Shown here piece after piece: positions 1 to 64,000 of a stretch of DNA of 64,000 nt. Below the pieces are notes generated by a model. It was not told where the DNA came from. It did no database searches and worked only from the letters and a program-made list of their open reading frames with translations. Within the stretch, counting starts at the first letter, position 1. Each line of letters opens with the position of its first letter. The translations under genes and the position numbers were made by a program. Source of the DNA: Bradyrhizobium diazoefficiens (lineage in GTDB: Bacteria; Pseudomonadota; Alphaproteobacteria; Rhizobiales; Xanthobacteraceae); contig NZ_JAFCJJ010000004.1 of assembly GCF_018131015.1 (NCBI RefSeq), positions 248,001-312,000 on the forward strand, written 5' to 3'.

Positions 1-845
1 CCATAGCCAATTGACGTGCCGTCGTTGCTTGTGCCGGAAGTAAAGCTCTGCGCCAGCGCGCCTCCCGGGACCAGGAGTTCGGTATTGAGTGCCTGGTCCC
101 AGAGGAACAGATCATCAAGCGTGGAGAAAAGACCGCCGTCGCCCGCCGTCAGGAGCGGATAATCCCACCGCTTGAACGATCCATTTTCATTCAGGTAGCC
201 ATGCGCCAACTTGTGAAGCGTGGGGCGGGTCGCATCGTAGACGAGCGTATGCTTCATGCCGAGCGGATCGAATACATTGGTTTTCAGGAAGTCTGCAAAG
301 GATTGACCAGAAACGGCCGCCACGATCATCGCCAGCAGGACGTAGCCTGTGTTGCTGTAGGCGAACCGGGATCCGGCGGGGAAGTCGGGCGTTGGCAGCC
401 GGGTGATCCATTCAAGCACCGCCTCGTTGGTCGCGCCAAGGACATCGCCAGGGACATCACCGGTCCATTCGGGTGTACGTCCGCGAGCACCGAGGTACTC
501 CAGGTAATCGGGCAGGCCCACCGTGTGGTGCAGCAGGTTGCGTACGGAAATTTCGGCTCCCCAGGCGGGAAGCTGCGGGAAGAACGTCGACAGGCGATCT
601 TCGTAGCTCAAGCTCCCGTCATCCACCAACAGCATGATTGCCATGGCGGTGAACTGCTTGGAGAGCGACGCCAGATAAAACGAAGTGTCGGGCGTAATCG
701 GCCGATCGGTTTCCAGATCGGCGAGGCCATAGCACTTTCGGCAGATGATGTCCCCACGATCGACGACGAGAAGCGCAGCGCCAGGATGCTGCGGTTTATC
801 CATGTCGGCAAAAACTGCGTCTATCTGGTCATCGAGCTTACCCAT
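1..845 (-). CDS. Serine hydrolase, beta-lactamase/penicillin-binding-protein-like family (3' end outside window)
   Basis: The frame is open from an ATG at 845 to the window edge (281 codons), so the C-terminus is missing. A GGGGGAG stretch about six bases upstream supports this start. Motifs of the class C beta-lactamase/DD-peptidase fold are visible: the nucleophile motif S60-L-S-K63 within YLASLSKQF, an LLHHTVGLPDYL segment typical of the family, and Y163-S-N165 within RFAYSNTGY. The protein starts directly with M-G-K-L-D-D and shows no signal peptide, so it is probably cytoplasmic. Family members hydrolyse esters, D-amino-acid peptides or beta-lactams, and the substrate cannot be told from sequence. 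It is not evidence of antibiotic resistance by itself. Confidence 0.85.
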   Translation of the reverse strand, partial: MGKLDDQIDAVFADMDKPQHPGAALLVVDRGDIICRKCYGLADLETDRPITPDTSFYLASLSKQFTAMAIMLLVDDGSLSYEDRLSTFFPQLPAWGAEISVRNLLHHTVGLPDYLEYLGARGRTPEWTGDVPGDVLGATNEAVLEWITRLPTPDFPAGSRFAYSNTGYVLLAMIVAAVSGQSFADFLKTNVFDPLGMKHTLVYDATRPTLHKLAHGYLNENGSFKRWDYPLLTAGDGGLFSTLDDLFLWDQALNTELLVPGGALAQSFTSGTSNDGTSIGY

Positions 846-876
846 CCATCTCCCCCGTCAGGCAAGAGACGGTACA

Positions 877-960
877 CTATCGCCGTGCTTCGAAGTAGGT
901 TTTGCCCCCTCGCTCAAACCCTGCTTCCTCGTAGAAGCGCAGGGTGGTCTCCTGGCTGCC
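877..960 (-). pseudogene. Possible remnant of a GNAT acetyltransferase C-terminus
   Basis: A 27-codon frame, bounded upstream by a TGA at 961-963 and ending in TAG at 877-879, encodes LRFYEEAGFERGGKTYFEA near its end. The 'FYEEAGF' pattern followed by a short beta strand is how many GNAT-family acetyltransferases end. No start codon or acetyl-CoA-binding loop is attached, and the frames immediately upstream do not continue the fold. It is best read as a decayed fragment; chance similarity is possible. Confidence 0.3.
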
Positions 961-1499
961 TCAACCCCGACCCCCGCAGCTTCCAGGAGAGGAATGATTT
1001 CCAGCTCGATCCGGCCATCCGTGACAAACTCGAGCGGCCGGCGTTCAAGGTCGGCGGCGGTATCCATGTTCTCTCGGCGACCACCAATTCGGGGCAGCTC
1101 TTATGATCCGCTGGTTGCGGCTTCCTGGCCGCAGAATGCCGTTTCGATGTCGGGCGGGATGCCTGCCGGAATCGCACGCTCTTCCCCGCAACGGGTCAAA
1201 ACCGGCAATACTCTGATTGAGCAGAAAATGTCCGTTTAGGCCCGAAAAGCGGTGCGCCTTTATGAGTACACGCCCTTAGCTTGGCGAATGGCCCAGGTCG
1301 ACCGTATGTGCTCTTAAGAGCATATTGGATTGGTTACGATGCCTTTAAGGCACTTCGTTGGACTCCGCGAGATCGGGAATCCCGCCCTTTCCGGAATCCA
1401 GCTCGTCCAGCAACGGGGCAACGGCCGCTTTGGGCCGACAGCAATTGAGGCACCGGATGCTTCGGCCGCTCGGTCAAGAATCGCGCATTGCGGCAGTCG
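961..1499. other. Intergenic stretch without a recognisable gene
   Basis: About 540 bases between the serine hydrolase/GNAT remnant and the DUF2059 gene. Open frames here are short, have no convincing ribosome-binding sites and no recognised domains. I see no clear hairpin or promoter. It looks like decayed or spacer DNA. Confidence 0.5.
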
Positions 1500-1937
1500 C
1501 TACCGCGCCTTCATCTGTTGCATGGTAAGGTCTTGCGCCTTCCGCACTTCGGTAATCAGCCCAGGCTGCACATCAGCCATGTAATTGCCCATCTTCGCCA
1601 TGGCGGATTGGCCGACCTGCGAGCCATAGAAATCGGCGAGTGCCTTCAATTCATCGGCGGTGAAATTCTTGATCAATGCGGCGCGAATCAAGGCTGAGAG
1701 CGCGTTGATATCGAGATTCTTCGTCAGGATGTCCAGGAAGGCCGCGCGTTGGCTTTCCGGCATCGTCGCCGCAACCTTGATGGCCACATCCTTCATCATC
1801 GACTGGGGAGGGACCGCACGCAGATAAATATCTGCCTGCTGGGCTCTGTTCGCTGGCGTGTCTTCAAGCGCCAGCGCCGGTAGGGTTGTCAGAAAAACGA
1901 AGAGAGCCACAAGCAGGATCGCAACTGATTTCATCAT
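1500..1937 (-). CDS. Exported DUF2059 domain protein
   Basis: The 145-residue product begins MMKSVAILLVALFVF, a clear Sec signal peptide with a likely cleavage after PALA, so the mature protein is periplasmic. The remainder is an alpha-helical DUF2059-type domain with the characteristic 'FTADELKALADFYGSQVGQS' region near residues 100-120. DUF2059 proteins have no established biochemical role. I chose the internal ATG at 1937 because the longer in-frame extension is hydrophilic, Arg-rich and would bury the signal peptide. A sigma-70-like promoter lies about 90 bases upstream, and the gene looks monocistronic. Confidence 0.85.
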   Translation of the reverse strand: MMKSVAILLVALFVFLTTLPALALEDTPANRAQQADIYLRAVPPQSMMKDVAIKVAATMPESQRAAFLDILTKNLDINALSALIRAALIKNFTADELKALADFYGSQVGQSAMAKMGNYMADVQPGLITEVRKAQDLTMQQMKAR

Positions 1938-2024
1938 GACTTTCCTATTCGGGCAGGATCCGATCTCGTTCGTTTCCCGCCGGGAGTTTGCAGCGTGGAC
2001 ACGAGTTGGATCGCGCGTCGTCGC

Positions 2025-2053
2025 AGAATGGTTGTATGAATGATGTCTGTCAA
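2025..2053 (-). promoter_or_regulatory. Candidate sigma-70 promoter of the DUF2059 gene
   Basis: On the minus strand TTGACA (2053-2048) is followed, after 17 bases, by CATTCT (2030-2025). The -35 is perfect and the -10 is weak (4 of 6). It would give a 5' UTR of about 80 bases. Inferred from consensus only. Confidence 0.35.
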
Positions 2054-2168
2054 TCCTTGGTTCAGCGAGATGCCTGGCTTCAATGGCAGACGACGTCGCC
2101 TTCGCGGGCCGGGTCGCGGGGGAGGGACGCGAAGAGTTCGCCCCTTCCAACGTGCGCCGCCTATTCCT

Positions 2169-2483
2169 TCAAGGAGCCTTCTCGGGGTCCAACGGAAGCG
2201 GCCCTCTCGTGCCTTCCTCCAGCTCGTTCAGCAGTGCCAGTGTCTCGCCCAGCAGGTCCCGGATCGCGCGGCGTTCTGCAAGCCTGTCCTGTGTAAATAC
2301 GCCATGCTTCCGCGCATTCCGGTTGCCCCACGGCGCGCCGGATCTTGCCGCGCCGCCGTGCATGCGGCAGCGCGCCTTGCCGTGCACGGCCGGCGCGCGG
2401 CAAAAGCCTCCGCTGCGGGTCCTGGCGCCGCAGCGCCGGCTCGTCCGCATCGCCTCGTTGCTGCGGGCTCGGCCGTCGCTCAC
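2169..2483 (-). CDS. HGGxSTG-type small protein (phage-associated family)
   Basis: A 104-residue basic protein starting at a GTG that overlaps the TGA of the upstream gene (GTGA). It contains CGARTRSGGFCRAPAVHGK followed by CRMHGG and GNRNARKHG, the conserved Cys/His pattern of the HGGxSTG family seen in rhizobial and phage gene sets. Four cysteines and one histidine could bind a metal, but no structure is established. The C-terminal third is a plain helix, ERRAIRDLLGETLALLNEL. The translationally coupled upstream gene suggests joint function. No terminase, portal or capsid gene is present nearby, so this may be an orphan phage-derived pair. Confidence 0.75.
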   Translation of the reverse strand: MSDGRARSNEAMRTSRRCGARTRSGGFCRAPAVHGKARCRMHGGAARSGAPWGNRNARKHGVFTQDRLAERRAIRDLLGETLALLNELEEGTRGPLPLDPEKAP

Positions 2484-3076
2484 GCCGTGCCGCCTTGCGT
2501 CACCTCGGCGAGGTCGCGCTCGCCGGCGTCGAGGGGCGGAATCAATCCTGTATCCCCCGCGGTCTCGGGCCTTGCCGCAAGCGCGCCGGCGGGCCGTGTC
2601 GCATTGCCTCCCTCACGCGCCGGCAGGCTCTGCACCGTGATCGCGCGTTCGCCGTTGTTGCGGTAGCGGTTCAGCGCTTCGATCTGGGACGGGAAGATGC
2701 GCGCGAGCTTGGCCAGCGCGCGCGAGGCGCTGTCCTGCCGTTCCAGATCGCCGGCAAAGGCAAGCCGATGAGCGCAGCGCATGGTCAGGGCGTGAATGCA
2801 GACCATCTGCGCGACCAGCATGGCTTCGATGGAATCGCGCGGGGCTATGCTCCTGATCATCGAGATCATGAAGGCGAGATTGGCCTCGTCGGGCTTTTGC
2901 CCGATCACGCTGGCTTTCACCAGCTGCTTCAGCAGCCCCTCCAGCGCGTCGCGGTCGACGGCGCCGAGTGCGTCGGCCAGCAGCCGTTCGCCTTCCAGCG
3001 GGTCGGGGTGATCGATCCTGATGCGCCGCTTGTAGAGCTTGATTCGCGGGCGCGGGGGAATGGTGGCGGTGGTCAT
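2480..3076 (-). CDS. Conserved hypothetical protein, partner of the HGGxSTG gene
   Basis: A 198-residue protein. The start at ATG 3076 is supported by AAGGGAAAC about eight bases upstream; an in-frame extension of 27 codons has no such site. The central part, with FMISMIRSIAPRDSIEAM and a run of small helices, resembles proteins that in Rhizobiales sit next to HGGxSTG genes in phage-like loci. The stretch LARIFPSQIEALNRYRN and the following ITVQ are also typical of that group. The C-terminal 50 residues are low-complexity. No enzymatic motif is visible and no function can be assigned. It overlaps the next gene by four bases, indicating translational coupling. Confidence 0.75.
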   Translation of the reverse strand: MTTATIPPRPRIKLYKRRIRIDHPDPLEGERLLADALGAVDRDALEGLLKQLVKASVIGQKPDEANLAFMISMIRSIAPRDSIEAMLVAQMVCIHALTMRCAHRLAFAGDLERQDSASRALAKLARIFPSQIEALNRYRNNGERAITVQSLPAREGGNATRPAGALAARPETAGDTGLIPPLDAGERDLAEVTQGGTA

Positions 3077-3101
3077 GTCGATGTTTCCCTTGTGGTGCGT
3101 T

Positions 3102-3137
3102 GCCAGGCGAGCGTGCGCGAGCCATCGCTCGCCTGGC
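3102..3137. repeat. Perfect 12-bp inverted repeat upstream of the 198-residue gene
   Basis: GCCAGGCGAGCG (3102-3113) and CGCTCGCCTGGC (3126-3137) are exact inverse complements around a 12-base loop. It lies in the presumed 5' UTR of the minus-strand gene, between its promoter-like site and its SD. It could be an RNA hairpin or a protein-binding palindrome. Confidence 0.6.
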
Positions 3138-3241
3138 GCGCCGTTTCGATTTTGCAAAATGTCGATGAGGGGTTACGCGCAATCGCAGGCCGCGTCCGTG
3201 GCCGGGCGAGGCATCATTCTGACGATTGTTGCGATGATGCC

Positions 3242-3271
3242 ATTATGCAGGTGTTTTGCCCGACGTGTCAA
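3242..3271 (-). promoter_or_regulatory. Candidate sigma-70 promoter for the hypothetical/HGGxSTG pair
   Basis: On the minus strand a perfect TTGACA (3271-3266) and CATAAT (3247-3242) are separated by 18 bases. The predicted transcript would run into the hairpin at 3137-3102 and then the gene pair. The segment also carries TTTTGCCCGACGTGTCAA, which I recall as a recurrent intergenic sequence in Bradyrhizobium. Confidence 0.45.
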
Positions 3272-3340
3272 GCGAATTTCGTAAAATCAGCATTGGCTTG
3301 CGTCGGGCCTCCAAGCCATTGATTCCATTACCGCCGCCAC

Positions 3341-3361
3341 CAGTGCATGGGGTTGTTTTCG
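3341..3361 (+). repeat. 21-base dispersed element, copy 1
   Basis: CAGTGCATGGGGTTGTTTTC followed by G at 3341-3361 is identical to the reverse complement of 53177-53197. This copy lies about 140 bases upstream of the TctC-like gene. A 21-base exact match between unrelated intergenic regions is far above chance in 64 kb. Confidence 0.7.
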
Positions 3362-3497
3362 ACATTTTGTTTCGGGCCTGCCGCGCGGCGGAATTGCCGG
3401 GCGTGGCGCGCATTGCGAAAGCCAGCGTGGCCGCTCATCATATCCGCCGGAGGCGCCGTACCAACAAACATGCACAGGCAGCGCCCGGGGAGGGACA

Positions 3498-4472
3498 ATG
3501 CAACGCACGCTTCGCCTGCTGGCGATCATCGCCGGCCTATGCGTGACGACGGACGCGGTCGCGCAGAAATATCCGGTGCGCCCCGTGAAGATCATGGTGG
3601 GCTTCACGGCGGGCGGTCCGGTCGACGTGGTCGCGCGCATCGTGGCCGACAGGCTGGGCAGCAGGCTCGGACAGCCCTTCGTGGTCGAGAACCGCGCCGG
3701 CGCCAACGGCATGATCGCCGCCGAAGGCGTCGCGCGAGCGGACGCGGACGGCTACACCATCCTCGCCTGCAACTCCTCCACCATCACGCTCAACAAGACG
3801 CTGCTCAAGGACATCCGCTACGATCCGATCAATGACTTCGCCCCGCTCACCACCGTCGTCTCCGCGCCGCTCGTGCTGGTGGTCAATCCGGAGAATCCAA
3901 GGACCGCGAACATCAACAGCGTGGCCGATCTGGTCGCTGCGGCGAAGGCCGCTCCCGGCGAACTCGCCTACGGCTCCGGCGGCAACGGCAATCTCGCCCA
4001 TCTCGCCATGGAGCTCTTGAGCCAGCGCGCCGGCATCAAGATGATCCACGTGCCCTATCGCGGCGGCTCCGCCGCCGAGGTCGGAATCCTCGCCCAGGAG
4101 GTGCTGGCGGTGTTCGATCCCTTGTCCGCGGTACCGCTGGTGAAGGCCGGCAAGTTGCGCGCGCTCGCGGTGTCATCAGCCGAGCGGCTGCCGTCGCTCC
4201 CCGACGTGCCGACGGTCGCGGAAGCGGGCTATCCCGGTTTCGACATCTCGTTCTGGGTCGGCTTCTTCATGCCGAAGGCTGTGCCAGCGCCGATCCTGGA
4301 GACGCTGCACCGGGAGATCGTCGCGGCGGCAGAGGATCCGGCACTGCAGCAGCGATTGGAGACGCAGGGCGTCGTGACGGTGCTGAGCCCCGCCGACTAC
4401 GCGGCCAAGATCGCCAAGGAGACGAAGGAGCTCGCCGAGGTGGTGGCGGCGGCGAACATCAAGGCGGAGTGA
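3498..4472 (+). CDS. Bug/TctC family periplasmic substrate-binding protein
   Basis: A 324-residue exported solute-binding protein. The signal peptide is MQRTLRLLAIIAGLCV up to about Ala22. It has the family hallmarks KIMVGFTAGGPVDVVARIVA near residues 31-50, VENRAGANGMIAAEGVA near 62-78 and the HVPYRGGSAA motif near 185. Its length matches the usual 320-330. Bug proteins bind carboxylates such as tricarboxylates, nicotinate or aromatic acids and feed TctAB membrane subunits. No tctA or tctB lies nearby, so it is an orphan receptor, which is common for this family. GGGAGGGACA directly before the ATG is a good ribosome-binding site. Confidence 0.93.
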   Translation: MQRTLRLLAIIAGLCVTTDAVAQKYPVRPVKIMVGFTAGGPVDVVARIVADRLGSRLGQPFVVENRAGANGMIAAEGVARADADGYTILACNSSTITLNKTLLKDIRYDPINDFAPLTTVVSAPLVLVVNPENPRTANINSVADLVAAAKAAPGELAYGSGGNGNLAHLAMELLSQRAGIKMIHVPYRGGSAAEVGILAQEVLAVFDPLSAVPLVKAGKLRALAVSSAERLPSLPDVPTVAEAGYPGFDISFWVGFFMPKAVPAPILETLHREIVAAAEDPALQQRLETQGVVTVLSPADYAAKIAKETKELAEVVAAANIKAE

Positions 4473-4493
4473 GGGCGCTGACGCTCCCACAGC

Positions 4494-4579
4494 CGTCATG
4501 GCCGGGCTTGACCCGGCCATCCACGTCTTGAAGCGAGGTACGAAAAACGTGGATGCCCGGGACAAGCCCGGGCATGACG
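4494..4579. repeat. Three-hairpin dispersed repeat between convergent genes
   Basis: The outer ends CGTCATG and CATGACG pair. Inside are three further stems: GGCCGGG/CCCGGCC, ATCCACGT/ACGTGGAT and GCCCGGG/CCCGGGC. The same architecture occurs at 33727-33828 with different arm sequences. This type of about 85-100 base palindromic element is widespread in Bradyrhizobium and relatives. It lies between two converging genes and may also act as a bidirectional terminator. Confidence 0.75.
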
Positions 4580-4605
4580 ACAATCGTGTTAAGCTCGCGC
4601 CGCAC

Positions 4606-7146
4606 TCACAGCCACAAAATCTGCTTGCGATAGCCGAGGTCGTTCAGCAGGGGCGTCGCCGGGCCCTGGTGGAACACGGCGCCGCGCTCCAGCGCGAAGA
4701 CGCGGTCGGCGAGCGCGAGCACGAGGTCGAGATTGTGCTCGACGATCACGATCGACATGTGCTGCCGGAGCTGGTCGAACACCTTGAACAGCTCCAGCGT
4801 CACCGCCGGCGCGAGGCCCTCGAACGGCTCGTCGAGCAGCAGCAGGCGCACATTGCCGGACATCGCACGCGCAACCGCCACCATCTGCTGCTCGCCGCCG
4901 GAGAGATAGTCGGCCGCGACGTTCATGCGCTCCTTCAGGCGCGGGAAGTACTGCAGGATCTGCTCCTCGTTCCAGACCACACCGTCGCTGCCGTCGGTCT
5001 TGCGGGCGAGCCGCCCGAGCGCGAGGTTTTCCCGCACGGTCATGCCGGCGAACAGGCCGCGGCCCTGCGGCACATAGCCGATGCCGCGACGGGCGATGTC
5101 GGGGGCGGGAAGGGCCGCGATATCGGCGCCGCGATAGGCGATGCTCCCTGACGCCGCCGGCACCAGGCCGGCGATGGTTTTCAGCAGCGTCGACTTGCCG
5201 GCGCCGTTGCGCCCCAGGAGCGCGACGATCTCGCCTTCGCCGACGTCGAGCGCGGCGTCGTTGAGAATATGGCTCTTGCCGTAGAAGGTGTTGACGCCGT
5301 CGAGGCGGAGCACGGTCTCGTGTGCGGAGGCTTCCTCAGGGCTGCGCCGGTGCTCGACGGCGGGAACGCCCTTGCCCGTATAGATCTCCTGCACCCGCAA
5401 ATCGGCCCGCACGGCGCCCGGGCAGTCCGACATCAGCACCTCGCCCTGGTTCATCACGGTGACGACTTGTGAGAAGCCCAGCACGCGGTCGATGTCGTGC
5501 TCGACGATCAGCACGGGAATGTTGGCCGCGATGTTCTTGACGAGATTGGACACCCGCTCGCGCTCGGCTGCGGCAAGGCCCGCGAGCGGCTCGTCGAGCA
5601 GCAGCACCTGCGGCTTCGAGCCGAGCGCGATGCCGAGATCGACCAGCCGCTGCCCGCCATAAGAGAGCTCGCCGCCCTCGGTCTCCTCGATGCCTTCGAG
5701 CCCGAGGAATTTGACCAGCGCGGCGGTCTCGGCGTGGATGTCCTCGTAGGCGTCAATGTCGTTCCAGATGTTGAAGCGCATGGCGCGCTGGGCCTGCAGC
5801 GACAGGCGTAGATTCTCGTAGATGGTCAGCCCGCGAAACAGGTTTGTGATCTGGAACGAGCGCGCCAGCCCCTGATGGCAGATCAGGTTGGCCGGCACGC
5901 CGGCGATGTCGCGGCCCTCGAGGCGGATCGTGCCCTGGTCCGGCGCGTAGAGGCCGGAGACGAGATTGAACAGCGTGGTCTTGCCGGCGCCGTTCGGGCC
6001 GATCAGCGCATGGATCTGGCCGGCGCTGACGGTGAGGCTCGCATTCTCGACCGCGCGGATGCCGCCGAATTTGCGCGAGACGCCGCTGACCTCGAGCACG
6101 GCGCCTTGTTTCGCCTCGGGGCGCAGAAAGTCCGGCAGCGGCAGGCCGTCATAGATCTTGCGCCGGCTCATCGCGGCGGTCTCTTCCGCCGGGGGGCGAA
6201 GGCGGCGCATGACCAGCGCGCCGATGCCGACGAGGCCGCCGGGTGAATACATCACGAAGGCCACGAAGGTGAGGCCGAACCAGAACAGCCAGTCCGAGGT
6301 CCAGATCGAGAACAGCTCTCTGAACAGGATGAAGAACAGCGCCCCCAGCGCCGGGCCGAGCAGGCTGTGCATGCCGCCGATGACGACCATCGCCAATAGC
6401 TCACCGGCGAACGGCACGGACACCGCCTCGGCCGAGACGAGATAGTTCAAAAACCCGATGAGCGCGCCGGCAAGGCCGGTGACGACGGCGGAGATCACGA
6501 ACACCGCGAGCTTGTAGCGCTCGACCGGATAACCCTGGAAGCTCGCCCGGAGCTGGTTTTCGCGGATCGCGACCAGCACATGGCCGAACGGCGAGCGGAC
6601 GAGGCGCATCAGCACATAGAGCACGGCGAGCCCGATCACCGCGACCACGATGTAATAGTTGAGCGCGCTGTCGAAGCTGATCGGGCCGATGCCGCCGCGC
6701 TTCAGCCCGCCGAGCCCGTCCTCGCCGCCGGTGAGACTCGTCCAGCGGAAGGCGGTGGTGTAGACGAGCGCGGACAGCGCCAGCGTGAGCAGCGAGAAAT
6801 AGACGCCGCGCCGGCGCAGGATCAGCATGCCGATGACGGTGGAGGCGATCGCGACGACCACCATCGACCCAATCAGCGGCAGCCAGATCTCGCCGGGAAA
6901 GTAGCGAAGCTGGATCAGGCCGGCGGCATAGGCGCCGATGCCGAACCAGGCGCTGTGGCCGAACGAGACGAGGCCGGTATAGCCGATGCAGAGGTTGAGC
7001 CCCATCGCCGCGATGGCGAGCCCAAGCATCCAGGTGCCGGTGTTGAGCGAGAGGCCGAGACCCTTCAGCAGGAACGGCAGTGCGATGACTGCAACGGCTC
7101 CGATCAGCAGCGGTTTCAGCCTGTCGATGGTGGACGCTTGCGTCAT
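4606..7146 (-). CDS. Branched-chain-amino-acid-type ABC transporter: permease LivM fused to ATPases LivG and LivF
   Basis: One uninterrupted frame of 846 residues holds three normally separate subunits. Residues about 1-320 are a LivM permease (GYTGLVSFGHSAWFGIGAYA near 55-74, multiple membrane segments). Residues about 345-595 are a LivG ATPase with Walker A GPNGAGKT near 383, signature LSYGGQ near 494 and Walker B LLLDEP near 515. Residues about 610-846 are a LivF ATPase with GRNGAGKS near 645 and LSGGEQQM. A linker around 320-345 joins permease to ATPase, and one of about 20 residues (590-610) joins the two ATPases. The ATG overlaps the livH stop (ATGA). Permease-ATPase fusions are known in this family, while a triple fusion is less usual. 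The substrate may be an amino acid, amide, urea or aromatic acid. Confidence 0.93.
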   Translation of the reverse strand: MTQASTIDRLKPLLIGAVAVIALPFLLKGLGLSLNTGTWMLGLAIAAMGLNLCIGYTGLVSFGHSAWFGIGAYAAGLIQLRYFPGEIWLPLIGSMVVVAIASTVIGMLILRRRGVYFSLLTLALSALVYTTAFRWTSLTGGEDGLGGLKRGGIGPISFDSALNYYIVVAVIGLAVLYVLMRLVRSPFGHVLVAIRENQLRASFQGYPVERYKLAVFVISAVVTGLAGALIGFLNYLVSAEAVSVPFAGELLAMVVIGGMHSLLGPALGALFFILFRELFSIWTSDWLFWFGLTFVAFVMYSPGGLVGIGALVMRRLRPPAEETAAMSRRKIYDGLPLPDFLRPEAKQGAVLEVSGVSRKFGGIRAVENASLTVSAGQIHALIGPNGAGKTTLFNLVSGLYAPDQGTIRLEGRDIAGVPANLICHQGLARSFQITNLFRGLTIYENLRLSLQAQRAMRFNIWNDIDAYEDIHAETAALVKFLGLEGIEETEGGELSYGGQRLVDLGIALGSKPQVLLLDEPLAGLAAAERERVSNLVKNIAANIPVLIVEHDIDRVLGFSQVVTVMNQGEVLMSDCPGAVRADLRVQEIYTGKGVPAVEHRRSPEEASAHETVLRLDGVNTFYGKSHILNDAALDVGEGEIVALLGRNGAGKSTLLKTIAGLVPAASGSIAYRGADIAALPAPDIARRGIGYVPQGRGLFAGMTVRENLALGRLARKTDGSDGVVWNEEQILQYFPRLKERMNVAADYLSGGEQQMVAVARAMSGNVRLLLLDEPFEGLAPAVTLELFKVFDQLRQHMSIVIVEHNLDLVLALADRVFALERGAVFHQGPATPLLNDLGYRKQILWL

Positions 7147-8018
7147 TCGAACTTCTCGATGCGTTCGCCGAGCAGGCCTCGCGGGCGTACCAGCAGCACG
7201 AGGAACATCAGGATGTAGACCGAGGCCTCGCCCGCCGCCGGCTCGAAATGAATGGCGATGCCGCGCACGACGCCGACGAGGAGGGCGGCGATGATCACGC
7301 CCCAGAAGCTGCCGAGGCCGCCGATCACGACGACGACGAAGGCAATGGTCATGATCTCGGCGCCCATGGCCGGGTGCACGGTCGTGATCGGCGCGAAAAA
7401 GGCGCCGCCGAGCGCGGCCATGCCGACGCCGAGCATGACGATCGCGGTCATGTAGGGCTGCAGCCGGATGCCGAGCGCTGCGACCATGTCGGGCCGCTGG
7501 ATGCCGGCGCGCACCACGCGCCCGAACGAGGTCTTTTGCAGGAGCCACCAGATGCCGAGCAGGATCGCCGCAACGACGGCGAGGATCAGCAGGCGGTAGC
7601 GCGAGAACAGGAAGTCGCCGACGATCACCGAGCCGCGGAAGGCCTGCGGGATCTCGGTCGAGACGGGTGCGGCGCCCCAGATCATGCGGATCGCCTGTTC
7701 TGCGACCATTGCAAGGCCGAAGGTCACGAGCAGGCTGAGGATCGGGTCCGCCGTGTAGAAGCGGCGCAGGATGAAGCGCTCGAACAGGATGCCGAGCAGG
7801 GCGACCGCGAGCGGCGAGACCACGACGGAAGCGCCGAAGCCGAGGCGTTTGGTCAGCTCGACGCAGACGTAAGCGCCGAGCGCGTAGAAGGCGCCATGGG
7901 CAAGGTTGACGATGCCGCCGACGGAGAAGATCAGCGACAGCCCGAGCGCGATGAGCAGGTAATAGCCTCCGAGCACGAGGCCATTCACCACCTGTTCCAG
8001 CAGGAACTCGAATTGCAT
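7143..8018 (-). CDS. livH: ABC transporter permease LivH
   Basis: A 291-residue inner-membrane permease with about eight hydrophobic segments. Family signatures are ALGLSLIFSVGGIVNLAHGAF near residues 24-44 and GGLGSFWGVIIAALLVGVV near 233-251. It pairs with the LivM part of the downstream fusion to form the transmembrane channel. Its TGA overlaps the ATG of that fusion, so the two are translationally coupled. A strong hairpin separates it from livK, which fits the usual higher expression of the binding protein. Confidence 0.93.
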   Translation of the reverse strand: MQFEFLLEQVVNGLVLGGYYLLIALGLSLIFSVGGIVNLAHGAFYALGAYVCVELTKRLGFGASVVVSPLAVALLGILFERFILRRFYTADPILSLLVTFGLAMVAEQAIRMIWGAAPVSTEIPQAFRGSVIVGDFLFSRYRLLILAVVAAILLGIWWLLQKTSFGRVVRAGIQRPDMVAALGIRLQPYMTAIVMLGVGMAALGGAFFAPITTVHPAMGAEIMTIAFVVVVIGGLGSFWGVIIAALLVGVVRGIAIHFEPAAGEASVYILMFLVLLVRPRGLLGERIEKFE

Positions 8019-8041
8019 GTTGCGTCCATCGCCTCGACAAG

Positions 8042-8068
8042 AACGGCGCCGGCAGGGCCGGCGCCGTT
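8042..8068. promoter_or_regulatory. livK-livH intercistronic hairpin
   Basis: AACGGCGCCGGC and GCCGGCGCCGTT form a perfect 12-bp GC-rich stem with a 3-base loop. It sits in the 80-base gap after livK on the minus strand. Such hairpins after binding-protein genes usually protect the upstream mRNA from decay or partly attenuate transcription. No T-run follows on the minus strand. Confidence 0.7.
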
Positions 8069-8098
8069 GGAGTCAATCGGTCGTCCCGCGCGCGTGCG

Positions 8099-9343
8099 TC
8101 AGGACTTCATCTCGCAAGGGTTCTGTTCCCTCGTCGGATAGATCGCTTCCAGCGGATCGTTCGCCGTCGGCACCACTTCGCCCAGCACCAGCATGTCCCA
8201 CTGGTCCTTCATCTGGTCCTTCGGCTTCACCGTGAACGGATAGGCCTCCTGCACCAGCTGGTGGTCCCAGGAGCGGAAATAGGCCTTTCGCGCCTTGCCG
8301 ATATCGAACTGGGACTGCTTCTCGAAATAGGCGATCAGTTCGCCGCTGTCGGTGGATTTCGTGGTGTTGATCGCCTCCGCCAAAAGCTTCAGCGTGATGT
8401 AGTCGATCCAGGCGTGGTTCTCCGGCGGCTTGCCGTATTTCTTGGTGAAGGCCGCGACGAAGGCCTGCGACGTCGGATTCTGCAGCGTGTGATACCAGAC
8501 CGTCGGCCAGGTGCCGCTGAGATTGCCGGCGCCCGCGGCCCAGGCGTCGCCGGTGTTGAGGTTGAAGCCGACCAGGGGATAGGGGAAGCCGAACTCGGCA
8601 TATTGCTTGACGAGATTTGTCACTTGGTTGCCGGCGAGGTTGCAGCACACGACGTCGGGCTTGGCTTGCCGCACCTTCAACAGATACGGGCTGAAATCGG
8701 TGACGTCGGTCGCAATCAGCTCGTCGCCGATCAAATTCGCCTCATGCGCGCCGAAAAACACCTTCGCGGCCTTCAACAAGTCATGACCGAAGATGTAGTC
8801 GGCCGTGAGCGTGAAGAACTTCTTGCCCTTCACCATGCCCTTCTGCGACAGCGCGGTGCCGACCGCGTTGACCATCACGGTGTTCGGGATGTCGCAGTGG
8901 AAGGAGTACTTGTTGCAGTTCTTGCCGCGCAGCGCGTCGGAGCGCGCCCCGGTCGAGAAGAACACCTTCTTGTTGCGCTCGGCGACCTGCATGATGGTGA
9001 GCGAGGAGGCCGAGGAGATCTCACCCAGCAGCACCACCGCGCCGTCCTGCTCCAGCATGCGCTGCGCCTTGGTGGAGGCGGTCGCCGGGTTGATCGAGTC
9101 CTCCGAGAGCAGGTCGATCTGTTTGCCCAGGATGCCGCCGGACGCGTTGATCTCTTCGGCCGCGAGCTTGACGCCGAGCTGGGCGTAGACGCCGATCACG
9201 CCGAGAAAGCCGGTCAGCGGCGTCAAATGGCCGATCCGGATCTTCTCTGCCTGCGCCTTGACGATGGATGGAAACCCAAGTGCGGACGCGCCGGCGAAGG
9301 CTGCGCCCGTGCGTAACAACGTCCGTCGGCTGGTGCGGATCAT
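8099..9343 (-). CDS. livK: Periplasmic substrate-binding protein of the Liv-type ABC transporter
   Basis: A 414-residue receptor with a Tat-type leader: S-R-R-T-L-L-R-T-G followed by a hydrophobic stretch ending VKA. The mature part starts IRIGHLTPLTGFLGVIG, typical of Peripla_BP_6 proteins (amide, urea and branched-chain amino acid receptors), and contains FKADVT-free, LivJ-like segments such as EINASGGILGKQI near residues 65-77. GGAGGAGAGGAAG directly precedes the ATG. It heads the livK-livH-livMGF operon and has its own promoter at 9458-9430. The ligand is unknown. The neighbouring ThDP enzyme and IclR regulator suggest a carbon source rather than leucine. Confidence 0.92.
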   Translation of the reverse strand: MIRTSRRTLLRTGAAFAGASALGFPSIVKAQAEKIRIGHLTPLTGFLGVIGVYAQLGVKLAAEEINASGGILGKQIDLLSEDSINPATASTKAQRMLEQDGAVVLLGEISSASSLTIMQVAERNKKVFFSTGARSDALRGKNCNKYSFHCDIPNTVMVNAVGTALSQKGMVKGKKFFTLTADYIFGHDLLKAAKVFFGAHEANLIGDELIATDVTDFSPYLLKVRQAKPDVVCCNLAGNQVTNLVKQYAEFGFPYPLVGFNLNTGDAWAAGAGNLSGTWPTVWYHTLQNPTSQAFVAAFTKKYGKPPENHAWIDYITLKLLAEAINTTKSTDSGELIAYFEKQSQFDIGKARKAYFRSWDHQLVQEAYPFTVKPKDQMKDQWDMLVLGEVVPTANDPLEAIYPTREQNPCEMKS

Positions 9344-9396
9344 CTTCCTCTCCTCCCCGGGTGCATCGTGTGCCTCCCTTCAAGACCGGCTATCCG

Positions 9397-9408
9397 ATAT
9401 TGTGAGAG
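9397..9408 (-). promoter_or_regulatory. Candidate IclR operator in the liv promoter
   Basis: The minus strand reads CTCTCACAATAT here, an 11 of 12 match to CTATCACAATAT at 10512-10523 in front of the ThDP operon. It lies just downstream of the predicted liv transcription start, a position that would allow repression. The only regulator gene between the two sites is the IclR gene. Inference from sequence sharing only. Confidence 0.35.
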
Positions 9409-9429
9409 AGCTTTTTTTAATGCTGGATG

Positions 9430-9458
9430 ATAATCCCGAACGCCGTCCCCGGTGTCAA
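9430..9458 (-). promoter_or_regulatory. Sigma-70-type promoter of the liv operon
   Basis: TTGACA (9458-9453), a 17-base spacer and GATTAT (9435-9430) on the minus strand form a near-consensus promoter. The transcript would start near 9423, about 80 bases before the livK ATG. Confidence 0.6.
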
Positions 9459-9486
9459 CCGGCAAAATCGCGACTTCCGCTGCGGC

Positions 9487-10419
9487 TCAGGCTTTTTGCG
9501 AGAACGCCTTGTGGGCCCGGTCCTTGGCGCCGAATTCGGCCGACAGGCGGTCGGCCGCGGCCTGCACGATCTGCGCGCCGGCGTGCAGCGCCTGGTTGGA
9601 GAGGCGCCAGATCGGGCCGGAAATGCCGAGCGCGCCGATCACCTGCCCGGTGAAATCGGTCACGGGCACGGCGACGCAGCGCACCTCCGGATTGAACTCG
9701 CCGTCGTCGAAGGCAACGCCGGTGCGCTGCACTTCCGCGATCTCGCGCATCAGCGCGGCGGGATTGCTGATGGATTTCGGCGTCGACGGCTTCAGTTCGA
9801 CGCGATCGATGAAACGCTTCAATTGCTCGGGGCGGAGCGAGGCCAGGATGATCTTGCCGAGCGCGGTGCAATGGGCGGGGCGCACCACGCCGACGCGGTC
9901 GGTCAACTGGAACGCGCCGGGGCCGCTGGTGCGGGCGATGACCACCACCGCATCGCCCATCCGCACGGCAAAATGGCCGCTTTCGCCGGTCTCGCGCGAC
10001 AGCTCCTCCAGCACCGGCGTCGCCACGTTGACCATCTCGATCTCGTCGAGCGCGGATGCGGCGAGCGCGAACAGCGGCCGGCCGATGCGGTAGCGCTTGT
10101 TGTCCTTCTCCTGGCGCAGGTAGCCGAGCGAGACCAGCGTCTTTGCAAGATGGAAGGTCGTCGAGTTGTGCAGGCCGACCAGCTTGCTGAGCTCTGCAAG
10201 CCCGATCCCCTCGCGATGGCGCGCGACCTCCTCGAGGATGGAGAAGGCGCGGCCCAGCGACTGGACGCCGCCGCCGCGCTGCTTGTCGTCGGCGTCATCG
10301 TCGCCATCGGTCTTCTCACCATTAGCTTTGGGGGCGGGGACCAGTTTGGCAATCGCGGTCTTGCGCGGGCTTGCAGGCTTCTCGCTCGTGCTGGGCTTGG
10401 TACGCGATCTCAAGGACAA
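9487..10419 (-). CDS. IclR family transcriptional regulator
   Basis: A 310-residue regulator. After a disordered, Lys/Pro/Asp-rich N-terminal extension of about 50 residues comes the winged-helix domain (VQSLGRAFSILEEVARHREG, then LAELSKLVGLHNSTTFHLAKTLVSLGYL). An IclR effector domain follows, with GESGHFAVRMGDAVVVIA, the CTALGKIILASL motif and DFTGQVIGALGISGP. The start is a TTG at 10419 behind AGAAGGGG; a TTG six bases further in, and an upstream ATG at 10518, are alternatives. It sits upstream of the liv operon on the same strand and divergent from the ThDP operon, so it probably controls both in response to a small metabolite. Confidence 0.9.
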   Translation of the reverse strand: MSLRSRTKPSTSEKPASPRKTAIAKLVPAPKANGEKTDGDDDADDKQRGGGVQSLGRAFSILEEVARHREGIGLAELSKLVGLHNSTTFHLAKTLVSLGYLRQEKDNKRYRIGRPLFALAASALDEIEMVNVATPVLEELSRETGESGHFAVRMGDAVVVIARTSGPGAFQLTDRVGVVRPAHCTALGKIILASLRPEQLKRFIDRVELKPSTPKSISNPAALMREIAEVQRTGVAFDDGEFNPEVRCVAVPVTDFTGQVIGALGISGPIWRLSNQALHAGAQIVQAAADRLSAEFGAKDRAHKAFSQKA

Positions 10420-10511
10420 GGCCCCTTCTGGCAGATGACTCGATGCCTCGACACTAGCACGCCGCTGCGCGATCGTCGGCCATCGAGCCCGCGTTTCTTC
10501 AGGCAGGCAGC

Positions 10512-10523
10512 CTATCACAATAT
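10512..10523 (+). promoter_or_regulatory. Candidate IclR operator in front of the ThDP operon
   Basis: CTATCACAATAT lies immediately upstream of the -35 of the predicted promoter and matches the liv-promoter site at 9408-9397 in 11 of 12 positions. It is in the divergent region between the IclR gene and the ThDP enzyme, the usual place for an IclR-type operator. Confidence 0.35.
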
Positions 10524-10526
10524 AAA

Positions 10527-10555
10527 TTGACGTACAGCATTATGAGAAATAGGGT
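10527..10555 (+). promoter_or_regulatory. Candidate promoter of the ThDP-SDR-cupin operon
   Basis: TTGACG (10527-10532), a 17-base spacer and TAGGGT (10550-10555). The -35 matches 5 of 6 and the -10 matches 4 of 6. The predicted start near 10562 gives a leader of about 65 bases. Confidence 0.4.
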
Positions 10556-10628
10556 GCCCGCGGCCCAGCGACGACCGCCGTTCCCTTGCATCGGTCCACA
10601 AGAGTCGCGGGCCGAGGGAGACCGCTTG

Positions 10629-12428
10629 ATGTCGCGAAACATGCTCAATGGCGCCCAGGTCATTGTCGACTATCTGATCCAGGAGAAAGTGCCGCAGGTG
10701 TTCGGGCTCTGCGGCCACGGCAACATCCAGTTCATCGACGCGCTGTACGAGCGCTCCGCCGACATCAAGACGATCTCCGTGCACCACGAGAGCGTCGCCG
10801 GCTTCATGGCCGACGTCTATTACCGCGTCTCCGGCCGGCCGACCGCGACCTTCACCTCCTGCGGCCCGGGCTCGGCGAATTTGCCGATCTCGCTGGCGAA
10901 CGCCTTCCTCGATTCGGTGCCGTTCATGGCGATCACCGGCAACGTGCCGACCAGCCAGTTCAACCGCGGCGCCTTCCAAGAGATGTACCGGCACTACCAG
11001 GCCGATTTCCCGTCCACGGTGCGCACGATGTGCAAGAAGGTGTTTCAGCCGACGCGCGGCGAGATGGTGCCGCTCGCGGTGCGGCAGGCCTGGAAGACCA
11101 TGGTCACGGGACGGCCGGGCCCCGTGGTAGTGGACGTGCCCTTCGACGTCTTCATGGAATCGGCCGCCGAGGAGGCGCCGAAGGCGATCGAGTGGAGCGC
11201 CAACATTTCGAGCCGCTGCGGGGCCGACCCTGAGGGCGTCGAGAAGGCGGTCGACATGCTGCTCTCGGCCGAGCGGCCGGTGATGCTGGTCGGGCAGGGC
11301 GTGCGCTATGGCGGAGCGGCCGACGAATTGCGCAAGCTGGCCGAGCGGCTCCAGATTCCGGTTGCGGCATCGGCGAGCGGGCTCGGTGCGCTCGACGTCA
11401 ACCACCCGCTCGCGCTCGGCCTCGTCGCGCGCGCCGGGCACTACCAGGCCAACCACGCGGCCCGTCAGGCCGATGTGCTGCTTGCGCTCGGCGTCCGTTT
11501 CGACGACCGCACCTCGAGCTCGTGGATTCCCGGCTACTCCTTCACGATCCCGCCGACAAGGCTGATCCATGTCGACATCGACCCCGAGGAGATCGGCCGC
11601 AACTATCCGGTCGCGCTCGGGCTGATGGCCGACGTCCGCACCTTCCTGCGCCAGGTGCACGCCGAGCTCGATCGCCGCGACAATATCTTCAAGAAGTCCG
11701 ATGCGCGCAAGAAATGGCTGGCGCAGATCGATGGCTATCGCAAGGAGTGGGACAAGTTCGTCGCGCCCGGCTTCTCCGATGACACGACGCCGATCAACCC
11801 GCAGCGCGCGGCCGCCGAGATCGACAAGGCGCTGCCGGAGGACGCGATCCTCGTCTCCGACATCGGCGTGCATCACAACTGGCTGCTCGGCTTCTGCAAG
11901 CCGAGGCGGCCGGATTCGCTGATCGGCTCGATGGGGTTTGGCCCGATGGGCTTTGGCGTCGCCGGCGTGATGGGCGCGAAGTTCGCAGCCCCCGACCGGC
12001 CCTGCGTGTCGGTGTGCGGCGACGGCGCCTTCTTCATGCACGCCAATGTGCTGGGCACTGCGGTCGAGTACAATCTGCCGGTGGTCTGGGTGGTCTGGAA
12101 TAATTACGCCTATGCCTCGATCCGCGGACTTCAGCGCGGCTATCTCGGCGGACGCGAGCTTGCGACCGACTTCAAGCATCCGGAGACGGGCGAGCGCTAC
12201 AACCCCGATTTCGCGGCGATGGCGCGCTCCTGCGGCGTCGAGGGCGTGCGGGTCGATCGCGCCGCCGATATCGGCGAGGCGATCCGCAAGGGCATTGCCG
12301 CCAACAGGCCGTATCTGATCGACGTCGACATCGCCGCCGACGTCAATCCGGCGGGCGCCGGCGTCTGGGAGCTGCCGGGCCTCGGCCAAAGCAAGGCCGG
12401 CATCGGCACGCGCTTCCAGCCGGGCTGA
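10629..12428 (+). CDS. Thiamine diphosphate-dependent enzyme, acetolactate synthase-like
   Basis: A 599-residue enzyme with the three-domain POX/AHAS fold. The catalytic glutamate is E54 in VHHESVAGFMAD. The middle Rossmann domain starts near residue 205 (VEKAVDMLLSAERPVMLVGQG). The ThDP-Mg site is CGDGAFF near 463, followed 26 residues later by N-N (WNNYAYASIRG), the classic GDG-x(24-27)-NN motif. It is not clearly IlvB, Gcl or Xsc, so its substrate is open; carboligases and 2-oxoacid decarboxylases share this fold. I chose the ATG at 10629 preceded by GAGGGAGA; an in-frame ATG 102 bases upstream adds an unlikely Arg/Pro-rich leader. It is first gene of an operon with an SDR and a cupin. Confidence 0.9.
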   Translation: MSRNMLNGAQVIVDYLIQEKVPQVFGLCGHGNIQFIDALYERSADIKTISVHHESVAGFMADVYYRVSGRPTATFTSCGPGSANLPISLANAFLDSVPFMAITGNVPTSQFNRGAFQEMYRHYQADFPSTVRTMCKKVFQPTRGEMVPLAVRQAWKTMVTGRPGPVVVDVPFDVFMESAAEEAPKAIEWSANISSRCGADPEGVEKAVDMLLSAERPVMLVGQGVRYGGAADELRKLAERLQIPVAASASGLGALDVNHPLALGLVARAGHYQANHAARQADVLLALGVRFDDRTSSSWIPGYSFTIPPTRLIHVDIDPEEIGRNYPVALGLMADVRTFLRQVHAELDRRDNIFKKSDARKKWLAQIDGYRKEWDKFVAPGFSDDTTPINPQRAAAEIDKALPEDAILVSDIGVHHNWLLGFCKPRRPDSLIGSMGFGPMGFGVAGVMGAKFAAPDRPCVSVCGDGAFFMHANVLGTAVEYNLPVVWVVWNNYAYASIRGLQRGYLGGRELATDFKHPETGERYNPDFAAMARSCGVEGVRVDRAADIGEAIRKGIAANRPYLIDVDIAADVNPAGAGVWELPGLGQSKAGIGTRFQPG

Positions 12429-12473
12429 TCGCGGCACGCAAAGATCAATCGAGGGGACATCGGGGAGAACGGA

Positions 12474-13178
12474 ATGACGCTCGCGGGCAAAAAAGTCGTC
12501 GTGGTCGGCGGCTCCTCAGGCATCGGGCTTGCCACGGCGGAACTCGCCAAGGCGCAAGGCGCCGACGTCGTCGTCGCCTCGCGCAGCGCGGCAAAGCTCG
12601 ATCCCGTCGCCGAGCGGCTGAAGGTGACGGCGATCGCCTGCGACGTCACCAGCGACGAGAGCGTCACCGAGCTGTTCCGCCGCACCGGCCCCGTCGATCA
12701 CGTCGTGCTGACGGCCGCGCAGTTGCGCACCGGGCCGTTCAAGACGGTGGCGATGGAGGACGTGCGCGCCACCATGGAGGGCAAGTTCTGGGGCGCCTGG
12801 CGCGTGGCGCGCGAGGCCACGATCCGTCCCGGCGGATCGCTGACGTTGGTCACCGGTTTCCTCAGCGTCCGGCCGCGGCCGAACTCGGCGATCATCAGTG
12901 CTGCGAACGGCGCGCTGGAATCGCTTGCCCGCGCGCTGGCGCTGGAACTCGCGCCGGTGCGCGTGAATGCGGTGTCGCCCGGCGTCATCGACACGCCGAT
13001 CCGCGCAGCGATGCCGGAAGCGGCGCGGAAGGAGATGCTGGCCAAGACCGCCGCGGCGCTGCCGGTCGGCCGCGTCGGCATGGCCGAGGACATCGCGCAG
13101 CAGATCGCGAGCTTCATGGCCAACGGTTTTACCACCGGCTCGATCGTCTATGTCGACGGCGGCGCGCTGGTGAATTGA
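12474..13178 (+). CDS. SDR family protein lacking the catalytic Tyr and Lys
   Basis: A 234-residue Rossmann protein. The cofactor loop V-G-G-S-S-G-I-G near residues 11-18 is intact, as are the region around VNAVSPGVIDTPI near 162-174 and the C-terminal IVYVDGGAL. At the active-site helix, where most SDRs have YxxxK, this protein reads NSAIISAANGALESLARAL. Aligning on GALESL puts Ile at the Tyr position and Asn at the Lys position. So it may bind NAD(P) yet not do standard hydride transfer, or use other residues; related atypical SDRs occur in Proteobacteria. The SD is GGGGAGAACGG before the ATG. It lies 45 bases after the ThDP enzyme and 23 bases before the cupin gene. Confidence 0.88.
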   Translation: MTLAGKKVVVVGGSSGIGLATAELAKAQGADVVVASRSAAKLDPVAERLKVTAIACDVTSDESVTELFRRTGPVDHVVLTAAQLRTGPFKTVAMEDVRATMEGKFWGAWRVAREATIRPGGSLTLVTGFLSVRPRPNSAIISAANGALESLARALALELAPVRVNAVSPGVIDTPIRAAMPEAARKEMLAKTAAALPVGRVGMAEDIAQQIASFMANGFTTGSIVYVDGGALVN

Positions 13179-13201
13179 GCTAAGGGAAAGGGAGTACAGG
13201 C

Positions 13202-13585
13202 ATGGCCGAGCAGACGGGCGGCGCCTTCATCCGCAATATCGCCGAGGTGCCCTGGCGCGAGTTCCCCAATCATTTCGGTGGGGCGCTGTCGAAGCCGCTG
13301 GTGATGCCGGAGACGGCCGGATCGCGCCGCATCGACTACCGCATCTCGATGTACCAGCCGATGGCCTATGTCGCGCGGCACCATCACAAGGTGCAGGAGC
13401 AGGTCTATCACGTGCTGGAGGGCGAGGGGCTGATGGAGATCGCGGGCAAGAGTCACGTCGTGCGCAAGCACGACGTGATTTTCCTGCCGCCGGGCGTCGA
13501 GCATGCGATCTCGAACTCGGGCCTGACCGATCTCGTCTTCCTGGTGGTGACGTCGCCGGTGACCGACGACGAGCAGCCGGTGTGA
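13202..13585 (+). CDS. Single-domain cupin protein
   Basis: A 127-residue cupin. The metal-binding motif 1 is recognisable in HHHKVQEQVYHVLEGEGLMEI near residues 60-80, with several His and a Glu as potential ligands, and motif 2 in FLPPGVEHAISNSG near 97-110. Such small cupins are isomerases, dioxygenases or decarboxylases, and sequence alone does not decide. AAGGGAAAGGGAG precedes the start. It is the last gene of the ThDP-SDR-cupin operon, so it probably acts on an intermediate of the same pathway. Confidence 0.88.
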   Translation: MAEQTGGAFIRNIAEVPWREFPNHFGGALSKPLVMPETAGSRRIDYRISMYQPMAYVARHHHKVQEQVYHVLEGEGLMEIAGKSHVVRKHDVIFLPPGVEHAISNSGLTDLVFLVVTSPVTDDEQPV

Positions 13586-13589
13586 CCGG

Positions 13590-14531
13590 TTAGCGCTCGC
13601 TCGATGCGACGCGGATGCGGCCCTTAGCGCCCTTTGCGGCGCGCGCCGCGATCATGCTGCGGGCCTTGCCATGCGTGGCTTTCCGGATCGAGGATGCAAG
13701 CCGGGTACGCGCCCGGCTGGCCGCCAATCGCGCCGCGACCTGCTCGGCCTTGTGGATGAGAGTGGTGACCGCAGGCGCCAGATTCACCGGAACCCAGGCG
13801 ACGTCCTTGGTCTTGGACAGGTTGCCGATGCCCTCGCACGGTGCCTCACGCGGCAGCTCGATGTGGATCGCGAGGGCCTCCGAGCGCCCGGTCCAGTCCT
13901 CGGCCCTGGTGCCGGTGATGATGCGGACATAGTCGCGCGTCTCGCGCGGCAGGTCGCTCTCCTTGGCAAGCCACTTCTGGATGCGGCCGGGACCCGCGTT
14001 ATAGGCGGCGGCCGCAAGTCCGAGATTGCCGAAATCGTCGCGGAGCTTGCGCAGGAACTTGGCGGAAGCGGGCAGCGCCTTCATCGGATCGAAGGGATCG
14101 TCGAGCCCGACCTCGGCGGCCGTCTCCGGCATGAACTGCGCGACGCCCCTTGCGCCTGCACGGCTGACCTCGTTGGACTTGAAGCGGCTCTCCTGCCAGA
14201 TCAGGCGGGCGAAGAAGGGCACCGGAATGCCGCTGGTCTCGGCGGCGTCCCGCAGCGCGTGGCAGAACTGTTCAGTCGGCGAAGCACTGGCCTGCGTCGC
14301 GGCCTCGACAGCCCGCGGGGGCTCGGGCGATTCCTCGTAGGCAGCGCGCGCGTTGGCAAGCTCGATGGCCTGCACGCTTGCGAGGAAAAGCTCGACCACC
14401 GGAACAAGTGGCGAGGCTTGGCTGTTTTGAAGAGCGGAGCGATCGAAGCTCGATGTTTGACGGGATGCCGACGGATCGAGGTCGCACATCAGGACAAGGA
14501 ACGCGGCGCAAGCCGCGACGACGAATCGCAT
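13590..14531 (-). CDS. Lytic transglycosylase, SLT domain
   Basis: A 313-residue peptidoglycan lyase. An N-terminal hydrophobic leader (MRFVVAACAAFLVLMCD) gives export, possibly as a lipoprotein, with Cys16 available. The SLT domain spans about residues 85-225. The catalytic glutamate is E114 in LIWQESRFKSN, followed by GARGVAQFMPETA and AAAYNAGPGRIQKWL. The last 50 residues are unusually rich in Arg, Ala and Lys and probably disordered, perhaps binding the wall or nucleic acid. It is transcribed divergently from an L,D-transpeptidase, and both act on the cell wall. Confidence 0.92.
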   Translation of the reverse strand: MRFVVAACAAFLVLMCDLDPSASRQTSSFDRSALQNSQASPLVPVVELFLASVQAIELANARAAYEESPEPPRAVEAATQASASPTEQFCHALRDAAETSGIPVPFFARLIWQESRFKSNEVSRAGARGVAQFMPETAAEVGLDDPFDPMKALPASAKFLRKLRDDFGNLGLAAAAYNAGPGRIQKWLAKESDLPRETRDYVRIITGTRAEDWTGRSEALAIHIELPREAPCEGIGNLSKTKDVAWVPVNLAPAVTTLIHKAEQVAARLAASRARTRLASSIRKATHGKARSMIAARAAKGAKGRIRVASSER

Positions 14532-14711
14532 TGCGTGGACAACCTCGAACTGTGGGATGAACGGCCAGCGACGCGCCGGCGCTTAAGGAGCTGTTAACCG
14601 TCCGATTGCGGCAAAGCTGCGATCCCGCCGGTTCCTTCGGTGTTCTTACGGTGTTCCCGCGACGAAACTCCCCGCGCTTTTGCGGGCCATTCGCGAATTG
14701 GGACGAGCGAT

Positions 14712-15746
14712 ATGTTGCGATCGATGCTCGGTGCGATGATTTCGCTGTGGCTGATCTGTCCGGCGTTCGCGGGTCATCTCGATGCCGCCGCCATCAATGA
14801 CGCCGCGCGCCCCGCAAAGCCGCCGCCCGCCGACAAGATCAACGCATCGATCGTGAAGCTTCAGGTGCTGCTCGATCGCGAGCTGTTCTCGCCCGGCGAG
14901 ATCGACGGCAAGCTCGGCGTGAACGCGCAGAAGGCGCTGAAGGCATTTGCGGAGCAGAACGGCATCGCGCAGGAGAAGGGAATCGCGCCGGAGCTTTGGG
15001 ACAAGCTGGCGGCTGCGAGCGACGGCGCCATCATCGTGGACTACACGATCGCGGACGCGGACGTGAAGGGACCTTTCCTGAAGCAACTGCCGAGCAAGCT
15101 CGAGGACATGAAGTCGCTGAAGGCGCTGAGCTACACCAGTCCGCTGGAGGGGCTCGCCGAAAAATTCCACATGAGCGAGGATCTGCTTCGGGCGATCAAT
15201 CCGGGCAAGCCCTTCGACAAGGCCGGCGAGACGATCCAGGTTGCCAGTGTTCCGGCACGGCGCGAGCTGCCACGCATTGCACGGCTCGAGGTCGACAAGA
15301 CCAATGAAACGGTGAAGGCGTTCGATGCGACGGACCGCCTGCTCGCATTCTATCCAGCGTCAGTCGGTAGTTCGGAGCGCCCGACCCCGACCGGTACGCT
15401 CAAGGTCACCAGCACCAGCGACAAGCCGACCTACCGTTACAATCCCGACTACAAGTTCAAGAACGTCAAATCGAAGGAGCCGTTCGAGGTCAAGCCGGGG
15501 CCGAACAACCCGGTGGGAGCGTACTGGATCGGACTGTCCGCGCCGGGCTACGGCATTCACGGCACGGCGGAGCCCGACAAGGTCAGCAAGTCCGCGTCGC
15601 ACGGCTGCGTCAGGCTCACCAATTGGGACGCGCGCACGCTCGGCGACAACCTCAAGCGCGGCACGCCGGTCGTGTTCGTCGACGCACGGGCGGACTCGTC
15701 ATCCAGCCAGCACGGCAAAGCTGCCGGCAGGCGCGCGTCGAACTGA
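14712..15746 (+). CDS. L,D-transpeptidase (YkuD) with N-terminal wall-binding region
   Basis: A 344-residue exported enzyme with leader MLRSMLGAMISLWLICPAFA. A peptidoglycan-binding-like region (residues about 40-90) and a LysM-like segment (LAEKFHMSEDLLRAINPG, near 146-163) precede the YkuD catalytic domain. The active site is visible as GYGIHGTAEPDKVSKSASHGCVRLTNWD, with nucleophile C299. It forms 3-3 cross-links or attaches lipoproteins to peptidoglycan in the periplasm. The ATG at 14712 gives the signal peptide at the very N-terminus; an upstream ATG adds 24 unlikely residues. Confidence 0.93.
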   Translation: MLRSMLGAMISLWLICPAFAGHLDAAAINDAARPAKPPPADKINASIVKLQVLLDRELFSPGEIDGKLGVNAQKALKAFAEQNGIAQEKGIAPELWDKLAAASDGAIIVDYTIADADVKGPFLKQLPSKLEDMKSLKALSYTSPLEGLAEKFHMSEDLLRAINPGKPFDKAGETIQVASVPARRELPRIARLEVDKTNETVKAFDATDRLLAFYPASVGSSERPTPTGTLKVTSTSDKPTYRYNPDYKFKNVKSKEPFEVKPGPNNPVGAYWIGLSAPGYGIHGTAEPDKVSKSASHGCVRLTNWDARTLGDNLKRGTPVVFVDARADSSSSQHGKAAGRRASN

Positions 15747-15759
15747 GCTAGCGCTTGAT

Positions 15760-16041
15760 CTAGTCCTTGGGAAAGTCCTTGCGCATCGCGATCTCGGCGG
15801 CATCGCCGGGCGAGAGCACGGTCTGGTTGAAGGCCGTTTGCGGCGTCGTCATGATGTCGTAGAGCGAGATGCCCTTGACCGGCTTTGCCATGAGCTCGCG
15901 GACGCATTGGGCGAGCGTGCCGTTATAGACGAGATAGGGCTGGCCGCGGTCCTTGAGCCTCTGCCCCTTCAACGACGGCCATTTCTTCAGCTCGGCCGGC
16001 GCGTCATAGGCGATCGGTGATCCCTCTGCGAACATGCGCAT
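15760..16041 (-). CDS. Conserved small protein of unknown function
   Basis: A 93-residue protein starting MRMFAEGSPIAYDAP. The ATG at 16041 is preceded by GGAGGGTC, a strong ribosome-binding site, whereas a longer in-frame start lacks one. No domain, membrane segment or signal peptide is evident. The central AQCVRELMAKPVKGISLYDI looks like a helix followed by a strand. It is convergent with the L,D-transpeptidase and upstream of nothing obvious, so no function is proposed. Confidence 0.65.
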   Translation of the reverse strand: MRMFAEGSPIAYDAPAELKKWPSLKGQRLKDRGQPYLVYNGTLAQCVRELMAKPVKGISLYDIMTTPQTAFNQTVLSPGDAAEIAMRKDFPKD

Positions 16042-16108
16042 GACCCTCCGTGAACAGCCCCGAATGCTAGGGCCGCCGGGTAAACGCACGCTAAAGAATT
16101 AGTTAAAA

Positions 16109-16966
16109 TCAGCCGGCAATGAAGGCGAGCAGGGTGCCGTTGGCCTTGGCCGGCGGCACGCAGATCGCCGTGCCGCTCCGCACGCCGGTCGCGCCCAGCG
16201 CCTTTGCGGTCGCGGTGAGGTCGCCGCTTTCGAGCACCAGCGCCGCGCCGCCGCGTTCGGAAAGCCCCGCAAGCGGCACGCCGGGATAGCGGCCGGCGAG
16301 CTGGTCGCGTGTCAGATAGACGAAATCGGCGCGATCGCCGCCGGACGCCACCATGACCGCGCCATCCGCCTCCGCCTTCGGCTCGCGGTCGATCAGACGG
16401 GTCAGATGCGCGGCCTCCTGCGCCGGCTCGGGCGTTGCGATCAGCGCCTGCCTGATCCTTCTGGCGGCATTGGCATGCGACATCAGCTCGGGAATCCAGA
16501 CGGTGTCGCGGGTCTTGTGCTGGCAGGCGAAGATGCGCACGCCGCCCGGCGCCTCGGCGGTCGGCCACATGAAGGTGCGGAATCTCGCCGCCGAGACCGT
16601 GCCGTTCGGCAGCGTCACCGGACGTTCGAAATCGGTCGGCCCGATCGGCGTCAGGCCGCGCGCGCGGATCTCCTCCGCGCCGGCGGCGCTGTCGATCGCG
16701 GTGAAGGCGATCCGCTCGATGCCCTCGCCGTGCCTGTCGAGGAAGGCGCGGGCCGGTGCATTGTGCTCGGTCGCAGCCAGCACGCCGAGCAGCTCCATGT
16801 AATCCGGATCGAACATGATGGTGTAGTTGCCCGTGCCCATATGCGCGCTGTGGGTGCCGCGCGGCGAGACGGTGAAGCCGAGCTGCCGGTACGTCTCGGC
16901 CGCCTTGTCGAGGTCCTTCACCATGACCACGGCGTGGTCGATCCCGATGACGTTCTTGAGGGCCAC
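16109..16966 (-). CDS. VOC (glyoxalase-like) family protein
   Basis: A 285-residue protein starting at a GTG preceded by GGGGAAAG. The N-terminus IGIDHAVVMVKDLDKAAETYRQLGF is the first beta-alpha-beta-beta-beta unit of a vicinal-oxygen-chelate fold, with H11 as likely metal ligand. A second ligand-like segment is FACQHKTRDTVW near residue 150. Its length and single long N-terminal unit suggest the glyoxalase-3/'Glyoxalase-like' group. Substrates of this group are mostly unknown. It is separated from puuD by about 125 bases on the same strand. Confidence 0.85.
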   Translation of the reverse strand: MALKNVIGIDHAVVMVKDLDKAAETYRQLGFTVSPRGTHSAHMGTGNYTIMFDPDYMELLGVLAATEHNAPARAFLDRHGEGIERIAFTAIDSAAGAEEIRARGLTPIGPTDFERPVTLPNGTVSAARFRTFMWPTAEAPGGVRIFACQHKTRDTVWIPELMSHANAARRIRQALIATPEPAQEAAHLTRLIDREPKAEADGAVMVASGGDRADFVYLTRDQLAGRYPGVPLAGLSERGGAALVLESGDLTATAKALGATGVRSGTAICVPPAKANGTLLAFIAG

Positions 16967-17092
16967 TGTTCTTTCCCCGCATGCAAACTGGTTTGATCCT
17001 GTCTACGCCGGACAGGCGGTCAAGTCATTTTCAAATCGGCGGGAAAAGCGGAAATTCCATTCCGCCAGACGGGGCATCGGCGCGTGACGGCG

Positions 17093-18283
17093 TCAGCGCG
17101 CCTGCTCGATATAGGCGGCGAGGATGGCGCGTTCCTCGCTGGTCATTTCGGTGACGTTGCCGGGCGGCATCGCGGTGGACCATGCGGCGACGCGGCCGAT
17201 CAGGCGGATGTTGCGATGGATGTGCTCGGGCGCGTCGAGCAGGATGCCCTTCGGCGCGGTCACGATGCCCGACCAGACCGGCTCGGCGGCGTGGCACATG
17301 CTGCAGCGTGACGTCACGATCTCCTCGACATTGGCGAGCGTAGGCTCTGCCTGTAGCGCGCCCGTCTTCGCCTCGCGCGGGCCGGCCGCGGAGAGAAAGA
17401 GGATTGCGATCACGCCCGCCGTCGCGACACCCCACACCCACCACGGCGAGTTGCGCCCGGCGTGCCGTTCGTTGAAGAAGTGGCGGATCACCGGCCCCAG
17501 CGCCAGCACGATCGCGACGATGATCCAGTTGAAGCGGGTGGCGTAGAGCAGCGGATAGTGATTGCTGATCATCAGCACGACGACCGGCAGCGTCAAATAG
17601 TTGTTGTGGACCGAGCGCTCCTTGCTGGCCTTGCCGAGCTTCGGATCGGGCGCCTCGCCCGCGAGCAGGGCGGCCACGATCTTCTTCTGGTTCGGGATGA
17701 TCAGTGCGAAGACGTTGGCGACCATGATGGTGCCGATGATCGCGCCGATCTGGTTGAAGGCGCCGCGGCCGCTCAGCACGTGGGTGAAGGCGTAGGTCAG
17801 CGCGACCAGGAACAGATAGCCGCCGATGGCAAACGGCAACTCGCGCTGCGCGAGCCCGGTGCGGCAGGCGGCCTCATAGAGCAGCCACGCCAGCGCCAGG
17901 CTGCAGAAGCTGAACAGCCCGGCCTGCAATGGTGTGAGGTCGAGGATCGACTTGTCGACCAGGAACAAATCGGCCTCGAGATAATAGACCACCACCATCA
18001 GCGCGAAGCCGGACAGCCAGGTGGTGTAGGCCTCCCATTTGAACCAGGTCAGTTCCTCCGGCATCCGGGTGGGCGCCACCAGGTACTTCATGATCCGGTA
18101 GAAGCCGCCGCCATGGACCTGCCAGGCTTCGCCGTGCACGCCGTCGAGCAGGTCGGCTTTCGGCCTCAGGCTGAGATCGAGATGGATGAAGTAGAAGGAG
18201 CTGCCGATCCAGGCGATCGCCGCCACCACATGCAGCCAGCGCAGCAGCAGGCTCGCCCATTCCGATACGACGGATCCCCACAT
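17093..18283 (-). CDS. puuD: Urate hydroxylase PuuD, membrane protein with cytochrome c domain
   Basis: A 396-residue protein with about eight membrane helices followed by a periplasmic cytochrome c domain. The N-terminal LLLRWLHVVAAIAWIGSSFYF and HGGGFYRIMKYL are typical of PuuD. The haem-binding motif is C327-S-M-C-H331, and AMPPGN near 371 supplies the axial Met. PuuD oxidises urate to 5-hydroxyisourate and passes electrons to the respiratory chain. The ATG at 18283 has GGGGTG upstream. No other urate genes (uraH, uraD, allantoinase) lie in the window, so the rest of the pathway must be elsewhere. Confidence 0.92.
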   Translation of the reverse strand: MWGSVVSEWASLLLRWLHVVAAIAWIGSSFYFIHLDLSLRPKADLLDGVHGEAWQVHGGGFYRIMKYLVAPTRMPEELTWFKWEAYTTWLSGFALMVVVYYLEADLFLVDKSILDLTPLQAGLFSFCSLALAWLLYEAACRTGLAQRELPFAIGGYLFLVALTYAFTHVLSGRGAFNQIGAIIGTIMVANVFALIIPNQKKIVAALLAGEAPDPKLGKASKERSVHNNYLTLPVVVLMISNHYPLLYATRFNWIIVAIVLALGPVIRHFFNERHAGRNSPWWVWGVATAGVIAILFLSAAGPREAKTGALQAEPTLANVEEIVTSRCSMCHAAEPVWSGIVTAPKGILLDAPEHIHRNIRLIGRVAAWSTAMPPGNVTEMTSEERAILAAYIEQAR

Positions 18284-18464
18284 GATCACCCCGTCAGTCG
18301 CGACGCCGATGCCGCAGCTTTGATGACCGCGCCGGGCGGCCGTAGCCCTACAATGTGTCGCACCGATCCGCGTTGTTTTCCAGTACGATGCAGCAACGCC
18401 GCTGCACATCGTGCGGGCATGGAATGATGTGGGATTTGGCAGAAGAGGCCGGGAGGACGACGAC

Positions 18465-19802
18465 GTGAAGATGCATGTTTCCGTCATGCTGACGCCCGTA
18501 TGGCTTTGGGCGGCGTGCGCCGGCGTGCAAGCGGAGCCGGTGCTGCAGGGCAAGGACGCATTCGGCAGCTGGCATGCCGACAAGCCCGGCATCGTCAGGC
18601 TGATCCGCCCGCAGGACCTGCCGAAGCCCGGCGCATCGCCGTCCGTTGCCAATTCGACACGCGTGGTGCCGCGCGGCGGCGCGATGCCGCTTGTGCCGCA
18701 GGGTTTCAGGATCGAGCTGCTGGCCGAAGGCCTGGCGGGGCCGCGCGTGCTCCGGATCGCGCCGAACGGTGACATCTTCGTCGCCGAGACCGGGCCGGGC
18801 CGCATCCGCGTGCTGCGCCTGGACGAAGACGGCACCAAACTCGTCACCAACCAGGTCTATGCCAGCGGACTCAGCCGCCCCTTCGGCATGGCGTTCTTTC
18901 CGAATGGCGACAATCCGCAATGGCTCTATGTCGCCAACGCCGGCAACGTTGTCCGCTTTCCCTATCGCACTGGCGACGTGCAGGCCTCCGCCAAGCCTGA
19001 AATCGTGGTTGCGAACCTGGCGTCGGGGTCGGGTCATTCCACCCGCGACATCGCGTTCACGCCCGACGGCAAGCGCATGCTGGTGTCGGTCGGCTCCGCC
19101 AGCAACGTCGCCGAAGGCATGGGCAACCCGCCCGGCGGCCTCGAGGCCTGGTCGCGCGCGCAGGCGCCGGGCGCGTCCTGGGGCTACGAGGCCGAGCGGG
19201 CCGCGGTGCTCGCCTTCTCGGCCGACGGCAAGGACCGCAAGCTCTATGCCACCGGCATCCGCAACTGCGTCGGGCTCGCGATCCAGCCGCAGACCGGGTT
19301 GCCCTGGTGCTCGACCAACGAGCGCGACGGTCTCGGCGACGATCTCGTGCCCGACTATGTCACCAGCGTAAAGGAGGGTGCCTTCTACGGCTGGCCGTGG
19401 TTCTACATCGGCAACAACGAAGACCCGCGCCACGCCGGCGCGCGGCCGGACCTCAAGGACAAGGTGACGGTGCCGGACGTGCTGGTGCAGCCGCACTCGG
19501 CCTCGCTCGGCATGGCCTTCTACCAGGGCACGCAGTTTCCCGCCGAATATCAGGGCGATGCCTTCGCCGCCGAGCACGGCTCCTGGAACCGCTCGAAGCG
19601 CACCGGCTACAAGGTGATCCGCATCCGGATGAAGGACGGCAAGCCGACCGGCGAGTACGAGGATTTTGTCACCGGCTTCGTCGTCAACGACAGCGAGGTG
19701 TGGGGGCGGCCGGTCGGCATCGCGGTTGCGAAGGACGGCGCGCTCTTGATCTCCGAAGACGGGAACGGCACGATCTGGCGGATGACGAGCGTGCCGCGCT
19801 GA
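18465..19802 (+). CDS. PQQ-dependent sugar dehydrogenase-like beta-propeller protein
   Basis: A 445-residue exported protein of the sorbosone dehydrogenase/soluble glucose dehydrogenase group. A short signal peptide ends around AGVQA. Then come repeated propeller strands: GPRVLRIAPNGDIFVAETGPGRI, RPFGMAFFPNGD, ATGIRNCVGLAIQPQTG and VWGRPVGIAVAKDGALLISEDGNG. The GTG at 18465 is seven bases after GGGAGGA; the ATG two codons later is an alternative. These enzymes oxidise sugars or aldehydes in the periplasm using PQQ; the substrate is unknown. It is divergent from puuD. Confidence 0.9.
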   Translation: MKMHVSVMLTPVWLWAACAGVQAEPVLQGKDAFGSWHADKPGIVRLIRPQDLPKPGASPSVANSTRVVPRGGAMPLVPQGFRIELLAEGLAGPRVLRIAPNGDIFVAETGPGRIRVLRLDEDGTKLVTNQVYASGLSRPFGMAFFPNGDNPQWLYVANAGNVVRFPYRTGDVQASAKPEIVVANLASGSGHSTRDIAFTPDGKRMLVSVGSASNVAEGMGNPPGGLEAWSRAQAPGASWGYEAERAAVLAFSADGKDRKLYATGIRNCVGLAIQPQTGLPWCSTNERDGLGDDLVPDYVTSVKEGAFYGWPWFYIGNNEDPRHAGARPDLKDKVTVPDVLVQPHSASLGMAFYQGTQFPAEYQGDAFAAEHGSWNRSKRTGYKVIRIRMKDGKPTGEYEDFVTGFVVNDSEVWGRPVGIAVAKDGALLISEDGNGTIWRMTSVPR

Positions 19803-19864
19803 CGGCGTATCCTCCTCCCTCGGGAAAGGGCGCCTCACGCCAGGACAGTCAAGGGAGTCGGACC

Positions 19865-21196
19865 ATGCGGTTTGCAAAACCCCTGTTCGCGCTTGCTTTG
19901 GGCAGCGTCGTTGCGACGCCTGCGTCGGCGGACCTCGACATCGCTGCCCTGAAGCAATCGATCGAAATCTCGTTCGAGGCTGGATATCCAGGCCTCGATG
20001 CGCTCTACAAGGACATCCACGCCCATCCCGAGCTCGCCTTCCAGGAGATGAAGACCGCCGCAAAACTTGCGGCCGAGATGCGCACGATCGGTTTCGAGGT
20101 GACGGAGAGGGTCGGCAGGACCGGGCTGGTCGCGCTGTACAGGAACGGCGACGGCCCGACCATCATGGTGCGCACCGAGCTCGATGCCCTGCCGATGGAG
20201 GAAAAGACCGGGCTGCCCTACGCCAGCCGCGACAAGGCCACTTGGCAGGGGAGCGAAACCTTCGTCAGCCACAGCTGCGGCCACGACATCCACATGGCGA
20301 GTTGGGTCGGCGCCGCGAAGGCGCTGGTTGAACTGAAGGACCGGTGGAAGGGAACGCTGATGTTCATCGCCCAGCCCGGCGAGGAGGTCGGGGCGGGCGC
20401 GATGGCCATGCTGGCCGATGGCCTGTTCACGCGCTTTCCCAAGCCCGATGTCGGCTTTGCACTTCACAGCGGCGGCGGAGCCTCGCCTTACGGCTCGGTC
20501 AGCTACACGGTCGGGGTCCGCTCTTCGGCGGCCGACGCTCTCTACGTCAGGTTCGCAGGCCGCGGCGGCCATGGCGCGATGCCACAGGCGACCATCGATC
20601 CCGTGATGATGGCGTCGCGCTTCGTGGTCGATGTGCAGAGCGTCATCAGCCGTGAAAAGGACCCGACCAAATTCGCCGTGGTCTCCATCGGCTCGCTCCA
20701 TGCCGGCACGTCGGGCAACATCATTCCCGACGAAGCGGTCCTGCAGGGCACGATCAGAACCTTCGATGCCGAGGTGCGCGCCAGAATTCATGACGGGATC
20801 AAACGCACCGCCAGGGCGGTGGCCGAGATGGCTGGTGCGCCTGCTCCGCTTGTCGTTATCACCGATGGTGTCAAGGCGCTGGTCAATGACGACGCCGTTG
20901 TCGCGACCGCCGAGAAAGTGCTGAGGGCGGCCTTCGGCGACAAGCTGAAGCTCGTGCCCCCGGTCACCGCGAGCGAGGACTATTCCGAGTACATCAGTTC
21001 CGGCGTGCCATCGATGTTCTTCAATATCGGTGTCTACGCGCCGGAAGCCGTCGCGGCCTCGCTCAACGGCGGCTCGCCGCTTCCCGGCAACCATTCCCCG
21101 CTGTTCGCGCCAGTGCCGAAGCCGACCATCCAGACGGGCGTCATCGCGATGACGCTCGCTGTCCTGAGCGCATTCGACCGGGGGATGGGCCACTAG
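19865..21196 (+). CDS. Exported M20 family amidohydrolase
   Basis: A 443-residue metallo-amidohydrolase with signal peptide MRFAKPLFALALGSVVATPASA. The metal-site motifs are HAHPELAFQE near residues 54-63, SHSCGHDIHMASWVG near 136-150 and PGEEVGAGAMAML near 175-187. The dimerisation domain starts around GRGGHGAMPQATIDP. Family members hydrolyse N-acyl amino acids (hippurate, indole-3-acetyl conjugates). Periplasmic location is less common than cytoplasmic. AAGGGAGTCGGACC precedes the ATG. It lies 62 bases after the PQQ enzyme and may share its transcript. Confidence 0.92.
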   Translation: MRFAKPLFALALGSVVATPASADLDIAALKQSIEISFEAGYPGLDALYKDIHAHPELAFQEMKTAAKLAAEMRTIGFEVTERVGRTGLVALYRNGDGPTIMVRTELDALPMEEKTGLPYASRDKATWQGSETFVSHSCGHDIHMASWVGAAKALVELKDRWKGTLMFIAQPGEEVGAGAMAMLADGLFTRFPKPDVGFALHSGGGASPYGSVSYTVGVRSSAADALYVRFAGRGGHGAMPQATIDPVMMASRFVVDVQSVISREKDPTKFAVVSIGSLHAGTSGNIIPDEAVLQGTIRTFDAEVRARIHDGIKRTARAVAEMAGAPAPLVVITDGVKALVNDDAVVATAEKVLRAAFGDKLKLVPPVTASEDYSEYISSGVPSMFFNIGVYAPEAVAASLNGGSPLPGNHSPLFAPVPKPTIQTGVIAMTLAVLSAFDRGMGH

Positions 21197-21204
21197 GGAT
21201 CACG

Positions 21205-22005
21205 CTATCCGCGCCGCACACTCGCCCCGCCATCCACCGGCAGCGTCACGCCGGTGATGAAATTCGCCTCGTCGGACGCCAGGAACAGCGCGGCGTTGGC
21301 GACGTCCCAGCCGGTGCCCATCTTCCGGCGCAGCGGCACCTTGCTGTCGCGCTCGGCCTCGACCTCGGCGCGGGTCTTGTGCCATTCGCGGGCGCGGGTG
21401 TCGACGGCCATCGGCGTATTCATCAGGCCGGGCAGGATGACGTTGGCGCGGATGCCGTATTCGGCGTTCTGGTAGGCGAGCTGCTCGGTGAAGGCGATCA
21501 TGGCGGACTTCGTCGCCTTGTAGGCGACGTAAGGGTAGGTCGTGATCGCCGCCATCGAGGAGATGTTGATGATGACCCCGCTCTTCTGCGCGCGCATGAT
21601 CGGGATCACCTCCTTCGCTGCCAGAATGCAGCTCTTCAGGTTGATGGCGACGACGCGGTCGAAGGCCTCTTCGGTCAGTTGCAGCAGCTCGGAATCGCCG
21701 CCGGACAGGCTGACGCCGACATTGTTGTGCAGCACGTCGATCCGGCCCCAGCGTGCTTTCGCCTCCGCCACCATCGCCTTGATGTCGGCGGCCTTGGTCA
21801 CATCGGCCTTGAAGGCCGCGGCGGTGCCGTTCGTCTCGGTAATCTGCGCCACGGTCTGCTGGGCCGATTCAAGATGATGGTCCACGCACAGCACCTTCGC
21901 GCCCTCGCGCGCGAAGGTGAGCGCGGTGGCGCGGCCGTTGCCCATGCCTTCGCCGGGGCTCTGGCCGGCGCCGACGACGATCGCAACCTTGTCCTTCAGG
22001 CGCAT
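21205..22005 (-). CDS. SDR family oxidoreductase
   Basis: A 266-residue classical SDR. The NAD(P) loop is the lengthened version GAGQSPGEGMGNGRATA near residues 12-28. The catalytic Ser lies in IINISSMAAITTYPY, and Y-K-A-T-K gives the YxxxK motif. The C-terminus FITGVTLPVDGGAS is standard. The GAGQ-GEG-GNG form of the loop is shared with the third gene of this operon, so the two SDRs probably belong to one subfamily. One base separates its ATG from the stop of the preceding CMD gene. The substrate is unknown. Confidence 0.92.
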   Translation of the reverse strand: MRLKDKVAIVVGAGQSPGEGMGNGRATALTFAREGAKVLCVDHHLESAQQTVAQITETNGTAAAFKADVTKAADIKAMVAEAKARWGRIDVLHNNVGVSLSGGDSELLQLTEEAFDRVVAINLKSCILAAKEVIPIMRAQKSGVIINISSMAAITTYPYVAYKATKSAMIAFTEQLAYQNAEYGIRANVILPGLMNTPMAVDTRAREWHKTRAEVEAERDSKVPLRRKMGTGWDVANAALFLASDEANFITGVTLPVDGGASVRRG

Positions 22006-22006
22006 G

Positions 22007-22561
22007 TCAGTTCACTCCCGGGATCGGGTACTGCTGCAGTACCTCTTTGTAAGTCGGCTCGTTGTCGATCTTCATGGTGGCGAGCACGCGCACCACGCCG
22101 CAATAGAAGGCGATGGTCAGGACGAGGTCGACCATGTGCTCGTCGGAAAGATGTTGCTTGATCCCGGCGAAGGTCGCATCCGACATCGCAAGCTCGCGCA
22201 CCATCTCGCGCGCGCCCTTCAGGATGGCCTTCGCCAGCGGCTCCAGCCCCGACGGCCTGCCCTCGGTCTCCGCCATCAGGCCGGCGATGTCCTCGTCGGT
22301 GACGCCGAACTCCTTGCCGATCTTCACGTGGTGGGTGAACTCGTATTCCGACTTCTCCATCCAGCCGACCTGGAGGATCGCAAGCTCCCTTAAGCGCGGG
22401 TCGAGCTTGCTTTTGAAGCGGATGTAGCCGCCGATGCCGTTGAAGGCCCGCGCCATCTCCGGCGAGTTGACCAGCAGCTTGTGCAGGTTGGTGTTGCGCT
22501 TGAGCATGTCGCGATATTCGGGCGCGACCTGGTCGGCCTCGAGATAGGGCAGGCGGGCCAT
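22007..22561 (-). CDS. Carboxymuconolactone decarboxylase (CMD/AhpD-like) family protein
   Basis: A 184-residue helical protein of the CMD family. The core is RELAILQVGWMEKSEYEFTHHVKIGKEFGVT near residues 57-87, which in AhpD carries the redox pair CxxC; here no CxxC exists, so peroxidase activity is unlikely. Lactone decarboxylation or an unknown role is left. AGGAAACAGAGGG directly precedes the ATG. It is sandwiched between two SDR genes with gaps of 1 and 17 bases, which implies one pathway, probably ring or lactone catabolism. Confidence 0.9.
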   Translation of the reverse strand: MARLPYLEADQVAPEYRDMLKRNTNLHKLLVNSPEMARAFNGIGGYIRFKSKLDPRLRELAILQVGWMEKSEYEFTHHVKIGKEFGVTDEDIAGLMAETEGRPSGLEPLAKAILKGAREMVRELAMSDATFAGIKQHLSDEHMVDLVLTIAFYCGVVRVLATMKIDNEPTYKEVLQQYPIPGVN

Positions 22562-22578
22562 CCCTCTGTTTCCTCTTG

Positions 22579-23391
22579 CTAGTGGTCCTGTGACTCGCGT
22601 TCGGGCGCCTGCAGCGTCACGCCGCCGTCGACCACCAGCACCTGGCCGGTGATGTAGCGCGCGAAGTTGCTGAGCAGGAACTTGACGGCGTGGCCGATGT
22701 CCCAGCCGGTGCCTTCGGTCTTCAGCAGCGACGCCTTCGCGCGGTTGGCGCGGGCCTGCTCGCTCATGCCGCGGGCATAGACCATCGGCGTGTACATCGG
22801 ACCGGGACAGATGCAGTTGACGCGGATGTTGTCGCGGCCGTGGTCGACCGCCATGGCGCGGGTCAGGCCGATGATGGCGGCCTTCGAGGTCGTGTAGGTC
22901 GTGAGCCCGCGCGGCCGCAGCGCCGAGATCGAGGAGATGTTGACGATCGCGCCGCCCTTCGCGGTCCTGATCATGGCGGGGATGGCGTGCTTCGAGAGCA
23001 GGAACATGGTCTCGACATTGACCTGCATGACGCGGCGATACTGCTCCGCCGCCTCGTCGACCACGCTGCCGCGGCTACCGATGCCGACATTGTTGTCGAG
23101 GAAATCGAGCCGGCCCCAGCGATCGAGCGCGGCCTCGACCAAGGCCTTGCAATCGGCCTCAACGGTGACGTCGCCGCCATGAGCCGCGGCCGTGCCGCCC
23201 TCGGCCGCGATCATCTCCACGGTGCGCTCGGCGAGCTTGAGGTCGCGGTCGGCCACCAGCACCTTTGTGCCGGCGCGGGCCAGCAGGATGGCTGCGGCAC
23301 GACCATTGCCGATGCCGTCGCCGGCGGCGCCGCCGCCGCTGATCAGCGCGACCTTGCCGGAGAGGCCGGCATCATCCTCGGGCCCCTGCAT
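22579..23391 (-). CDS. SDR family oxidoreductase
   Basis: A 270-residue SDR with the lengthened cofactor loop SGGGAAGDGIGNGRAAA near residues 17-33, N-N-V-G near 92-95, catalytic Ser in VNISSISALRPRG and Y-T-T-S-K as the YxxxK motif. The C-terminus YITGQVLVVDGGVTL is typical. I chose ATG 23391 behind GGGACGGAATGAC; an ATG at 23412 would add seven residues. It is the promoter-proximal gene of the SDR-CMD-SDR operon and is divergent from cyoABCD. Confidence 0.9.
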   Translation of the reverse strand: MQGPEDDAGLSGKVALISGGGAAGDGIGNGRAAAILLARAGTKVLVADRDLKLAERTVEMIAAEGGTAAAHGGDVTVEADCKALVEAALDRWGRLDFLDNNVGIGSRGSVVDEAAEQYRRVMQVNVETMFLLSKHAIPAMIRTAKGGAIVNISSISALRPRGLTTYTTSKAAIIGLTRAMAVDHGRDNIRVNCICPGPMYTPMVYARGMSEQARANRAKASLLKTEGTGWDIGHAVKFLLSNFARYITGQVLVVDGGVTLQAPERESQDH

Positions 23392-23624
23392 GTCATTCCG
23401 TCCCTTTGCCATCCGCTTTTTTCCGACGATAGCAACGCTGCGCGGGGGTGAGAAGGCCGACCGTCCCGCGCCCATGTCATTGACATCGCATGGAATTGCA
23501 TGCCGCGGCGGGAGATCGGGCGGTTCTGAAAGACCTCTTTCGGAACCGTCGTCATACAACTGCGTTTGTTGCGGGGAGATTTTCGCGTTCCTCCCGGGGC
23601 TTTCCAATCGCCAGCGGCTTGCCG

Positions 23625-24458
23625 ATGAACCTGCTCGATCCCCAAGGTCCCGTGGCTGTCGCCAACAGCACCATCCTGGTCGATTCCGTTTTCATCATGC
23701 TCGCGATCGTGGTGCCGACCATTGTCGCGATCCTGGCCTTTGCGTTCTGGTTTCGCGCCTCGAATTCGAAGGCGCGCTTCCAGCCCGGCTTCGTCTATTC
23801 CGGCCGCGTCGAGATGGTGGTGTGGGCGATCCCCGCGCTCACCGTCATCCTGCTCGGCGGCGTCGCCTGGATCGGCTCGCACCAGCTCGATCCCGCAGCC
23901 CCCGTTCCCGGCACCGGCAGCCCGGTGCGGATCCAGGCCGTCTCGCTCGACTGGAAGTGGCTGTTCATCTATCCGGACCAGCGCATCGCCACCGTCAACG
24001 CGCTGACGGTGCCGGCCGGCGCGGAGCTGAACTTTCAGCTCACCTCGTCGAGCGTGATGAACACGTTCTTCATCCCGCAGCTCGGCAGCATGATCTACAC
24101 CATGAACGGCATGGTGACGAAGCTGAACCTGCGCGCCGACAATGAAGGCAAGTTGCAGGGCCTGTCGGCGCATTTCTCCGGCGACGGCTTTCCGGACATG
24201 ATGTTCGACGTCAACGTGATCTCGCCGCTCGCCTTTCCGGACTGGGTGACAGAAACGGCGAAGTCCGGTGCCGTGCTGAACGAGGACAGCTACAGGAAGC
24301 TGATGCAGCAGGGTGTCGAGAAGGGCAGGCCGGCCTGGCGACTGGAAGATCCGCGGCTGTTCGACCTGATCGCAACCCAGCACATTCCGCCCGGGCCGGG
24401 CCCGGAGCTGCTCTCCGATGCCGGCCGTCCGCACAGTGGAGCCCATGATGCTCGGTAA
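23625..24458 (+). CDS. cyoA: Ubiquinol oxidase (cytochrome bo type) subunit II
   Basis: From MNLLDPQGPVAVANSTILVD onward the product matches CyoA: two membrane helices (VFIMLAIVVPTIVAILAFAFWFR and VEMVVWAIPALTVILLGGVAWIG) and a periplasmic cupredoxin domain (SLDWKWLFIYPDQ, SVMNTFFIPQLGSMIYTM) without CuA ligands, as expected for a quinol oxidase. The N-terminus is odd. CyoA normally begins with a lipoprotein signal whose Cys lies just before the LLDPQG segment, but none is visible in frame, and the frame stays open to an ATG at 23490 with a charged, non-signal-like extension. The start is therefore uncertain, and an N-terminal frameshift is possible. The 3' end overlaps cyoB by 14 bases. Confidence 0.88.
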   Translation: MNLLDPQGPVAVANSTILVDSVFIMLAIVVPTIVAILAFAFWFRASNSKARFQPGFVYSGRVEMVVWAIPALTVILLGGVAWIGSHQLDPAAPVPGTGSPVRIQAVSLDWKWLFIYPDQRIATVNALTVPAGAELNFQLTSSSVMNTFFIPQLGSMIYTMNGMVTKLNLRADNEGKLQGLSAHFSGDGFPDMMFDVNVISPLAFPDWVTETAKSGAVLNEDSYRKLMQQGVEKGRPAWRLEDPRLFDLIATQHIPPGPGPELLSDAGRPHSGAHDAR

Positions 24459-26448
24459 GCTCGATTGGTCGGCCATCCCGTTCGACCAGCCCATACCTCT
24501 GATCGCGGGCGCGGTCGTGCTGGTGGGGATCCTCGGCGTGCTGGCGTGGGTCGTGCTGAGGGGACATCTGCCCTATCTCTGGGACGAATGGATCACCAGC
24601 GTCGATCACAAGCGGATCGGCGTCATGTACATCCTGCTTGCCTCGGTGATGCTGCTGCGCGGCGGCAGCGACGCGATCATGATGCGGATCCAGCAGGCCG
24701 TCGCCTACCAGTCGCAGGGCTACCTGCCGCCGGAGCACTACAACCAGATATTCTCGGCGCACGGCACCATCATGATCTTTTTCGTGGCGATGCCATTCGT
24801 GATCGGGCTGATGAATCTCGTCGTGCCGTTGCAGCTCGGCGTGCGCGACGTCGCGTTTCCCACCCTCAATTCGGTCGGCTTCTGGCTGACCGCGACCGGC
24901 GCGCTGCTGGTCAATATCTCGCTCGTGGTCGGCGAATTCGCGCGCACCGGCTGGCTGGCCTTCCCGCCGCTGTCGGAACTGTCCTACTCGCCCGGGGTCG
25001 GCGTCGATTATTATGCATGGTCGCTGCAGATCTCCGGCGTCGGCACGCTGGTGGCCGGCATCAACCTCGTCACCACGGTGCTGAAGCTGCGCACCAGGGG
25101 GATGAACTATCTGCGCATGCCGATGTTCTGCTGGACCACGCTCGCCTCCAACCTCCTGATCGTCGCGGCATTCCCGATCCTCACCGCGACGCTCGCGATG
25201 CTGCTGCTCGACCGCTATCTCGGCTTCCACTTCTTCACCAACGAGGCTGGCGGCAACGTCATGATGTTCATGAACCTGATCTGGGCCTGGGGACATCCGG
25301 AGGTCTACATCCTCGTGCTGCCGGCCTTCGGCATCTTTTCGGAGGTGGTCTCGACGTTTTCCGGCAAGGCCCTGTTCGGCTATCGCTCCATGGTGCTCGC
25401 GACGATGGCGATCTGCATCATCTCCTTCATGGTCTGGCTGCACCATTTCTTCACGATGGGCGCGGGCCCCGACGTCAACGCCATTTTCGGCATCGCCAGC
25501 ATGATCATCGCGGTGCCGACGGGGGTGAAGATCTACAACTGGCTGTTCACGATGTATGGCGGGCGCATCCGCTTCGCGACGCCGATGCTGTGGGCGGTCG
25601 GCTTCATGGTCACCTTCATTATCGGCGGATTGACGGGCGTCCTCGTCGCTGTGCCGCCGGCCGACTTCATGCTCCACAACAGCATGTTCCTGGTGGCGCA
25701 TTTCCACAACGTCATCATCGGCGGCGTGCTGTTCGGCGCCTTCGCCGGGTTCGAATACTGGTTTCCGAAGGCATTCGGCTTTCGCCTCGACGAGCGCTGG
25801 GGCAAGATGGCGTTCTGGTTCACCTTCCTTGGCTTTTACGTCACCTTCCTTCCGCTCTATGTCGCCGGCATGCTCGGCATGACGCGGCGTCTGCAGCACT
25901 ACGACGTTGCGGCGTGGCGGCCCTGGATGCTCGTGGCGGCCGTCGGCATGGCCGTGCTGACGATCGGGGTGATTTGCCAGATCACGCAGCTCGTCGTCAG
26001 CATCCGCAATCGCGAGGCGCTTCGCGACCGCACCGGCGATCCCTGGGACGGCCGCTCGCTGGAATGGGCGACATCGTCGCCGCCGCCGGTGTTCAATTTC
26101 GCATTCTCCCCAGACGTACGCGGCGAGGACGCCTATTGGGACATGAAGGCGCTTGCCCGGAAGCAATCGCTCGAACATGAAGGGCCAGAATATCACGACA
26201 TCGAGATGCCCAGGAACTCGCCGACCGGTTTCGTCTGCGCGTTCTTCGCCAGCATCATGGGCTTCGCGCTGATCTGGCATATCTGGTGGATGGTGATCCT
26301 GGGCGGCATCGGCGCGTTCGCGACCTTCGTCGTGTTCGCCTGGCGCGACCATGACGAATACGTCATTCCCGCCGCCGAGGTCGCCCGCATCGACGGCATC
26401 AACCTCGAGGAGCGGCGCAGCCTCGTCAGCATGGCGGGAGGGGTCTGA
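24445..26448 (+). CDS. cyoB: Ubiquinol oxidase (cytochrome bo type) subunit I
   Basis: A 667-residue haem-copper oxidase subunit with about 15 membrane helices. Ligand motifs are visible: FSAHGTIMIFF (low-spin haem), WAWGHPEVYILVLPAFGIFSE (CuB and the His-Tyr cross-link), WLHHFFTMG (CuB) and VAHFHNVIIGG (both haems). It reduces O2 to water with ubiquinol as donor and pumps protons. It overlaps cyoA at its 5' end, and its TGA shares a base with the ATG of cyoC. The length is standard for CyoB. Confidence 0.96.
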   Translation: MMLGKLDWSAIPFDQPIPLIAGAVVLVGILGVLAWVVLRGHLPYLWDEWITSVDHKRIGVMYILLASVMLLRGGSDAIMMRIQQAVAYQSQGYLPPEHYNQIFSAHGTIMIFFVAMPFVIGLMNLVVPLQLGVRDVAFPTLNSVGFWLTATGALLVNISLVVGEFARTGWLAFPPLSELSYSPGVGVDYYAWSLQISGVGTLVAGINLVTTVLKLRTRGMNYLRMPMFCWTTLASNLLIVAAFPILTATLAMLLLDRYLGFHFFTNEAGGNVMMFMNLIWAWGHPEVYILVLPAFGIFSEVVSTFSGKALFGYRSMVLATMAICIISFMVWLHHFFTMGAGPDVNAIFGIASMIIAVPTGVKIYNWLFTMYGGRIRFATPMLWAVGFMVTFIIGGLTGVLVAVPPADFMLHNSMFLVAHFHNVIIGGVLFGAFAGFEYWFPKAFGFRLDERWGKMAFWFTFLGFYVTFLPLYVAGMLGMTRRLQHYDVAAWRPWMLVAAVGMAVLTIGVICQITQLVVSIRNREALRDRTGDPWDGRSLEWATSSPPPVFNFAFSPDVRGEDAYWDMKALARKQSLEHEGPEYHDIEMPRNSPTGFVCAFFASIMGFALIWHIWWMVILGGIGAFATFVVFAWRDHDEYVIPAAEVARIDGINLEERRSLVSMAGGV

Positions 26449-27089
26449 TGTCGATGACCGCGACCGCCGGCCATGCGCATGCCGATCCCCATCACATCGG
26501 GATCGTCGTCGAGCATCCCGGGCCTGCACCGAAGCGGATCGTGACCGCTTACGGCTTCTGGGTCTTCCTGCTCTCCGACATCGTGATGTTCTCCTGCTTT
26601 TTCGCGGCCTATGCGGTGCTGGCCGGCCAGACCGCCGGCGGCCCGAGCGGCTCGGAGATTTTCGAGCAGAGGAACGTCGCGATCGAGACCGTCTGCCTGC
26701 TGCTGTCGAGCTTCACCTGCGGCATGGCCAGCATTGCCGCCGACACGCATAACCGGCTGTGGTTCTATCTCGGCATGGCCGTGACCTGCGTGCTGGGTCT
26801 CATCTTCCTGGCGATCGAGTTCAACGAATTCGCAGGTCTCGTCTCCCGCGGCTATGGCCCGTCGCGCAGCGCGTTCCTCACCGCATTCTTCTCGCTGGTC
26901 GGTTGCCACGGCCTGCACGTCTCGGCCGGCGTGCTGTGGCTGCTCACCATGATGGCGCAGGTGTTCGCCAAGGGCTTTCGCGTCGACATCCTGCGCCGGA
27001 TGATGTGCTTTGCTCTGTTCTGGCACGCGCTCGACATCATCTGGGTCGCGGTGTTTTCCGTCGTCTACCTGCTTGGGAGTGGCGCATGA
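26448..27089 (+). CDS. cyoC: Ubiquinol oxidase subunit III
   Basis: A 213-residue membrane protein with five predicted helices. Signature segments include YGFWVFLLSDIVMFSCFFAAY near residues 35-55 and FSLVGCHGLHVSAGVLWL near 148-165. Subunit III stabilises the oxidase core. The start overlaps the cyoB stop (TGATG), and the end overlaps the cyoD start, so the operon is tightly coupled. The N-terminal His-rich stretch (HAHADPHH) is common in this subunit. Confidence 0.95.
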   Translation: MSMTATAGHAHADPHHIGIVVEHPGPAPKRIVTAYGFWVFLLSDIVMFSCFFAAYAVLAGQTAGGPSGSEIFEQRNVAIETVCLLLSSFTCGMASIAADTHNRLWFYLGMAVTCVLGLIFLAIEFNEFAGLVSRGYGPSRSAFLTAFFSLVGCHGLHVSAGVLWLLTMMAQVFAKGFRVDILRRMMCFALFWHALDIIWVAVFSVVYLLGSGA

Positions 27090-27475
27090 GCGATCAGACG
27101 CACATGCATGTCGAGCACGACATCGCACCTGGTGACGAAGAGCAACACAGCGTCGGCGCGCGTATCCTCGGTTATGTCGTCGGTCTCGCCCTGGCGCTGC
27201 TGCTCACCGCGACGTCGTTCTTCATCGCCGGCACCGATCTGGTCTGGCAGCCGTCCATCCCGGTCGCGCTGATCGTGCTGGCGATCGCGCAGATGGGCGT
27301 GCACCTCGTGTTCTTCCTGCACATCACCACGGGGCCGGACAACACCAACAACGTGCTGGCGCTCGCCTTCGGACTGCTGGTGGTGTTCCTGGTCGTCGGC
27401 GGGACGGTCTGGATCATGGCGCATCTCAATCAGAACATGCCGCCGATGGATCAGATCATGCCGATGCGCAATTAG
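27086..27475 (+). CDS. cyoD: Ubiquinol oxidase subunit IV
   Basis: A 129-residue protein with three membrane helices. It matches CyoD in GYVVGLALALLLTATSFFI, AQMGVHLVFFLHI and the final VVFLVVGGTVWIMAHL. It assists assembly of the CuB site in subunit I. Its ATG overlaps the cyoC stop (ATGA). It is the last gene of cyoABCD; no cyoE follows, so haem O synthase must be encoded elsewhere. A cluster of hairpins lies directly downstream. Confidence 0.94.
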   Translation: MSDQTHMHVEHDIAPGDEEQHSVGARILGYVVGLALALLLTATSFFIAGTDLVWQPSIPVALIVLAIAQMGVHLVFFLHITTGPDNTNNVLALAFGLLVVFLVVGGTVWIMAHLNQNMPPMDQIMPMRN

Positions 27476-27492
27476 GGCCGGGCAAAGAAAAA

Positions 27493-27601
27493 GGCCGCTC
27501 GTGGTGACAAGCGGCCCAAAGTCAAGGGAGGTAACGCCCGAGCAAAATCAATCCGAAGCCGGATTGCTGCCGAGGTAGCGCTCGCGCGAGGCGCGTGCGC
27601 T
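27493..27601 (+). ncRNA. Cluster of three hairpins after cyoD (terminator region or small RNA)
   Basis: Three stem-loops follow each other: GGCCGCT/AGCGGCC (27493-27516), AATCCG/CGGATT (27550-27565) and AGCGCTCGCGC/GCGCGTGCGCT (27577-27601, one mismatch). Between the first two lies a conserved-looking AAGTCAAGGGAGGTAACGCC. The first hairpin has no T-run, so it is not a textbook terminator. The region is in a 209-base convergent gap. It could be the 3' end of the cyo mRNA, or a 3'-derived or independent small RNA. Inference from folding by eye. Confidence 0.35.
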
Positions 27602-27684
27602 GCTTTACAAATGGGGCAACGTGCGTTCGATCGCAATCCGGATCAATACTGTCTCAGGGATCGCCGGATTGGTTGACGTTTCCC

Positions 27685-28473
27685 TTATTTCGGCCGGCGG
27701 CAATTATAGGCCTTGCGGAAGCCCGCGGCCTGGGCGTCGTCCTCGGAGCAGAACCAGCGATCCGGATTGTTGGTCGCCGCGTAGCTCGGGCAGCCCCGCA
27801 AATGATAGATACCGATATTGCCGGTGACGCGCGCACGCACCGCGAGCTTGCCCTTGATGGGACAGCTTGGCGGCATCGTCAGTTCTTCGGGAAACAGCAC
27901 CGCGCGAATCTCCTTGTCGCGGTCTGAACGGCAGGCGGCGCCCAGAAGCGCGCCGTCCTTCTTGCCGGTACGGAATTCTTGCGGTGCAACAAAGCAGCCT
28001 TTCCAGAGTCCCGCCGAGGCGGTTTTGGCTTCCGCCGCGGCCGGCTTGACGTTCGCCTTGACCGGCTCGCGGGCGATCGCAAAGCCCGACCGGATCAGCT
28101 GCTCGTTCAGGCTGGCCTTGTCGCCCTCGGCGGTGCAGATGGCGCGGTGGCGCTTGCCAAAGCTTTTCTCGGGCCCGACATCGTCACACCGCACGGAGCG
28201 CTTGTTGATCAGCTTGGCCAACTGGTCGCGGGCCTCGATGCCGCAGGTCCAGGGATCGGCTTGGTTGTCGATGCAGACCTGGTCCAGCTCGGGCGCATCG
28301 ACGCCGTCGAGCCGGTAGGTGACGTCGCCAAGCTGGATGGAATTGGCATCCCGGACGGTCGCGGCCGCCGTCAGCGCGGAGGCGGGGGTCGAGTCGCCCA
28401 GAACTCCGGATAGAGCGAGAAACATAACAAGCGCGCAGGCGCGGGCGGCGGCAAATGAATTCCTTGAGGACAT
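27685..28473 (-). CDS. Exported thermonuclease (SNase)-like protein
   Basis: A 262-residue protein with a signal peptide ([17 protein letters not shown], cleavage probably near ASA). The SNase fold is indicated by [15 protein letters not shown] near residues 53-67, [30 protein letters not shown] near 104-133 and [13 protein letters not shown] near 148-160. The C-terminal part, with [14 protein letters not shown] and [18 protein letters not shown], is an Ada-like/excalibur-type metal motif often appended to bacterial SNases. It probably degrades extracellular or periplasmic nucleic acids. It converges on the cyo operon. Confidence 0.88.
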
Positions 28474-28677
28474 GACGTCTCGCTATCGATGGCGGCTTCC
28501 GCCTCGTTCCTAGCACCCCGATGTGTCGATACCAATGGTCTGCGCCATGCGATATCAGACATTCGGGCCTCGCGGCTTTACTCGCGGGGCGCTCTGATCC
28601 TATCGTTTGCGCAGCCTTGCGAGCCTTGATGGCCGAATCGCCCAAGGAAGCGGCGAGGGCGGGAGGAAAATGCTTCG

Positions 28678-30276
28678 ATGAATGACCCCGTGGACGTCCT
28701 GATCATCGGCGCCGGCGCATCGGGCGCGGCGGTGGCGTGGTCGCTGGCCGAGACCAAGATGCACATTCTCTGCCTGGAGCAGGGCGGCTGGATGAACCCG
28801 GCGGAATATCCGAGCACGGGCCGCGACTGGGAAGCCAAGTTCTACGGCGAGTGGTCGTCGAGCCCCAACGTTCGCGGCCGCCCCGAGGACTATCCGATCA
28901 ACGACGACAATTCGCCGATCAAGGTCGTCAACTATAATGCCGTCGGCGGCTCGACCGTGATGTACACCGCGCACTGGCCGCGGCTGCATCCGTCGGATTT
29001 CAAGGTGAAGACGCTTGACGGCGTCGCCGACGACTGGCCGATCGATTACGACGCGCTGACGCCGTTCTTCGAGGAGAACGACCGCATGATGGGCACGTCG
29101 GGCCTGTCGGGCGATCCGCTCTCGCCGCTGACGCATCCGCCGATGCCGCAACAGCCGATGGGACTGTCCGGCGCCATCATCGGCAAGGCCATGAACGAGC
29201 TCGGCTGGCACTGGTGGCCGTCGGACACGACGGTCGCGACCATGGACTACGAGGGCCGGGCGCGCTGCATCAATCTCGGCCACTGCACGCCGGCCTGCGC
29301 GCAAGGGGCAAAATCCTCGACCGACATCACCTATTGGCCGCACGCGATCCGCGCCGGTGTCGAGCTGCGAACCCATTGCCGGGTGCGCGAGATCACGACT
29401 GACGAGAACGGCATGGCCTCGGGCGTGGTCTATTACGACAAGGACGGCGTCGAGCAGTTCCAGCCGGCGCATGTCGTCATCATCGCCTGCAACGGCGTCG
29501 GCACGCCGCGGCTGCTGCTCAACTCGGCATCGAACCGCTTCCCGAACGGCCTCGCCAATTCATCGGGCCTCGTCGGCAAGAACCTGATGTTCCATCCCTA
29601 CGCGCAGATCTACGGCTATGTGAAGGAGCCGACCGACAGCAACCGCGCGCCGCCGACCTGCCTGTGGAGCAAGGAATGGTATGACACGGACCTCTCGCGC
29701 GGCTTCGTGCGCGGCTATGGCGTCCAGTTCGTGCGCGGCGCCGGGCCGGTGTTCGAGGCCGTGGTCAGCGAGCAGAAGGGCATTCTGCCCTGGGGCGAAG
29801 ATCATCACCGCGTCTTCCGCAAGCTCAACGGCCACCGGCTCGGATTCTCGGCGATCTGCGAGGATCTGCCGGAGGAGCACAATTGCGTCACGCTCGATCC
29901 CGTCCTGAAGGACAGCCACGGCATTCCCGCGCCGAGGATCGACTACACCATCTCCGAGAACAGCCGGAAGATGATGGACCATGCGTTGGCGCGCGGCCGG
30001 GAGTTTTTGGAGACGGCTGGCGCCACCGACATCTGCATCAACTCGCCGATCCCCTGGGGCGGCTGGCACCTGCTCGGCACCGCGCGGATGGGCACCGATC
30101 CAAAACGTTCCGTCGTCAACGAATGGGGCCGCACGCACGACGTGAAGAACCTCTTCATCGTCGACGGCAGCATCTTCGTCACCTCGGGCGGGGTGAACCC
30201 GACCTCCACCATCCAGGCCCTCGCGCTCTACATCGCCGACCAGATGAAGCAGCGCCTAGCCAATCTGTTCGACTGA
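28678..30276 (+). CDS. GMC family FAD-dependent oxidoreductase, large subunit
   Basis: A 532-residue flavoenzyme. The dinucleotide motif is IIGAGASGAAVAWSL near residues 9-23, and the GMC signature NAVGGSTVMYTAHWPRLHP lies near 88-106. The FAD/substrate end is GGWHLLGTARMGTD near 461-474, followed by NLFIVDGSIFVTSGGVNPTSTIQALALYIAD. No Tat leader is visible, so export may depend on the small subunit. GGGAGGAAA precedes the ATG by eight bases. It is followed after 7 bases by a gluconate 2-dehydrogenase subunit 3-like gene, so the pair forms a membrane-linked sugar-acid or alcohol dehydrogenase. The usual cytochrome c subunit is absent. Confidence 0.92.
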   Translation: MNDPVDVLIIGAGASGAAVAWSLAETKMHILCLEQGGWMNPAEYPSTGRDWEAKFYGEWSSSPNVRGRPEDYPINDDNSPIKVVNYNAVGGSTVMYTAHWPRLHPSDFKVKTLDGVADDWPIDYDALTPFFEENDRMMGTSGLSGDPLSPLTHPPMPQQPMGLSGAIIGKAMNELGWHWWPSDTTVATMDYEGRARCINLGHCTPACAQGAKSSTDITYWPHAIRAGVELRTHCRVREITTDENGMASGVVYYDKDGVEQFQPAHVVIIACNGVGTPRLLLNSASNRFPNGLANSSGLVGKNLMFHPYAQIYGYVKEPTDSNRAPPTCLWSKEWYDTDLSRGFVRGYGVQFVRGAGPVFEAVVSEQKGILPWGEDHHRVFRKLNGHRLGFSAICEDLPEEHNCVTLDPVLKDSHGIPAPRIDYTISENSRKMMDHALARGREFLETAGATDICINSPIPWGGWHLLGTARMGTDPKRSVVNEWGRTHDVKNLFIVDGSIFVTSGGVNPTSTIQALALYIADQMKQRLANLFD

Positions 30277-30283
30277 GGCCGCC

Positions 30284-30733
30284 ATGTCTGCAAGTCTTCA
30301 ACTCACCCGCGCCCAGCGCGACGACCTCCGCACCGTCGCCGGCATGATCGTTCCCGCCAGTGACGCGTACAAGGTGCCCGGTGCCGACGATCCCGCCATC
30401 CAGGCTGATATGCTCGCGACGCTCGGCCGCGACACCAAATTGGTGGCGGCGGCGCTGGATCATCTAGCGCGGTTGGCGGGCGGGCCGCTCGCCGAGCTCG
30501 ATGCCGCCAGGCGCGATGCGGTCGCCCAGGAATTTCGCAAGCACGGAGGCGCGGCCGCGACAACGCTCGTTCGCGTCGTGCTGCAATGCTATTACCGCGA
30601 CGACCGCGTGCTGCGCTCGCTCGGGCTGGAGCTGCGCGCGCCGTTCCCCAAGGGCTATGTGCTGCCGGAGGGCGACTGGTCGCTGCTCGACCCGGTCAAG
30701 GCCAGGGCGGGCACGCTGCGGCGCGCGCCCTAG
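30284..30733 (+). CDS. Gluconate 2-dehydrogenase subunit 3-like small subunit
   Basis: A 149-residue helical protein. LTRAQRDDLRTVAGMIVPASDAYKVPGADD resembles the N-terminal part of gluconate 2-dehydrogenase subunit 3, and the C-terminus VLQCYYRDDRVLRSLGLELRAPFPKGYVLPEGDWSLLDPVKAR fits the small subunits paired with GMC oxidoreductases. Classical subunit 3 proteins have a Tat leader that carries the complex across the membrane; here the N-terminus MSASLQLTRAQ is not a leader. So the complex may be cytoplasmic. Tight spacing behind the GMC gene supports a shared function. Confidence 0.85.
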   Translation: MSASLQLTRAQRDDLRTVAGMIVPASDAYKVPGADDPAIQADMLATLGRDTKLVAAALDHLARLAGGPLAELDAARRDAVAQEFRKHGGAAATTLVRVVLQCYYRDDRVLRSLGLELRAPFPKGYVLPEGDWSLLDPVKARAGTLRRAP

Positions 30734-30824
30734 CCACTTGGGCAGTCCAGCCCTGCGTCACCGGCGGGCACCTTGCACCGGGGGGAACAGGCCACCATCT
30801 GTGTGAGCCTCAAGGACTCCTGCC

Positions 30825-31844
30825 ATGCTGGATTTGACTTCAGATATCGTCGATGACGCCTCGTCACCGCGAACGACAGCGGCCGCCCCGGTCGATGACC
30901 GGGCCCTGCTGGACGCCTATTCCAATGCCGTGATCGACGTGACCGACCGCGTCGGTCCCGCCGTCGTGCGGGTCGAGACCGGGCCCAAAGTGCCTGATAG
31001 ACGCGAGCGCGGCGGGCTCGGCTCGGGCATCGTGATCTCGCCGGACGGCCTCGTTCTCACCAACAGTCACGTGGTCGGCTCCGCCAGGGAGATCCGGCTG
31101 CGGGACGTCGAGGGCCATGTTGGCGACGCCCGCGTGCTGGGCGTCGATCCGGATACGGATCTGGCGCTGCTGCGCGCCAATGGCGTGCGCGATCTGCCCT
31201 ATGCCGCGCTCGGCAATTCCAAGAGCCTGCGGCGTGGCCAGCTCGTGATCGCGATCGGCAATCCGCTCGGCTTCGAATCGACCGTGACCGCCGGCGTGGT
31301 CTCGGCGCTCGGGCGCTCGATCCGCTCGGTGAGTGGGCGCACCATCGAGGACGTGATCCAGACCGATGCCGCGCTCAATCCCGGCAATTCCGGCGGGCCG
31401 CTGGTGTCGTCGAATGCCGAGGTGATCGGCATCAACACCGCCATCATCAATGGCGCGCAAGGCATCTGCTTCGCAGTCGCCAGCAACACCGCGCAGTTCG
31501 TGCTGTCGGAGATCATCCGCCACGGCTATGTCCGCCGCGCCTATATCGGCGTCGCCGGGCAGACCGCGCCGGTCCCGCGGCGGCATGCGGTGCTGGCCGG
31601 CGTCGAGAACAGGATGGGCGCGCTGCTGGCCCAGATCGAGCCGGACGGGCCCGCGGCGAAGGCCGGTCTGTTGCCCGGCGACGTCGTGATCGGGCTCGAC
31701 GGCGTCGAGATCAACGGCGTCGACGACTTGATCCGCGTGCTCGACCGCGACCGCATCGGCCGGCGGCTCGCCATGGACGTGCTGCGGCTCGGCCGCCTGC
31801 GCGCGATCGACATCGACCCGGTCGAGCGCAAGAAGGCACGCTAG
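30825..31844 (+). CDS. HtrA/DegP-like serine protease with one PDZ domain, no signal peptide
   Basis: A 339-residue S1C protease. The catalytic triad is present: H82 in LTNSHVVG, D112 in DPDTDLALLR and S189 in NPGNSGGPLVS. A PDZ domain covers about residues 230-325 (LLAQIEPDGPAAKAGLLPGDVVIGLDGVEING). Unlike DegP or DegS there is no signal peptide or membrane anchor; the first 30 residues are polar and acidic, so it is probably cytoplasmic. AAGGACTCCTGCC precedes the ATG. A perfect hairpin at 31875 ends the unit. Confidence 0.92.
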   Translation: MLDLTSDIVDDASSPRTTAAAPVDDRALLDAYSNAVIDVTDRVGPAVVRVETGPKVPDRRERGGLGSGIVISPDGLVLTNSHVVGSAREIRLRDVEGHVGDARVLGVDPDTDLALLRANGVRDLPYAALGNSKSLRRGQLVIAIGNPLGFESTVTAGVVSALGRSIRSVSGRTIEDVIQTDAALNPGNSGGPLVSSNAEVIGINTAIINGAQGICFAVASNTAQFVLSEIIRHGYVRRAYIGVAGQTAPVPRRHAVLAGVENRMGALLAQIEPDGPAAKAGLLPGDVVIGLDGVEINGVDDLIRVLDRDRIGRRLAMDVLRLGRLRAIDIDPVERKKAR

Positions 31845-31874
31845 ACCTTGTTGGCTTTGATCCAAGCCGAGCCG

Positions 31875-31903
31875 TTCACCTCTCCCCGCTGGGGAGAGGT
31901 GAA
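31875..31903. repeat. Perfect 13-bp hairpin of the CCTCTCCCC repeat type
   Basis: TTCACCTCTCCCC and GGGGAGAGGTGAA pair perfectly around GCT, 30 bases after the htrA-like stop. The arm shares CCTCTCCCC with the larger element at 38477. It can act as a terminator although no T-run follows. Confidence 0.7.
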
Positions 31904-31981
31904 GTCGCTCATCACGCTATGGCCAACCTCTGTTCGGGCGGGGTATGACAAGATCATGCCTCGCCTCCACAAGCCTGCCGC

Positions 31982-33712
31982 ATGATGCCGGCGCATGAGA
32001 CCTACGACGTCATTGTCATCGGCGCGGGTGCCGGCGGGATGACGGCCGCCGCCGTTGCCGCGGCCGAAGGCCTGCGCGTGCTGGTGATCGAGAAGACGGC
32101 GTTCGTCGGCGGCACCACGGCCTGGTCCGGCGGCATGGTCTGGATCCCCGCCAATCCCAAGATGAAGGAAGCAGGCCTCTCCGATAGCGTGGCTGACGCC
32201 GTCCGGTATCTGTCCAGCACGGTGCCCGAGCCCGCCAATGCCAATCTGCGCGCCGCCTTCCTCGCGCGCGGACCGGAGGCGGTCGCCTGGCTCGAGGCCA
32301 ACACGCAAGTCCGCCTGCAGCCGGTGAAGTCCTATCCCGATTATTATCCGGAGCGGCTCGGCGCCACGCCGGGCGGGCGCGTGCTGGAGCCGGTCGCCTT
32401 CGACGGAAGGCAGCTCGGCGCGAGCTTCGCTCGGCTGCGACCGCCGCTGCCCGAGTTCACGCTGTTCGGCGGCATGATGGTCAACCGGCTCGATATCCCG
32501 CATTTGAGAAACGCCGGAAAATCGCTGCGCTCGACGCTCCGCGCAGCACGGCTCGTATTCGAATATGCATGGCAGCGGCTGCGTTCGCCGCGCGGCACGA
32601 CGCTGCATCTCGGCAACGCGCTTGCCGCGCGGCTCTTCGCCTCGCTGCTGGGGCGGCAGGTCGAGATCCTCTTCAGCGCCGACGTCGAGGATTTGTCGAT
32701 GCAGGGCGATCGCGTCGGTGGCGTCGTGATCCGTCACGGCGCCCGTGACCGCCTGATCGCCGCGCGCCGCGGCGTGGTGCTTGCGACCGGCGGTTTTTCG
32801 CATGATGCCGCCTTGCGCAAACGCTTTTTCCCGCCCGCGGCCGGGCTCGTCTCGGCGACCAGCACATCGGGCACAGGGGATGGGCTGAGGCTCGCGGCCG
32901 CGGCCGGCGCTGCCCTCAACACGGAGGCGACCAGCCCGGCCTATTGGGTGCCGGCCTCGCTGTTCCGCCGCGCCGACGGCAGTCGCGGCGTCTTCCCGCA
33001 CACGGTGACAGATCGCGCCAAGCCCGGCGTGATCGCCGTCAACGCCAGCGGCCGCCGCTTCGTCAACGAGGCGCTGTCCTACCACGAGTTCGTGCTCGCC
33101 ATGCTGCGCGACGGCAATGGCGAGCCGGACCGGCCGTTCTACCTGATCTGCGACCGCAAGTTCTTGTGGCGCTACGGCCTCGGCCGCATCAAGCCCTTTG
33201 CGCGCAATGTCCGGCGCTATGTCGTGAGCGGCGAGTTGGTCGAGGCCGCCGACATCGGCGAGCTTGCGGCAGGGATCGGCATCAAGCCCTCCGCGCTCGA
33301 TGCGACGATCGCGAACTACAACGCCGATGCAAAAGACGGCCGCGATCCCGAGTTCGGCCGCGGCAGCACCATCTATCAGCGCCATCTCGGAGACGCCGCG
33401 TGCAAGCCCAATCCGTGTGTCGCGCCGATCATCCGCGCCCCGTTCTTTGCGATGCGCATCCACCCGGCCGATCTCGGCACCGCCATCGGCATGAAGGTGG
33501 ATGCGCAAGGACGCGTGCTGCGCGCGGACGGCACGCCGATCGCGGGCCTTTATGCCTGCGGCAACGACATGGGCTCGATCATGAACGGCAACTACCCGGG
33601 CCCCGGCATCACGCTGGGGCCGGCGCTGACGTTCGGGTATATCGCGGGACGGCATCTGGCCGAGGGGGCGATGGTTGTGTCGACGCCCGTATCCGCTCCG
33701 ACTCCGTTCTAG
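31982..33712 (+). CDS. FAD-dependent oxidoreductase, 3-ketosteroid dehydrogenase-like
   Basis: A 576-residue FAD_binding_2 protein. The N-terminal VIVIGAGAGGMTAAAVAAAEGLRVLVIEK and GGTTAWSGGMVWIP are typical of flavoproteins that dehydrogenate or reduce next to a carbonyl. The C-terminal GLYACGNDMGSIMNGNYPGPGITLGPALTFGYIAGRHLA closely resembles 3-ketosteroid delta-1 or delta-4 dehydrogenases. Whether the substrate is a steroid or another cyclic ketone is unknown; no other steroid gene is obvious in the window. There is no strong SD before the ATG. Confidence 0.88.
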   Translation: MMPAHETYDVIVIGAGAGGMTAAAVAAAEGLRVLVIEKTAFVGGTTAWSGGMVWIPANPKMKEAGLSDSVADAVRYLSSTVPEPANANLRAAFLARGPEAVAWLEANTQVRLQPVKSYPDYYPERLGATPGGRVLEPVAFDGRQLGASFARLRPPLPEFTLFGGMMVNRLDIPHLRNAGKSLRSTLRAARLVFEYAWQRLRSPRGTTLHLGNALAARLFASLLGRQVEILFSADVEDLSMQGDRVGGVVIRHGARDRLIAARRGVVLATGGFSHDAALRKRFFPPAAGLVSATSTSGTGDGLRLAAAAGAALNTEATSPAYWVPASLFRRADGSRGVFPHTVTDRAKPGVIAVNASGRRFVNEALSYHEFVLAMLRDGNGEPDRPFYLICDRKFLWRYGLGRIKPFARNVRRYVVSGELVEAADIGELAAGIGIKPSALDATIANYNADAKDGRDPEFGRGSTIYQRHLGDAACKPNPCVAPIIRAPFFAMRIHPADLGTAIGMKVDAQGRVLRADGTPIAGLYACGNDMGSIMNGNYPGPGITLGPALTFGYIAGRHLAEGAMVVSTPVSAPTPF

Positions 33713-33726
33713 CCATCTCCACCACT

Positions 33727-33828
33727 GTCATGCCCCGCGAAAGCGGGGCATCCAGTACGCCGCGGCTTATCGGTTCAATCACCACTGTCTCGGAGTACTG
33801 GATCGCCCGGTCAAGCCGGGCGATGACA
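33727..33828. repeat. Three-hairpin dispersed repeat, second copy type
   Basis: The outer GTCATG and ATGAC ends frame stems GCCCCGC/GCGGGGC, ATCCAGTAC/GTACTGGAT and CGCCCGG/CCGGGCG. The layout equals that of 4494-4579, while the arms differ by compensating changes. It lies between two converging genes. Confidence 0.7.
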
Positions 33829-33853
33829 CCGAGTGTGTAGCGACGGCTCGCGC

Positions 33854-36800
33854 TCACTCCGCCGCAGCCGCAAAGCGGCTGTTCTCCAGCTCCGCTTCGA
33901 GTCGCGCCGTCTCGGCGGCGGCCTGGCTGATGTTGGCTTCCTTGACGTGCCCGAAGCCGCGGATCGTCTGGGGCACGCGGGCGAGTCGAACGAGCAACGG
34001 GATTTGCGCGGCCTTCAGGCCGGCGATGCGCTGGTCGATCATCGCGACATAGTCCTCGATCAGCTTCCGCTCGGTCTTGCGCTCCTCGGTGCGGCCGAAC
34101 AGGTCGAGGGCGGTGCCGCGCAGGAACTTGAGCTTTGCCAGCACGCGGAAGGCGTGGATCATCCAGCCACCGAACTCCTGCTTCTGCAGCCGTCCCGTCG
34201 CCTTGTCGCGCTTCGCGAAGATCGGCGGGGCGAGGTGGTATTTCAGCGTGAAGTCGCCGTCGAATTTTTCCGACACCTTCTTCGCGAAGCTACCGTCCGT
34301 ATAGAGCCGCGCGACCTCGTACTCGTCCTTGTAGGACATCAGCTTGAACAGGTTCTTCGCCACGGCTTCTGCGAGCTCGGTGGAAGCGGGTGACGCCGCG
34401 CTCTCCGCCTTGCGCACCTTTGCAACGGTCGCTAGGTAGCGGTCGGCGTAGGCCTTGTCCTGATAGGAGGTCAAGAACTCCGCGCAGGTGGCGATGATCT
34501 CGTCGAGCGACTTCGCCGGCGCCGACGCCCTGGTCCTGAACTGCAGCACGCTGCGCACCCGCGACATGTCGTGGGCGGCCAGCCGTCCCCAGGTGAAGGC
34601 AAGCTTGTTCATCTCGACCGCGGCGCCGTTGATCTCGATGGCGCGGAGCAGCGCCTCCAGCGACAGCGGGATCGCACCCTTCTGGAAGGCGAAGCCGAGC
34701 ATGAACGGATTGGTCGCGATGCTGTCGCCCATCAGCGCTGCAGCAATGCCAGTGGCGTCGACGATGTCGACGTTCCTGTCGCCGATAGCGTCGCGCAGCA
34801 CGGTCTGCATCGTGCCCATCTCGAAGTCGAGATCGGGGTTTTGCACGAAGCTCGCGGTCGGCTGCAAATCGGCGTTGATGTAGGCCCTGGTCACGCCGCG
34901 CTCGGCGCGGCTGAGCGCGGCAGGGCCGGCCGAGACGATCATGTCGCAGCCGAGGATGACATCGGCGCCGCCGGTGGTGATGCGGACCGCGGAAATATCC
35001 TCCGGCTTCGGCGCGATGCGCACATGGCTCATCACCGCGCCGTTCTTCTGCGACAGCCCGGTGAAGTCCAGCGCCGAGCAGCCGCGGCCGTCGACATGGG
35101 CGGCCATGCCGAGCAGGGCGCCGATGGTGATGACGCCAGTGCCGCCGATGCCGGTGACGAGAATGTTGTAGGGACCTTCCAGCTCACGGACAGGCGGCAG
35201 CGGCAAATCGGCGAACAACTGGCCGGAATCGACCGCCGAGGTCCTGACCCGCTTCAGCGACCCGCCATGCACGGTGACAAAGCTCGGGCAAAAGCCTTCG
35301 ACGCAGGAAAAGTCCTTGTTGCAGTTCGACTGGTCGATCTGGCGCTTGCGGCCGAACTCGGTCTCCAGCGGCTGCACCGAGACGCAGTTGGAGGCCTGCG
35401 AGCAGTCACCGCAGCCTTCGCAGACGAGCTCGTTGATGAAGGCGCGCTTTGCGGGATCCGGATAGAGCCCACGCTTGCGGCGTCGGCGCTTTTCCGCGGC
35501 GCAGGTCTGGTCGTAGATGACGACAGTCAGGCCCTTGATGTCGCGCAGCTCGCGCTGCACGGCGTCGAGCTCGCGGCGGTGGTGGATGGTCGCGCCTTGC
35601 GGGAAGTAATTGCCTTGCGGGTACTTGCCGGGATCGTCGGAGACGATCGCGAGCCGCTTGACGCCCTCGGCCCAGACCTGGTGCGCGATCTGTGCGACAT
35701 TGAAGGCGCCTTCGGCCGGCTGGCCGCCGGTCATCGCGACCGCGTCGTTGTAGAGGATCTTGTAGGTGATGTTGATGCCGGCGGCGGCAGCAGCGCGGAG
35801 GGCGAGGAGTCCCGAATGGGTATAGGTGCCGTCGCCGAGATTCTGGAAGATGTGCTGCTCGCTGGTGAAGGGCGCCTGCCCGATCCAGTTCACGCCCTCG
35901 GCGCCCATATGCGAGATCAGATCGGTGCGGCGGGTCGGCATGCTCAGGGCCATGCCGTGGCAGCCGATCCCGGCCATTGCGCGGCTGCCCTCGGGCACGC
36001 GGGTCGAGGTATTGTGCGGGCATCCCGAGCAGAAGAACGGCGTGCGCGCGAGCTTGATCGGCGCGCTGGTGGTGACGGGCTTGTCGAAGGCTTCGAGTCG
36101 GGCGAGGCGCTGCTCCAGCACCGGGCTGTGATGGCCGAGCTTGCGCAGGCGCGCCACCAGCGCGGCCGCGACGATGGTCGGCGTCAGCTCGCCTTCGCTC
36201 GGCAGCAGCGGCGCGCCGCTCTCGTCGCGCTTGCCGGTGACGGTCGGACGCCTGGATGCGTCGATGTTGTAGAGGATGCGCATCAACTGGTCTTCGATGA
36301 AGCCGCGCTTCTCTTCGACCACCAGCACGTCCTGAAGTCCCTCGGCGAAGCGCTTCGCGCCGCTTTCCTCCAGCGGCCAGGTCAGCGCCACCTTGTAAAT
36401 GCGCAAGCCGAGATCCTGCGCATCCTTGTCGGTGATGCCGAGGTCAGCAAGCGCCTGGCGCAGGTCGAGATAGGCCTTGCCGGTCGCGAGGATGCCGAGC
36501 CGCGCCGGCTTGGAATCGAGCACGATGCGGTCGAGCTGGTTGGCGCGGGCGAAGGCCTGCACCGCCGCCATCTTCGGCCCGAACAGGCGCCGCTCGGCCT
36601 CCAGCGGCGGATCGGGCCAGCGGATGTTGAGACCGGCGGGCGGCATCTCGAAATCGTCGGGCAGCCTGATCCGGATGCGGGCGGGATCGCTGTCGATCGA
36701 CGCCGAACTCTCGACGGTCTCGCTGATCGCCTTGAAGCCGACCCAGCAGCCGGAGAAGCGCGACAGCGCGAAACCGTAGAGGCCGAGGTCGAGATAATCC

Positions 36801-37330
36801 TGCAGCGTGGCGGGATTGATCACGGGGATCAGCGCCGCCGCGAACACCTGCTCGCTCTGATGCGCCAGCGTCGAGGACTGGCAGCCATGGTCGTCGCCGG
36901 CGAGCGCCAGCACGCCGCCATGGCGCGAGGAGCCGGCCGCATTGGCATGCTTGAGCGCATCGACCGAGCGGTCCACGCCCGGGCCCTTGCCGTACCAGAT
37001 GCCGAACACGCCATCGACCTTGGCGCCGGGAAACAGCCCGACCTGCTGACTGCCCCACACCGCGGTTGCCGCCAGATCCTCGTTCAGGCCGGGCACGAAG
37101 GCGATGTCGTGCTGCTGGAGGTGCGACTTCGCGCGCCACAGCGCGTGGTCGTACATGCCGAGCGGGGAACCACGATAACCCGAGATGAAGCCGCCGGTGT
37201 TGAGCCCCTGAAGGCGGTCGCGTTCGCGCTGCAACATGGGCAGACGGACCAGGGCCTGCGTGCCGGACAGGAATATCCGCGTGGATTCGAGCCGGTATTT
37301 GTCGTCCAGCTCGACCTGCATCAGCGTCAT
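33854..37330 (-). CDS. Indolepyruvate ferredoxin oxidoreductase family protein, alpha-beta fusion
   Basis: An 1158-residue fused 2-oxoacid oxidoreductase. The N-terminal part contains the pyrimidine-binding domain (GFISGYRGSPLGMYD near residues 48-62). The ThDP-binding part includes CSGCPHNTSTRVPEGS and GIGCHGMALSMPTR near 435-475. The Cys-rich CEGCGDCSQASNC and SNCNKDFSCVEGFCPSF near 640-690 hold Fe-S ligands. The gamma-type domain follows at VTGIGGTGVITIGALLGMAAHVDGRG near 730-755. The enzyme oxidatively decarboxylates aryl-pyruvates or similar 2-oxoacids to acyl-CoA. Proteobacterial fused forms of this size are known. GAGGAACT lies upstream of the ATG. It is divergent from a MaoC-like gene. 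Confidence 0.93.
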   Translation of the reverse strand: MTLMQVELDDKYRLESTRIFLSGTQALVRLPMLQRERDRLQGLNTGGFISGYRGSPLGMYDHALWRAKSHLQQHDIAFVPGLNEDLAATAVWGSQQVGLFPGAKVDGVFGIWYGKGPGVDRSVDALKHANAAGSSRHGGVLALAGDDHGCQSSTLAHQSEQVFAAALIPVINPATLQDYLDLGLYGFALSRFSGCWVGFKAISETVESSASIDSDPARIRIRLPDDFEMPPAGLNIRWPDPPLEAERRLFGPKMAAVQAFARANQLDRIVLDSKPARLGILATGKAYLDLRQALADLGITDKDAQDLGLRIYKVALTWPLEESGAKRFAEGLQDVLVVEEKRGFIEDQLMRILYNIDASRRPTVTGKRDESGAPLLPSEGELTPTIVAAALVARLRKLGHHSPVLEQRLARLEAFDKPVTTSAPIKLARTPFFCSGCPHNTSTRVPEGSRAMAGIGCHGMALSMPTRRTDLISHMGAEGVNWIGQAPFTSEQHIFQNLGDGTYTHSGLLALRAAAAAGINITYKILYNDAVAMTGGQPAEGAFNVAQIAHQVWAEGVKRLAIVSDDPGKYPQGNYFPQGATIHHRRELDAVQRELRDIKGLTVVIYDQTCAAEKRRRRKRGLYPDPAKRAFINELVCEGCGDCSQASNCVSVQPLETEFGRKRQIDQSNCNKDFSCVEGFCPSFVTVHGGSLKRVRTSAVDSGQLFADLPLPPVRELEGPYNILVTGIGGTGVITIGALLGMAAHVDGRGCSALDFTGLSQKNGAVMSHVRIAPKPEDISAVRITTGGADVILGCDMIVSAGPAALSRAERGVTRAYINADLQPTASFVQNPDLDFEMGTMQTVLRDAIGDRNVDIVDATGIAAALMGDSIATNPFMLGFAFQKGAIPLSLEALLRAIEINGAAVEMNKLAFTWGRLAAHDMSRVRSVLQFRTRASAPAKSLDEIIATCAEFLTSYQDKAYADRYLATVAKVRKAESAASPASTELAEAVAKNLFKLMSYKDEYEVARLYTDGSFAKKVSEKFDGDFTLKYHLAPPIFAKRDKATGRLQKQEFGGWMIHAFRVLAKLKFLRGTALDLFGRTEERKTERKLIEDYVAMIDQRIAGLKAAQIPLLVRLARVPQTIRGFGHVKEANISQAAAETARLEAELENSRFAAAAE

Positions 37331-37495
37331 TTCGGGAGTTCCTCGTCTCTTGATCGGCGTGAGGTTTGCGCTGCGGGAGGGATTGCGGCTGCGCGAGCCG
37401 AATTGTGACAGTCAAAAGCATAGCCTGCCGAAGTCAATACGGCTGGCCGCATCCGTGGCGCTCCTGCTAGTCATGGCTGCCCGCGGGAGGACACC

Positions 37496-38455
37496 ATGGC
37501 TGCAAACGCATTCGACACCGAGATCACAGAGACGGCCGAGGCGCTGATCGGGCCGTGGCGTCAGCCACGTCAGATGCTGCAGGCGCAGGTCTACGATGCG
37601 CATGCCTCGATCCATGATGACGCCACCGCGCAGAAGCTCGGCTTCAAGGGCGGCACGATCGAAGGGCCGACGCATTTCAGCCAGTTCGCGCCGCTCGGCG
37701 CGCAATTGTGGGGGCAGGCCTGGTTCGAGACCGGCTGCCTGTCCGCGCATTATCGCAGCGTCTGCTACGAGGGCGAGGAAGTGCAGGCGATCCTGGCGAA
37801 ACCGTCGCCCGGCGCGAGCCAGTGCCAGATCCAGATGGTGAAGCGCGACGGCACCGAGGTGCTGCGCGGCACGGCTGGCGTCGGCGATGCGCGAGGAGCG
37901 ACCGCGCTCGAGGCACGCCTCGGCGAGCTCAAGCCGCTCGCCGATCCCGTGATCCTGCGCGACGTCAGGGTCGGGCCGTTTGGCAAGCGTCAGGCGATCA
38001 GGATGGCGTTCGACCAGAACATGGGCGATCTCTATCCGTTTTCGCTGCGGCAGAAGCTCGCGGTCATCACCGAGAACTCGCCTTATTATTCAGGTGCGGA
38101 CAATGCTTCTTCGAATCCTTGGGGCAGGCCGATCATCCCGATGGAGATGCTGAGCGTGCTGTTCCAGTACCGCTCCAAGGACGATCCGCTGCCGGCGCGA
38201 GGACCGGCCGTCGGACTGTTCGCGGACCAGGAGATCAGGCTGGTGAAGGGCCCGCTCCTTGTCGACGAGGCCTATGAGGTCGAGCGCGAGGTCGTCGCGC
38301 TCTCCGGCAGTCGCCGCACCGAAAGCGTCTGGATGAAGTCGCGCGTGTACGACAGGGCGGGCGTGCTGGTCGCGACCATGCTGCTGAACATGGCGACGAT
38401 GAAGGATTCGTATGGGCCGTACGAGGCGGAGTATCGGCAGCTGTACGGGGTGTGA
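37496..38455 (+). CDS. MaoC-like (double hot-dog) protein
   Basis: A 319-residue protein. The segment DAHASIHDDATAQKLGFKGGTIEGPTHFSQFAPLGAQLWG near residues 31-70 has the pattern of the hydratase/dehydratase hot-dog fold: an Asp, a His five residues later, and a glycine-rich turn before the long helix. A second, degenerate hot-dog unit probably fills residues 150-319. It may hydrate an enoyl-CoA or only bind acyl groups. GGGAGGACACC precedes the ATG. The divergent neighbour is a fused 2-oxoacid oxidoreductase producing acyl-CoA, so a shared aromatic or fatty-acid pathway is possible but unproven. Confidence 0.75.
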   Translation: MAANAFDTEITETAEALIGPWRQPRQMLQAQVYDAHASIHDDATAQKLGFKGGTIEGPTHFSQFAPLGAQLWGQAWFETGCLSAHYRSVCYEGEEVQAILAKPSPGASQCQIQMVKRDGTEVLRGTAGVGDARGATALEARLGELKPLADPVILRDVRVGPFGKRQAIRMAFDQNMGDLYPFSLRQKLAVITENSPYYSGADNASSNPWGRPIIPMEMLSVLFQYRSKDDPLPARGPAVGLFADQEIRLVKGPLLVDEAYEVEREVVALSGSRRTESVWMKSRVYDRAGVLVATMLLNMATMKDSYGPYEAEYRQLYGV

Positions 38456-38476
38456 GCGCGAGCCTCGGGTTCTTCG

Positions 38477-38651
38477 CCTCTCCCCGCATGCGGGGAGAGG
38501 CCGGATTGCATCGAAGATGCAGTCCGGGTGAGGGGGGCTCTCCGCGAGTCCGTCTTTTACCGTGATTGCGGAAACAGCCCCTTACCCCAACCCTCACAGG
38601 GCGAGCGAAGCTCGTCCCGGCTCCGTAAGAACGGGGAGAGGGAGAAAGAAG
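38477..38651. repeat. Composite hairpin repeat element
   Basis: It begins with a perfect 24-base palindrome of CCTCTCCCCGC and GCGGGGAGAGG (38477-38500). The stem CCGGATTGCATC/GATGCAGTCCGG (38501-38527) follows, then further GC-rich stems (GGGCGAGC/GCTCGTCCC), and it closes with GGGGAGAGGGAGAAA. I recall this combination as a frequent dispersed intergenic repeat in Bradyrhizobium and relatives. It fills most of the 410-base gap before the sigma-54 promoter. Confidence 0.65.
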
Positions 38652-38811
38652 AGCATCGCCCCGGAATGACGGCGGAGGGCGCTCATCCCTTGGGCAAATG
38701 CACGTCGCAAAGCCGTCGCACAGGGAATGAGCAGCCGTCAGCTTTCTTCCTAACGTCCTGACAGCGCAGCTAATTCCTTCTCCGCCCGTCCGCGACCGCA
38801 ATTGTACACAA

Positions 38812-38827
38812 TGGCACGGCGCTTGCA
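38812..38827 (+). promoter_or_regulatory. Sigma-54 (RpoN) promoter
   Basis: TGGCACGGCGCTTGCA matches the consensus TGGCACG-R-NNN-TTGCW at every fixed position, with GG and GC 12 bases apart. The expected transcription start near 38838 leaves a 30-base leader before the ATG at 38867. It therefore drives the hydrolase-permease operon and needs an enhancer-binding protein, most plausibly NtrC. Confidence 0.85.
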
Positions 38828-38866
38828 GAACTCTGGGCAAAGAGAGTTCTCGCGGGGGCCTGCGTC

Positions 38867-39571
38867 ATGCTGAATTCAGCCAAACCGCCACCGGGCGTCA
38901 TCACCGCCGAGCCCGAGCCGATCACGCTCGACTGGCCCGCCACCGCGCTCGTGATCATCGACATGCAGCGCGATTTCATGGAGCCCGGCGGCTTCGGCGA
39001 GACGCTCGGCAACGACGTCAGCCAGCTCGCGCGCGCGGTGCAGCCGATCGGCGCCGTGCTGAAGGCGGCGCGCGAGACCGGCATGCTGGTGGTCCACACC
39101 CGCGAGGGGCATCTGCCCGATCTCTCCGATGCGCCGCCGGCCAAGGTCGAACGCGGCGCACCCAGCCTTCGCATCGGCGATCCAGGCCCGATGGGCCGCA
39201 TCCTCATTCGCGGCGAGGCCGGCCACGACATCATTCCAGAACTCTATCCGCTCGACAGCGAGATCGTGATCGACAAGCCCGGCAAGGGCGCGTTCTACGC
39301 CACCGAGCTCGCCGACGTGCTGGAGAAATACGGCATCGAGAATTTGCTGGTGTGCGGCGTCACCACCGAAGTGTGCGTCAACACCACCGTGCGCGAAGCC
39401 AATGACCGCGGCTATCGCTGCGTCGTCATCTCCGATGGCTGCGCATCCTACTTCCCCGAGTTTCACGAGATGGGCCTGAAGATGATCAAGGCCCAGGGCG
39501 GCATCTTCGGCTGGGTCGCGGACTCGGCCGCAGTCCTGGAGGCAATGAAGACTTCAACCACGCAGGGGTGA
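38867..39571 (+). CDS. Cysteine hydrolase, isochorismatase-like; resembles biuret hydrolase
   Basis: A 234-residue hydrolase of the isochorismatase-like cysteine hydrolase superfamily. The catalytic triad is D32 ([10 protein letters not shown]), K140 ([13 protein letters not shown]) and C170 ([21 protein letters not shown]), with a cis-peptide-type VTTE just before the Cys. The segments [27 protein letters not shown] and [20 protein letters not shown] closely recall rhizobial biuret amidohydrolase (BiuH), which splits biuret to allophanate and ammonia; a related ureide or carbamate substrate is equally possible. A sigma-54 promoter precedes the gene and an NCS2-like permease follows four bases later, pointing to nitrogen scavenging. 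Confidence 0.9.
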
Positions 39572-39575
39572 CATC

Positions 39576-41228
39576 ATGAGTGCAGCGACGGGGAGCGCCG
39601 GCAAATCCGAGTTCAAGCCGGCATTATGGACATCGGGCGACTGGAACGCGTTTTTCGGCTTCGGCACCAACATCCTCGTCAACATGCTGGTGCTCACGGG
39701 CCTGTTGCGCTTCGTGCTGAAAATGCCCGACAGCCTCGTGTTCGGACGCATCCTGCCCGCGCTCGGGCTGATGATGTGCCTGTCGACCTTCTATTACGCC
39801 TACCTCGCCTATCGCCTGGCGCAGAAGACCGGCCGCAGCGACGTCTGCGCGCTGCCGTCGGGCGTCAGCGTGCCGCACATGTTCATCGTCACCTTCGTGA
39901 TCATGCTGCCGATCACGCTCAAGACCGGCGACCCGCTCAAGGGCTGGTCGGCCGGCCTTGTCTGGGTGTTCTTCCAGAGCTTCATCCTGATGATCGGCGG
40001 CTTCATCGCGCCGGTCATCCGCAAGATCACGCCGCGCGCCGCGCTGCTCGGCACGTTGGCCGGCGTCTCCGTCACCTTCATCTCGATGCGGCCCGCGCTG
40101 GAAATGTACGTAACGCCGCAGATCGGCCTGGTCTGCTTCGCGATCATCCTGGTGAGCTGGTTCGGCGGGGTGAAATATCCGAAGGGCATTCCCGCCGGCC
40201 TCGTCGCGATCGCGGCGGGCATGATCATCGCCTGGGGCTCGAACCTGTTCGGCCTCGGTCTCGGTGGCCTGAGTATCGCGGGCGTTGGCGCTGCCTTCGC
40301 CAATTTCGGCTTCTCGGTGCCGCTACCGGCGGTCGGCTACGTCTTCTCCGGCTTCGAGTTCCTCGGCATCATCCTGGTCACCGCTATCCCGTTCGGCATC
40401 TACGACCTCGTCGAGGCCATGGACAATGTCGAGAGCGCGGAAGCGGCCGGCGACGAATACCCGACCACGCGCGTCCTGACCGCCGACGGCGTCGTCAGCC
40501 TGATCGGCTGCCTGATGGGCAACCCCTTCATCAACGCCGTCTATATCGGCCATCCCGGCTGGAAGGCGATGGGCGGCCGCATCGGCTATTCGGCTGCGAC
40601 CGGCCTCATGGTTGTCGTGCTGGCCTGGTTCGGCATCGTCTCGGTGCTGCTCGCGCTCGTGCCTGTCGTCGCGATCTCGCCGATCCTGCTCTATATCGGC
40701 ATGCTGATCGGCGCGCAGGCGTTCCAGACCACGCCGGTCAAGCACGCGCCCGCGATCGTGCTGGCGCTGACGCCGCATCTTGCTGCCTGGGCCAAGCTCC
40801 AGATCGACACCATGCTGGCCTCGACCATGGCGGCGGCGGCGACCGTCGGTGGCATGGCCGCCGACAAGGCCGATGCGGTCAAGACCGCTGCGGTCGCCGC
40901 GCTGCCGCAGCAGGGCGTGGTCTATCACGGCCTCGAAATCATGGGCGGCGGCTCCATCCTCGGCGGCCTCATCCTCGGCGCGATCGGTGTCTTCATCATC
41001 GAGCGTGACTTCGAGAAGGCCTCGGCCTTCGCGCTTGTCGGTGCCGTGCTGACCTATTTCGGCTTCATGCACGGCGAGGCCGTCGGCATCGGCGGCGGCT
41101 TCGGCGTCACGCCCGCGGTGGCGCTCGCCTATGCCGTGATGGCGGCCGGCCTGTTCGCAGCCAGCAAGTTCAGCGCCGGCGAGCATTTCGCCGCGCATCC
41201 GGAGATGCACGCAGCGCCGGCGGAGTAA
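39576..41228 (+). CDS. NCS2-like (xanthine/uracil-type) permease
   Basis: A 550-residue membrane protein with about 12-14 helices. It starts with a cytoplasmic segment, then WNAFFGFGTNILVNMLVLTGLLRFV. FSGFEFLGIILVTAIPFGIYDLVEAMDNVESAEAAGDEYPTTRVLTADGVVSLIGCLMGNPFINAVYIGHPGWKAMGGR covers the substrate-site region of nucleobase transporters, including a conserved Glu/Asp-rich helix. It differs from classical PbuX or UraA proteins, belonging to a less characterised branch. Because it sits four bases behind the biuret-hydrolase-like gene, its cargo is probably a small N-rich compound such as biuret, a ureide or a purine. The stop is immediately adjacent to the stop of the opposing ABC gene. Confidence 0.88.
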   Translation: MSAATGSAGKSEFKPALWTSGDWNAFFGFGTNILVNMLVLTGLLRFVLKMPDSLVFGRILPALGLMMCLSTFYYAYLAYRLAQKTGRSDVCALPSGVSVPHMFIVTFVIMLPITLKTGDPLKGWSAGLVWVFFQSFILMIGGFIAPVIRKITPRAALLGTLAGVSVTFISMRPALEMYVTPQIGLVCFAIILVSWFGGVKYPKGIPAGLVAIAAGMIIAWGSNLFGLGLGGLSIAGVGAAFANFGFSVPLPAVGYVFSGFEFLGIILVTAIPFGIYDLVEAMDNVESAEAAGDEYPTTRVLTADGVVSLIGCLMGNPFINAVYIGHPGWKAMGGRIGYSAATGLMVVVLAWFGIVSVLLALVPVVAISPILLYIGMLIGAQAFQTTPVKHAPAIVLALTPHLAAWAKLQIDTMLASTMAAAATVGGMAADKADAVKTAAVAALPQQGVVYHGLEIMGGGSILGGLILGAIGVFIIERDFEKASAFALVGAVLTYFGFMHGEAVGIGGGFGVTPAVALAYAVMAAGLFAASKFSAGEHFAAHPEMHAAPAE

Positions 41229-42053
41229 TCATCCGCCCTTGACGGCCCCCGCAGTGAGCCCGGCGACGATCTGCCGCTGGGCCATGACCGTGAGCAGCAG
41301 CACCGGGAAGGTGACGATCAGCGCGGCGGCCGCGAGCGGCCCCCAGCTCAACTGGTCGAACGAGATCATGTTGTAGACGGCAACGGGCAGGGTACGTGTC
41401 TCGCGGCCCGCCAGCACGATGCCGAACACAAAATTGTTCCAGGAGAAGATCACCGCCAGGATGAAGGCGACCGCGATGCCGGGCCGCGCGATCGGAAGCG
41501 CAACGTGGCGAAATACCTGCCAGCGCGTCGCGCCATCGATCAGGGCGGCTTCCTCCAGTTCCATCGGCGTCGTCTCGAAATAGCCGATCATGATCCAGAT
41601 CACGATCGGCACCGTCACCACGAGGTGGATGATGATCTGCGGCACCAGCGTGCCGAGCAGCCCCAGCCACTGGAACAGCAGAAACAGCGGGATGAGGTAG
41701 GACAGGCCGGGCGTGATACGGGCGATCAGGATCACGATCGCGGATTTGTGCGCGGCCATGCGCGCGATGCCGTAGCCGGCGGGAACGCCGACGAGCAGCG
41801 CCAGCGCGGTCGCGCTGCCGGTCACGACCAGGCTGTTGATGAAATAGGTCAGGAAGCGGTTGGAGGCGAGCACGTCGGCATAGTTCTTCCAGGCGAAATG
41901 CTCGGGGATGAACACCGGCGGGTAGGCGGCATTGTCGACCTCGAATTTGAGCGAGAGCGAGGCCATCCAGAGGAAGAACAGGATCGCTGGCGACACGATG
42001 ACGAACACCGCGAACCACAGGCCGATCCTGCTGATGATCTGCTTCGCCGTCAT
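41229..42053 (-). CDS. Carbohydrate ABC transporter permease, MalG type
   Basis: A 274-residue inner-membrane permease with six helices. The coupling motif EEAALIDGATRWQVFRHVALPIARPGI near residues 188-214 is the conserved EAA loop. The ATG overlaps the stop of the MalF-type gene (ATGA). Together the two permeases form the channel for an oligosaccharide or polyol importer. No malK-like ATPase gene is in the cluster, so a shared ATPase must serve it. Confidence 0.93.
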   Translation of the reverse strand: MTAKQIISRIGLWFAVFVIVSPAILFFLWMASLSLKFEVDNAAYPPVFIPEHFAWKNYADVLASNRFLTYFINSLVVTGSATALALLVGVPAGYGIARMAAHKSAIVILIARITPGLSYLIPLFLLFQWLGLLGTLVPQIIIHLVVTVPIVIWIMIGYFETTPMELEEAALIDGATRWQVFRHVALPIARPGIAVAFILAVIFSWNNFVFGIVLAGRETRTLPVAVYNMISFDQLSWGPLAAAALIVTFPVLLLTVMAQRQIVAGLTAGAVKGG

Positions 42054-42988
42054 GCGCCGCTCGCGATCTCGGTCCACAGCATGCGCTGGCGGGCATAGAG
42101 CATGACGGCCGCAAGGGCGACGATCAGCAGGAAGAACACCACGGCGATCGCCGAGCCGTAGCCGAGGTCGTAATAGACGAAGGCGACGCTGTAGAGGTAG
42201 AGGTTGATGGTCTCCGACGCCGAGCCCGGTCCGCCCTGCGTGATCGCGAAGATGATGTCAAAGCTCTTCACCGCGTCGATCATGCGGATCATGCCGGCGA
42301 TGAACAGGAACGGCATGATCAGCGGCAGGGTGATGTAGCGGAACACCTGCCACAGGCTTGCGCCGTCGATCTGCGCGCTTTCGTACGGCTCGGTCGGGAT
42401 CGCGGCGAGGCCGCCGAGCACGATCAGCATGACCAGCGGCGTCCATTGCCAGGTCTCGACCAGCACCAGCGAGGGGATCACGGTTGCGGGATGAAACACC
42501 CAGAGCTGGGCCGGAATGCCGACCAGCGACAGCAGATAGTTGAGCACGCCGAGCTGCGGGTGGAACATCATGGTCCAGACCAGCGCGATCGCGACGGGCG
42601 TCGCCATCATCGGCATGATGAAGACGCCGCGCAGGAAGCCGCGGCCGGCGAATTTCTGGTGAAACACCACGGCAGCGAACGTGCCGAACACCAGCGGCAG
42701 CAGCACGGAGAGCACGGTGTAGACGAGTGTATGCCCAACGGCTTCGGCGAAGCGGGGATCGCTCGTCAGCCGCAGATAGTTGGAGAACCCGACGAAGGTG
42801 GTCGGCGAGCCGACCTTCCACTCGTTCATGCTCATCCAGATCGTGAACACCCACGGGAAGATGATGATGGCGAGCACGACGACCAGCGCCGGCACCACGA
42901 ACGGCCAGTAGGACGGCGGCCGCAACTGCTTCTCCGGCGCGGCCCCGATCGGAGCCGCGGCCGGAGCCGATTGTGTCAACGCGCTCAC
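42050..42988 (-). CDS. Carbohydrate ABC transporter permease, MalF type
   Basis: A 312-residue permease starting at a GTG that overlaps the stop of the binding-protein gene (GTGA). Six helices follow an N-terminal cytoplasmic tail. The EAA loop is ESAQIDGASLWQVFRYITLPLIMP. The segment FAITQGGPGSASETINLYLY is typical of MalF-like subunits. It forms a heterodimer with the MalG-type protein. Confidence 0.93.
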   Translation of the reverse strand: MSALTQSAPAAAPIGAAPEKQLRPPSYWPFVVPALVVVLAIIIFPWVFTIWMSMNEWKVGSPTTFVGFSNYLRLTSDPRFAEAVGHTLVYTVLSVLLPLVFGTFAAVVFHQKFAGRGFLRGVFIMPMMATPVAIALVWTMMFHPQLGVLNYLLSLVGIPAQLWVFHPATVIPSLVLVETWQWTPLVMLIVLGGLAAIPTEPYESAQIDGASLWQVFRYITLPLIMPFLFIAGMIRMIDAVKSFDIIFAITQGGPGSASETINLYLYSVAFVYYDLGYGSAIAVVFFLLIVALAAVMLYARQRMLWTEIASGA

Positions 42989-44310
42989 GCCTTTTCGCTG
43001 CGCTCCAGGATCGGCCGGAACTGGTCGTGGGCCTTCTTCAGCTCGGTCGCCGGATCGGATCCGGCAAGGGTCGCGGTGATGCCGGCGCCGACGAGATCGC
43101 GGAATTCGGCGACCGGGATGATCACGGGCAGGCCGAGCTTGCTGATCTTGGCGGAATCGATCACCGACTGCAGCCACTCCCTGGGCATCTTCACGCCCTT
43201 CTGGACCTCGGCATCGTTCAGGATCGAGTTGCGGAACGGCACGCCGCCGCCGGCCTGCAGCAGCCGGGCGCCTTGCGTCTTCGAAACCACCCACTGGCAA
43301 AGCAGGTAGGCGGCCTCCTTGTTCTTGCTCGCGGCGGCGACGCCGATGCCGTCACCATAGGTCGCGGAATACTGCCCCTTCGGTCCGGCCGGAACGACGG
43401 TGTAGCCGACCTTGCCGACGACGCGCGAGGCGGCCGGATCTTCCAGCGGCGGCGCCCAGCCGACGCCGTCGATCCACATCGCCGACTTGCCTTGCGTGAA
43501 CGAGGCCATCGACTCCATCCAGTTGAAGCCGGCGACGCCGGGCGGGGCGGACTTCGTCAGCAGCGTCTGGTACAGCTTGGTCGCCGCGATCGCTTCCGGA
43601 CCATCGGTCAGGATGTTGCCCTTGGCATCGAGGAATTCGCCGCCGTAGTTGAGGAAGAAGTTCGTCCACAGGGTCATGTTCGCGTTGCGCAGGCCGCGCC
43701 CGACGAAGCCGAACGTGCCTTCCTTGGGATCGGTCAACTTCTCGGCGGCCGCAACCATCTCGTCGAAAGTTTTTGGGACCGCGACGCCCTTCTTCTGGAA
43801 CAGCTCCTTGTTGTAGTAGAGGATGAAATAGTCGACCGACCAGGGCAGGGACAGCATCTGTCCCTTGTCGTTCTTGCAGTATTGCAGGCCTGCGGCCGAA
43901 AAATCGCTCTCGACGAGATCGGGCGCGGTCAGCGTCGGATCCTTCATGTAGGGCGTCAGATCGGCGAGCCATCCGGCCTTCTCGAATTGCCGCTTTTGGA
44001 CGTGATAGCTGAGATGGACGACGTCGAAGCTCGGCCGGCCCGAGGTCAGCTCGATCACGCATTTCTGGCGCTGCTGCTGCTCGGGAATCTGCTCGGACTC
44101 GACCTGGATGCCGGTGAGGTCGGTGAACTCCTTGACGTATTTTTGCAGGTTGTCGCCGCGCGGACCCTTGGCGAGGATGACCTCGAGCTTGGTGCCGGCG
44201 TACTTCTTCCAGTTCACCTCGGCGCGGGCTGGAAATCCGGTGAGACTGAGTGCGCCAGCGGCCGCGGTCCCTGTCAAAAGCGTACGGCGCGTGATCTTGT
44301 GGTCAGCCAC
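42985..44310 (-). CDS. Extracellular sugar-binding protein of an ABC transporter
   Basis: A 441-residue receptor of the family 1 sugar-binding type. The leader carries K-I-T-R-R-T-L-L-T-G, a Tat motif, with cleavage near ARA. The fold is indicated by LEVILAKGPRGDNLQKYVKEFTDLTGIQVE and LPWSVDYFILYYNKELFQKKG. The start is GTG 44310, eight bases after GGAGGAACTGAA; no ATG has a comparable site. It is the first gene of the three-gene transporter, 80 bases downstream of soxA on the same strand. The ligand is not predictable. Confidence 0.92.
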   Translation of the reverse strand: MADHKITRRTLLTGTAAAGALSLTGFPARAEVNWKKYAGTKLEVILAKGPRGDNLQKYVKEFTDLTGIQVESEQIPEQQQRQKCVIELTSGRPSFDVVHLSYHVQKRQFEKAGWLADLTPYMKDPTLTAPDLVESDFSAAGLQYCKNDKGQMLSLPWSVDYFILYYNKELFQKKGVAVPKTFDEMVAAAEKLTDPKEGTFGFVGRGLRNANMTLWTNFFLNYGGEFLDAKGNILTDGPEAIAATKLYQTLLTKSAPPGVAGFNWMESMASFTQGKSAMWIDGVGWAPPLEDPAASRVVGKVGYTVVPAGPKGQYSATYGDGIGVAAASKNKEAAYLLCQWVVSKTQGARLLQAGGGVPFRNSILNDAEVQKGVKMPREWLQSVIDSAKISKLGLPVIIPVAEFRDLVGAGITATLAGSDPATELKKAHDQFRPILERSEKA

Positions 44311-44390
44311 TTCAGTTCCTCCCAACGAGTCATTTTGTTTGGGGGGATACTAGCGACCGTTCCACGCCTGCCTAGTCCTAATTTCGCGGA

Positions 44391-45170
44391 TCAAGGTCGC
44401 ACCGCAGGCGTCTCCATCGGCAGGCCGCGCGCCCGCGACATCAAATAGAGCTCCAGCGCGACCAGCTCGGGCGAGCCGTAATCATAGGCCTGGGCGCGGA
44501 CGCCGGTCATGCAACTGCGCAGGCGCCGTTCGAGGGATCCCAGCGTCTGCCATTCCAGGCGGTAGAGCGGATAGCCGGTCGGTTGTCCCTGCGTGATCGG
44601 CGCACCGGCCAGACGCTTGTCGAAGTTGTCGTCGTGGCAATTGGTACAGGCAAGGTTGAGCTGGCCCTCGCGTTGCACAAACAGCGCGCGCCCTTGCTCG
44701 ACGAACGGTTTGAGTTGCGGATCGTCGCCCGCCGTGATCGCGACGCTGCGGGACTGGTGCGCGACGAAGGCCGACAGCGCCAGCAGGTCGCGGCTCTCAT
44801 AAGGCAGCGGTGCCGCCTGCTGGTGATTGCCGCGGCAGAGGTTGATGCGCTGGCCGAGCGTGACGGGACGCCCCGCGGCCTTGTCGAAGGCGGGATAGCG
44901 CGCCGCGACGCCCTTCATGCTGCTGCGCGCATCGCCATGGCAGTCCGCGCAGGCCTTGTCGGCGCCGCCGGTCTTCCTCGTCCAGAGCGTCTCGCCGTCG
45001 AGCACGAACAGCATGCCGGGATTGGACGAATCGTCGTCCTGCATCGCGCGCGTTTCGGGCCCCATGAAGGCATAACCGGAGCGGCGCGCCTCCGGCGCAA
45101 TCCCGCCGGCGAGCAGGGTGGGGGCCGCGGCGAGAAGCGCTACCACCGCTATCGCACGCGCGCGCCTCAT
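44391..45170 (-). CDS. soxA: Sulfur oxidation dihaem cytochrome SoxA
   Basis: A 259-residue exported cytochrome with leader MRRARAIAVVALLAAAPTLLAGG. Two haem motifs are present, C74-A-D-C-H78 and C-T-N-C-H near residue 178, and a late Cys in RRLRSCMTGVRAQ is the expected persulfide haem ligand. SoxAX joins thiosulfate to the SoxY cysteine. The ATG overlaps the soxZ stop (ATGA). It is the last gene of the fccB-soxX-soxY-soxZ-soxA run; soxB, which normally follows, is absent. Confidence 0.94.
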   Translation of the reverse strand: MRRARAIAVVALLAAAPTLLAGGIAPEARRSGYAFMGPETRAMQDDDSSNPGMLFVLDGETLWTRKTGGADKACADCHGDARSSMKGVAARYPAFDKAAGRPVTLGQRINLCRGNHQQAAPLPYESRDLLALSAFVAHQSRSVAITAGDDPQLKPFVEQGRALFVQREGQLNLACTNCHDDNFDKRLAGAPITQGQPTGYPLYRLEWQTLGSLERRLRSCMTGVRAQAYDYGSPELVALELYLMSRARGLPMETPAVRP

Positions 45171-45484
45171 TCGACCGTGATCGATGCCGATGCGGTCGAC
45201 GAAAAGCCGTTGTCGCCGATCCATTCGAACTCGAACTTGCCGCTCTCCTTGGCGACGGTGAAGAAGGAGAGATAGGGATTGGCCGCGATCGCCGGAAAAA
45301 GGTCGGCGCGAAAAACCTCGGCGCCGTTGTAGCGGCATGTGAAGCTCGTGATGATGTCGCGCGGCACCAGCGCGCCGGCCACTGTGTGGCGGAAGCCTGT
45401 CTCCATGATGTGCGAGGTCAGTGTGCGGATCTCGATGATATCGCCACGTTTGGCTCTTGCGGGAACATTGATGAGCGCGGCCAT
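45167..45484 (-). CDS. soxZ: Sulfur carrier complex subunit SoxZ
   Basis: A 105-residue all-beta protein matching SoxZ: INVPARAKRGDIIEIRTLTSHIMETGFRH and SFTCRYNGAEVFRADLFPAIAANPYLSFF. It has no signal peptide and is carried to the periplasm with SoxY, whose Tat leader serves both. TGATG overlap with soxY couples their translation, in keeping with a 1:1 complex. Confidence 0.95.
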   Translation of the reverse strand: MAALINVPARAKRGDIIEIRTLTSHIMETGFRHTVAGALVPRDIITSFTCRYNGAEVFRADLFPAIAANPYLSFFTVAKESGKFEFEWIGDNGFSSTASASITVE

Positions 45485-45945
45485 CAGTTCAGCTCCTCGG
45501 TGCAGGCCGCCAGCGTCACGACCACGTCGGCGACCGCCTGCCAGAAGGTGTCGTCGGAGAGGCGGGCGATGGCCACTACCTTCTGGGTGTCGGCGAGCCG
45601 GATCCTGGTCGAGACCTGGGCGCGGCCTGAGGCGGGGCCGAGATGGAAGTTGCCGATGTTCGGCTGCGGGTTCTTCTCGTTGAAGACGTGGATGCTCTTG
45701 ACGTAGTCGTCCGTCGTCATCGGGCTCGCGACGCTGACGGTCAGTGGAACCGTGTTGCCGTTCTCGACCAGCGGCGGAATGTCGAGCTTGACCTTGCCAG
45801 TGCGAATCGGCGCCTCACCGACGACGTTGCGGATGGCCGTGTTGAGCATTGCGGGTGTTGCCTCGAGCGGCCGCAGCGTGACCAGCGTGCCGGCGGCCGT
45901 GATGCCTCCGGCGATGCTCAAAAATTGTCGGCGCGTGGTTGGCAT
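45484..45945 (-). CDS. soxY: Sulfur carrier protein SoxY with non-canonical C-terminus
   Basis: A 153-residue protein with a Tat leader (TTRRQFLSIAGGITAAG) and the SoxY core LDIPPLVENGNTVPLTVSVASPM. Canonical SoxY ends in GGCGG, whose Cys on a flexible arm carries the sulfur chain. Here the end reads VTLAACTEELN: C148 is kept, but the flanking glycines are replaced and a four-residue acidic tail is added. The carrier function may persist with altered partner docking. It lies 8 bases after soxX and overlaps soxZ. Confidence 0.92.
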   Translation of the reverse strand: MPTTRRQFLSIAGGITAAGTLVTLRPLEATPAMLNTAIRNVVGEAPIRTGKVKLDIPPLVENGNTVPLTVSVASPMTTDDYVKSIHVFNEKNPQPNIGNFHLGPASGRAQVSTRIRLADTQKVVAIARLSDDTFWQAVADVVVTLAACTEELN

Positions 45946-45953
45946 GAACGGTC

Positions 45954-46400
45954 CTAGTCCCGAAGCGTTGCAAGATAGGCCACGATGTCCTCGATCTCGG
46001 CCGCCGACAAGATCGGCTTGCCGGCGAAATTGCGCCCGACGCGGACGAGCCCATCGGTGCGGTAGTAGGACGGCATGATGGTCTCCGGATTGAAGCGCGA
46101 GGCATCCACCAGCCGAAGCCGCAACTGGCTCACCGTCCAGCGGTTCCCGGCACCGGCCAGGTCAGGCGCAAGGTCGCCCTGGAACCGCGCTTCCGGAAGA
46201 GGCGCGGAATGGCAGAGGATGCAGGTCGTGGTGCGTGCCAGCACCAGCGCCCGTCCCTTTACGGCATCGCCGGACGAACCCGTGAGTGATTCCGCGATGC
46301 CATTGGCTGCGATCTTGAAGGGCGCGGGTTCTTCCGCGTGCGCGCAGCAAGCGAGACTTGTGGCGATCAGCGCTGCGATATGGACCAATGCTCTAGCCAA
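45954..46400 (-). CDS. soxX: Monohaem cytochrome SoxX
   Basis: A 148-residue exported cytochrome. The probable start is a TTG at 46400 that overlaps the stop of the flavoprotein gene and gives a normal leader (LVHIAALIATSLACCAHA); the only in-frame ATG lies 111 bases inside the upstream gene. The haem motif is C-I-L-C-H near residues 59-63, and the later TIMPSYYRTDGL provides the axial Met. SoxX pairs with SoxA in the SoxAX complex. Confidence 0.88.
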   Translation of the reverse strand: MARALVHIAALIATSLACCAHAEEPAPFKIAANGIAESLTGSSGDAVKGRALVLARTTTCILCHSAPLPEARFQGDLAPDLAGAGNRWTVSQLRLRLVDASRFNPETIMPSYYRTDGLVRVGRNFAGKPILSAAEIEDIVAYLATLRD

Positions 46401-47673
46401 AGGTGTCCGCCGTGATGGTTTGAAACCAGCGCTCCGCTTCAGCCGCCTCGCGGGCGCGCAACTCGCGCGGCGCATCGACCGGGCTGGTGGCGCCACCCTC
46501 GACTTCGGCAAAGATGTCGCCTCTGGGCTGGTAGTTGCCGGCGAGCGAAAAACCGTAGCCGGGGGCGACGGTGTTGTAGCAGACGCCCGTCAGGCGCGGC
46601 GCCTCCACCGCGCGGCCGGCGAGCATGCCGATGATCGCGTTCGCGCAGGCCTTGCCCTGCGAACTCGCGGCCGATGCCGATTTGGGAATGCCGCCACCAA
46701 GGCAGGCGTCGCCGATGACGTGCAAGCTTTTGACGAGTTGCGACTCGAAGGTGACGGGATTGATCGGGCACCAGCCGGTCGTATCGGTCGCGCCTGCGAT
46801 CTCGGCGATGCGTCCGGCGCGCTGCGGCGGAATGACATTGGCGACGTCGGGCGTGTAGTTGCCGAATTCCGTGACGATGGTCCTGGTCGCGGGATCGACC
46901 GAAGTGACACGGCCGCCTTGCGACAGCGCCACGCGCTCGATCATGTCGCCGTACAGCTCCTTCCACGCCTTCTCGAACAGGCGCTGCTGGGAAAAACCGT
47001 CCTTGGCATCGAGGATCAAAACTTTCGAGCGCGGCTTCCTCGTCTTCAGGTAATGCGCGATCAGGCTGGCGCGTTCGTAAGGAGCGGGCGGACAGCGCGA
47101 GGGATTGGCGGGGACCGCGATCGCGACCGTGCCGCCATCCTCCATCGCCTCCAGCTGCCGGCGCAGCAGAAGCGTCTGCGCGCCGGCCTTCCAGGCATGC
47201 GGCATCTTTTCTGAGGCGGCGTCGTCGTAACCGGGCAGGCCCTCGAAATGGAAGTCGATGCCGGGCGAGAGCACGAGGCGGTCGTAGGCCAATTCCGCGC
47301 CATCGGCCGTCGTCACGGTCCGCCGCTGCGGCTCGATCTTCGTCGCTGCCAGGCCGATGACGGTGATTCCCTCGGAGGCGAGCTTGTCATAGCCGAACTG
47401 CTGCAGCTCGATGTCGCGCAGGCCCGCGATCACCTCGTTGCTGAAGGGGCAGGCTGTGAAGACCTTGTTCGGCTCGATCAGCGTCACCCGCAAGTTCGCA
47501 CCCGCACGTTTGAGCGCGCGGGCACAGGCTGCCCCGCCAAAGCCGCCGCCGACCACGACGACGCGGCCCGCTGATTGCGCATGCAGGATCGAAGGTGTGG
47601 CAAGCGATGTTGCCGCAACGGCGATGCCGAGGACGGCATTCCGCCGTGTCACCGGCGCATTCATGGGCTTCAT
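46393..47673 (-). CDS. fccB: Flavocytochrome c sulfide dehydrogenase flavoprotein (FccB/SoxF type)
   Basis: A 426-residue flavoprotein with a Tat leader (VTRRNAVLGIAVAATS). It has the FAD motif VVVVGGGFGGAACARALKR near residues 38-56, followed by ACPFSNEVIAGL, in which a Cys at this site is the redox partner typical of sulfide-quinone reductase and FccB families. A second Cys lies in TTGWCPINPVTFES. The C-terminal region YGFSLAGNYQPRGDIFAEVEGG matches the FCSD domain. It transfers electrons from sulfide to a cytochrome c. The start (ATG 47673 or 47664) is uncertain. It lies 43 bases after the molybdenum subunit gene. Confidence 0.92.
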   Translation of the reverse strand: MKPMNAPVTRRNAVLGIAVAATSLATPSILHAQSAGRVVVVGGGFGGAACARALKRAGANLRVTLIEPNKVFTACPFSNEVIAGLRDIELQQFGYDKLASEGITVIGLAATKIEPQRRTVTTADGAELAYDRLVLSPGIDFHFEGLPGYDDAASEKMPHAWKAGAQTLLLRRQLEAMEDGGTVAIAVPANPSRCPPAPYERASLIAHYLKTRKPRSKVLILDAKDGFSQQRLFEKAWKELYGDMIERVALSQGGRVTSVDPATRTIVTEFGNYTPDVANVIPPQRAGRIAEIAGATDTTGWCPINPVTFESQLVKSLHVIGDACLGGGIPKSASAASSQGKACANAIIGMLAGRAVEAPRLTGVCYNTVAPGYGFSLAGNYQPRGDIFAEVEGGATSPVDAPRELRAREAAEAERWFQTITADTFG

Positions 47674-47716
47674 CCGGAAAAGACCGCGGCGGCCATGCGG
47701 GCCGCCGCGGTGTCTC

Positions 47717-49903
47717 TTACGCGAAGGTGATGTTCTGGTCGCGCAGCGGCACCGAGCGGATGCGCTTTCCCGTCGCCGCGAAATAGGCGTTGAGCACCGC
47801 CGGTGCCGCAACGCCGATGGTCGGCTCGCCGACGCCGCCCCAGAATCCGCCGCTCGGCACCATCACCGCCTCGACCTTCGGCATCTCGCTGATGCGCATC
47901 GAGTTGTAGGTGTCGAAGTTGGTCTGCTCGATGCGGCCGTCCTTGACGGTGCAGCCGCCGTAGAACAGCGCGGAGAGGCCATAGACGAAGGAGCCCGCGA
48001 TCTGCCGCTCCACCTGCGCCGGATTGACGACGTAGCCGGGGTCGGTGGAAGCGACGATGCGGTGCACCTTGATCTTGTTGCCGTCGGTCACCGAGATTTC
48101 GGCAGCGCCCGCGACATAGCTGCCATAGCCCATCACCTGCGCGATGCCGCGATAGACGCCCTGCGGCGCCGGCTTGCTCCAGCCGATCTTCTCGGCCACG
48201 GCATTGAGCACCGCGAGGTGCTTGGGATGGTTGCCCATCAGCTTGCGGCGGAATTCGAGCGGGTCCTGCCCTGCGGCATGGGCCAGCTCGTCCATGAAGC
48301 ATTCCATGTAGATCGCGTTGTGATTGACGTTCACCCCGCGCCAGAAGCCGGGCGGAACGTGGGGGTTGCGCATCGAATGCTCGATCAGCAGGTTCGGCAC
48401 CGAATAGCCGAATGCGGCCTCGCCGGACTGGGCGACGCCCTGGAACGCGGCCGGATCCATGCCGTTCTGCAGCGCTTCGGGGCGCACCGAGAACAGGATC
48501 GATTGCCCGGACAGGCGGTAGTGCAGCGCGACCAGATTGTTGTTGGCATCGAATGCGCCGGTCAACTTGCACTGGGTGACGGGATGATACTTGCCGTGCG
48601 CCATGTCCTCTTCGCGCGACCACAGCAGCTTGATCGGCGTGCCCGGCATCTGCTTGGCGATCGCGACGGCCTGGCGGACATAGTCCGTCATGCCGCGCCG
48701 GCCGAAGCCGCCGCCGAGCATCAGCTTGTGCACGTCGCATTTGTCGGCCGGCAGGCCGGAGGCTTCCAGCACGGCCGCGAAAGCCGCCTCGCCATTTTGC
48801 GTGCCGCACCAGACCTCGCATTTGTCGGCCGTGTAGAGCGCGGTGGCGTTCATCGGCTCCATCGTGGCGTGGTTCTGGTAGGGATAGTTGTAGACCGCCT
48901 CGATCTTCTTCGCGGCCCCGGCAATCGCTGCCTTGGCGTCGCCGTTCTTGTTGCCGACATAGGCCGGCTGCGAATCGTCGAGGCCCTCCGTCAGCCACTT
49001 CGCAATCGACGCGCTCGAGACCTTTGCGTTGTCGCCCTCGTCCCAGGTAATCGGAAGGGCGTCCAGCGCGGTCTTGGCGTGCCACCAGGTGTCGGCCACG
49101 ACCGCGACCGCGGTCTCGCCGACCTTGACGACCTTCTTGACGCCTTTCATGCCGGCGACCTTGGCTTCGTCAAAGCTCTTCACCTTGCCGCCGAACACCG
49201 GGCAGTCCTTGATCGCGGCGTTCAGCATGCCCGGCAGCTTGACGTCGATGCCGTAGACCATGGTGCCCGTGGTCTTGTCGGCGGTGTCGAGCCGCAGCAG
49301 GCCCTTGCCGGCGATGGTCCAGTCCTTGGGGTCCTTCAGCTTGACCTCGGCCGGCGGCGTCAGCTTTGCCGCGGCCTCGGCGACCTTGCCATAGGTCGTG
49401 GTCCGGCCCGTCGGATTGTGGTTGATGACGCCCCTCGCGACGGTGCATTCGGAGGCCGGCACCTTCCACTCGTCGGCGGCGGCCTGGACCAGCATCATGC
49501 GCGCGGTGGCCCCGCCCTTGCGGACATAATCCTGCGAGCCGCGAATGCCGCGGCTGCCGCCGGTCGAGAAATCGCCCCAGGCGCGCTTGCGGGCGACGCT
49601 CTGGCCGGGGGTCGGATATTCTGTCGTGACCTTCGACCAGTCGCATTCCAGCTCCTCGGCGACGAGCTGGGCGAGGCCGGTGAGCGAGCCCTGGCCCATC
49701 TCGGAGCGGGCGATGCGGATCACCACGGTGTCGTCGGGCCGGACCACGACCCAGGCGTTGACCTCGGGCGAGCCGTCGGCGGCGCGGACCACGGTAGGTC
49801 CGCCGAAGGGAATGTCGAGGCCGATGGCGAGGCCGGCACCGACCGCAGCCGTGCCGACGACGAAGGCGCGACGATTCATTCCGGGAGAGACGTGCTTGTT
49901 CAT
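47717..49903 (-). CDS. Molybdopterin-binding subunit, xanthine dehydrogenase family (isoquinoline 1-oxidoreductase-like)
   Basis: A 728-residue protein with a Tat leader (M-N-R-R-A-F-V-V-G), so it acts in the periplasm. It has the molybdenum-cofactor features LMLGGGFGRRG near residue 393, GVNVNHNAIYMECFMDELA, and the active-site glutamate in GGVGEPTIGVAAPAVLNAYF near 694. The arrangement matches IorB-type large subunits, which lack an FAD subunit and give electrons to a cytochrome c. AAGGAGGGACCCC directly precedes the ATG. It forms a pair with the 2Fe-2S gene 11 bases upstream and is followed by the flavoprotein and sox genes. The substrate is unknown (aldehyde or N-heterocycle). Confidence 0.93.
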   Translation of the reverse strand: MNKHVSPGMNRRAFVVGTAAVGAGLAIGLDIPFGGPTVVRAADGSPEVNAWVVVRPDDTVVIRIARSEMGQGSLTGLAQLVAEELECDWSKVTTEYPTPGQSVARKRAWGDFSTGGSRGIRGSQDYVRKGGATARMMLVQAAADEWKVPASECTVARGVINHNPTGRTTTYGKVAEAAAKLTPPAEVKLKDPKDWTIAGKGLLRLDTADKTTGTMVYGIDVKLPGMLNAAIKDCPVFGGKVKSFDEAKVAGMKGVKKVVKVGETAVAVVADTWWHAKTALDALPITWDEGDNAKVSSASIAKWLTEGLDDSQPAYVGNKNGDAKAAIAGAAKKIEAVYNYPYQNHATMEPMNATALYTADKCEVWCGTQNGEAAFAAVLEASGLPADKCDVHKLMLGGGFGRRGMTDYVRQAVAIAKQMPGTPIKLLWSREEDMAHGKYHPVTQCKLTGAFDANNNLVALHYRLSGQSILFSVRPEALQNGMDPAAFQGVAQSGEAAFGYSVPNLLIEHSMRNPHVPPGFWRGVNVNHNAIYMECFMDELAHAAGQDPLEFRRKLMGNHPKHLAVLNAVAEKIGWSKPAPQGVYRGIAQVMGYGSYVAGAAEISVTDGNKIKVHRIVASTDPGYVVNPAQVERQIAGSFVYGLSALFYGGCTVKDGRIEQTNFDTYNSMRISEMPKVEAVMVPSGGFWGGVGEPTIGVAAPAVLNAYFAATGKRIRSVPLRDQNITFA

Positions 49904-49914
49904 GGGGTCCCTCC

Positions 49915-50364
49915 TTACGCGCTTGCGATCGTGTGGATCGCCTGGCGCACCTGCTGGAAGGTGCCGCAGCGGCAGATATTGGTGATGGCCTCGTCGATGT
50001 CGGCGTCGGTCGGCTTCGGCTTGTCCTTGAGGAGGGCGGCCACCGCCATGATCATCCCGCTCTGGCAATAGCCGCATTGCGGAACGTCCTGCGCGATCCA
50101 GGCCTGCTGCACCTTGTGCAGCGTGGCGCCCGAGGCGAGCCCTTCGATCGTGGTGATCTTCTTGCCCGCGGCCTCGGAGACCGAGATCCCGCAGGAGCGG
50201 ACGGCGACGCCGTCGATGTGAACGGTACAGGCGCCGCATTGTGCAATGCCGCAGCCATATTTGGTTCCGGTCAGGCCGGCATTCTCGCGGATCGCCCAGA
50301 GCAGCGGCGTATCCGGCTCGACGTCGAGCGTGAAGGTTTTTCCGTTGATTGTTAGGTCTGCCAT
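49915..50364 (-). CDS. 2Fe-2S subunit, xanthine dehydrogenase family (IorA-like)
   Basis: A 149-residue iron-sulfur protein. The plant-type cluster ligands are in [20 protein letters not shown] near residues 33-52, with a fourth Cys in VRSCGISV; the second cluster is in [10 protein letters not shown] and NICRCGTF. It carries electrons from the molybdenum subunit. Without a FAD subunit gene the acceptor is probably a c-type cytochrome. The SD AGGGGA lies inside the 3' arm of a hairpin (50372-50406), which could control the entire operon. Confidence 0.94.
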
Positions 50365-50371
50365 CGCAAGT

Positions 50372-50406
50372 CCCCTGATTGGTCCATCCGTCGATGGACT
50401 CAGGGG
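50372..50406 (-). promoter_or_regulatory. Hairpin that covers the SD of the 2Fe-2S gene
   Basis: On the minus strand CCCCTGA and TCAGGGG form an outer 7-bp stem, and TCCATC/GATGGA an inner 6-bp stem with a GACG loop. The 3' arm TCAGGGG is directly followed by ACTTGCG and the ATG, so the ribosome-binding AGGGG is base-paired. This is the geometry of an RNA thermometer or another translational switch. Confidence 0.5.
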
Positions 50407-50457
50407 CGCAATGTGTCCGGCAAATTGGAACTGTTCAAATCAATAGTGTGAGCGTGG

Positions 50458-50480
50458 CCACCGGAAGATTTCTCCGGTGG
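50458..50480. terminator. Hairpin downstream of the MFS gene
   Basis: CCACCGGA and TCCGGTGG pair around a 7-base loop, 40 bases after the MFS stop on the minus strand. There is no T-run, so it may be a weak terminator or mRNA end protector. Confidence 0.4.
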
Positions 50481-50520
50481 CGGGAAGATTATGGAGCGGA
50501 CGGTGTTATCGGCCCCGGTC

Positions 50521-51909
50521 TCATTTCACCGCAAGCCGCAGAAAACTCATCACGCTGCCGAGCGCGGCAAAGGCAGCGCCGAGCGCGAGCGCGACGATGG
50601 CGCCGTTGTGGCCGGCGAGCGCAAAGCAGGCGGCGGCGAGCGCCGCACCCGTGGTCTGGCCGGTGAGACGTGCGGTCGCGACGATCCCCGACGCGCTGCC
50701 GCTGCGGTGCGGCGGCGCGCTTCCCATCACCGCCTTCATGTTGGGCGCCTGGAAGAAGCCAAAGCCCATGCCGCAGATCACCATCCGCCAGATGATGTCG
50801 GCAACGGACGGGCCGGCCGGAAGCATCGCGAGCAGCGCCATGCCGATGCAGAGGAGTACGAGCCCGATGCCGCCGAGCAGGCCGGCGGCTTGGCGGTCGG
50901 AGAGGCGGCCCGCGATCGGCGCCATGATGCCGACCACCAGCGGCCACGGCGTCATGAAGAAGCCGGTCTCGACCTGCGAGCGGCCGAGCACGTCCTCGAA
51001 ATAGAACGGCAGGGAGACGAAGGCGAGGCCCTGTACCGCGAAGGAGCACACCGCGGTCAAAGCCGACAGGGCGAACATCGGCCGGCCGAACAGGTCGATC
51101 GGCAGCATCGGCGCCGGATGGCCGGCGTGGCGGCGGGTCAGGATCAGGCCGAGCACGAGCGCCGCAATCAGTTCGACCGCCACGACGACCGGCGACAGAT
51201 TGTGGGCGGCGCTGCCGATGCCGGTGATGAACAGCCCGAGGCAGGCCGCCGCCAGCAGCGCACCGGGAAAGTCGAACCCGTGATCCGCCCGCGCGGTCTT
51301 CGGCAGCATCACGACGCCGATGCCGATGGCGATGAGGCCGAAGGGGATGTTGACGGCGAACAGCCACGGCCACGGTCCGATCGCGAGGATCGCGGAGGCG
51401 ATCGACGGCCCGAAGGTGAAGGCGGTCGCGACCACCAGCGCGTTGTGGCCGAAGCCGCGGCCCTGCATGCGGGCGGGATAGACGTAGCGCACCAGTGCGG
51501 TGTTGACGCTCATGATGCCGCTGGCGCCCAGCCCCTGCAGCGTGCGCGCGACCAGCAGGCTTTCCAGCGACCAGGCGACCGCGCAGAGCAGGGAGGCGAC
51601 GGTGAACAGCACGAGGCCGCCGAGATAGATGCGCTGGTGCCCGACGATCTCGCCGAGCGCCCCGAGCGGCAGCAGCGTCGCCACCAGCGCGATCTGGTAG
51701 ACGTTGACCACCCACACCGACTGTTCCGGGCTGACATGCAGGTCGGCGGCGATGGTGGGCAGCGCGATGTTGGCGATCGCGGTGTCGAGCGAGGCCATCG
51801 CCAGCGCCGTGAAGATCGCGGCAACCGCCCAGCGCCGGCGTTCGGCCGGCAGGCCGTCGGAGATGGTGTGATCGGGCTCGCGCGCAGCGGCAGGTAACGT
51901 GATTGTCAT
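50521..51909 (-). CDS. MFS transporter, DHA2-like drug/metabolite exporter
   Basis: A 462-residue transporter with about 14 helices. Motif D1 is visible in FTALAMASLDTAIANIALPTIAADL near residues 35-59, the motif A equivalent in GEIVGHQRIYLGG, and motif C-like VVATAFTFGPSIASAIL. DHA2 exporters remove drugs, dyes or metabolites with proton exchange. The ATG at 51909 follows AAAGGCA; an upstream in-frame ATG is unlikely. It is divergent from the dehydrogenase at 52074. Confidence 0.9.
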   Translation of the reverse strand: MTITLPAAAREPDHTISDGLPAERRRWAVAAIFTALAMASLDTAIANIALPTIAADLHVSPEQSVWVVNVYQIALVATLLPLGALGEIVGHQRIYLGGLVLFTVASLLCAVAWSLESLLVARTLQGLGASGIMSVNTALVRYVYPARMQGRGFGHNALVVATAFTFGPSIASAILAIGPWPWLFAVNIPFGLIAIGIGVVMLPKTARADHGFDFPGALLAAACLGLFITGIGSAAHNLSPVVVAVELIAALVLGLILTRRHAGHPAPMLPIDLFGRPMFALSALTAVCSFAVQGLAFVSLPFYFEDVLGRSQVETGFFMTPWPLVVGIMAPIAGRLSDRQAAGLLGGIGLVLLCIGMALLAMLPAGPSVADIIWRMVICGMGFGFFQAPNMKAVMGSAPPHRSGSASGIVATARLTGQTTGAALAAACFALAGHNGAIVALALGAAFAALGSVMSFLRLAVK

Positions 51910-51965
51910 TGCCTTTGCGCGTTTCTCCGGCGGCGTGGCGAAGTGGGACCTTCGGCATGTACTAC

Positions 51966-51987
51966 GCCCAAGTACTACGCCTTGGGC
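51966..51987. promoter_or_regulatory. Palindrome in the MFS/dehydrogenase divergent region
   Basis: GCCCAAG and CTTGGGC flank TACTACGC, and the segment overlaps a direct repeat of GTACTACGCC. Its place between divergent genes makes an operator possible, though no regulator gene is adjacent. Confidence 0.3.
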
Positions 51988-52073
51988 CGCTTCCACAGGC
52001 ATGCGCTTGCATGCTGTGTATGCGCGGAGGTCGGGCGTATGATCGCCCGCTCAAGCCAGTTCGGGGGATCGCC

Positions 52074-53171
52074 ATGCATATCGTCGTTTTGCCGGGGGAC
52101 GGGATCGGACCGGAGATCACGGCCGCGACATCGGGTGTGCTGCGCGCGGCCTCCGAGCGCTTCCAGCTCGACCTGCGGCTGGAGGAGCATGCGGTCGGGC
52201 ATGCCAGCCTGCAGCAGTTCGGCACGACGGTGCGCCCCGAATTGCTCGATGTCGTCCGCGCCGCCGACGGTCTGATCCTGGGGCCGACCGCGACCTTCGA
52301 CTTCAAGGACGAGGCGCATGGCGAGATCAATCCGTCGCGGCACTTCCGCAAGAGCCTCGAGCTCTACGCCAATGTCAGGCCGGCGCGCACCTATGCGGGG
52401 CGGCCCGGCCGGTGCGGGGATTTCGACCTCGTGGTGGTGCGCGAGAACACCGAAGGGTTTTATGCCGACCGCAACATGGAGCAGGGCAATGGCGAGCTGC
52501 TGGTCACGCCTGACGTCGTGATCTCGCTGCGCCGGATCACGCGCCTGTGCTGCGAGCGCATCGCGCACGCCGCCTGCCGGCTGGCGATGAAGCGGCGCAG
52601 CCATCTGACCATCGTGCACAAGGCCAACGTGCTCAAGATCGGCGACGGCATGTTCCTCGATTCCTGCCGGGAGGCGGCGAAGGCCTATCCGGGCCTTGCC
52701 GTGGACGACATCCTGGTCGACGCCATGATGGCGCATGTCGTGCGCAGCCCGGATCGCTTCGACGTGATCGTCGCCACCAACATGTTCGGCGACATCCTGT
52801 CCGATCTCACCGCCGAACTGTCCGGCAGCCTCGGTCTTGGCGGCTCGCTCAACGTCGGCGACCGCCATGCCATGGCGCAGGCGGCGCACGGCTCGGCGCC
52901 CGACATCGCCGGGCAGGACGTCGCCAATCCGGTCTCGCTGATCCTGTCTGCGGCCCTGCTGCTCGCCTGGCACGGCGAGACCAGACGCGCCGGCCGCTAT
53001 GCGGAAGCGGGACGCGCGATCGAGGCCGCGGTGGCGAAAGCGCTTCGCGAGGGCAGGGCGACGCGCGATGTCGGCGGCCCGCTCGGAACCCTCGCGGCGG
53101 GCGCCGCTATCGCCGCGATGGTGCAGGCGGATTGCCCTTCGGTTCTGGGCTTTTTCAAGCTTCAAACATAA
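52074..53171 (+). CDS. Isocitrate/isopropylmalate dehydrogenase family protein
   Basis: A 365-residue beta-decarboxylating dehydrogenase. The N-terminal MHIVVLPGDGIGPEI, the substrate region VVVRENTEGFYADRN near residues 121-135, the Lys-containing IVHKANVLKIGDGMF and the metal-binding NMFGDILSDLTAELSGSLGL near 235-254 are all present. ENTEGFY rather than ENTEGEY or RELTGG suggests a substrate other than isocitrate or 3-isopropylmalate, for example tartrate or another hydroxy-diacid. The ATG is preceded by GGGGGATC. A hairpin terminator follows. Confidence 0.92.
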   Translation: MHIVVLPGDGIGPEITAATSGVLRAASERFQLDLRLEEHAVGHASLQQFGTTVRPELLDVVRAADGLILGPTATFDFKDEAHGEINPSRHFRKSLELYANVRPARTYAGRPGRCGDFDLVVVRENTEGFYADRNMEQGNGELLVTPDVVISLRRITRLCCERIAHAACRLAMKRRSHLTIVHKANVLKIGDGMFLDSCREAAKAYPGLAVDDILVDAMMAHVVRSPDRFDVIVATNMFGDILSDLTAELSGSLGLGGSLNVGDRHAMAQAAHGSAPDIAGQDVANPVSLILSAALLLAWHGETRRAGRYAEAGRAIEAAVAKALREGRATRDVGGPLGTLAAGAAIAAMVQADCPSVLGFFKLQT

Positions 53172-53176
53172 AAAGC

Positions 53177-53197
53177 CGAAAACAACCCCATGCACTG
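53177..53197 (-). repeat. 21-base dispersed element, copy 2
   Basis: Exact reverse complement of 3341-3361. This copy begins six bases after the dehydrogenase stop codon and lies just before a hairpin terminator. Confidence 0.7.
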
Positions 53198-53200
53198 ATG

Positions 53201-53227
53201 AAAGCCCCTTGATCGATAAGGGCTTTT
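53201..53227 (+). terminator. Rho-independent-like terminator
   Basis: AAAGCCC and GGGCTTT form a 7-bp stem, with TT/AA pairs possible next to a bulged C, around a GATCGAT loop. A short T-run (TTTT) overlaps the end of the stem. It closes the dehydrogenase transcript. Confidence 0.6.
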
Positions 53228-53269
53228 CGAGCCGCGCCACGACGGCCGCGCGGGCCGGGAGCGTGTTGA

Positions 53270-53283
53270 TTGATTTATCTCAA
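53270..53283 (+). promoter_or_regulatory. FixK/FNR-type box
   Basis: TTGATTTATCTCAA fits the rhizobial FixK consensus TTGA-N6-TCAA exactly. Its centre lies 59 bases before the ATG of the 26-residue ORF, compatible with class II activation and a leader of about 18 bases. It implies induction under low oxygen by FixK2 or a related CRP/FNR protein. Confidence 0.65.
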
Positions 53284-53335
53284 AAAGCGCACGGAAGCGC
53301 GGGGCAACCTGTCCTTATGACGAGGAGCCAGGGCA

Positions 53336-53416
53336 ATGCGGCCGTGGATGATGCATGCGCTGACGTGGACGCTGACCGGGATCGGCCTGCTCGTCGTCCT
53401 TTCCATGCTGCTGTGA
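53336..53416 (+). CDS. 26-residue membrane miniprotein
   Basis: A short frame from ATG 53336 to TGA 53416 with sequence MRPWMMHALTWTLTGIGLLV followed by VLSMLL. GAGGAG lies eight bases before the ATG, an ideal ribosome-binding site. A single hydrophobic helix occupies about residues 8-26, after a short N-terminus with one Arg. A perfect FixK-type box stands upstream and a terminator separates it from the previous gene, so it has its own control. Size and topology recall oxidase-associated miniproteins such as CydX, but there is no sequence match I can name. The function is unknown. Confidence 0.6.
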   Translation: MRPWMMHALTWTLTGIGLLVVLSMLL

Positions 53417-53696
53417 GCTGCCTCGCTTCACCGCCGCAACGCGCCCCGATCCGCTGCCGTCAGGACGTCCCGGTGTTGCGTTGAGCCGACACCTGGGCGG
53501 TGGTCGCGATGATCAGTCGAGTGCCCGGCGTCATGTCAGCGACCGATCCTGGTGGGGCAGGGCACCACGCGGATCTTGGCCATCATGCCTCATCCTCGTG
53601 TTCGAGCTCGGCATCATGTCGTGCCGCGCGGCGCATGGAACAAGCCGTGCTGTTCAATCGTTTGAGGGGGAGCGGATGTGACGCAAGGAATAGCCC

Positions 53697-53936
53697 ATGT
53701 GGACACGGGTGCAGATCGCGTCGATGGTATTCATGATGCTTCAGCCCATTCTGTTTGGCATCGGAATGGTCCTCATTTTGACGACGCCACTCAATCAACA
53801 TGCGATGATGCTTATCCCGTGGATGATTGCGGCCACTTTTTTCGTTTCCGCGCCTCTGGCCTGGTTGCTCGCGCCTCGGCTGCAAATGCGCTACTGGCGC
53901 CAGCGGCACACGAACGGTGATTTCATTTCAGGTTAG
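53697..53936 (+). CDS. Small membrane protein with two helices
   Basis: A 79-residue protein with two strong hydrophobic segments, VQIASMVFMMLQPILFGIGMVLIL and MLIPWMIAATFFVSAPLAWLLAP, followed by a basic tail RLQMRYWRQRH. AAGGAAT about eight bases before the ATG supports the start. I recall similar short two-helix proteins in Bradyrhizobium, without known function. It lies 280 bases after the miniprotein; the spacer holds no other convincing frame. Confidence 0.65.
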   Translation: MWTRVQIASMVFMMLQPILFGIGMVLILTTPLNQHAMMLIPWMIAATFFVSAPLAWLLAPRLQMRYWRQRHTNGDFISG

Positions 53937-54123
53937 GGAGAACCGAAGTGCGACATTCACGGCGTTACCCCACTACCAAACGATAGTCGATGCCGCTTTC
54001 TACGGTGGTAAACAACCGCGAAAAAATTCCTCACGAGCGGGGAACTGAAGCCCAGCCGACTGCATATTAGGATCGGAACTGCTGAACCCTGCGGATCAGG
54101 ACCCGTAAGCACGAGGTTGTGTC

Positions 54124-54321
54124 ATGCAGCGCCGCCATTTCAAACAGACCCTTACCCTTGAAGCACGCCTTGCCGAAGAAGCGAAGCGCCTACGCGAGGA
54201 AGCCAAGCTGCATCCACCCGGCGCTCTACGCGAAGACCTTATCCGCAAAGCCCGACAGGCCGAAACTGCCTCTCATGTGAATGAGTGGCTTACATCGCCG
54301 GGGTTGAAAGCGCCCGGCTAG
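54124..54321 (+). CDS. Small charged helical protein
   Basis: A 65-residue protein, mostly one amphipathic helix: LEARLAEEAKRLREEAKLHPPG then ALREDLIRKARQAETASHV. It ends in a short Gly/Pro tail. GAGG about eight bases before the ATG is a possible ribosome-binding site. Proteins of this length and pattern are common as unannotated small genes in Bradyrhizobium. No function is known. Confidence 0.6.
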   Translation: MQRRHFKQTLTLEARLAEEAKRLREEAKLHPPGALREDLIRKARQAETASHVNEWLTSPGLKAPG

Positions 54322-54372
54322 CATCACCCAACGCGCGACGGTCCCACTCCGATCTGCACCCATGAGGCACAA

Positions 54373-54585
54373 ATGAGGTTCATCCCTGATGAAACATACC
54401 TTGTTGGGCTTATGCGATACCGCTCAATGGTGCGCCGACTTGAGGTTGGCGATCTGGCAACCAGAGAGTTGGTGGCGCTCTCCAAACACGCCGTGTCCAA
54501 GTCGCGCGAATTGTTGGCGACGCCTGCTCCTAAGGTTTGGCCCGGACAACAAGGTTTCAAGAGGCCAAGAAATCTGACTGATTAA
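54373..54585 (+). CDS. Possible small protein or gene remnant
   Basis: A 70-codon frame with GAGG five bases before the ATG. The part ELVALSKHAVSKSRELLATPAP looks like a genuine helix and resembles small rhizobial proteins of unknown function. The N- and C-terminal parts are unremarkable, and the frame might be a decayed gene. Confidence 0.4.
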   Translation: MRFIPDETYLVGLMRYRSMVRRLEVGDLATRELVALSKHAVSKSRELLATPAPKVWPGQQGFKRPRNLTD

Positions 54586-54846
54586 CCTGTGTGGTGGCAC
54601 ACCAAGTTGCAGCCAACTTCATGATTGGCCAATGCTCGATCTCCTGCTTGAACGGGCCAAACGGGCCGTCTTAGAAAATCGCGCCTTGCGGCGTGAGGGC
54701 AATCTGCTGAGGGATTAGATTTAGGACGCACGCGGCAAATTGCGCCTCTGCGTTCTCGAAAGCGAGAGGCGGCGTGCGGAGTTCCGGGCCATTCGCGAGG
54801 ATCGCCGCTGCTGGTTGGCTTCCGAACAGATGTCGATCCCGTACCG

Positions 54847-56196
54847 TCAGGCCTTCCCGGCGTTCCGCGGGGCCGCCGCTGCAGGCAGCACATTGTCCCG
54901 CGCGGTGATGGCGCGGCGAACGAGGCCAATGTGCTCGCGGAGCGTATAGGCCTCGCTCGCGAAGCCGGTGGGCGTATGGATCCTGGCAACGGCTTCCTCG
55001 ATCCGCGCGAGGTCGGCGAGCCAGGTGTCGATCGGAAGCTTGCCGGTGCGCGCGGCGACATCCCGCTCGAGCAAGGCGAGTTCGCCATACCATCTGAAGA
55101 TGCGCGAGCGGACATGCCAGCGGACCAGCTGGGGCAGGTAATGGAACAGCGGGAAAAGAATTGCCGCCAGCGGCAGCAGGATGATGGCGGCGCGCTCGGC
55201 CAGGGCCGCAATCCAGAACGGCAGGTACTGGTAGAGGAAGGTTCGTCCGAACCGCCGGTGCTGGTCGGCGTCGGCCGAGACCGGGAGGTCGACCTGGGTG
55301 GTGCCGGGAAATTCACCGGCGTCCTCGAACAGGCCCTGCCTGCCGTGGATCTCCCGGGCGGCGTCCACCAGCAAATGGACGAGGGCGGGGTGAAGGCCTC
55401 TGCGGGCCGCCAGCATCTCCTTGGTGCCGATCAGCTCCACTTCCTTTTCCGGAATATTGTCCGCGAGGTCGATCACGCCGGACGGCAATTTCAGCGTGCT
55501 GATGAAGTTGAGCCGGCGGCGATAGGCATCAGCCCTCGCGAAGTTGAAGAGACTGAGCTTCGGGTCGCGTAGCGCGTTCCAGACCGCGGGATTGTCCGCG
55601 CCGTCGACGAAGATTGCGGCGTCAACATCGCCCCCGCGTAGCGCAACCAGGGCCGCAAGGTTGCTCAACGGCTGCATGTTGACGTTGTCGGGCGAGAGCC
55701 CGTTGAGTGCGAACACGGATTCGCTCAGCGACCGCGCGCCGCTGCCGGAAGCCCCGACGGCAACCCTGCGATCGCGCAATTCGTTGACATAGTTCAGCGG
55801 CTCGGTCTTGCGGTAGAAAATCCATAACGGGACATAATAGAGGCTCGCGAGCATGACGACGTTGTCCGCGTCGGAGGCCTGCACGATGCCGCCCTGCGTG
55901 AAGCCGATGTCGACGCCCGAGTTCGGATCCTGCAGCAGCTTGAGATTGTCGCCCGGGCCGTTGGTGATGCGCTCTTCGACCGTCACGCCCGAGCGGGCCA
56001 GGATTTCGATGTAGCGCCTGGCGTGCTGGTGCAGCAGGCCGTCTTCCAGGCCGGAGGCCAGAACGATGTGGCGTGATGGGGCGGTCTGCCACACATACGC
56101 CACGGCCCAGATCGTCGCGGCCGTCAAGACGAGGACCACCGTCGCCAGGATCAGGCGGGCGCGAGACGAGAGCAAAGAGAGGTTTTCGATCTTCAC
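54847..56196 (-). CDS. TAXI family TRAP-type solute-binding protein, membrane-anchored at both ends
   Basis: A 449-residue protein. An N-terminal helix (LILATVVLVLTAATIWAVAYVW) is followed by a TAXI receptor domain: IVLASGLEDGLLHQHARRYIEILARSGV, FTQGGIVQASDADNVVMLASLYYVPLWIFYR and RVAVGASGSGARSLSESVFALNG. Beyond about residue 325 it continues with a hydrophobic stretch (AAIILLPLAAILFPLFHYLPQLVRW) and a cytoplasmic-looking helical tail of roughly 90 residues. Typical TAXI receptors end after the binding domain, about 320 residues. No TRAP membrane gene is adjacent. So it may act as a sensor rather than a transporter component. Confidence 0.85.
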   Translation of the reverse strand: MKIENLSLLSSRARLILATVVLVLTAATIWAVAYVWQTAPSRHIVLASGLEDGLLHQHARRYIEILARSGVTVEERITNGPGDNLKLLQDPNSGVDIGFTQGGIVQASDADNVVMLASLYYVPLWIFYRKTEPLNYVNELRDRRVAVGASGSGARSLSESVFALNGLSPDNVNMQPLSNLAALVALRGGDVDAAIFVDGADNPAVWNALRDPKLSLFNFARADAYRRRLNFISTLKLPSGVIDLADNIPEKEVELIGTKEMLAARRGLHPALVHLLVDAAREIHGRQGLFEDAGEFPGTTQVDLPVSADADQHRRFGRTFLYQYLPFWIAALAERAAIILLPLAAILFPLFHYLPQLVRWHVRSRIFRWYGELALLERDVAARTGKLPIDTWLADLARIEEAVARIHTPTGFASEAYTLREHIGLVRRAITARDNVLPAAAAPRNAGKA

Positions 56197-56338
56197 GAGA
56201 GGTGCTGTTCTTCGACGCGCGGCGGGAGCCCATCGTTCTTATTCGAGCACCAAAATCATCTTCGCGCGAGTCCGATTGATCCAGATCAACGGTTCGGCTC
56301 TGCCTGCCGGCCGCCAGGCCAACCGCCGAAGCCGGTTG

Positions 56339-56635
56339 TCAAAGATCGAGATCGACGACCATTTCCCGGCTGATCCTGCTCGCGAACTTTGCGATCTCGG
56401 CAAAGATCTGCTGGCATTCGTGGTCTTGCGCGATGGCTGGCCCAAGCTTCTCATAGGTGGTCTGGTCGGCGAAGGTCACGACGACGAACCAGTCCCCGGC
56501 ATTCGGGCCGGTCTCGAAACGGCTGAGCCGGTAGCCGATCCCGTGCTTGACATAGGCGGCCTTCAACCTCCTGGCCACCGGCGCCACAATCTCGATGGTG
56601 CCGCCGCGATAGTGGGAGATGGCTGATATCGTCAT
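56339..56635 (-). CDS. Small ferredoxin-like (dimeric alpha-beta barrel) protein
   Basis: A 98-residue protein with the strand-helix pattern of NIPSNAP/antibiotic-monooxygenase-like barrels: YRGGTIEIVAPVARRLKAAYVKHGIGYRLSRFETGPNAGDWFVVVTFAD. GGAGG lies eight bases before the ATG at 56635, whereas the longer in-frame start overlaps the upstream gene. No catalytic residues are identifiable. Its role is unknown. Confidence 0.75.
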   Translation of the reverse strand: MTISAISHYRGGTIEIVAPVARRLKAAYVKHGIGYRLSRFETGPNAGDWFVVVTFADQTTYEKLGPAIAQDHECQQIFAEIAKFASRISREMVVDLDL

Positions 56636-56684
56636 CTGTCGCCTCCGACTTGTAGAGCCCGACCTTCGCGCTCCTGACCATCTG

Positions 56685-58256
56685 TCACCCTTCCGGCACC
56701 CCGGCCATGCGCATGCCATCGATCGCGCGGCCTTGTCCGGCAAGGAAGATCGCATTGTCGCTCGTTGCGGCATCGCGGAAGCGGCGAATGGTGAAACGCG
56801 GATCGAGCGCAAGTCCCGCCTGCACCTCGGCCCGCGCTTCGTCCAATTCACCGAGCCGCGCCAGGCTGGCCGCGAGATTGAAATGCCCGATGGAGTAATT
56901 CCGGTTTACGTCGAGGCTGCGACGCAGCCAGACGGCTGCTTCGGCGTCGTCGTTGAGCTGCCTCTTGGCGAGGCCGATCACCAGAAACCACCGGTAGGCC
57001 GTGACGTCGCGAGGTGAGAGGCGAAGGGCTTCGCGGCAGTGAATTTCGGTCTCTGCACCGCGGCCGAGGAAATACTTGGCCATGCCGATCAAGCCATGGG
57101 CTTCGGCGAGATTTCGATCCAGCGCCAACGCCTGCTCGCATTCGGCGATGCCCTGAATGGCGCGCTTCGTAAATATCAGGACCCGGCCGAAGACCACATG
57201 CGCCGCCGCGTAGTTCGGCGCGAGGGATAGCGCCTTGACGATGGTCGTCTCCGCCACGGCGAGCCGTGCTGAAAAGTCGTCGGCCATGAAGGCGGATCCA
57301 AGTTGGGCTTCGACCCTCGCCAGACCGGTCATTGCCTCGATATTTTCGGGATCGAGCGCCATGGCGTTCTCGAAAAAGCCGCGCGCGCGAGTCATGAATT
57401 CGGGGGTCTGTCCCTTGTTGGACCAGCTTCTTCCCTGGAACACCAGGTCCATTGCGTCTGGACGCGGTGAATGCACGGCTCGGCGGGCTTCGGCGGTCAC
57501 GAGTTCGGCGTCCAATGAGTTGGCGAGCCTCGCTACGATCTCGTCCTGCATGTCGAAGAGGTCGGCCACGGGCTTGTCGAAGCGCTCCGCCCAGAGGTGA
57601 TTGCCGGCTTCGGCATCGACCAGTTGCACATTCACCCGGAGGCGGTTGCCACTGCGTTGCACCGAACCCTCGAGCACATAACGGACGCCCAATTCGCGTC
57701 CCAGCTTCTTGATGTCCACGGCCTTGCCCTTGAAGGTAAAGGCGGTGTTGCGCGCGATCACGAACGCGCCATTGATGCGCGACAGGTCCGTGGTCAGGCT
57801 CTCGGTCACTCCATCCACGAAGTGTTCGTGCTCGGGATCGCCACCGATATTCGCGAACGGCAACACAACGATGGACAGACGAGTGTGAATCGGCGTCACG
57901 GCGGTGCCCTGCGCCGCGGAGGCAGCCGAAATGGCTGTGCGCCCGTCGTCCTCCTGCACTGCGCCAACGAAGCGGAAGCCTTTCCGCGGCCATGTCTTGA
58001 TCAAGCGCTGCTTCTCGCCGGTGTCGCCGATTGCGCTACGCGCGGCATTGATGCGGGTCGTCAGCGCGGCGTCCGAGACGGCACGTCCGTTCCAGACGGC
58101 GTCTATGAGGTCGTCCTTGCTGACCAGGCGCTCCCGGTTTCGGATCAAATAGTCGAGCAGGTCGAAGACCTGCGGTGTGACGGAGACGGCCTCCGTCCCA
58201 CGGCGCAATTCGCGCAGGCGGGTATCGAACGTGTATTCCTCGAACAGGTACCGCAA
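56685..58256 (-). CDS. Winged-helix DNA-binding protein with TolB-like and TPR domains
   Basis: A 523-residue regulator-like protein. Residues 1-100 are an OmpR/PhoB winged helix (VTPQVFDLLDYLIRNRERLVSKDDLIDAVWNGR, then KGFRFVG). Residues about 125-250 form the TolB-like/adenylate-cyclase-associated domain (VVLPFANIGGDPEHEHFVDGVTESL, LEGSVQRSGNRLRVNVQLVDAEAGNHLWAERFD). From about 280 on there are TPR units (NYAAAHVVFGRVLI, LAEAHGLIGMAKYFLGRG, YSIGHFNLAASLARLGELDEARAEV). This CadC-like layout is abundant in Bradyrhizobium, and the signals are unknown. It lies 50 bases upstream of the small barrel-like gene on the same strand. Confidence 0.9.
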   Translation of the reverse strand: MRYLFEEYTFDTRLRELRRGTEAVSVTPQVFDLLDYLIRNRERLVSKDDLIDAVWNGRAVSDAALTTRINAARSAIGDTGEKQRLIKTWPRKGFRFVGAVQEDDGRTAISAASAAQGTAVTPIHTRLSIVVLPFANIGGDPEHEHFVDGVTESLTTDLSRINGAFVIARNTAFTFKGKAVDIKKLGRELGVRYVLEGSVQRSGNRLRVNVQLVDAEAGNHLWAERFDKPVADLFDMQDEIVARLANSLDAELVTAEARRAVHSPRPDAMDLVFQGRSWSNKGQTPEFMTRARGFFENAMALDPENIEAMTGLARVEAQLGSAFMADDFSARLAVAETTIVKALSLAPNYAAAHVVFGRVLIFTKRAIQGIAECEQALALDRNLAEAHGLIGMAKYFLGRGAETEIHCREALRLSPRDVTAYRWFLVIGLAKRQLNDDAEAAVWLRRSLDVNRNYSIGHFNLAASLARLGELDEARAEVQAGLALDPRFTIRRFRDAATSDNAIFLAGQGRAIDGMRMAGVPEG

Positions 58257-58426
58257 CTGCCGTTTCCTTGGGTGTGGCTGCCGGCCGCTCAGCGCTTGTA
58301 CACTCTAGATGATCGGATGAGGAAAGGCGATGTAGCGCCATCTGGCTCGGACCTGCCGGGCGCCGTCCGGCGTGAACCGCCCGCCGACCCGTTGCAAAAG
58401 CCGGCAGGCCTTTCTATCTCGACGGC

Positions 58427-59446
58427 ATGACACGCCCGTCCGTTCTTGCCGCAAAACTGTCGGCGTTTCCGCGCCTGGGGCTTGCGACCCTGCCCACGCC
58501 GCTCGAGCCGATGAAACGGCTGACGGCGCATCTGGGCGGGCCGCGGCTGTGGGTGAAGCGGGAGGATGCGACCGGCCTCGGCTTTGGTGGCAACAAGCTG
58601 CGCAAGCTCGACTATGTGCTTCACGAGGCCGTTACATCCGGTGCCGACGTGCTGGTGTCGGGCGGCGTCGTGCAGTCCAACAGCCAGCGCCAGGTCGCGG
58701 CCGCGGCGGCGAAGCTCGGCATCGAGTGCCATTTGGCGGTCTATCACGGCCGCCTGGCGCCGCCGACGCCTGAGTACGAGAGCTCGGGAAACGCGCTGCT
58801 CAACCGGCTGTTCGGCGGCCATCTGCACGACGTGCCGTGGACGGGAGATCGCAACGCCGCGATCACCGAGTTGGGAGACCGGCTCAGGGAGCAGGGGCGC
58901 CGGCCCTATTTCGTGCCCTATGGCGTTTCCAGCCCGCTCGGCGCAGTCGCCTATGCATCGACCATCCTGGAGATCGCGGAGCAGTCGGCAACGCTCGGTA
59001 TCCGGCCTGCGGCGATCGTCCATTGCACCGGCAGTGCCGGCACCCAGGCCGGCCTTGTGGTCGGCGCATCGATCGCAATGCCTGAGACGCGGGTCGTCGG
59101 CATCGACATCGATGCCGAGCCCGCGCGCGTGCGCTCCGACGTGATCGCCTACGCCAGAGAGGCGGCCGGGATGCTGGATGCCGGTTTCGACGAAGGCGCC
59201 GTCGAGGTCGTCGCCGGGCACGCCGGGCCTGCCTATGGCGTGCCGCACGCGGCCACCATCGAGGCCATCAAGCTTGCCGGCACGCTCGAAGCCATGGCGC
59301 TCGATCCGGTCTATTCAGGCAAGGGACTGGCCGGCCTGATCGCGCTGGTGCGCGAGCGGCGATGGCCCACTGATGCGGACGTCGTTTTCATCCACACCGG
59401 CGGAACGCCCGCTTTGTTCGCCTATCAGGCCGTGCTCGGTATCTGA
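58427..59446 (+). CDS. D-cysteine desulfhydrase / ACC deaminase family PLP enzyme
   Basis: A 339-residue fold-type II PLP enzyme. The PLP lysine is K57 in GLGFGGNKLRKLDY, and the phosphate loop is CTGSAGTQAGLVVG near residues 203-216. LATLPTPLEPMKRLTAHLGG at the N-terminus is characteristic of the D-cysteine desulfhydrase/ACC deaminase group. The two activities cannot be separated reliably by eye, though the general form favours desulfhydrase over plant-associated AcdS. It is convergent with glmM, whose stop lies seven bases away. Confidence 0.9.
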   Translation: MTRPSVLAAKLSAFPRLGLATLPTPLEPMKRLTAHLGGPRLWVKREDATGLGFGGNKLRKLDYVLHEAVTSGADVLVSGGVVQSNSQRQVAAAAAKLGIECHLAVYHGRLAPPTPEYESSGNALLNRLFGGHLHDVPWTGDRNAAITELGDRLREQGRRPYFVPYGVSSPLGAVAYASTILEIAEQSATLGIRPAAIVHCTGSAGTQAGLVVGASIAMPETRVVGIDIDAEPARVRSDVIAYAREAAGMLDAGFDEGAVEVVAGHAGPAYGVPHAATIEAIKLAGTLEAMALDPVYSGKGLAGLIALVRERRWPTDADVVFIHTGGTPALFAYQAVLGI

Positions 59447-59452
59447 CGGGCG

Positions 59453-60790
<1,338 letters not shown>

Positions 60791-60824
60791 GACTAACTGA
60801 ACTCAACGATCCCTGTCGAATGTC

Positions 60825-61961
60825 TCACGCCGCCATGTCGGTCACGCCGACCGTCAGCGCCCGCGCGATCAACTCGTCGGCGATGCGCTCGCCGGCATCT
60901 CCTGCGCCGAACGGGTTGGATTTCGCCAGAAGCCTGGGCGCGCTTGCCGACGTCAGCTCGCGCACGCCGGCGACGATGGCATCGTAGTCCGATGCCACGA
61001 GCCGCCCGAAGCCGGCCTCGACCACCTCCGGCCGCTCGGTGGTGTCGCGCGTGATCAGGATCTGCAGCCCGAACGTCGGCGCTTCCTCCTGGACGCCGCC
61101 GGAATCGCTGACGATGCACCAGGCCCTCGACAGCAGGTGCACGAAGTCCGGATATTGCAGCGGCGGCAGCAGATGGACGTTCGGAGCATCGCCCAATACG
61201 TCCAGGACCTGCTTGCGGACGGCCGGATTGAGATGGACCGGCAACGCGACGACCTTGTCGCCGTCGTTGCCGATGGTGCGAAGCGCGCGCAGGACGTTGC
61301 GCATGGGCTCGCCGATGTTCTCGCGGCGATGGGTCGTCGCGAGCACCAGCTTCTTGTCCGCCGGGAGCGCCGCGAGCGCGGGCTCGATCGGCCGATAGTC
61401 GGGACCAAGCCGCTTGCGCGTGTAGAGCAGGGCGTCGACCACGGTGTTGCCGACCTCGCGGATGCTGTCTGCCGGAATGTTCTCCTTGCGGAGGTTGTCC
61501 GCGGCACAGGCGGTGGGCGCGAAGTGCAGCGTGGACGCGACGGTGATGACGCGCCGGTTGAACTCCTCGGGCCACGGCGACTGCAGGTCGTTGGTACGCA
61601 AGCCCGCCTCGACATGCGCGACCGGCACCCGGCAGAGAAAGCCCGCCATGGCAGCCGCCGTCGCGGTCGCGGTGTCGCCCTGCACCACGATCCAGTCGTA
61701 GCGGCGGCTCTGCAGCGCACGCTCGATCTGTCCGGTCATCTCGCCGAACTTGCTAGCGAGGCCGGGCTGCTGCATCACGGACCTGCCGGACTTGAACGTC
61801 GCCTTTATGTCGAACAGGTCGAGCAGGCCGTCGGCGAGTTCCAGATGCTGGCCGGTCCAGAACGCGTCCACGGTGACGCCGTCACGCTTCTTCAGCGCCT
61901 GCCAGACCGGGCCGAGCTTGATGATTTCCGGCCTAGTGCCGAACGCAATAAGGACACGCAT
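60825..61961 (-). CDS. wecB: UDP-N-acetylglucosamine 2-epimerase (non-hydrolysing)
   Basis: A 378-residue epimerase of the WecB/MnaA type: MRVLIAFGTRPEIIKLGPVW, FWTGQHLELADGLLDLF, VVQGDTATATAAAMAGFLCRVPVAHVEAGLRT near residues 83-114, TTHRRENIGEPMRNVLRAL and SDSGGVQEEAPTFGLQILITRDTTERPE. It makes UDP-ManNAc from UDP-GlcNAc. The usual QGDT(T/S)S is QGDTATA here. The ATG at 61961 is 11 bases from the previous stop; a GTG at 61976 overlapping that stop (GTGA) is an alternative. It provides the activated sugar for the adjacent glycosyltransferase. Confidence 0.92.
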   Translation of the reverse strand: MRVLIAFGTRPEIIKLGPVWQALKKRDGVTVDAFWTGQHLELADGLLDLFDIKATFKSGRSVMQQPGLASKFGEMTGQIERALQSRRYDWIVVQGDTATATAAAMAGFLCRVPVAHVEAGLRTNDLQSPWPEEFNRRVITVASTLHFAPTACAADNLRKENIPADSIREVGNTVVDALLYTRKRLGPDYRPIEPALAALPADKKLVLATTHRRENIGEPMRNVLRALRTIGNDGDKVVALPVHLNPAVRKQVLDVLGDAPNVHLLPPLQYPDFVHLLSRAWCIVSDSGGVQEEAPTFGLQILITRDTTERPEVVEAGFGRLVASDYDAIVAGVRELTSASAPRLLAKSNPFGAGDAGERIADELIARALTVGVTDMAA

Positions 61962-61972
61962 GACTTGATCTC

Positions 61973-63307
61973 TCACCGTTTGACGTTGACGAAGTCGTCG
62001 GGAATCTCATGGTCGGTCTTCGACCACGCGATCGGCCTTGTGGCGTAGTGGGATTCCCCGAGGTAGATCTTCCAGGCGCGCCACACCGCCGCCATGTTGA
62101 TGTAGAGTGCGACCGGCCACCGCAACGCGATCCCGATCGGATCCCACGTGCCGTACACCTCGTGACACGCGGCAACCCGCACGGCATATCGCAGCACCAG
62201 GAACACGAAGTTGAGGCCGATCGAGATCGCCAGCAGATCCTGCATGTCCGATGGGGTCGAGAACGGATCGGCGACCTCGAAGAAGATCAGCAGGAGGCAG
62301 GCTAGCGACGCCACCGGAAGGAAGTTGGTGACGATCCCCTTGCGATCGCGGAGAAAGAAGTATCTGTCCCACGCATCTCCCTCCCAGCCGAGCTTGCGGG
62401 TCGCCTCGAAATTGATGCCGTAGACCCACCGGGTCTTCTGCTTGATGGCGGCCTGGAGCGACTTCGGAAAAAATTCGCGCGTCGCCACGTAATCGAGGCC
62501 GCGCTGCTCCTGCGCCGACGTGGCGGCGAACACGGCCTTGAACCCGGCGCGCTTCACCTCCGTTCCGAGGATGTAGTCCTCGGTGACGCAGCCGGTCATC
62601 AGCACGTTGCCGCGCGTCCGCACGAAGTGCTCGATCACCCGTCGGGTCATGCACGTGCCGACGCCCGCCGACGGGATCGTCGCGTTGAGCGCGTTGCGCA
62701 CGATCATCTCGCGGGTATGACGTTCCGCGAATTCGTCCATGTAGGTGGCCGCGACCATCGAGCGGTGCTTCGAATTGAGCGCGAACACGGGCACCTGGAT
62801 GAAGTCGTAGTGCTCCGCATACGCCGCGTAGACCTCGAAGGTGCGGGGGTCGATGACGTCCTCGCTGTCGTGGAGGACGACCATCTCCGGCCGCTCGTCC
62901 GAAGTGTAGACCTGCTCGAACATCTCGTTGAGCATCTGTCCCTTCGAGGTCGGGCCGGCAAGCGTGTTCACGATCACGCGGACGCGGTCCGGATAGCGTT
63001 CCGCAAGCGCCAGCGCGACGTCGCGTGTTTCGATGTCGTTGGGGTACACGCCGAGATACAGCCGCACGCTGGGCGCCGTGATCCGCGAGAGGTTGCCCTC
63101 GACCATCCTGCCCAGGACGCCCGCCTCGTGCCAGTTGGCGACGAACACGCCGATCGAGGGAAGCTCGCCGCTGCCCGAACCCGGCCTGCGCGCGAGCGAA
63201 CTGCGCGTAATGCCGAATGCGAACAGGTCGATCAGGGCGTCGCCGAGCGAGGAGAAGTTGATGAACACGCTCATCAGGAACATCGCGGTGAAGACGATGT
63301 CGTCCAT
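61973..63307 (-). CDS. Membrane glycosyltransferase family 2, NfrB-like
   Basis: A 444-residue enzyme with one N-terminal helix, a GT2 catalytic domain (about residues 50-310) and about four C-terminal membrane segments (VASLACLLLIFFEVADPF, ISIGLNFVFLVLRYAV and others). Processive-synthase motifs are present: H-D-S-E-D near 146-150, T-E-D at 242-244 and Q-K-T-R-W at 290-294. GVFVANWHEAGVLGRMV and LYLGVYPNDIETRDVALA recall the NfrB catalytic domain. The long C-terminal c-di-GMP-binding MshEN part of NfrB is missing. It probably polymerises a sugar across the inner membrane. Its stop is 11 bases before the epimerase ATG. Confidence 0.87.
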   Translation of the reverse strand: MDDIVFTAMFLMSVFINFSSLGDALIDLFAFGITRSSLARRPGSGSGELPSIGVFVANWHEAGVLGRMVEGNLSRITAPSVRLYLGVYPNDIETRDVALALAERYPDRVRVIVNTLAGPTSKGQMLNEMFEQVYTSDERPEMVVLHDSEDVIDPRTFEVYAAYAEHYDFIQVPVFALNSKHRSMVAATYMDEFAERHTREMIVRNALNATIPSAGVGTCMTRRVIEHFVRTRGNVLMTGCVTEDYILGTEVKRAGFKAVFAATSAQEQRGLDYVATREFFPKSLQAAIKQKTRWVYGINFEATRKLGWEGDAWDRYFFLRDRKGIVTNFLPVASLACLLLIFFEVADPFSTPSDMQDLLAISIGLNFVFLVLRYAVRVAACHEVYGTWDPIGIALRWPVALYINMAAVWRAWKIYLGESHYATRPIAWSKTDHEIPDDFVNVKR

Positions 63308-63323
63308 TTTGGTGCTCCGGTGA

Positions 63324-64000
63324 TCAGAATCTGCCGGCGGAAAGCGAGGCCGCCGCAACGGGCTTGGTGGAGCCTTCGGTCCCCGGTCCCGGGCCCATCG
63401 CTCCCGTCATTTGAAAGAGCTTTCGAACGATGCCGCAATCGTCGGTAAAGCAGGTCGTTATCCGAACGCGCTGGTCGGTCGGCAACTCGCTCGCCTCGGG
63501 CAGCGAGATCCGCACCAGGCGGCCGCGTTCAAGCGCCCGGTTGGGCAGCTGAAGGTCGCTCGGCAGATTCTCGGAGAGGGGCAGAAGTCGTTCGACCCGG
63601 CCAAGCAGAACCTTTTGTCCGGACTTGATGACGACGGGCTCCCCGGCGGATATCGAGAACAGGTAGGAGTCGGGCAGGTAGGCCAGCACGAAGGGCTTTC
63701 CGGTGAAGATATCCGTAACCGGACTGTTTGCCAGTGAAAGCCTGTCGCCGACGTGAGCGACCGTCGGGCCGATATGGCCGCCGACCGACGCGACGAGCGT
63801 CCCGTCGTTGTATCGCGTGGTCAGCTCGTTGTGGGCGGATATCACACTTTCGAACGCGGCGCGGTTGGAAGCCAGCTCGAAGCGCAGCGAGTTCTGCTCC
63901 GCCTCGAGCGAGGCGGCGTGCTCGGCGGCGGCTAGCGAGGCGGCCGTCATCTCCTGCAGGGACTTGCGTACCGCAAGGCCGGTGGTTTGCGCGTGATCGA
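63324..64000 (-). CDS. HlyD-like membrane fusion/adaptor protein, 5' end outside window
   Basis: The frame is open to the window edge, leaving 224 codons. The visible N-terminal part is a long coiled coil (LAAAEHAASLEAEQNSLRFELASN). It is followed by a lipoyl/barrel-like region (DGTLVASVGGHIGPTVAHVGDRLSLANSPVT, then FVLAYLPDSYLFSISAGEPVVIKSG) typical of HlyD and Alg44-type periplasmic adaptors. The tail after about 63420 is Gly/Pro-rich. It is immediately upstream of the glycosyltransferase (16-base gap). It probably guides a polysaccharide through the periplasm. Confidence 0.8.
   Translation of the reverse strand, partial: DHAQTTGLAVRKSLQEMTAASLAAAEHAASLEAEQNSLRFELASNRAAFESVISAHNELTTRYNDGTLVASVGGHIGPTVAHVGDRLSLANSPVTDIFTGKPFVLAYLPDSYLFSISAGEPVVIKSGQKVLLGRVERLLPLSENLPSDLQLPNRALERGRLVRISLPEASELPTDQRVRITTCFTDDCGIVRKLFQMTGAMGPGPGTEGSTKPVAAASLSAGRF

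Follow-up and report, generated by a model that had tools for sequence, protein, structure and literature searches.

A gene of only 26 codons, ORF2, lies behind a FixK/FNR-type operator in a 64,000-nucleotide stretch of Bradyrhizobium diazoefficiens DNA (the window). Judged by comparison with its relatives, ORF2 is a real gene under purifying selection in its own frame, and the existence of this gene together with its FixK/FNR-type promoter is well supported. The best explanation, in which ORF2 would represent a newly recognised family of single-pass stress microproteins under FixK/FNR-type regulation, is given an even chance; a mechanism like that of Escherichia coli YohP, chosen among open rivals, is given slightly less. 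Rhizobial oxygen-controlled genes are usually listed from annotated genomes, and a 26-codon gene would tend to be missed in this way. ORF2 forms a conserved family with a partner family, ORF1, in 45 of 265 Bradyrhizobium genomes. Single-helix stress microproteins are already known as a kind. The ORF2 family itself, its multiplicity within the genus and the overlap of the ORF1 stop with the operator were not found in NCBIfam, Pfam or the searched literature, which comprised titles and the beginnings of abstracts, with subscription papers and supplements largely outside.

The initial annotation had described a perfect TTGA-N6-TCAA box, a Shine-Dalgarno sequence at a spacing of 8 and a 26-codon frame with one hydrophobic helix, and all three are confirmed in that order at 53270-53416 (Table 1). 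Its upstream terminator holds in part: the inverted repeat and its run of four T are visible by eye behind a gene of the isocitrate/isopropylmalate dehydrogenase family, but a terminator scan that required five T in eight made no call there. ORF2 has a single possible start in the window because an in-frame TGA lies 18 nt before the ATG. The predicted protein reaches a best 19-residue Kyte-Doolittle mean of 2.03 and, with 26 residues (fewer than 50) and one predicted membrane helix, has the size and shape of both CydX-like and YohP-like proteins. ORF1 is missing at this locus, where ORF2 stands without a second microprotein, and a profile search found one ORF2 match only in the genome.

Table 1. 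Features of the ORF2 locus in the window
Feature	Position	Strand	Basis
Inverted repeat AAAGCCC/GGGCTTT with T4, likely terminator of the upstream gene	53201..53227	+	Read by eye
FixK/FNR-type operator TTGATTTATCTCAA	53270..53283	+	Sequence; matches family consensus and published FixK2 consensus
CAACCT, window copy of the TTnCCT block, putative -10 of a class II promoter	53305..53310	+	Role inferred from spacing
Shine-Dalgarno GAGGAG, 8-nt spacer	53322..53327	+	Sequence
ORF2, 26-residue single-helix miniprotein MRPWMMHALTWTLTGIGLLVVLSMLL, ATG...TGA	53336..53416	+	Sequence, family profile, selection

Two further elements of the window were recorded. The sequence AAAACAACCCCATGCAC occurs twice (53179-53195 and 3343-3359), and a DNA search found the stretch of about 50-65 bases that starts at 53180 repeated in most of 89 matching genomes, as a dispersed intergenic element; it is not visibly the Br-REP1 or Br-REP2 consensus in the form printed in the accessible part of the source (PMC5082802). 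The minus strand at 27478-27550 matches the suhB/mmgR small RNA of Rfam (RF00519).

The window contains two perfect TTGA-N6-TCAA sites, of which the operator is one. The other, TTGATCCAGATCAA at 56276-56289, precedes an NMT1/TAXI-like binding-protein gene (54847-56196, minus strand) by about 80 nt, and an NMT1_3 gene also adjoins the ORF2 copy at locus L062. The motif is in use in the window genome, which holds 141 such boxes as compared with 17 for the reversed pattern; the chance of meeting one is about 0.001 per given 60-nt stretch. A single pairing of box and ORF could still be chance, and the pair is therefore convincing from its relatives, where the same arrangement recurs. A consensus FixK2 box precedes the ORF2 anchor by 61-91 nt in 36 of 40 fetched loci, with the strict TTGA-N6-TCAA form in 35 and TTGA-N6-GCAA at L066; the four loci with no consensus box before ORF2 are L037, L051, L060 and L063. 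L037 and L063 were kept in this count and left out of the codon and anchored-profile analyses, while L051 and L060 were excluded from the box-anchored consensus.

That consensus, TTGATCTAnCTCAA, was built from 28 non-redundant family loci, seven of which come from one syntenic lineage, so that its conservation partly reflects shared descent. It contains a second conserved block, TTnCCT, at a fixed spacing of +35 to +40 from the box start, with C at +38 in 23 of the 28 and T at +40 in 20 (the top-scoring positions outside the box), and a weaker GCGC-like block at +17 to +20. The centre of TTnCCT is 31 nt from that of the box. Class II FixK/FNR promoters carry their box at -41.5, which would place the centre of TTnCCT near -10.5. 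The block is thus a putative -10 element of a class II promoter, and transcription in the window is predicted to start near 53318.

The published FixK2 consensus is TTGA/C-N6-T/GCAA, and boxes of tabulated targets stand at, e.g., -66, -69 and -72 in the portion of the study available (PMC9104804). NnrR is presumed to recognise a site much like it, according to the accessible text of another report (PMC6710368). Several Crp/Fnr paralogues probably bind boxes of this kind, and FixK2 may therefore not be the regulator of ORF2. Microoxic induction of ORF2 is plausible.

A leader hairpin that sequesters the Shine-Dalgarno sequence is not a feature of the family (39 leaders, mean z -0.5, mean Shine-Dalgarno pairing 0.59). 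Such a hairpin is clearest in one clade (CCTCCC/GGGAGG), but the predicted transcription start there lies downstream of one of its arms, and the candidate was rejected; a few other leaders also have high Shine-Dalgarno pairing. Terminators behind ORF2 were called at three of 39 loci against 2.8 expected from mononucleotide shuffles, which gives no support for a conserved terminator.

As far as sampled, the ORF2 family is restricted to the genus, multi-copy and accessory. A DNA query (53180-53440) gave separate matches in other genomes to the ORF part, or to the box plus the start. The 26-residue protein matched in 39 of 190 genomes of the genus at E up to 0.5, a threshold whose weak end includes chance matches within long frames. 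A 31-row profile gave 76 matches in the 45 carriers (E up to 0.01, the weakest few uncertain), with a maximum of five per genome; carriers by name include B. manausense, B. liaoningense, B. iriomotense and B. zhengyangense. Family members are 26-33 residues long and share the consensus MRPWxLHxLxWGLAAIGLxAIxSMxL, in which W4, L9, W11, L18 and S23 are conserved in at least 90% of the 31 rows and the conservation score of H7 nearly equals that of the tryptophans. No significant clustering of conserved residues on one face of the helix was found for ORF2 (permutation p = 0.20) or for ORF1 (p = 0.09).

No convincing ORF2 was found outside the genus in samples of 296 genomes from the family and 279 from the order, where matches had E values of 0.005 or worse; all but one of them fall within frames of at least 265 residues, and they were dismissed as chance. 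PLSDB plasmids gave no match to two family members used as queries. One ORF2 relative (L137) is found in a 31-kb IMG/VR contig classed as viral. ORF2 belongs to no known family of NCBIfam. Among the 31 members, Pfam at E up to 10 returned four scattered weak matches (best E 0.058). A comparison with the PDB gave weak, partial matches to FtsZ and to subunits of photosystem I (best E 0.44), which were taken as chance.

The strongest argument for a protein-coding gene is selection. In 27 non-redundant loci, pN/pS is 0.52 in the ORF2 frame (codon bootstrap 0.39-0.67) as compared with 0.92 (0.65-1.30) and 1.30 (0.97-1.88) in the other two. Across 37 aligned copies the ORF2 frame has no internal stop. 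Openness of the frame proves nothing alone, however, because frame +2 is equally stop-free (37 of 37), whereas frame +1 contains stops in all but one of the 37 copies; it is selection that carries the argument. Stops or frameshifts in relatives had been named as what would speak against the gene. The outcome mostly favours the gene, with the majority of the fetched copies undamaged. Exceptions are L032, in which a frameshift follows residue 11, and probably L075, which lacks a box and no longer resembles the family beyond residue 19; at L187 and L193, which have the box, only remains of ORF2 stand behind ORF1. L047-L049 (DNA matches of another kind), L074 (unlike the family) and L075 were excluded before all counts; L032 was left out of the codon counts for its frameshift, and L070 is also missing from the codon and stop counts as its anchor was missed. 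The absence of ORF2 from most of the genus and the damaged copies of both ORF2 and ORF1 argue against an important role.

The same data bear on the idea that what the box controls is a small RNA, or a leader belonging to the following gene, with ORF2 incidental or merely regulatory. Promoter parts would be conserved irrespective of the product, and in one lineage the distance from the ORF2 anchor to the start of a small P-loop kinase gene downstream is only 136-151 nt at five loci. Frame-specific purifying selection on ORF2 and the presence of different downstream genes in other lineages make this reading very unlikely.

A second microprotein often accompanies ORF2. ORF1 is a predicted membrane protein of 29 residues (consensus MGxELxxRVxAIxAGxFTVAAVxALxFxx) that precedes ORF2 in 43 of 76 copies at a start-to-start distance of 147-226 nt, matches weaker than about E 6e-4 not being used in the pairing. 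It is found at 23 of 39 fetched loci. At 22 of them, L066 being the exception, the ORF1 stop codon coincides with the TGA of the box TTGA and follows the T that the box requires. ORF1 too is under purifying selection, with a pN/pS of 0.48 in frame versus 1.19 in both other frames (17 copies; L038, L065 and L069 left out). One copy (L044) is damaged. NCBIfam gave two weak matches, each to one of 22 members: the PA3371 family (E 0.054) and a lipoprotein signal domain (E 0.78). In the order sample (199 genomes), ORF1 matches outside the genus had E values of 0.01 or worse and were taken as chance.

ORF1 has a conserved upstream element of its own, TGGCACAAACTGCAYA. Its exact form occurs at five places in 11 genomes versus none for the pattern read backwards; the loose pattern TGGCACNNNYTGCAYA, with 28 places versus 18 reversed in eight genomes, shows no clear enrichment. 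The element was considered as a sigma-54 promoter; measured against the sigma-54 consensus, its GG-GC spacing is two bases too short, and this assignment fails. Among 13 sites found by searching for the element, ORF1 stands alone, without ORF2, at L159 and L170. A profile search for ORF1 (E up to 0.01) gave matches in 84 of 265 genomes, the weak end being uncertain. Twenty further ORF1 loci were fetched, and most of them carry the element, exactly or in a similar form, and lack ORF2. The form TGGCACAAACTGCACA, or one close to it, lies upstream of the ORF1-only loci L159, L170, L178-L186, L188, L190 and L195; at L183 and L195, TAAAAT stands seven bases before the ORF1 ATG, an arrangement that would suit a leaderless mRNA. 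The element is also present at sites without ORF1.

Taken together, ORF1 and ORF2 could form a two-helix membrane device that responds to two different signals, in which ORF1 is expressed through its TGGCACAAACTGCAYA element and ORF2 through the FixK operator that overlaps the ORF1 stop. Low oxygen would then shift the ratio of two interacting microproteins in a Bradyrhizobium-specific state of energy saving or damage survival, a proposal that we regard as rather unlikely. The lack of ORF1 in the window also raises the question of whether ORF2, though transcribed from its box, is a non-functional relic there: its partner is lost, the stretch is gene-poor and the genome has a single ORF2 match. 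The box, the Shine-Dalgarno sequence, the start and the best-kept residues are all intact in the window copy, however, and ORF1 is absent just upstream in 33 of the 76 ORF2 copies, the window's included, among them six fetched copies of the TWMMHLLAWAI lineage. A relic is thus unlikely.

The genes around 39 family loci were compared with those in 40 stretches of 8.08 kb, chosen arbitrarily in 11 carrier genomes. ATP-dependent DNA ligase homologues are found at 12 of the loci and Crp/Fnr regulators at six, versus none of the control stretches for either; receiver-domain proteins occur at five loci versus one control. Extra FixK-type boxes number 23 versus four, and the G+C of family regions is 0.606 versus 0.632. 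Nine of the 39 loci are largely syntenic and the others scattered, so the neighbourhood and promoter counts are not fully independent. This lineage carries a Rieske/ferredoxin-reductase type gene, a DUF308 gene and a small P-loop kinase or LMW phosphatase, and it accounts for eight of the 23 extra boxes and for none of the ligases or regulators. Between non-syntenic lineages the downstream genes differ, and the ligases and Crp/Fnr regulators are neighbours of ORF2, not operon partners. ExxSR in the recognition helix marks FNR/FixK-type specificity; three of the six neighbouring regulators, within 4 kb of ORF2, have ETVSR there and the other three lack ExxSR. Hsp20 genes lie 2-3 kb from L032 and L053. 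Many ORF2 copies are located in accessory stress regions, where ATP-dependent DNA ligase and Crp/Fnr regulator genes are found nearby.

The initial annotation had entertained a symbiotic role; ORF2 is not tied to nodules. The best nifH-like matches in the window genome reach only E 4e-5, and 10 of the 45 carriers have no match below E 1e-100. Carriers are somewhat richer in nifH (35 of 45 pass this cut-off, as do 158 of all 265 genomes), but a nodule setting is not required for ORF2.

Multiplicity and patchiness could also be explained if ORF2 and ORF1 were membrane toxins resembling those of type I toxin-antitoxin systems, or peptides of a selfish module. ORF2 is a short hydrophobic helix, multi-copy and found in accessory regions; four diverged copies (L059-L062) lie on the 441-kb second replicon of genome G129, one match comes from the viral contig, and the Shine-Dalgarno sequence is paired in predicted leader hairpins of several copies. 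Against this, leader structure is not general, and a scan of both strands of 53100-53750, limited to sigma-70-like promoters, found none for an antisense RNA. To our knowledge, a conserved oxygen-regulator promoter and conserved Trp and His residues would be unusual for type I toxins, and a toxin or selfish peptide seems improbable. The same G129 replicon (contig C2) also holds L187, has transposase genes near two of its ORF2 copies and has DNA ligase homologues near three.

The initial annotation had suggested that ORF2 could be an accessory of an oxidase or of the membrane, by analogy with CydX-like proteins that stabilise terminal oxidases. If ORF2 served an oxidase or other respiratory complex as a small subunit or assembly factor, encoded apart from its partner, this would suit the FixK-type control and the small size. 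The conserved W4, H7 and W11 suggest a specific protein contact, and the window has a haem-copper oxidase subunit I gene with a GHPEVY motif (24418-26448), about 27 kb upstream of ORF2. Motifs that we take to mark CydA (GRQPW), CcoN and subunit I were scanned in 43 sources, the CydA and CcoN scans without a positive control, and the sole match was the window's own subunit I. No oxidase appears among the Pfam families of 40 neighbour proteins, nor among the 25 commonest of 66 families in 104 further neighbours. The CydX family PF08173 is matched in none of eight carrier genomes, the window's included, while E. coli and Caulobacter controls were positive; neither PF08173 nor DUF2474 is among the Pfam matches of the 31 ORF2 members (E up to 10, HMMER filters on). 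A patchy presence in 45 of 265 genomes, with up to five copies each, is also unlike that of a core oxidase. What stands of the earlier interpretation is the conserved membrane miniprotein gene with its FixK/FNR-type promoter; the oxidase role is unsupported, with no oxidase beside the copies checked, and is rather improbable.

A low-oxygen stress microprotein fits better than an oxidase subunit because of the FixK-type control, the stress neighbours and the patchy multi-copy presence. On this preferred reading, a stand-alone gene would encode a single-pass inner-membrane microprotein, and a FixK/FNR-type regulator would turn it on at low oxygen from a class II promoter with a -10 block and a short leader carrying the Shine-Dalgarno sequence. 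ORF2 might then insert as a lone helix, N-terminus in, as YohP does in E. coli, and during oxygen shortage could adjust the membrane or a membrane protein towards a low-energy, protected state. The conserved Trp and His residues near its N-terminus may serve as the contact. In many strains ORF1, a separately controlled 29-residue helix from the same spot, may be a partner.

Several known systems resemble this one in part. In the FixK2 regulon of B. diazoefficiens, the consensus is one that the ORF2 box fits, at a similar distance; the regulon table lists annotated genes, with no 26-codon gene like ORF2 in its accessible rows (PMC9104804). CydX, CydY and CydZ of cytochrome bd oxidase are likewise small single-helix proteins, there of an oxygen-using complex, and CydZ is reported, in the available part of its description, to have a Trp at the helix start, as ORF2 does (PMC4325964). 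These proteins are encoded in cydAB operons, whereas no cydAB was seen beside the checked ORF2 loci and the CydX profile found no match; membership of ORF2 in CydX fails on both profile and operon. YohP of E. coli has 27 residues to the 26 of ORF2, is likewise a single helix, is raised under oxygen limitation and lowers the membrane potential, as stated in the accessible portion of its study (PMC12719787). ORF2 differs in its conserved W4, H7 and W11 and in its frequent ORF1 neighbour, and that same portion makes no mention of FNR control for YohP (PMC12719787). The likeness would be one of working, not of homology. In size, condition and lone-helix form YohP is the closest precedent, and if ORF2 does act like it, the family would offer an example of a microprotein that is connected to an oxygen regulator and tunes the energy state of the membrane.
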